A stretch of 22,157 bases of DNA from a virus: positions 1-22,157 of IMG/VR virus record IMGVR_UViG_3300017967_000246. The stretch is one strand, 5' to 3'. The notes beneath the pieces were generated by a model that saw only the letters and a list, made by a program, of their open reading frames with translations, was not told the origin of the DNA and made no database searches. The position numbers and the translations under genes are program-made. This document shows positions 1 to 22,157 of this stretch, in pieces; position 1 is the first letter of the stretch, and every line of letters starts with the position of its first letter.

Positions 1-56
1 CCATCACCTCTTGCTACAAAGTCATCAGACCCATTATTTCCTACGAAAATAGGCAT
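1..56 (-). CDS. 5' end of an unidentified gene (partial)
   Basis: An ATG at 56-54 on the minus strand opens a frame that stays open to the left edge and gives about 18 residues beginning MPIFVGNNGSDDFVARG. It starts one base after the TGA of the 586-aa fibre gene, the same tight packing seen through the whole leftward block, and this is the main support for it being real. Only the extreme N-terminus is visible, so no function can be assigned. From its position it is probably another virion or fibre protein. The rest lies outside the window. Confidence 0.55.
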   Translation of the reverse strand, partial: MPIFVGNNGSDDFVARGD

Positions 57-57
57 A

Positions 58-1818
58 TCAATTAACCTCCTCTAGCATGAACTTATACTTCTTACCAGTT
101 CTTCTATTTATCAGGAATAAGTCGTTCTCACCCTCTTGGATAGTGTACTTACCCCAAGTTCCATCTACATCATTCGTAGAACCTTCGTTGGAGAGTTGAA
201 GGTCAGCAGAGTAGATGTTTGCCCAACGGAGTGCCGCATTTCCTAACTCATAGGTATTATCTGTAAGAGGAACCAAGTTTCCTTTTGATATACAACTACT
301 AACACCAACTCTAAAGTCAATGTTAGAAGAGTTATTATCGGTTGATAGTAGTAAAGGACCATCTCCAGATGCTCTAACTAATGTAGAACCAATATCTAAC
401 CCATTCACAGTCAGAGTATCAGTGGCGGGATTAAATGTTAATGAAGAACCACCATCAATAACACCAGAACTTGTTTGGAATAATACTGGAAGTCCAGCAT
501 TAGTATTTGTTCCGGGAACGGCACTAGTTTTAACTGTTCCAGTTACATCAATATCTCCAGTAACCGTCAGTGTAGAACCATCAAAAGTTAAGTTTGCTTC
601 ACCATTTAAGTTAGTTCCACTTCCACCAGTAATGACTCTATTATCAGCATTATTGGTAATAGTAGCAGAACCAGAGGATCCTTGATTACCCTGATTACCT
701 GTGGCACCTTGATTACCCTGATTACCTGTAGCACCTTGGTTACCCTGATTACCTGTAGCACCTTGGTTACCCTGATTACCTGTAGCACCTTGGTTCCCTT
801 GAGCACCTTGAGGTCCAGCAGACTCAAAGTAAAGAATGTCTACAATATCTCCAGCAGTTGCACCAACATCAAGAACAACTGAAGTTCCATTGGTGGCAGT
901 ATATTCATCTGGAGTTAGACGAACACCATTAATAAACACATCAAGGTCATCGCCGTTAGCATAAGTTACAGAGAAGGTTGTTTGACCAGAAGTTGCTGTA
1001 AAGTTTGACTCTGTTCTATTGAAGGATGCTCCTTGAGCACCTTGATTACCGTCAGTTCCTGGTGCTCCTTGGTTACCTTGGGCACCCTGCAATCCACCAG
1101 ATCCTGGAGCACCCTGGTTACCTTGAGCACCTTGATCGCCCTTTGTACCAGTTCTGGCAAAAGTTACAATTATATCTTCACCATCACTGAAAGAAGTGGC
1201 ACCAGAAACATAAGATACACTTACTTTATGATATCCAGTTGCCTCAGTATTTGTTCCACTTATTGTAAATAAAGCAAAATCGGCAGCATTAGTTCTGTTA
1301 GAAACTCTAACGTGACCTTTGACTGTTGATGTGCTGTCATCAATAGTTCTCAAAAATGCTTCAATATTATTTGCACCATCATCAGTATCATCAATAAACA
1401 TCTGAGTAGCAGATGATAACGTAGCATTATTAAACCTTAAAGTACCTTGTCCAGGGTCACTATCCGTAGTGTCTGTATCAAAAGTGTAGTCAAAGGTAGC
1501 ACCGCCAAAGTTACCATCAACACCGGCAGCACCTTGGTTACCTTGATTACCGGTGGCACCCGGATCACCTTGGTTTCCTGTAGCGCCCTGGTTCCCTTGG
1601 TTTCCTGTGGCACCTTGATTCCCTTGGTTCCCTGGAGCACCTTGATTCCCTTGGTTACCTACCGCACCCTGATTACCCTGTGCACCTTGATCGCCTTGGA
1701 ATCCTTGGTTTCCTGCACTTACAACTCTAGTCCAGGAAGTTCCGTTCCACTGCCATCTAGTTCCATTTTCAGTATGGATTTGACCATTTGATGTTGGGGT
1801 GGGAAAATTTATTGCCAT
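58..1818 (-). CDS. Collagen-like tail fibre protein with three Gly-X-Y blocks
   Basis: This 586-aa protein is probably a trimeric fibre at the virion surface. Residues 1-34 are a small module (FPTPTS, HTENG, NGTSWTR) that closely resembles the N-terminus of the neighbouring 306-aa fibre and may be its anchor to the virion. Three collagen-like blocks follow at residues 35-104, 225-264 and 335-384, mostly Gly-Asn-Gln and Gly-Ala-Thr triplets. They are separated by two globular beta-rich segments of about 120 and 70 residues. The C-terminal 200 residues have beta-fibre character (LTFDGSTLTVTG, then YELGNAALRWANIYS) and end in a charged domain (NRRTGKKYKF), probably a tip or trimerisation domain. 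The ATG overlaps the stop of the upstream gene as TAATG. The receptor is unknown, and the exact place on the particle is inferred. Confidence 0.8.
   Translation of the reverse strand: MAINFPTPTSNGQIHTENGTRWQWNGTSWTRVVSAGNQGFQGDQGAQGNQGAVGNQGNQGAPGNQGNQGATGNQGNQGATGNQGDPGATGNQGNQGAAGVDGNFGGATFDYTFDTDTTDSDPGQGTLRFNNATLSSATQMFIDDTDDGANNIEAFLRTIDDSTSTVKGHVRVSNRTNAADFALFTISGTNTEATGYHKVSVSYVSGATSFSDGEDIIVTFARTGTKGDQGAQGNQGAPGSGGLQGAQGNQGAPGTDGNQGAQGASFNRTESNFTATSGQTTFSVTYANGDDLDVFINGVRLTPDEYTATNGTSVVLDVGATAGDIVDILYFESAGPQGAQGNQGATGNQGNQGATGNQGNQGATGNQGNQGATGNQGNQGSSGSATITNNADNRVITGGSGTNLNGEANLTFDGSTLTVTGDIDVTGTVKTSAVPGTNTNAGLPVLFQTSSGVIDGGSSLTFNPATDTLTVNGLDIGSTLVRASGDGPLLLSTDNNSSNIDFRVGVSSCISKGNLVPLTDNTYELGNAALRWANIYSADLQLSNEGSTNDVDGTWGKYTIQEGENDLFLINRRTGKKYKFMLEEVN
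667..816 (-). repeat. Collagen-coding tandem repeat, third block of the 586-aa fibre
   Basis: A near-identical 27-bp unit (9 codons, Gly-Asn-Gln-Gly-Asn-Gln-Gly-Ala-Thr) is repeated in tandem here. The copies are almost identical at DNA level, which suggests recent expansion or homogenisation. Confidence 0.85.
1027..1146 (-). repeat. Collagen-coding block, second block of the 586-aa fibre
   Basis: This short Gly-X-Y block contains the [14 protein letters not shown] segment that also occurs in the 306-aa and 657-aa fibre genes. It is less regular than the 27-bp arrays elsewhere. Confidence 0.75.
1507..1716 (-). repeat. Collagen-coding tandem repeat, first block of the 586-aa fibre
   Basis: About 23 Gly-X-Y triplets (residues 35-104), mostly GNQ, GAT and GDP, directly follow the N-terminal anchor-like module. 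The block is built from the same 27-bp type of unit as the other collagen blocks. Confidence 0.8.
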
Positions 1819-2738
1819 TATCTATTGTTCTCTAAATTTTCTAGTCTTTCCTTCAACTTATTTATTACATCATTTTGTTCTTTAATTGCTTCTACAAGCA
1901 GTGCAACAAAGTTCTGATACGCTACTCCTTTTGGATCACTGTTAGTAACAAGGTCTGGAACAATTTCTTCAACCTCTTGTGCGATGAATCCTATAGAATG
2001 TTTTCCATTTTCTATGAAATCAAATTCAACTCCACGAAGGTTCATGACTTTTTCTAGAGCATTTAGAATTGGTTTTACATTAGTCTTCAATTTTAAGTCA
2101 GAGTTTGATATAACTGCACCACCACATGTCAAATCAGTTCCATCAAATGTGAGGTTTGATGATCCAGCAAAAGATCCAGAAGAATTGAATTGAACTTGTG
2201 TGTCACTTCCAGCAGCAACACCAGATCCAGAAGCACCCTGGTTACCCTGATTACCTGTGGCACCCTGGTTCCCTTGGTTACCTGTAGCACCTTGGTTCCC
2301 TTGAGAACCGGGAGTTCCTTGGTTCCCTTGGTTACCTGGTGCTCCTTGGTTACCTTGAGCTCCAGGATCACCTTGAGCACCTGTACCTGGAGCACCTTGG
2401 TTACCTTGAGCACCTTGTAATCCACCAGATCCTGGATCACCTTGGTTTCCTGTAGCACCTTGGTTCCCTTGGTTTCCTGTAGCACCTTGGTTCCCTTGGT
2501 TACCTGTAGCACCTTGATTGCCCTGGTTACCTGTAGCACCTTGATTGCCCTGGTTACCTGTAGCACCTTGGTTCCCTTGGTTACCTGTAGATCCAGGATC
2601 ACCCTGAGCACCGGTAGAACCCTGAGCTCCTGCTGCAGCCTGTCTTTTCCAAACAGTTCCATTATACTCAAAAGTTACACCATTTTCGGTGTGAGTATCT
2701 CCACTAGTAGGACTATTTGGAAAATTAAATGCAGCCAT
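1818..2738 (-). CDS. Collagen-like fibre with C-terminal S74 self-cleaving chaperone domain
   Basis: This 306-aa fibre has three parts. Residues 1-36 form an N-terminal module ([20 protein letters not shown]) shared with the 586-aa neighbour. Residues 37-172 are collagen-like triplets. Residues 213-306 form an intramolecular chaperone of the endosialidase/peptidase S74 type. The S74 signature is clear: S213-D214 followed by K218 (Ser plus five), then [22 protein letters not shown], and a C-terminal coiled coil ([20 protein letters not shown]). In this family the chaperone guides trimer folding and is then released by cleavage just before the serine, so the mature fibre would end near residue 212. 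The ATG follows a 50-bp gap that holds a promoter-like box and a hairpin. No receptor-binding domain other than the short stretch at 173-212 is visible. Confidence 0.85.
1859..1866 (-). promoter_or_regulatory. Possible late promoter box (AATAAATA) before the 586-aa fibre
   Basis: AATAAATA on the minus strand matches the T4-type late box TATAAATA at 7 of 8 positions, 40 nt upstream of the fibre ATG. It lies inside the end of the 306-aa gene, where it is also coding sequence, and such matches are common in AT-rich DNA. Confidence 0.25.
2223..2630 (-). repeat. Collagen-coding tandem repeat of the 306-aa fibre
   Basis: About 45 Gly-X-Y triplets (residues 37-172) are mostly encoded by near-identical 27-bp units. 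All six prolines are in the Y position. One register break (Gly118-Thr119-Gly120) is shared with the 657-aa fibre. Confidence 0.85.
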
Positions 2739-2760
2739 TATTTTTTATATTTTCCCAACG

Positions 2761-2782
2761 GAAATTCTTTTATTAGAATTTC
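2761..2782 (-). other. Perfect 8-bp hairpin in the leader of the collagen/S74 fibre gene
   Basis: GAAATTCT and AGAATTTC form a perfect 8-bp inverted repeat around a 6-nt loop, in the 50-bp gap between the oxygenase stop and the fibre start. The stem is AT-rich, and no T-run follows it on the minus strand, so a classical terminator is unlikely. It lies just downstream of a late-promoter-like box and would sit at the very 5' end of that transcript, which would fit an mRNA-stabilising stem-loop. Confidence 0.45.
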
Positions 2783-2785
2783 AAG

Positions 2786-2793
2786 TATTTAGA
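2786..2793 (-). promoter_or_regulatory. Candidate late promoter (TCTAAATA) for the collagen fibre genes
   Basis: TCTAAATA on the minus strand matches TATAAATA at 7 of 8 positions and is identical to both boxes in the divergent gap near 19400. It lies across the end of the oxygenase gene, about 48 nt before the 306-aa fibre ATG, at one of the few real gaps in the block. Confidence 0.4.
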
Positions 2794-3382
2794 TGACATA
2801 AGTTGAATCTCTCATACCGTAATTCCCATCTGGAACTAAATTAAATGCTAAAGAATATCTAACCCTATCTTCAAAATGCTTTGTAACTCTATGATACAGG
2901 TAACTAGGGAAAAACAACATCAAACCTTTTTGTGGATTGATAGACCAAGATGATGATGAATGTAAATCATACTCTTTTGGTATTATATGATATGAAGAAA
3001 ACTCCATCAAAGGGTTTTTAAATTCTATCTTACCACTCTTCTCTGTATGATCTTGGAAATAATAGACTCCACTATAAAAACAATTTTTATGGTTATGAAA
3101 ATTTGTAGATATATTTGGTTTAACTTTAGTGAACCATGAAGTTGTTATTCTAAAATTTTGTTGATAATGTAAAGTTTCAGTAGCAAATTTTTCAAAATTG
3201 TCCTTAATTATTTTCTTTAAATGTGGATAATCATCTAGAACATCAATTCGAATAGAAGTGCATGATCCATCATCAAAAACTGTTTCCATAAACTCAAATT
3301 TATTAACATCTAGTTCTTCAACATTATCAATAGTGAAAAATGAAAGACTGGATGGAAATAAAGGAAGAACATTTTTACTCAT
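2789..3382 (-). CDS. 2-oxoglutarate/Fe(II)-dependent oxygenase
   Basis: This 197-aa protein looks like the 2OG-Fe(II) oxygenases common in marine T4-like phages (double-stranded beta-helix fold). The core reads NFHNHKNCFYSGVYYFQ around residues 94-110, followed by GLMLFFPSYLYHRVTKHF at 153-170 and RYSLAFNL at 175-182. Likely iron ligands are in H96/H98 and H164, and R175 is the likely 2-oxoglutarate anchor. The family couples decarboxylation of 2-oxoglutarate to hydroxylation of a substrate that cannot be read from sequence. The gene overlaps the 122-aa gene by 8 bp and lies directly before two collagen-like fibre genes, so a virion protein is a plausible substrate, but this is inference. An unrelated role in host metabolism or nucleic acid chemistry is equally open. 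Confidence 0.85.
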   Translation of the reverse strand: MSKNVLPLFPSSLSFFTIDNVEELDVNKFEFMETVFDDGSCTSIRIDVLDDYPHLKKIIKDNFEKFATETLHYQQNFRITTSWFTKVKPNISTNFHNHKNCFYSGVYYFQDHTEKSGKIEFKNPLMEFSSYHIIPKEYDLHSSSSWSINPQKGLMLFFPSYLYHRVTKHFEDRVRYSLAFNLVPDGNYGMRDSTYVI

Positions 3383-3743
3383 CTACAAGAATCCAATTCA
3401 AAGTTTCTTCATTCCAACGATAGTATTGGTTATCATTTGGATATGGTATTGGTGCATCCCATCTACAAGTTTCTTCATTTAGAATCCAAGATGGATAATC
3501 TTTTGGTGGGATGAAAGCATCTCTACTCTCATCATAAGTACCACCAACTATAGCATAGTTCTTGCGGAATGGTTCCTTTGATGGATGTTGATTTGCAACT
3601 GTGTTGTAACTGGTTCTTTTGCAAGTCAGACCAGTGACCTCACCATAATGCTCCTCCCAATCAAGATCTCCATCATCCTCATCTTTCCCAACAATAACGT
3701 TTACGACAATATTGTTTTCATCTATAAATGCATAATGTGCCAT
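3375..3743 (-). CDS. Small acidic, tryptophan-rich phage protein of unknown function
   Basis: This is a 122-aa soluble protein with no signal peptide or membrane segment. It begins MAHYAFIDENNIVVNVIVG and has a C-terminal part with a tandem-like motif (NEETCRWDAP at about 90-99, then NEETLNWILV near the end) after FIPPKDYPSW. The pattern FIPPK.YPSW and the NEET..W repeats resemble small proteins I associate with marine T4-like phages, but I do not know a function. It sits between the glycine-rich adhesin gene (stop 2 bp upstream of its ATG) and the oxygenase gene (8-bp overlap). A fibre-tip or fibre-assembly role is possible from position alone. Confidence 0.7.
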   Translation of the reverse strand: MAHYAFIDENNIVVNVIVGKDEDDGDLDWEEHYGEVTGLTCKRTSYNTVANQHPSKEPFRKNYAIVGGTYDESRDAFIPPKDYPSWILNEETCRWDAPIPYPNDNQYYRWNEETLNWILVDE

Positions 3744-3745
3744 AG

Positions 3746-4618
3746 TTATCCGTAATTAAATGTGACTGTCCCTGTTCCGGCAGTTACTGTATATATTTTA
3801 TACCCTGAAACTGACGATGTGTCAACTGATGTAGTAAGACCTGCGGAAAAAGATGCTGAAAATACTTCGGGTATCTTCAAAATTACAATACCAGATCCAC
3901 CAGCACCACCGGATCTTCCACCTCCACCTGTTGCTCCAACGTTACCAGATCCACCACCACCGCCACCGGTGTTTTGTGTTCCAGAACCAGCAGATCCATT
4001 GGTTCCACCATTACCGCCACCACCGTCTCCACCAGATCCCCCATAAGAACCACCACCACCTGCTCTTGTTACTGAAGATCCTGTAATACTCGATGCTAAA
4101 CCATCTCCACCCACAGAACTTGTGCCTGGATCTTCACTGGCTCCACCACCGCCACCACCAGTGTTACCAGACCCAGGGTAATCGGCACCATCAAAACCTT
4201 GTCCAGTAGTACCCGAACCGCCACTAGATCCCTTTCCACATCCTCCACCAGATCCACCAGTTCCGCCACCGCCGTTTTCTCTTCCACCAGATCCTCCACC
4301 ATTGGAAGTTATATCATCAAATACACTATTTCCTCCAGTACCACCAGAACCATTACTACCACCTCCTCCTCCACCACCAACGGTTACAGTGTATGAAGTA
4401 CCAGTATCTACTGTCTTTGCTGCTTCAGCAGTAGAGTTTTCACCGGAAGTTTCACCAGGAACGTTTGTTCTGTAACCTCCAGCACCACCACCGCCGCCAG
4501 CAGGGTCCCATCCAGCAGTGTTAGTTCCTCCTCCACCACCTCCAGCAATAATAAGATACTCGACAGAAAGTGTTTCAGGAACAATTAGTTCCGTCAATGA
4601 TTGTTGGATTGTTGCCAT
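3746..4618 (-). CDS. Glycine-rich tail fibre adhesin
   Basis: This 290-aa protein is dominated by glycine clusters between residues 26 and 242, interspersed with short conserved turns. The N-terminal lead VEYLIIAGGGGGG and the closing GGSGIVILKIPE, followed by a short beta-rich tail (GYKIYTVTAGTGTVTFN), are typical of glycine-rich phage adhesin domains. The best-studied relatives in role are gp38-type tips of T4-like fibres, in which glycine-rich stretches pack as polyglycine-II helices and the loops between them bind the receptor. By that analogy this protein would cap a fibre. It directly follows the 657-aa collagen fibre gene (TAATG overlap), so that fibre is a natural partner, although this is not shown. 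Loop diversity would be expected to set host range. Confidence 0.75.
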   Translation of the reverse strand: MATIQQSLTELIVPETLSVEYLIIAGGGGGGTNTAGWDPAGGGGGAGGYRTNVPGETSGENSTAEAAKTVDTGTSYTVTVGGGGGGGSNGSGGTGGNSVFDDITSNGGGSGGRENGGGGTGGSGGGCGKGSSGGSGTTGQGFDGADYPGSGNTGGGGGGASEDPGTSSVGGDGLASSITGSSVTRAGGGGSYGGSGGDGGGGNGGTNGSAGSGTQNTGGGGGGSGNVGATGGGGRSGGAGGSGIVILKIPEVFSASFSAGLTTSVDTSSVSGYKIYTVTAGTGTVTFNYG

Positions 4619-6591
4619 TATGTCAATCCGCCGCCAGTAATTACAAATTCATTTGATGCCACACAAACAACCGTTGCAAGACCACGTTGTGCCAATGTTC
4701 TATTTCCAGTAGTCGCACTTCCAACTAAACGTAGGGTTACACTAGTTCCTTGAGTTATAGTGATAGAAGATGCTGAATTATTGTAGATAGTAATAGCATC
4801 ACCAGCACTAAAGATGCCAGAGGGAACCGTAACTCCAGAGTCTGTTGTTATTAGTCTTTGATCGTCTCCGGCAACTAAAGTATATGAAGTGGATTTGCTC
4901 GAATGTGTTAAACCAGAGAATCCTTGAGAACCTTGGTTACCTTGGTTACCTGTAGATCCTTGATTGCCTTGGTTCCCTGTAGCACCTTGGTTCCCTTGGT
5001 TTCCTGGATCACCTTGAGCACCAGGAGCACCTTGATTGCCTTGAGCACCAGGGTCACCTTGAGCTCCCGTACCAGGAGCACCTTGATTGCCCTGATTGCC
5101 AGGTGCACCTTGGTTACCTTGGGCTCCTTGGTCTCCTTGGTTACCTGTAGCGCCTTGGTTTCCTTGAGCACCTTGCAGTCCACCAGATCCTGGATCACCT
5201 TGAGCACCAGGAGCACCTTGGTTCCCTTGGTTACCTGTAGCGCCTTGGTTGCCTTGATTGCCAGTGGCACCTTGGTTACCTTGATTGCCAGCAGCACCCT
5301 GGTTTCCTTGGTTTCCTGCTGCTCCTTGGTTCCCTTGTGCACCACTAAGACCAGTATTAACTTGTACCCATTGCTCACTATTGCCGTCTGGATCCCTATA
5401 AAGTACGTGAAGGTCTCCATCATCAGAGTCCCACCAAAGGCTACCAACATCAGCATCTGCTGGCAATCCTGTTGATGTATAAACCGTACCGCCAATACCA
5501 GTTAGATTTGATCCATCACCAAAGTATGTGTGTGCTGTTACTATTCCACTACTTCCAAGTATTGTTATTCCAGTACCAACATAAACCTCATTGTTGATAC
5601 CATCTAAAGTAATTGATGCTGGACCAACTGTTAGAATTCCAGTTACTCTGGCATCACCTTCAACATATAACTTATATCCATTTTTTGCAGTTGTTCCAAT
5701 TCCAACATTTTTTGTTGTGTGAATACCAATTGTGTCAACTGCCCAAGTTCCTGCAGCGCCAACATTGACTCCAGTAAGTCCAGAACCATCACCAAAATAT
5801 TTAAATGCAGTAACAATACCTGCAGCAAATACTGCTGTATTACTAGAAGTTACTTCTGCTGTTGGATTTGTTGTTCCTACTCCAACATTTCCTAAAGTAT
5901 GGATACCTGCAGAATTAAGAGTCCAATAGTTTATAACGTCATCAAGAATTCCAGCATTCGCATCAACCCATTGTTCAGTATCACCATCATCATAACGAAT
6001 TAGAAGTGTTCCATTATCACTGTTCCACCAAAGATCTCCAGGGTTTGGTGAAGATGGTGCTGTATCTGAAATTGTTACAGTTTCACTACCACCAGAAGTT
6101 TCTACCCACTGATTACTTGTCCCATCTTCATATCTAACAAAAAGTTCTCCAACATCACTATCCCACCAGAGATCACCTTGAGTTGGTCCAGCTGGCGGTT
6201 CTGTTCCTACCGATACTCTTGCACTTGTAGATACTGTAATTGTAGAAATACTTCCACTTGCTGTTGCAGTAACACCAACACCAACAAAGTTTAATTTGGT
6301 TACGCTATTTGCAGTTCCTACCAGGAATCCTTCATCAAAAATACTGATTCCACCAGATTCTAATGCAGTTTGCTCCTGCCAATATCTATCATAGGTAGTC
6401 CCATTATCAATAGTAATTAATTGATAATATTTGTCGGCAACTGGTATTTCTTTTTCACCAGCATAACCTAAATTTGGCTCTACCTGACTTGGATCAACAT
6501 AAAGGTGTCTGTCTGAGGATAACGCCTCAGTTCCAGCAATCTTTACTCTTCCACTTAAATATCTATGACTCGGTTTTCTATATTCTGCCAT
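4618..6591 (-). CDS. Modular collagen-like tail fibre with LWW repeats
   Basis: This 657-aa modular fibre starts with a domain of about 125 residues ([16 protein letters not shown]), a likely virion anchor. Three copies of an LWW-type repeat of about 35 residues (GDLWWDSD...L.VRY.DG...QWV) lie at about residues 131-165, 178-210 and 374-411. Between copies two and three is a duplicated beta-fibre unit: GIHT..NVG.GTT at 229 and 289, and YFGDGS.LTG at 265 and 356. A collagen-like block covers 417-560 with about 48 triplets, and a C-terminal beta domain of about 97 residues follows ([16 protein letters not shown]). The GIHT/VG.G units also occur in the 1067-aa fibre, so the two share a construction kit. 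The gene overlaps the adhesin gene as TAATG. The receptor is unknown. Confidence 0.8.
4912..5343 (-). repeat. Collagen-coding tandem repeat of the 657-aa fibre
   Basis: About 48 Gly-X-Y triplets (residues 417-560) are built from 27-bp units like those of the two left-hand fibre genes. All seven prolines are in the Y position. The Gly507-Thr508-Gly509 register break matches the one in the 306-aa fibre. Confidence 0.85.
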
Positions 6592-6597
6592 TTCATA

Positions 6598-7260
6598 TTA
6601 GGTGGTTGAGTTCTCAAGAATACTTGCAATGAATTCCATTTGCAGTGGTGCCACTTGACCACCACTTATGTAGGTGTGTGCAATACCTGCTGCACTACCA
6701 ACATTGGATGTGAAGGTTTTTGATCCACCAACGTCACTTACAATGGTGCTGATAACATAAGATTTTTGTGGAGATGGGAAAATATTTGTTGTAATTCCAG
6801 CATTACTAGAGCACTCAAAGAATAAACCAGACATCGTATATTCATCATCCACATTAAAATGATGTGCTGCATCAGTTGTGATTGTTACAATTCCAGTTGG
6901 TTCATCATAGTTACATGTAACAACTCCAACTACTCCAGTTTGTATTCCACTGATGTATAGTCTATCTAAAGTTGTTGCTGTTTTTTCTAGTACAAGGCGT
7001 CCGTCAATCAAGATTGCAGCATCATTGGGCGGAATCTCAATATCTTTAATAATTCTAATATCTCTAGTATTTCCAGTACTTCTACTTTCTCTTCTGTGAG
7101 TTAAAGTTGCGGTTGGATATGTGGTTACACCTGCTACGTTTGATACCTGAGCATAAAGCAAAATGGCAGAAGTTCCAGTTGGAACCTCATACACTTTTTG
7201 ATTTCCTGGGGCTACAGGAACAGCAACTGTAAGAAACTTATTGACTGGTGCGACTGCCAT
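6598..7260 (-). CDS. Putative virion structural protein, beta-rich
   Basis: This 220-aa protein has no signal or membrane segment and is mostly predicted beta strand (for example VYEVPTGTSAILLYAQVSN at 24-42 and RLVLEKTATTLDRLYISG). It resembles small structural proteins found beside fibre genes in marine T4-like phages, and I do not recognise a named family. Its ATG lies 9 bp after the stop of the 1067-aa fibre gene. A GGGAGG located inside the end of that fibre gene, about 14 nt before the ATG, could serve as its ribosome-binding site and couple the two genes. The C-terminus (APLQMEFIASILENSTT) is followed after 6 bp by the 657-aa fibre start. An adaptor between baseplate and fibre is possible but unproven. 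Confidence 0.6.
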   Translation of the reverse strand: MAVAPVNKFLTVAVPVAPGNQKVYEVPTGTSAILLYAQVSNVAGVTTYPTATLTHRRESRSTGNTRDIRIIKDIEIPPNDAAILIDGRLVLEKTATTLDRLYISGIQTGVVGVVTCNYDEPTGIVTITTDAAHHFNVDDEYTMSGLFFECSSNAGITTNIFPSPQKSYVISTIVSDVGGSKTFTSNVGSAAGIAHTYISGGQVAPLQMEFIASILENSTT

Positions 7261-7269
7261 ATTATTTTA

Positions 7270-10200
7270 TTATCCTCCCAGTGCCAATATCAATGGTGTT
7301 AAGTTTGCTTGTATTGCTCGGTTAAAGTCTCTTCCAGAAATAGTGGCAGTGGTTTGGTCAATAACTAGTCCAGCACCGATTCTAAAATTACCTTTTTGGT
7401 CTGTACTAGTGAATGGAATTTGACCTCCATTAATAGCAACGACTTCATTTTCAGGTATTGGAACTCCACCCTGGAAGGGGTTTGCTCTATTTATGTCTGT
7501 ACCAGCACCGACGTATTCAAAGGAGTGTGAGCTTGTGATGATGCGACTTAATCTACGGAACTCGATGCTAGTTCCTGCACCAACACTATATGGGACAAAC
7601 TCGTTAAAGGTAACAGTTGTCAGACCACTATTTGTTGGTTCTGTGCCAGAAGCAACTGTATATAAGATCGGATCAGTATTGGCAATTGCAACAGCACCAC
7701 CACTTCCAGAAATGGTGATGTTCATGTCTTGAGTTGGCAGGAAGTTTCTACCACTAGCAATAACGTCAATTGATGTTATTGTTCCAGCAGCACTAACGTT
7801 TGCAGAAAGTTCTGCAAGGATTGGTTCTGGACCTTGAGGAGGAGATATAGAAACAACAGGTGGTGATGCCTGACTGTATCCAGATCCGCCGTTAGTAACT
7901 ACAATATTTCGAATCGTTCTTAAAGGTTCAGTAACAATTCCAGTTGCACCGCCTACATCACTATAGTCTGCAAGATTAATTTTAAAGAATGCACCTTGAC
8001 CGTCAAATGGTTTCCTTGGATTTTGGTTTTCATCTCTTACACCTTCACAAATGAAAGTATCAGAATCTGCCAATGCAGTAGTTGTTACTACGCCAACAAA
8101 TTCAGCATCACTCGTTCCATCGGCATACAGACCATAAACTCCAAATGATGAGTTGGAGTTTGTAAGGTCACACTGTCCACCAGTTCCAGCGAAAATAGCG
8201 GTTTGGCAGTTAATAGTGAAGATAGAAACCAACTGAGCATATGCTTTATTGATTACGGAAACACCAATACCATTTTGGTTATACTGTGTGTATGAGTCAA
8301 CAACCATACACTTGAGATCTTGTCCGAGATTGTTAGTTCCGCTGAAGGAGGCATCTACATGATCACCATCAACTTTCATACCGATACTACTGGTTGCAAA
8401 GTTGGTACAGTTACGAACATATGGAGATCTCCATCTTCCACTTGGACCTTCATTTGCTGGTCCAGGTCCAATGTAACCACTGTTTTGAATTGCAGCACCT
8501 GTTGGTGGGAAAGCAACCATTGCCGCACCAGTATGTGCAATCGCCACACTAGTTCCAGCAAAGTTCATGTTTTCAAGAAGACAACCACGTCTTACATGGA
8601 ATAAGTCTTGTGTTGGATTGAGAGGAACAACAGTAACCAATCTCAAATCCTGACCAGATATCGATACATCAGTTCTCAATCCGATTGGATTGTTTTCAAA
8701 GTAAGTTCCCGATCTTACATATATGGTGTCTCCATCTTGAGCAACTGCTGCTGCACCACCAATTGTGGCTTTTGCATCTCCTTCTAACAATCCAGAATTA
8801 CTATCATCACCATCTTTTGTAACGTAAATGATGTTCTTTGTCTGGACGCCAGCAGGTCTCCAAGATACTCCAGTTCCAACTGCCGCTAATCTGTAGTCAG
8901 TTTTTCCTACACCAACACCAGTATCGCCATTGATATCAATAAGAGTGGAATTTAACTCTACAGAACTATTGAATACGGATGTTCCATCAACTTGAAGTGA
9001 ACTGTGTAAGGTTGTTGCACCACCAACAGTAGCACCAGCACTTACCCCAATACTATTTGTTGTAATCGCAGCTCCAACATGCAGTGAATTATCAACCCAT
9101 AGATCATTAGTTCCTGGATTGTATTTGACGCCACCATCAACAAATAAATTCTGACCAAATGCTGCAGTTGGATTGTCTACAAAAGGAAAGAAGTAATATT
9201 GATCATTTGATGCATCAAAAGTTTCAACTGAAATTGCTGTAGATCCAATGCCCGAAGTCGATGAAAAACCAGAAGTTACTGAGAATGTAGCGGCATCTGA
9301 TAAACTTGCAGATATTGCTGTTGAAATTGTACCAGTTGTAAATCCGGCAATGACCAGTTCTGGACCAATGAAAACAGGTCCATTAAATCTGGACGAACCA
9401 TTGAATACGGAAGCACCACCAATTGTCGTTGCTCCGCCAACATTGAGTGATGCTGAAATATCGGCAGAATTATTTACATCTAGAACTCCACTTATTGTTG
9501 TGATTCCAGAAACAAAAGCATCAGAGGAAACTGTTAAAAATCCTACCGTTGTTAGTCCAGTAACATTTAAAGTGCTGGATATACTTGCTCCTGTAGAAAC
9601 ATTTACAAATCCACCGACCGTAAGATTTGTTCCTACACCAAGATTACCTTTAATATCAACATCACCATCAACATCCAATAATGTACTTGGAAGAGAACTA
9701 TTGATTCCAACACGTGATGTTGTATGAATTCCTTGAGAACCTTTGAGCCAGAAAGATACTAAACTAACATCAATAATGTTACTGTTACTGGTGTTTACTG
9801 TTGCATTTACAATATCCCCACCAGATTGAGTTCCAATGAAGTTGATTGTACTGAAAGAACCAATACCAACTGTTGTACCTTCATTTTGAACAAAGAATCC
9901 ATCAACTATCGCATCAGGTGGAGCTGATACCCAACGAATACCAGTAGCATCTCTTGAAAGGTAATATCCATTCTCACCAGAAAGATTTACAGAGTCAAAA
10001 ATATTTTCAACTCTTAATGCACCATCAATGTCAAGTCTTTGATCTGGAAGTGTGCTACCAATTCCAATATTACCTTGTCTTGGTCCAGTTCCAAATCCTA
10101 CAAAGTGAACACTCCCATCTTCATTTGTAATTTCAAATCTCTCTCTAACAGTTGCAATACCAACATCAATATTATCAACATCAGCAAAAGATATAGAAAC

Positions 10201-10473
10201 TTTTGAAAATGTAGATATGCCAGTAAAACTAGAATTTGTACCAAATAAACTTCCAGCAAACGTACTTATGCCAGATACGTCTAAATTATTGAGAGTGGTT
10301 TGAGAGTTGACAGTTAAATTATCAACAGTCAGACTTTGTACAGTATCTTCTGTATCATAATACAGAGTTCCGTAGATATAAACGTCCTTAAAGAATCTGG
10401 CATCCTCATTAAACCAGGATTCCTTACCCGTTACTGTCTTATCTACATTTGGATCCGGAGGAGTTGCTGCCAT
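7270..10473 (-). CDS. Large beta-helical tail fibre or tailspike protein
   Basis: This 1067-aa protein is the largest here and is probably a trimeric fibre or spike. After an N-terminal segment (ESWFNEDARFFKDVYIYGTL) come about 500 residues of repetitive beta-fibre sequence with recurring VGG.TT.G..VF, GIST and G.GS..P...LD.DG units. At about residues 545-800 is a right-handed beta-helix (pectin-lyase-like) region, starting IIYVTKDGDDSNSGL with a GDTIYVRSGTYFEN step. It is the kind of fold used by tailspikes to bind or cut surface polysaccharide, but no catalytic pair can be named by eye. A GSGY beta module at about 855-930 is also present in gp5. The end (FRIGAGLVIDQTTATISG, then LTPLILALGG) is a tail I associate with fibres of marine T4-like phages. 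It starts 2 bp after the spike gene. Confidence 0.8.
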   Translation of the reverse strand: MAATPPDPNVDKTVTGKESWFNEDARFFKDVYIYGTLYYDTEDTVQSLTVDNLTVNSQTTLNNLDVSGISTFAGSLFGTNSSFTGISTFSKVSISFADVDNIDVGIATVRERFEITNEDGSVHFVGFGTGPRQGNIGIGSTLPDQRLDIDGALRVENIFDSVNLSGENGYYLSRDATGIRWVSAPPDAIVDGFFVQNEGTTVGIGSFSTINFIGTQSGGDIVNATVNTSNSNIIDVSLVSFWLKGSQGIHTTSRVGINSSLPSTLLDVDGDVDIKGNLGVGTNLTVGGFVNVSTGASISSTLNVTGLTTVGFLTVSSDAFVSGITTISGVLDVNNSADISASLNVGGATTIGGASVFNGSSRFNGPVFIGPELVIAGFTTGTISTAISASLSDAATFSVTSGFSSTSGIGSTAISVETFDASNDQYYFFPFVDNPTAAFGQNLFVDGGVKYNPGTNDLWVDNSLHVGAAITTNSIGVSAGATVGGATTLHSSLQVDGTSVFNSSVELNSTLIDINGDTGVGVGKTDYRLAAVGTGVSWRPAGVQTKNIIYVTKDGDDSNSGLLEGDAKATIGGAAAVAQDGDTIYVRSGTYFENNPIGLRTDVSISGQDLRLVTVVPLNPTQDLFHVRRGCLLENMNFAGTSVAIAHTGAAMVAFPPTGAAIQNSGYIGPGPANEGPSGRWRSPYVRNCTNFATSSIGMKVDGDHVDASFSGTNNLGQDLKCMVVDSYTQYNQNGIGVSVINKAYAQLVSIFTINCQTAIFAGTGGQCDLTNSNSSFGVYGLYADGTSDAEFVGVVTTTALADSDTFICEGVRDENQNPRKPFDGQGAFFKINLADYSDVGGATGIVTEPLRTIRNIVVTNGGSGYSQASPPVVSISPPQGPEPILAELSANVSAAGTITSIDVIASGRNFLPTQDMNITISGSGGAVAIANTDPILYTVASGTEPTNSGLTTVTFNEFVPYSVGAGTSIEFRRLSRIITSSHSFEYVGAGTDINRANPFQGGVPIPENEVVAINGGQIPFTSTDQKGNFRIGAGLVIDQTTATISGRDFNRAIQANLTPLILALGG

Positions 10474-10475
10474 TT

Positions 10476-11030
10476 TTATAAGCTTACACTAAGACTAAAA
10501 GATCCCAAAATAAAATCTAATCCAACAAAAGATCCTTCAAAAATTCTTGGACCCCACTGCAATTCTATAGGAACTGCTGATCCACATTGACCCTTAATAT
10601 CAACACAATTAGAATTCATATTCATTGTGTTTGTGGATGTTATATTCAATTCATTACCAGCAATCAAATCAAGGTTATTATCAGCATTAAGAACAATATT
10701 TTTACCAGATATTCTTATATTTCCATTTTTTTCTGCAGTGACTACAACATCACCGCTGCGAGTGTGTAGGAAAATATCAACACCCTCTGCACCATCTTGA
10801 GAATTTCTTTCACCAGCAACAATCTCTAAAGATCTATCGCTGTATATTTTAAGTTTTCCTGTATTATCTAATGATATAGATGATTTTTCAGCATTATCTG
10901 TTACACCGTAAATGTCATAGACATTCGTTCCACCATATCCCATCTGTGGATTGTTGATGTCGATCCTAAAATTAGGACCATAACTCTCAACAAACCTCTG
11001 ATACCAATTTTGGTTTTGTCTTTCTGCCAT
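10476..11030 (-). CDS. Small beta-helix spike-like hub protein, resembling the gp5 C-terminal domain
   Basis: This 184-aa protein contains a run of short alternating beta strands at about residues 57-147 (GKLKIYSD, DIFLHTRSGDVVVTA, GNIRISGKNIVLNAD, LDLIAGNELNITS, MNMNSNCVDIKG). The pattern is like the intertwined beta-helix that forms the membrane-piercing needle at the end of T4 gp5. Its ATG directly follows the gp5 stop, and this gp5 has no such region of its own, so the needle seems to be encoded as a separate protein. The N-terminus (NWYQRFVESYGPNFRIDINNP) may be the docking part, and the last 25 residues are hydrophobic beta (GLDFILGSFSLSVSL). No PAAR tip motif is visible. The assignment rests on strand pattern and position. 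Confidence 0.65.
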   Translation of the reverse strand: MAERQNQNWYQRFVESYGPNFRIDINNPQMGYGGTNVYDIYGVTDNAEKSSISLDNTGKLKIYSDRSLEIVAGERNSQDGAEGVDIFLHTRSGDVVVTAEKNGNIRISGKNIVLNADNNLDLIAGNELNITSTNTMNMNSNCVDIKGQCGSAVPIELQWGPRIFEGSFVGLDFILGSFSLSVSL

Positions 11031-13013
11031 TTAGGTAACACAATCAATAACTCGTTTTACTTCTCTATCAGGTCTATCACCAAGATTTGGCAAGAGTCTT
11101 GCTCCAGAACCAGTATTTGATCGGACTGATAATATGGGTAAATCAGTTGTATCTTTAATATTTATTGGGGTTACCTTAACGATTGATCCAAGATAAACTT
11201 CTGTGTCATATTCATTTCCTTGGTCATCGACTACAGTATCGCCTTTTTGATATCCAGTTCCAGGATCAATTACATCCACATCTGTAACAACTTGTGGGAA
11301 AACGTCACCGACTGGGTAGTTTTCACCTTCTGAAGCAACATAAATTCTATCAATCTGCCCATTCTTAATTGTTGCTCTACAGATAGCACCATATCCCTGC
11401 TTACAATTATCGACGACTTCTACAAATGGTGGGAAAGTATATCCACTTCCAGGATTCGTAATCTTGACATTGATAAGACCTCCAGTTTCTCCAGAGAGAT
11501 TGCCAAGAATTGGTATTGCGGTGGCACCACTTCCACCTCCACCAAAGATTTTGATTTGAGGTGGGTTACAAACTTTAGGAATACCTGCGAAACATGATCC
11601 AACATCACCAACAAGTCTACCGGGATCTTTGATTGTATCTGAGAAGATGTCGAACGCTCCCATAATATCATTGACTCCATCGATTGCACCCTGTGCTTTT
11701 GCAACGTTTGCATTTTTCATGATCGCACTAAGATCTGGAATTGCCTGATCGATTGGTCCTTGACCGATTCTATACTTCTTAGGACCAGGGAACTTCTCTT
11801 TGTTCTTACCACAACTTGCCAGTCCAATCATTCCAACCAATGAACTAATACCATCTCTCAACAGACCATCAATACTAAAACCTTTGAAGAACTGTATGAT
11901 CTTTTGGATTCCACCAATCGCTGGACCAAGTGCTCCGTCGATAAATCCAATCACACCATTTAAGATTGATCCAACTGACTGATCTGCAACACACTCAACA
12001 AAGTTGAGTACATTATCGCTAATGGCAGTCAATACACCTTTGACAAGATCACCAACTTTGTCTAGAACAGAATTGACAATACATGGCACCAGATCTTGCA
12101 TGATTTTAATTGGTGCTGCCATTGCTTTCTGTGCAGCAACACCTGCAAGGTGAGCAATTACTGGATTACCAGTTGCTGCAAGAACTGTGGCATTAACAGA
12201 CTTGTATAACATCTCAAGTCCTTTCTTGAGAATTGGAACCAGTCTTTCAAAAAGACTGTTTACCATACCGCCAACAAGACCAGATGCAATATCTTTGATC
12301 TGTCTAACTCTTTGTCCGATTTCTCTATCTACCCATTCCTTAACATAATCCAGTCCAGCATCAAATTGTGCTCTCACATTCTTCAAGAAGAATGAAAAAT
12401 TCTCGATCGCCGTAGAGATTTTTTCTATCGACTCAACTTCATCGGTAGGAAGTTTGACTACCGCACCTTCGGATGCAGAATATGCAGCAGGATTATCTTT
12501 ATCTACTGATTTTGCATCGGCAGGAGACAGGTGCCTTGGAGATTGTTTAGATGTTGCATTTGGATCATTTGATTCGTCTGCTTTGACTACACTGGCTGCT
12601 GGTTTTTTAATCTTGTCAGTGTAACCAGTAAAAGAACCGAAAGGTATCTTCTCACCATCTTTTGCAGCATACTGAGAGTTTCCAAAGCATCCAAAGATCA
12701 TTGGAATCTGTGCGTTCTCACCATCCAAGAAGAAACCAATGACAGTATCTCCAGGTTGAAACTTAACAGACTTTGATACTCCTGCAGAACCCGTATTTCC
12801 TGGTGGCAGAATTACACCTGCCCATGGCAAATCTTCATCAGAAAGTTCGTTTGTATTGTAGGGATGGTATCCCATGATACGAACTTTATATCTATTTCCC
12901 CATCCCTTACCATTAGCCTGATCAATCCAGGCATCAACTGGTGGAATTTGTCCTATCCACCAGATGAAACCATCCTTTCCTACAAAATTAGTCCTGAGTA
13001 AAGATTCTTCCAT
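11031..13013 (-). CDS. gp5: Baseplate hub protein gp5 (OB-fold type, without lysozyme domain)
   Basis: This 660-aa central hub protein has an N-terminal OB domain (about 16-112) that matches T4 gp5 in pattern: FIWWIGQI, then YKVRIMGYHPY, DLPWAGVI, GDTVIGFFLDG and IPMIFGCFG. T4 gp5 (575 aa) continues with a lysozyme domain and a beta-helix needle; neither is visible here. Instead a linker (about 125-190) leads to a long helical, partly hydrophobic region (about 195-410) and a C-terminal beta region with GSGYTFPP (about 524) and GTGYQKGD (about 587) repeats. Its ATG overlaps the stop of the gp27-like gene (TAATG), the expected hub partner, and the needle-like gene follows immediately. The helical insert might act as a spacer inside the hub, but nothing similar is known to me in T4. 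Confidence 0.85.
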   Translation of the reverse strand: MEESLLRTNFVGKDGFIWWIGQIPPVDAWIDQANGKGWGNRYKVRIMGYHPYNTNELSDEDLPWAGVILPPGNTGSAGVSKSVKFQPGDTVIGFFLDGENAQIPMIFGCFGNSQYAAKDGEKIPFGSFTGYTDKIKKPAASVVKADESNDPNATSKQSPRHLSPADAKSVDKDNPAAYSASEGAVVKLPTDEVESIEKISTAIENFSFFLKNVRAQFDAGLDYVKEWVDREIGQRVRQIKDIASGLVGGMVNSLFERLVPILKKGLEMLYKSVNATVLAATGNPVIAHLAGVAAQKAMAAPIKIMQDLVPCIVNSVLDKVGDLVKGVLTAISDNVLNFVECVADQSVGSILNGVIGFIDGALGPAIGGIQKIIQFFKGFSIDGLLRDGISSLVGMIGLASCGKNKEKFPGPKKYRIGQGPIDQAIPDLSAIMKNANVAKAQGAIDGVNDIMGAFDIFSDTIKDPGRLVGDVGSCFAGIPKVCNPPQIKIFGGGGSGATAIPILGNLSGETGGLINVKITNPGSGYTFPPFVEVVDNCKQGYGAICRATIKNGQIDRIYVASEGENYPVGDVFPQVVTDVDVIDPGTGYQKGDTVVDDQGNEYDTEVYLGSIVKVTPINIKDTTDLPILSVRSNTGSGARLLPNLGDRPDREVKRVIDCVT

Positions 13014-14329
13014 TACTTGTTATTGGTTCCGTATTTACCGTAGGTATCTCTTACAAGCTTCATTGATGTTAATGAATTCTCATCATCAAAGTGATGACAT
13101 AGTTCCTTAATCATATATAGACCGCTTTGGTCATCATCATATTCAGCAACCTCACTTCTTGTGATTCTTGGGAACTGGCACTCAATTACATCACCAGCTC
13201 TCAGATTTGTGTTCAAAGGAACTGTCATATTCACAGTCTGAGTGAAAAGCATATTGTATCTCATAACTGCTTGTGACTGATACTGGAATGGATCTGCATT
13301 AGGAAGAGTTGATACTTCCTTTTCCATTGTCCCAACATCAATTACTTGTGTAATGATTCTACTTGGAATATCACCAAGTGTCTCATTAGCGTCATTTGAT
13401 ATCTTTGGAAGTACTGGTTCTTGTCCTAGGTTTTTAGTCTTACCAAGATAATCCTTCTGAGTGAAGAGTCCCTTTTGTGGAAGAGTAAATGAGCAGTCAA
13501 GGGGATTGAATCCTACTCTAAAACTTGCATAAGCACCAAGTCTTAGTTTTTCAAGAAGGTTTTGGTTTCTTTCAGTATTATAAGTGAGGATATTGAAGTC
13601 ATTATTTTTCTCAGTATTGTTTTCACTAACTTCAGTGTAGGTATAAGTTGCTTTTGGTTCTGCAGCAATCAGTGCATCAATTGACTTGAAATTAAATCCA
13701 TCAGCAGTTTGGAAGAATAAGAACCCAGCAGTTGATCCTTGTTCTTTTGGAACACTCTTCGATGCCAACCAAACCAAAATATTAAAAGGTCTCTTCAAAT
13801 TACCAATAAATCCATAAGTGTTGGAAGTTTCATCAACATTGACTTGCTTGTCAGTCTTCAAATAATCCTGAATTATCTTTTTAACTGATACATCAATCGG
13901 AGCACTGGTTGGATACTTTCCAGAAACTCTAATAGTTTCGTTTGTAATTGCTTCTCTAGGAACAAGATTGAGAGTAAATGCTTCTCTCTGTCCCTGACTA
14001 ATTACGTTTGTGATACTGGAAACATAAAGATAATCCTTTACGTTTGTAGCAAAATCTAGTGCAACGTTTGTATCAGAGTTGGCAGCGATTCTCATTGAAA
14101 CTCTTTCGCCACCTCTTAGGGGTAGTCCATTATAGATAGAAGTTCCTTTTCCATCTTTACCAGGCAATGCATCACCAGTGGTAACTACAACAATCTTTGC
14201 CGTAACAATTGGTGAGAATATATCTTCGTAGTAATCAACAGATCTTGCGCCTTTTGTAATGTCAACAGAGTTTGACCCATCATTGGATTCTACTATTAGT
14301 TCTTCAAATTCTGATTTACTTCTTGACAT
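13013..14329 (-). CDS. gp27: Baseplate hub protein, gp27-like
   Basis: This 438-aa protein is the probable counterpart of T4 gp27 (391 aa), which forms the trimeric torus that links the tail tube to gp5. Support comes from its place directly before gp5 and from the layout. Near residue 30 is VDYYEDIFSPIVTAKIVV, followed by VKDYLYVSSITNVISQGQREAFTLNLVPREAI. The C-terminal part reads NLRAGDVIECQFPR, then SGLYMIKELCHHFDDENSLTSMKLVRDTYG, which parallels the final domain of gp27 (a GVKIIF-type strand, then a VDEVIHELSNNNS-type motif). There is no signal peptide or membrane segment. Its ATG is 4 bp after the stop of the 652-aa protein. It is diverged from T4, so the call depends on pattern and context. 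Confidence 0.75.
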   Translation of the reverse strand: MSRSKSEFEELIVESNDGSNSVDITKGARSVDYYEDIFSPIVTAKIVVVTTGDALPGKDGKGTSIYNGLPLRGGERVSMRIAANSDTNVALDFATNVKDYLYVSSITNVISQGQREAFTLNLVPREAITNETIRVSGKYPTSAPIDVSVKKIIQDYLKTDKQVNVDETSNTYGFIGNLKRPFNILVWLASKSVPKEQGSTAGFLFFQTADGFNFKSIDALIAAEPKATYTYTEVSENNTEKNNDFNILTYNTERNQNLLEKLRLGAYASFRVGFNPLDCSFTLPQKGLFTQKDYLGKTKNLGQEPVLPKISNDANETLGDIPSRIITQVIDVGTMEKEVSTLPNADPFQYQSQAVMRYNMLFTQTVNMTVPLNTNLRAGDVIECQFPRITRSEVAEYDDDQSGLYMIKELCHHFDDENSLTSMKLVRDTYGKYGTNNK

Positions 14330-14333
14330 TATT

Positions 14334-16292
14334 TTAGAGGTTAGTTAAGAAACGTTGTGTTATAAGTCTATTTAATGCCTGACCAGCATTAGATAGTGTG
14401 TCCATGATTCCACCGCCACTACTTGTACCACCAGAAGCTTGCTGTTGTGCAGGCATAGGAACATTAATTGTATTGTTACCTTTAGGTGCTTGAAGATTTG
14501 GAAGAGATATTGATGATGAGGTTTGTGCTTGTGATGCAGAACCCAGAGATCTTTGATATACATCCTGTATACCCTTTAATTGTTTAGTTGGTTGATCTAA
14601 TCCAATAGTTTTACCTGGAAATGATGCCCACTGTCTACCCAATGCTGAGGAAACCTTATAACTCATACCTTCTCTTTTGAGAAACTCTGCTGTTACTCCC
14701 AACTCTTTAGCCAATTCTATAGCCGCTTTATCTTGGCTAGCAGGACTCATATCTTTCAATCCAAGTTTTCTAGCCAGTCTATTAAAAGTACCGGGCATAA
14801 ACTGATATCTACCAAATGCAGCACTTGCATATCTACCACTACGTTTTACGATATCTGGATGCCTACTAAGATCAGAAGTTTGATCTCCGGCAAAATGCGT
14901 ATTATAACCTGAGTTGGGGTACTTTGAGGTTCCTTCTGCATAAGCAATTGCGTCTAGCATTGCTCTTTGCTCTTTTGTCCCAACACCAGAACCAGAAGAT
15001 ATTGACGTAGATGTAGAACTAGAAGAAGGTGTCCGAGTTTGTCCAGAAGACGTTGTAGTTTGACCAGTTGCTCTAACTTTTGATCCAATGACCAATCCAC
15101 CACCCTCAATGAAACCTTTTGGATTCATTGTCTGAGACGGCATAGCACTTGCTGGATCATATGCTCTAGAATAATCAAGGTGTAAGTGAGGTCCGGTCGA
15201 TAATCCAGTATTACCACTTGTTCCAATTACAACTGCCGTTCCATTTGGTCCAGATCCAGCACCAACTCTTTGCCCCTTTCTTACATAAACCTTATCCAGG
15301 TGTGCCATCTTAACATACATTCCATTATCTAACTGAACGACAACAAATCTTCCATATCCACCACCAGCCTTAATTGATGTATTCACATCAACAACCGTTC
15401 CCTTTGCAATCATTGAGAGTGGTTGTCCAATTGGCATTGCATAGTCTTCACCAGTATGACCTCTTGTTCTTCCATCAGCACCATGAACACGAGCCTTACC
15501 TCTTGATCCAATTCCGCCAGGTCTATAATCACCATAGTCCTGACCATCAGGATCAGTTATCTTAGTTCCACCTTGAGAAACGTAAGTCATTCCCCCTGGT
15601 CCAGGTGGTCCAGCAGTAGGAGGTGCTTCTCCTGCTGCAGGTTCTTCTGCTCCAGGTTCTTCACCTTCTTCCAAGAAGACACCTTCCAGTGGGCTAAAGT
15701 CTAACGGTTCACTCAGAATATCAAACGCTGACCTTATATTACCCTCCATTAAATCAAATGAATTTCTCATTTCATCTACTGCTGTAGATACCTTACCTTG
15801 AGAATCGAAGAAATCAAATGTAGAAATATTCGATAATATTGCAGACAAAACATTCCCAAATCCAAGCAAGAAATTTCCAGTGTTAGTTACAAACTCACTA
15901 AGAACCCTCATGGTTCTGTTTATTCTATCAATGACTTGTTTGACAACATTAATAATAATAGGGATATTTTTTATTGCCCATGCAACTAAGAGAGAACCTA
16001 TAAAATCCATGATTCTTCCCATGAATCCCTTTGTGCTTCCAGAAGCAACATTTCCAGATCTTCTTTCTGCTCCAGATAATGAGGATGCTTCAATAATACT
16101 TTCCTGCTCTCTTCTCCTAACTGCTTCTCTTCTCTTCAAAAATGTACTCTGAGAGATTCTCATTGAAGATCTCTTAAAAGTATTCGATCTCTTTATTGTA
16201 CTCGAAATGCTCTTAGTAGAAGATTGAGCATTTGTTACAGCCCTACTAAGACCACTAACTGATTCTGATATTTTAGCGAGAGCTACTGACAT
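14334..16292 (-). CDS. Hub or tape-measure-like protein with M23 peptidase and lambda-R-type muramidase domains
   Basis: This 652-aa protein seems to carry the tail's cell-wall-cutting activity. Residues 1-90 are Ser/Arg-rich and helical. A hydrophobic segment follows (FIGSLLVAWAIKNIPIII, about 97-114), with more helix to about 195 and an acidic Pro/Glu linker. An M23 zinc peptidase covers about 262-395: H279-x3-D283 and HLH at 369-371 supply the zinc and catalytic residues, and H331 is in MAHLD. A second enzyme domain (about 440-585) matches lambda endolysin R (GH104 transglycosylase) motif by motif: AIAYAEGT with catalytic-type E453, SAAFGRYQ, LGLKDMSPASQDKAAI and RQWASFPG. The last 65 residues are flexible. 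The first 130 residues match the upstream 454-aa protein in layout. The gene starts with a TAATG overlap. Confidence 0.85.
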   Translation of the reverse strand: MSVALAKISESVSGLSRAVTNAQSSTKSISSTIKRSNTFKRSSMRISQSTFLKRREAVRRREQESIIEASSLSGAERRSGNVASGSTKGFMGRIMDFIGSLLVAWAIKNIPIIINVVKQVIDRINRTMRVLSEFVTNTGNFLLGFGNVLSAILSNISTFDFFDSQGKVSTAVDEMRNSFDLMEGNIRSAFDILSEPLDFSPLEGVFLEEGEEPGAEEPAAGEAPPTAGPPGPGGMTYVSQGGTKITDPDGQDYGDYRPGGIGSRGKARVHGADGRTRGHTGEDYAMPIGQPLSMIAKGTVVDVNTSIKAGGGYGRFVVVQLDNGMYVKMAHLDKVYVRKGQRVGAGSGPNGTAVVIGTSGNTGLSTGPHLHLDYSRAYDPASAMPSQTMNPKGFIEGGGLVIGSKVRATGQTTTSSGQTRTPSSSSTSTSISSGSGVGTKEQRAMLDAIAYAEGTSKYPNSGYNTHFAGDQTSDLSRHPDIVKRSGRYASAAFGRYQFMPGTFNRLARKLGLKDMSPASQDKAAIELAKELGVTAEFLKREGMSYKVSSALGRQWASFPGKTIGLDQPTKQLKGIQDVYQRSLGSASQAQTSSSISLPNLQAPKGNNTINVPMPAQQQASGGTSSGGGIMDTLSNAGQALNRLITQRFLTNL

Positions 16293-17656
16293 TATACAAC
16301 AACGTTATAATTGATTTGTGAATATAATGTATAAAAGTTATCAATATTTGAAGATCTTATATTTGGAATTGAAGATGCCTGAGCACCAGATTCAACAGGA
16401 ACAGATTGTCCCTCTCCACCACTACTAGGAAGTATCTGAACAGTTGGTTCAGATTTTGGTTCTGGACCAACAGATCCAGACATATCTGCTTTTGGTGCAG
16501 ATGAAACTTGTGCTGGTGTTGAAGATCCAGTAGAAGTTGAAGATACCTGAGCTTGTGATGGAGGAGCAGAGGTTCCACCGCTAGTATCCCCCTTTTTCAA
16601 TTCATCTTCTTTTTTAAATGTTGCTTGAGAGGTATTTGCTTCTACACCTTTAGTATCACCCTTCTTATCACCCATCAGACTTTCTGTTGGTTTTGCTGAT
16701 GTTGATGTTGTTGCTGGTTTCGGTTCTCCCTCCCCCATAGACTGCTTATATGCTTCCGCTTCTTCCCTTTTTTGCTTAAGTAGTTTTGGATCTGCACCAG
16801 TAAAGTTTTTACCAAATGCCTCCATCAATTCATCTACAGCAAAAGCTACTCTAACTCCCTTAAAGAATATTCCACCTCTTGGAACCATTGACAGTGCCGC
16901 CAATGCACTATCAACGTATTCACCATTCATAAAGTTCATGGCACCACTTAATCCAGTTAGGATACTTCCAAAGAATCCAGGACCACCACCTTTGCCAGGT
17001 CTTCCACCTGTATTTGGAGTTGGTGGAGCTATTGGTTTAGGTGCTCTTCCAAATAATCTTCCTATTGAATTTGCCGCTCTGCCTATTGCACCTTTAATCG
17101 CATTCATCAGTGCGGAAAATGGTTTTCTAATTAATCCCTGATATACACCATTTAAAACAAATCCACCAATTCGACCAATCGTTCGAACAATTCCCGAAAT
17201 GCCATATCTTGCTAGTGCAAATATGAATACAATTTTTCGTAATGTTCCTAGTACGTTATCTCTTATCTCTTCTAACTTTCTCTTATTATCATCCTTATAG
17301 GCATTCAGTGCATCGATGCCCTGCTTTGTGAGCCAACCTGCGACTACTCCTATGAATAGACGCTTCAGTGTTTCTAAAATTCCTTGTGCAGGAGCAGCAA
17401 CTCTCTGCATCGGAGAAACGAGAGCACTTTGCATCTTTCTTTCGAAAGTGCTTTCCTTACCTTCTCTAAGTTGTTGTTCTGCTAAAAGTCTTTCTCTATT
17501 TTGCTGCTGCTGTTCTTTCATCCTCTCTAAAGAGGATGCTTCTGATAACTGAGTTGATATAGTCGTTAAGGAACTGCCGAACGAACTCATTCGGGCAGAA
17601 ATCTTTTCTAACCTGTTACTGATATTATTTAATTGAATATCAGAGACTTCCGCCAT
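16292..17656 (-). CDS. Candidate tape-measure or hub protein (gp29 position)
   Basis: This 454-aa protein directly follows gp26 and its -1 extension, where phages usually encode the tape measure. Residues 1-40 are Ser-rich heptad-like helix (ISNRLEKISARMSSFGSSL), 43-76 a strongly charged, Gln-rich coiled coil, and about 98-175 hydrophobic helices (LFIGVVAGWLTKQGIDAL, TLRKIVFIFALARYGI). A Gly/Pro segment (GGRPGKGGGPGFFG) is followed by a further helical part to about 285, then about 140 residues of Pro/Thr/Ser-rich, probably disordered sequence, and a short end (FYTLYSQINYNVVV). T4 gp29 has about 590 residues, and this protein lacks a comparable long helical rod, so a tape-measure role is only a candidate. 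An inner-hub or ejected protein is an alternative. The ATG lies 17 bp inside the upstream ORF, preceded by AAGGAAAGGG. Confidence 0.6.
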   Translation of the reverse strand: MAEVSDIQLNNISNRLEKISARMSSFGSSLTTISTQLSEASSLERMKEQQQQNRERLLAEQQLREGKESTFERKMQSALVSPMQRVAAPAQGILETLKRLFIGVVAGWLTKQGIDALNAYKDDNKRKLEEIRDNVLGTLRKIVFIFALARYGISGIVRTIGRIGGFVLNGVYQGLIRKPFSALMNAIKGAIGRAANSIGRLFGRAPKPIAPPTPNTGGRPGKGGGPGFFGSILTGLSGAMNFMNGEYVDSALAALSMVPRGGIFFKGVRVAFAVDELMEAFGKNFTGADPKLLKQKREEAEAYKQSMGEGEPKPATTSTSAKPTESLMGDKKGDTKGVEANTSQATFKKEDELKKGDTSGGTSAPPSQAQVSSTSTGSSTPAQVSSAPKADMSGSVGPEPKSEPTVQILPSSGGEGQSVPVESGAQASSIPNIRSSNIDNFYTLYSQINYNVVV

Positions 17657-17825
17657 CTCTTGCCCTTTCCTTTAAAGTTTCTTCTTCGATGTATTGCTTG
17701 AGTAGGGTAAGATAAATCTCTCTTTCCCAAGGAATCATATTTTCTAGCTCTGTCAAGCTATATTTATGATGTTGCATGAGGGCAAAATTAACCTTATAGT
17801 ATGACTCAAGATCAGCATGAGCCAT
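17640..17825 (-). CDS. 61-codon ORF: -1 frameshift extension of gp26 (gp51 position)
   Basis: This frame encodes a small, mostly helical segment (LESYYKVNFALMQHHKYSLTELENMIPWEREIYLTLL...) ending in charged residues. An ATG is present 2 nt after the gp26 stop, so it could be a separate 61-aa protein in the position of T4 gp51, the hub assembly catalyst, although T4 gp51 is about four times longer. The only strong GGAGG upstream is 25 nt away, too far for this ATG but well placed for frameshifting. A -1 slip at the U UUU UUC near the end of gp26 leads straight into this frame and adds Arg-Val-Gly before the Met. I therefore favour its main role as the T part of a G/GT-like tail chaperone. It overlaps the next gene by 17 bp. 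Confidence 0.75.
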   Translation of the reverse strand: MAHADLESYYKVNFALMQHHKYSLTELENMIPWEREIYLTLLKQYIEEETLKERARDGGSL

Positions 17826-17827
17826 AC

Positions 17828-18547
17828 CTACACGAAAAAAGCGGACAGACCCTCCAGCAAGACTTCACTTTCAACTCCAGTGTTTGGATTCTTGACCTTA
17901 AATGTGTGAGAAAGTTTGGGCATTGTTTCAAAGAAGTTTTCAATCTCTTTGAATTGCTTAGAACTTAACTGCTCCATAAAATCTAGAAGTTCTTTTTTGC
18001 TACAATCAGCAGCAGTCCAAGACTCTTCCTCATTATAAACTTGTTCAATGCATGAAGAGATCAAATCAAAAGTATCTTCCAGATCAATATTTCCATCCAT
18101 AGCAAAGTTACTCTTAACAAACTCTTCCATTGAAGGATACTTCATACGGAGAGATAAGTTATCATCTAACTTAATATCTTTACTGTGCTTTTCACTTTCT
18201 TGAACTTTGATGTCGTCTAGAGCAATAACAACTGGAACCTGTGTGACTCCATCATCGGGACAAGTAACTAGAACTTCTACTTCTTCTCCAACAGACTTTC
18301 CACGAATGTTGAGGAAAAGATACTCAATATCAAATGTGGATAAATCTTCAACCTTCACACCACGAGAAAGAATACAGTTCTTGATAACTGTTTTAACTGC
18401 ACCAGCAATTTGCTTTGGATCTTCACTCTCCATCGCAATAATCAAGACCTTCTCTTCCTTCACAAGAAATGGTCTATATCTTACTTTCTTTTTAGAAGAA
18501 GGAATCTCCAACTCATAAGTTGGCGTTGCAATCTTTGGTAATGGCAT
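17828..18547 (-). CDS. gp26: Baseplate hub assembly protein gp26 (tail chaperone-like)
   Basis: This 239-aa protein resembles the gp26 family of T4-type phages (T4 gp26 has 208 aa). It begins with a strand-rich segment (YELEIPSSKKKVRYRPFLVKEEKVLIIA) and continues with VKTVIKNCILS, then FDIEYLFLNIRGKSVGE, FDLISSCIEQVYNEEE and a C-terminal helical part (LLDFMEQLSSKQFKEIENFFETMPKL). It ends with a Cys-free, zinc-finger-like remnant strand (FKVKNPNTGVESEVLLEGL). gp26 is needed to build the baseplate hub in T4 and is thought to act like the tail-assembly chaperones of other phages. The last codons contain a slippery U UUU UUC with an upstream GGAGG, so part of the product probably carries a 64-residue extension (about 302 aa in total). 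The ATG follows a 44-bp gap with a late-promoter-like box. Confidence 0.85.
   Translation of the reverse strand: MPLPKIATPTYELEIPSSKKKVRYRPFLVKEEKVLIIAMESEDPKQIAGAVKTVIKNCILSRGVKVEDLSTFDIEYLFLNIRGKSVGEEVEVLVTCPDDGVTQVPVVIALDDIKVQESEKHSKDIKLDDNLSLRMKYPSMEEFVKSNFAMDGNIDLEDTFDLISSCIEQVYNEEESWTAADCSKKELLDFMEQLSSKQFKEIENFFETMPKLSHTFKVKNPNTGVESEVLLEGLSAFFV
17834..17855 (-). promoter_or_regulatory. Programmed -1 ribosomal frameshift cassette at the end of gp26
   Basis: On the minus strand GGAGG (17855-17851) is followed by exactly 10 nt and then the heptamer T TTT TTC (17840-17834), in the correct phase with gp26 codons GCT TTT TTC. The zero frame then reads GTG TAG and stops, and the -1 frame reads CGT GTA GGT ATG into the 61-codon ORF. 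The SD-like element at this spacing is the same arrangement as in the E. coli dnaX frameshift signal. Only a weak 5-bp stem (GCUCA/UGAGU) is seen downstream. Confidence 0.75.
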
Positions 18548-18569
18548 AATATGCTCAATTCAGTAAAAT

Positions 18570-18577
18570 TATTTATT
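18570..18577 (-). promoter_or_regulatory. Candidate late promoter (AATAAATA) for gp26
   Basis: AATAAATA on the minus strand lies in the 44-bp gap between the gp54-like stop and the gp26 ATG, 22 nt upstream of the ATG. It matches TATAAATA at 7 of 8 positions and the looser NATAAATA form fully. Being in one of the few non-coding gaps strengthens it, though the leader would be very short. Confidence 0.45.
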
Positions 18578-18591
18578 GGAGTTTTTCAAAC

Positions 18592-19398
18592 CTAGAATAC
18601 TTCAAAAGAACTATCAAAAGCAATATCAGTAGTGGATTTACTACCTCTTAATTTTGCAAAGTCATTTTGTAGATTGCGATTATACTCTTTTAAAATTCTT
18701 TCATTTCTTGCATTACTTGCTGCAACATCCTCTTTAACCACCTCAACCCCTGGTACAGCACCCTCTATATTATTATATGTTCCTTTAGCAAAGTCAAAAC
18801 TAGTTACTTTTCCAGAAACATACCTATCAAAATTGAATGATGCGGATGCTTTCAAAACATCAGAACCAGCATAACTTACTGGAGTAGAGTTAAATGCAAT
18901 AGGAAACATTCCAAAGAAAGTATATTCAATAGACTGTCTATAATCACGATCAAATTTGATAATTTTAGTTTGATCGCACTTATATTCATTTGGATATCTC
19001 ATTCTAAAATAATATCCCTTTGATGCCTGATTAGCACCAGAACCACTGGCAATAAATTCTGTCCAGTGCTCCAAGAATTTCATAGTCTTATAATCTTTAT
19101 CAACGTAAAACTCCAGATCAATTTGAGTAAAGAGTCTGGTGTGTGCCATCTTTTCAGCGACACCCATAAAGTTTCCAGTTATATCAGCGGTCCCAAGAGA
19201 ACTACCAGGAAGAGAAGCAGAACTACAAAGAAGTCCAGAAGTTTCCCCAATGAACCTACTATCAACTCCACGAACAGCAAGATGCTGTCTTAATGCAAAT
19301 GGCAATCCACCAAAGATCAATTGATAGTGGGATGTTTGTGCTAAGTTAGAGAACGTAGGCTTGAACTCTGATATCTTTCTAGGTCTTGGTGCAGGCAC
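18592..19398 (-). CDS. gp54: Baseplate tail tube initiator, gp54-like
   Basis: This 268-aa protein is read as the gp54 type, which sits on the hub below gp48 and starts tail tube polymerisation. The central part resembles T4 gp54 in pattern: HTRLFTQIDLEFYVDKDYKTMKFLEHWTEFI (about 86-117) corresponds to the gp54 stretch with strand, SNYRAMQDWVNAV helix and following strand. YYFRMRYP and a second strand pair (YTFFGMFPIAFNSTPVSYAG, then KASASFNFDRYVSG) complete a tube-like fold. The C-terminal 60 residues are helical and charged. The start is GTG: a TAG lies in frame four codons upstream, and no ATG is available between them. It is the first gene of the leftward arm, with a TCTAAATA box about 30 nt upstream. 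Another tube-fold protein, such as a second gp48-like copy, is the main alternative. Confidence 0.65.
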   Translation of the reverse strand: MPAPRPRKISEFKPTFSNLAQTSHYQLIFGGLPFALRQHLAVRGVDSRFIGETSGLLCSSASLPGSSLGTADITGNFMGVAEKMAHTRLFTQIDLEFYVDKDYKTMKFLEHWTEFIASGSGANQASKGYYFRMRYPNEYKCDQTKIIKFDRDYRQSIEYTFFGMFPIAFNSTPVSYAGSDVLKASASFNFDRYVSGKVTSFDFAKGTYNNIEGAVPGVEVVKEDVAASNARNERILKEYNRNLQNDFAKLRGSKSTTDIAFDSSFEVF

Positions 19399-19406
19399 TC
19401 TAAATA
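19399..19406 (+). promoter_or_regulatory. Candidate late promoter (TCTAAATA) for the rightward arm
   Basis: TCTAAATA on the plus strand begins right at the edge of the gp54-like GTG and ends 29 nt before the gp4 ATG. It matches the T4-type late box at 7 of 8 positions and is mirrored by an identical box on the other strand at 19436-19429. Confidence 0.5.
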
Positions 19407-19428
19407 CCTAATATGGTTTCGTTATTGT

Positions 19429-19436
19429 TATTTAGA
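19429..19436 (-). promoter_or_regulatory. Candidate late promoter (TCTAAATA) for the leftward arm
   Basis: TCTAAATA on the minus strand reaches the first base of the gp4 ATG and lies 30 nt upstream of the gp54-like GTG. It is the mirror of the plus-strand box at 19399, and together they would make a compact divergent late promoter in the 37-bp gap. Confidence 0.5.
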
Positions 19437-19873
19437 TGTCATACAAAGGAAAATATCAACCATCATATCCACAAAAATACAAAGGAGATCCAACCAATAT
19501 TATATACCGTTCCTTATGGGAACGTAAGTTTATGAAATACTGTGATCTGAATGAAAACATTTTAGAATGGGGAAGTGAAGAAATATATGTATGGTATAAG
19601 TCTCCGATTGATAGAAAGTCTCATAGATATTTTCCAGACTTTTATATTAAAGTGAAAGAATCAACTGGTAAGATCAAAAAATATATTATTGAGATCAAAC
19701 CAAAAAAACAAACTACTCCTCCACCAAAACCTAAGAGACAAACTCAAGGTTATATCCGTGAAGCATATGAGTATGCCAAAAATCAAGCGAAGTGGGAAGC
19801 AGCAAAGGAGTGGTGCCTTGACAGAGGATATGAATTTAGAGTCTTTACGGAAAAAGAATTAGGTATTAACTAA
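19436..19873 (+). CDS. gp4: Head completion protein gp4
   Basis: This 145-aa protein clearly matches T4 gp4 (about 150 aa): YKGKYQPSYPQKYKGDP, then IIYRSLWERKFMKYCD, ILEWGSEEI, HRYFPDFYIKVK and KKYIIEIKPKKQT. gp4 acts at head completion, before tail joining, after DNA is packaged. The fold is of the TnsA/PD-(D/E)xK nuclease type, and here the signature looks intact, with P67-D68 and E87-I-K89 plus the acidic E48/E49 upstream. Whether gp4 cuts DNA is not settled, but nothing in this copy suggests loss of the site. It is the first gene of the rightward arm. Its stop overlaps the next ATG as TAATG, so the two are probably translated together. There is no clear Shine-Dalgarno sequence in front. 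Confidence 0.92.
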   Translation: MSYKGKYQPSYPQKYKGDPTNIIYRSLWERKFMKYCDLNENILEWGSEEIYVWYKSPIDRKSHRYFPDFYIKVKESTGKIKKYIIEIKPKKQTTPPPKPKRQTQGYIREAYEYAKNQAKWEAAKEWCLDRGYEFRVFTEKELGIN

Positions 19874-20280
19874 TGCCACGCAAAACTCTTGCCGAACAAA
19901 GGAAAACACAAAACACTGATACTGATGTTAATGTAAATAGAATTCGTGCCATCTCTGATGGTCTCGTTGGAAATGAAGATCCTGATGATCTGATGTACGA
20001 ACTAATCTCAGCTTTAGAGGAAGGATCAAAGCAACCTCAGGTTGGGAAATATTATATTTTTGTTTATAACCCCAAAACACCAAACATCAAGTACGATCAA
20101 AATCCTCTAGTTGCAGTGACTGAAACTTTCTCATGGGGATTCCGTGGTATAAACTATCACTGGCGAAAATCAAGACAATACACTTGGAATGAAATTCCTG
20201 GAGGTCTCTATGAAGTCTATTCTTCAGAATTAAAAGATCTTCAACAAATACCTTTTGCAAATTACAGGCTAAATATCTAA
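19873..20280 (+). CDS. Unrecognised protein between gp4 and gp48
   Basis: I do not recognise a family with certainty. The 135-aa product has a charged, helical N-terminal third (LAEQRKTQNTDTDVNVNRIRAISDGL, then DPDDLMYELISALEE). A strand- and aromatic-rich remainder follows (GKYYIFVYNPKTPNIKYDQNPLVAVTETFSWGFRGINYHWRKSRQYTWNEI), ending in PFANYRLNI. It has no signal peptide, membrane segment or cysteine. It starts inside the gp4 stop (TAATG) and ends 10 bp before gp48, so it is in an operon with head-completion and baseplate genes. A virion assembly role is likely from position. T4 has no gene of this kind between its gp4 and gp53. Confidence 0.75.
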   Translation: MPRKTLAEQRKTQNTDTDVNVNRIRAISDGLVGNEDPDDLMYELISALEEGSKQPQVGKYYIFVYNPKTPNIKYDQNPLVAVTETFSWGFRGINYHWRKSRQYTWNEIPGGLYEVYSSELKDLQQIPFANYRLNI

Positions 20281-20290
20281 AAAAGCTATA

Positions 20291-21361
20291 ATGGCTGCCA
20301 ATAACTTCTCCCAAGCCTTACAGTTAGAACCACTTGTCTCATCGGCAAAACCATCATCGTCTGGGGCAAAAAACCAGACGAAAGCGAAGACAAATGCTGG
20401 TGGAAAGTCGCAGGGTGTAGAAAGTAAAATTTTAAGATATCCTTTGGCAAGAATTGATGACTCTACTGATTACTTATCAATTACAGTATCAGAATTCAAA
20501 CCTGATTCATTCAGCACAAAAAAGGCAATAGAAACAAAAGAAATTGAGGAGAATGGATCAAAAACAAAAACTGGATCTTTAATAGGACAACTTCCAACAA
20601 TTAGTGATAGATTGGCACAAGGTCAAAAAAATAGCGGAAGCGTATTCAATCTTAAAAATGCACAATATTATATAACTCTACCAATACCCAATAACATTAG
20701 TGATAGCAACTCTGTTTCTTGGGGTGAGGATACGATGAATCCACTTCAGGCAACTGGAGTAAATGTAATCACTGCAGAAAATCAATTTGCTGCGCTTGGT
20801 GGTGCCGCAGCAGAAATAATGCAGAAAGTTAGTGCTGGTGTTGATGGAACCACACAAAATGCTTTAATATCAGCTGTTGCTGCTTATGGTGTTGGATCAA
20901 GTCCAGAGGCACTGATTTCTAGAGCAACTGGTCAAGTATTAAATCCAAACTTGGAATTACTATTCAGTGGTGTTAATCTTCGCTCATTTCCATTTGTGTT
21001 TGATTTTGCACCAAGAAGTTCTGATGAAGCATTGATGGTGAAAAAAATTATCAGGGCATTTAAAAAATCCATCGTTCCTAAAACAAACAGAGGATCTAAT
21101 GCTACTGCTGGTGGAATATTTCTATCGGCACCGATGGTCTTCCAACTTGAATATAAGAAAGGAAGATCAAAGCACCCATTCTTAAATACTTTCAAACCAT
21201 GTGCTTTGGTTGATATTCAACTGAACTACACTGGATCTGGTACTTATGCAACCTATCATGATGGAACACCAGTTCATATGCAAATGTCTTTGACCTTCAA
21301 AGAACTCAACCCAGTATATGCTGAAGATTACAGCGACAGCGACATCGGAGTAGGATTCTAA
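20291..21361 (+). CDS. gp48: Baseplate tail tube cap protein gp48
   Basis: This 356-aa protein is close in length to T4 gp48 (364 aa). gp48 binds the hub and, with gp54, forms the platform from which the tail tube grows. The N-terminal 130 residues are Ser/Lys-rich and variable, as in T4 (ALQLEPLVSSAKPSSSGAKN). A core strand (NAQYYITLPIPNNISDSNSVSWGEDTMNP) leads into an Ala-rich helical middle. The conserved motif RSFPFVFDFAPRSSDEALMVKKIIRAFK (about residues 232-259) parallels T4 KVFTWDLTPRSTEDLMAIINIYQYF. The end has FKPCALVDIQLNYTGSGTYATYHDGTPVHMQMSLTFKEL, also typical of the family. gp53 follows after 1 bp. gp54 is homologous to gp48, so the number given here rests mainly on length and this motif. 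Confidence 0.85.
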   Translation: MAANNFSQALQLEPLVSSAKPSSSGAKNQTKAKTNAGGKSQGVESKILRYPLARIDDSTDYLSITVSEFKPDSFSTKKAIETKEIEENGSKTKTGSLIGQLPTISDRLAQGQKNSGSVFNLKNAQYYITLPIPNNISDSNSVSWGEDTMNPLQATGVNVITAENQFAALGGAAAEIMQKVSAGVDGTTQNALISAVAAYGVGSSPEALISRATGQVLNPNLELLFSGVNLRSFPFVFDFAPRSSDEALMVKKIIRAFKKSIVPKTNRGSNATAGGIFLSAPMVFQLEYKKGRSKHPFLNTFKPCALVDIQLNYTGSGTYATYHDGTPVHMQMSLTFKELNPVYAEDYSDSDIGVGF

Positions 21362-21362
21362 A

Positions 21363-22013
21363 ATGGGATACTTTAGAGAACTTCCAGATATGTTTTATCA
21401 GTCTCCTTTGGGGACTCGTAACTCATCAAAGGAATATGTAAGAGTCAAAAACTTATTCAGAAGAGTAAAACTTCGTGACGATCTTAATAGGAGTGTCACA
21501 ATCTTCAATAAGTATGAAGTTCCAGATGGTGCAAGACCAGATACTGTTGCAGAAGAATTATTTGGAAGTGCTGATTACGACTGGATTGTTTTGATTACTG
21601 CTGGAATCACAAACGTAACAGACCAATGGCCATTGTCCGATAAGGATTTGTATGAGTATGCGGAGAATAAGTATGGTTCTGATCTAAATGAAGTTAAATT
21701 CTATGAAACCAAAGAAGTGAAAGATTCTTCTGGAAGATTGATACTTCCTAAGGGTAAAGTTGTTGACGCAAGTTTCAGAATTCCAGATCCAAGCACTCCA
21801 ACAGCAGATCTAGACCCAACAGTTGGAGTTACAAACTACGAATACGAAGTTCGCAAGAACAATGAAAAGAGAAGCATTTATCTTCTGAGACCTGAATATT
21901 TACAGTTGTTCCTGAACGAAATGAGAAAGATTATGCACTATGAAAAGTCATCACAGTTTATCAATAGAAGACTAATTAAAACTGAAAATACCAGAAACAC
22001 TTCACCAAAGTAG
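21363..22013 (+). CDS. gp53: Baseplate wedge protein gp53
   Basis: This 216-aa protein (T4 gp53 has 196 aa) joins wedges to the hub and is needed for the baseplate to close into a ring. It shows the family signature: MGYFRELPDMFYQSPLG at the start, then KNLFRRVKLRDDL, and RPDTVAEELFGSADYDWIVLITAGITN, which parallels T4 RPEELANAIYGNPQLYWVLLMCN. Then come DKDLYEYAENKYG and a C-terminal RPEYLQLFLNEMRKIMHYEKSS, matching the T4 IMEKS ending. The ATG is 1 bp after the gp48 stop with GGAGTAGGA upstream, so translation is probably coupled. Its last 12 bp overlap the end of a gene on the other strand, leaving no room for a terminator between them. Confidence 0.92.
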   Translation: MGYFRELPDMFYQSPLGTRNSSKEYVRVKNLFRRVKLRDDLNRSVTIFNKYEVPDGARPDTVAEELFGSADYDWIVLITAGITNVTDQWPLSDKDLYEYAENKYGSDLNEVKFYETKEVKDSSGRLILPKGKVVDASFRIPDPSTPTADLDPTVGVTNYEYEVRKNNEKRSIYLLRPEYLQLFLNEMRKIMHYEKSSQFINRRLIKTENTRNTSPK

Positions 22014-22157
22014 TTCTAGTTTTTTATCAAACACCATAACGTATCGGTGCTTGCGGGAGCGTTCTTTCCATTCTCCCTCGGCACCTTTTATTTTACCTCT
22101 TGAATGCTTGGTGCCATCGGCATAGTAGAAATCTTTTTTAGGGTCTGTGAGACCTGC
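22002..22157 (-). CDS. 3' end of an unidentified gene (partial)
   Basis: The minus strand has an open frame from the right edge to a TGA at 22004-22002, giving the last 51 residues of a protein: DPKKDFYYADGTKHSRGKI, then EGEWKERSRKHRYVMVFDKK and a final LELLW. The composition looks like coding sequence and the frame fills the only stretch not covered by gp53, but the start and most of the protein are outside the window. It is very basic (many Lys and Arg), so a nucleic-acid-binding protein is possible. It converges on gp53 with a 12-bp overlap of the two coding ends. Confidence 0.6.
   Translation of the reverse strand, partial: AGLTDPKKDFYYADGTKHSRGKIKGAEGEWKERSRKHRYVMVFDKKLELLW

Follow-up and report, generated by a model that had tools for sequence, protein, structure and literature searches.

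On the minus strand of the 22,157-nt viral stretch analysed here (the window; IMG/VR record IMGVR_UViG_3300017967_000246), from a cyanophage related to T4, gp26 ends in what is very probably a programmed −1 ribosomal frameshift site of the dnaX type, yielding a short and a long form of a tail-assembly chaperone. Most ribosomes would read the heptamer T TTT TTC in frame and stop at the following TAG; their product would be the short chaperone, of 239 aa (TAC-N, comparable to lambda gpG). A minority would pause at the heptamer, aided by a predicted pairing of the upstream GGAGG with 16S rRNA and by a hairpin 5 nt to the 3′ side. These paused ribosomes would slip back by one base, and their 302-aa product (TAC-NC, comparable to lambda gpGT) would carry an extra domain at its C-terminus. 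That slippage occurs, and at what rate, we infer from the sequence; both forms are presumed to be tape-measure/tail-tube assembly chaperones.

The signal at the end of gp26 and its surroundings

Read along the minus strand, the end of the gene runs GAA GTC TTG CTG GAG GGT CTG TCC GCT TTT TTC GTG TAG G TATGGC. The sequence-only reading of the site had listed GGAGG, 10 nt, T TTT TTC in phase, GTG TAG and a 61-codon ORF in the −1 frame, all of which are exact to the base. Its arithmetic for the slip product (238 residues from gp26, 3 at the junction and 61 from the ORF, 302 in total) agrees with the sequence as well. Its description of the signal was incomplete in one respect, the downstream hairpin having been overlooked. 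Past the slip, the −1 frame continues CGT GTA GGT ATG and reaches its stop at 17642-17640. The exact arrangement of GGAGG, spacer and heptamer occurs a single time in the 22-kb record. Coordinates of these features and of the neighbouring genes are collected in the Table.

Table. Features of the putative frameshift site and its neighbours in the window
Feature	Position	Strand	Basis
gp26 ORF, 239 aa; putative short form (TAC-N, gpG-like)	17828..18547	-	PF12322 T4_baseplate, phrog_150; AlphaFold2 pLDDT 87.6
SD-like GGAGG, 10 nt 5′ of the heptamer	17851..17855	-	sequence; GAG bias in relatives
10-nt spacer between GGAGG and heptamer	17850-17841	-	
Slippery heptamer T TTT TTC, in phase (X XXY YYZ)	17834..17840	-	sequence; conserved in relatives
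Zero-frame TAG stop, 3 nt past the heptamer	17828..17830	-	
−1 frame extension, 64 codons and stop; putative TAC-C (gpT-like)	17640..17834	-	phrog_634, phrog_150 columns 240-278, homology to T4 gp51 C-terminus
61-codon ORF with its own ATG; gp51 in relatives' annotation	17640..17825	-	
Hairpin 5′ arm, 11 bp, from 5 nt past the heptamer	17818..17828	-	folding, -14.7 kcal/mol
Hairpin loop, 9 nt	17809-17817	-	
Hairpin 3′ arm	17798..17808	-	pairing; relatives
Next gene, 454 aa; candidate part of the tape-measure system	16292..17656	-	inferred from position
652-aa protein; tape-measure candidate	14334..16292	-	M23 peptidase domain; weak tape-measure/endolysin matches

The gp26 gene has a tail-tube protein upstream and long tail proteins downstream, although profile comparison of the downstream genes with T4 gp29 gave no firm homology. 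The 454- and 652-aa proteins give weak profile matches to the N-terminal part of a single protein of 864-996 aa in other cyanophages, and on this sequence likeness the tape-measure gene may be split in the window (14334-17656, minus strand). Elsewhere on the minus strand, putative tail-fibre proteins at 58-2738 and 4618-6591 carry long runs of collagen-like GNQGNQGA repeats, and a 2OG-Fe(II) oxygenase gene (PF13759; 2789-3382) lies amid the putative tail-fibre genes. On the plus strand, a TnsA-like endonuclease domain (PF08722) is encoded at 19436-19873, in a gene at the position held in relatives by gp4/head closure.

Conservation of the heptamer and of its flanking elements

We gathered relatives of gp26 from IMG/VR and among annotated phages. 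At the gp26 end, 128 of 130 distinct loci have T TTT TTC in phase; of the closer relatives, 131 of 132 have T TTT TTN in phase within the last 11 gp26 codons (1.6% in the codon-shuffling control). In a wider set of related loci, for which an in-phase heptamer was not a selection criterion, 190 of 192 distinct loci have T TTT TTC or T TTT TTT in phase. Synonymous redraws that preserve the protein produced TTTTTTC in 11% of cases, and the ends of other ORFs from the same loci carry the heptamer in 3 of 387. Its presence at the gp26 end is far above chance expectation. The two loci that lack it (L108 and L121) apparently lost the end of gp26, heptamer included, through indels.

The codon 5′ of the heptamer is always NNT although its residue varies between Ser, Ala, Asn and Asp, showing that the T is maintained and the amino acid is not. 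Among sites chosen for having the heptamer, the two Phe codons are fixed as TTT then TTC, and the five codons of the site form the stretch of lowest synonymous change in the gp26 gene; that the Phe codons show zero change is in part a product of this choice. The type of zero-frame stop and the codon preceding it differ between relatives, and in 129 of 132 the −1 frame stays open for 50 codons or more. The heptamer, its phase, the GGAGG region and the open −1 frame are all kept among the relatives, so that the frameshift passes the refuting check set beforehand, loss of the heptamer or of its phase.

Upstream, an SD-like element is conserved at about 10 nt from the heptamer, as in a dnaX-type signal. 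Of 130 relatives, 113 use GAG for the Glu codon within GGAGG, compared with 31% GAG elsewhere in gp26, and the GAGGG core is strongly conserved across the aligned sites.

Downstream, the arms of the hairpin are paired in 94.1% of cells among 45 close relatives; sliding one side lowers this to 26.6-39.3%. The covariation score in these relatives is 0.102 compared with 0.042 after shuffling, above all 500 shuffles. One pair covaries (U-A in 26, G-C in 11 and A-U in 4), an Ala codon varying at its third position in step with the middle position of a Glu/Ala/Val codon, with at least 9 changes on a tree that was built without the site. Sister-pair tests of this pair did not reach significance, well-supported pairs being too few. 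In a broader set, two-sided changes were seen at 5 pairs. The mean folding z of the relatives is -3.4, and some clades have alternative hairpins of like kind, such as GGTCC-ATAT-GGACC. RNAalifold returned no consensus structure over all 165 aligned sites, probably owing to a shift of hairpin register in distant clades, whereas counting pairs for a named structure did detect the hairpin. The 3′ arm of the window is not among the pairs counted in alignments A1 and A2, and the window hairpin was checked separately. A structure with compensatory changes is thus found at the 5-9 nt of a dnaX-type signal, weaker or shifted in register in distant clades.

Among more distant phages, T TTT TTC is also present in Vibrio F86, VH7D and EniLVp02 and in Aeromonas AP1, which, where classified, belong to Straboviridae outside Tevenvirinae. 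Sinorhizobium phiM19 and Methylophilales Melnitz-3 have T TTT TTT, and Rhizobium phages have T TTT TTG. The classical heptamer is absent from the distant relatives Vibrio D506 and Kuttervirus, and a viral scan with Vibrio F86 as query gave no matches. In Kuttervirus and its relatives (L178-L195), gp26 ends in ATT TTC AT(T/C) TAA in every distinct locus, and the −1 frame is open for 49-53 codons encoding a similar domain. Most of these loci have ATT right at the stop, where others have ATG; a non-standard slip or an ATT start is perhaps used there.

Relation of the extension to T4 gp26 and gp51

The gp26 protein matches the profiles PF12322 and phrog_150, and its AlphaFold2 model, of good quality, is strongly similar to other gp26 proteins. 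Among solved structures, the HK97 tail chaperone 2ob9 ranked third by E-value without significance (E 0.91, prob 0.60), and a sequence search of the PDB gave no chaperone match. For the −1 extension there are matches to phrog_634 and to phrog_150 (columns 240-278), so some database members hold both parts. In RB49, IME13 and T4-like ACG-C40, gp51 matches phrog_150 over its whole length, and gp26 matches the first 235 columns only.

Profile comparison sets the predicted fusion against columns 16-292 of T4-type gp51 (E 6.5e-21), end to end, and T4 gp26 against the N-terminal part of the fusion. The extension by itself matches gp51 203-249 (E 3.2e-9) and gave no match to T4 gp26. These alignments equate T4 gp26 with the short form and T4 gp51 with the long form. 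As in tail chaperones, the predicted long form consists of the short form with a C-terminal domain added and is kin to a known long form. The analogy to lambda G/GT that had been drawn is borne out at the sequence level, since the extension shares homology with the last domain of T4 gp51, and the alignment with the fusion covers all of gp51. On this homology, T4 would use two related genes for what these cyanophages appear to make by frameshifting, and the cyanophage gene named gp51 corresponds to the last domain only of T4-type gp51.

T4 gp26 and gp51 are both members of PF12322/phrog_150, gp51 bearing the extra C-terminal domain. They differ from the cyanophage arrangement in being two genes, divergently oriented and without a frameshift. 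The earlier statement that they are separate genes holds to this extent; their separateness as unrelated genes does not, since gp51 is a GT-like protein of full length that is related to gp26. In the tree, T4-type gp26 and gp51 fall together on one side of a branch with support of only 89/87, a hint of a possible duplication within the T4 lineage.

Alternative readings and comparison with known systems

The second domain could instead be a protein in its own right, with gp26 ending at TAG, the 61-aa protein starting from its own ATG by coupling or reinitiation, and the heptamer and hairpin being incidental or serving initiation. Of 130 relatives, 116 have the ATG at its usual place, and in the window it follows the zero-frame stop by 2 nt; stop and start overlap as TAATG or TGATG in several relatives, and annotators treat gp51 as a gene of its own. 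However, in the 14 of 130 relatives without this ATG the −1 frame is still open and the residues around the ATG site are conserved, and the ATG was lost with at least 8 changes on the tree. Two independent proteins would leave the fixed phase of the heptamer and the NNT rule unexplained, and T4 gp51 is continuous over the junction. We regard this alternative as very unlikely, though coupled initiation could add a free 61-aa protein to the products of frameshifting. For the genomes without the ATG, a frameshift is, as judged from their sequences, the natural route to the second domain. We dropped the missing SD of the ATG as an argument against separate initiation, as gp26 and the next gene are mostly SD-less too. 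In ACG-2014d, S-SSM4 and Vibrio VH7D (L173, L177 and L278), gp51 is unannotated and a homologous domain lies in the open −1 frame after gp26.

A −1 frame product could also arise by slippage of the polymerase at the T6 run rather than of the ribosome, and nearly all sites do carry a run of six or seven T. Polymerase slippage is rare on T runs this short. Most sites have only six T, their codon phase is fixed, the run is followed by C (less often T or G), and the flanking SD-like and hairpin elements are typical of ribosomal slippage; transcriptional slippage is an extremely improbable source of the fusion.

The proposed frameshift site resembles that of E. coli dnaX, which has an SD-like element about 10 nt upstream of an X XXY YYZ heptamer and a hairpin about 5 nt downstream. 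The dnaX heptamer is A AAA AAG, and slipping there leads to an early stop and a shorter product; the cyanophage slip, in contrast, lengthens the product. The analogy to dnaX, first proposed without the hairpin, is strengthened by its presence at the right distance. Lambda, to our knowledge, uses a different heptamer and has no comparable combination of SD and hairpin. It shares a −1 slip near the end of a short chaperone gene, among tail genes, by which a second domain is added (gpG/gpGT; PMC5009743).

A 2016 review described G-T frameshifting as conserved in long-tailed phages, T4 excepted (PMC5009743). As relayed in PMC10885494 (PRFect) and PMC12846349, Vladimirov, Gautam and Davidson (Virology 2022;566:9-15, DOI 10.1016/j.virol.2021.11.003) describe TAC-N and TAC-NC, the short and long forms, in T4-like phages, with poly-T slippery sites in some T4-like groups, whereas other groups have one short gene and a second, longer one that encodes the fusion. 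The proposal that T4-type gp26/gp51 belong with the frameshifted chaperones is supported by the sequences compared here but is not new: going by those accounts, the central idea of a frameshifted chaperone in T4-like phages was already published in 2022. The abstract of the 2022 article reportedly names genes 26 and 51 for T4. The covarying hairpin, the codon bias at the SD-like element and the recurrent start-codon losses may go beyond what has been published.

Taken together, we consider it reasonably likely that a complete, dnaX-like three-part signal drives the cyanophage chaperone frameshift, with a hairpin straddling the stop and the start of the second domain, that in the several lineages without a second start codon the fusion is the natural route, and that T4 has swapped in two related genes. 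What is added to the published principle is stronger evidence and a more precise account of the signal. In hundreds of cyanophage genomes, the separately annotated gp51 most likely forms the latter half of a fusion protein, a reading that would also explain the genomes seemingly without gp51. One phage group would then hold two solutions for making a short and a long chaperone, frameshifting and a pair of related genes.
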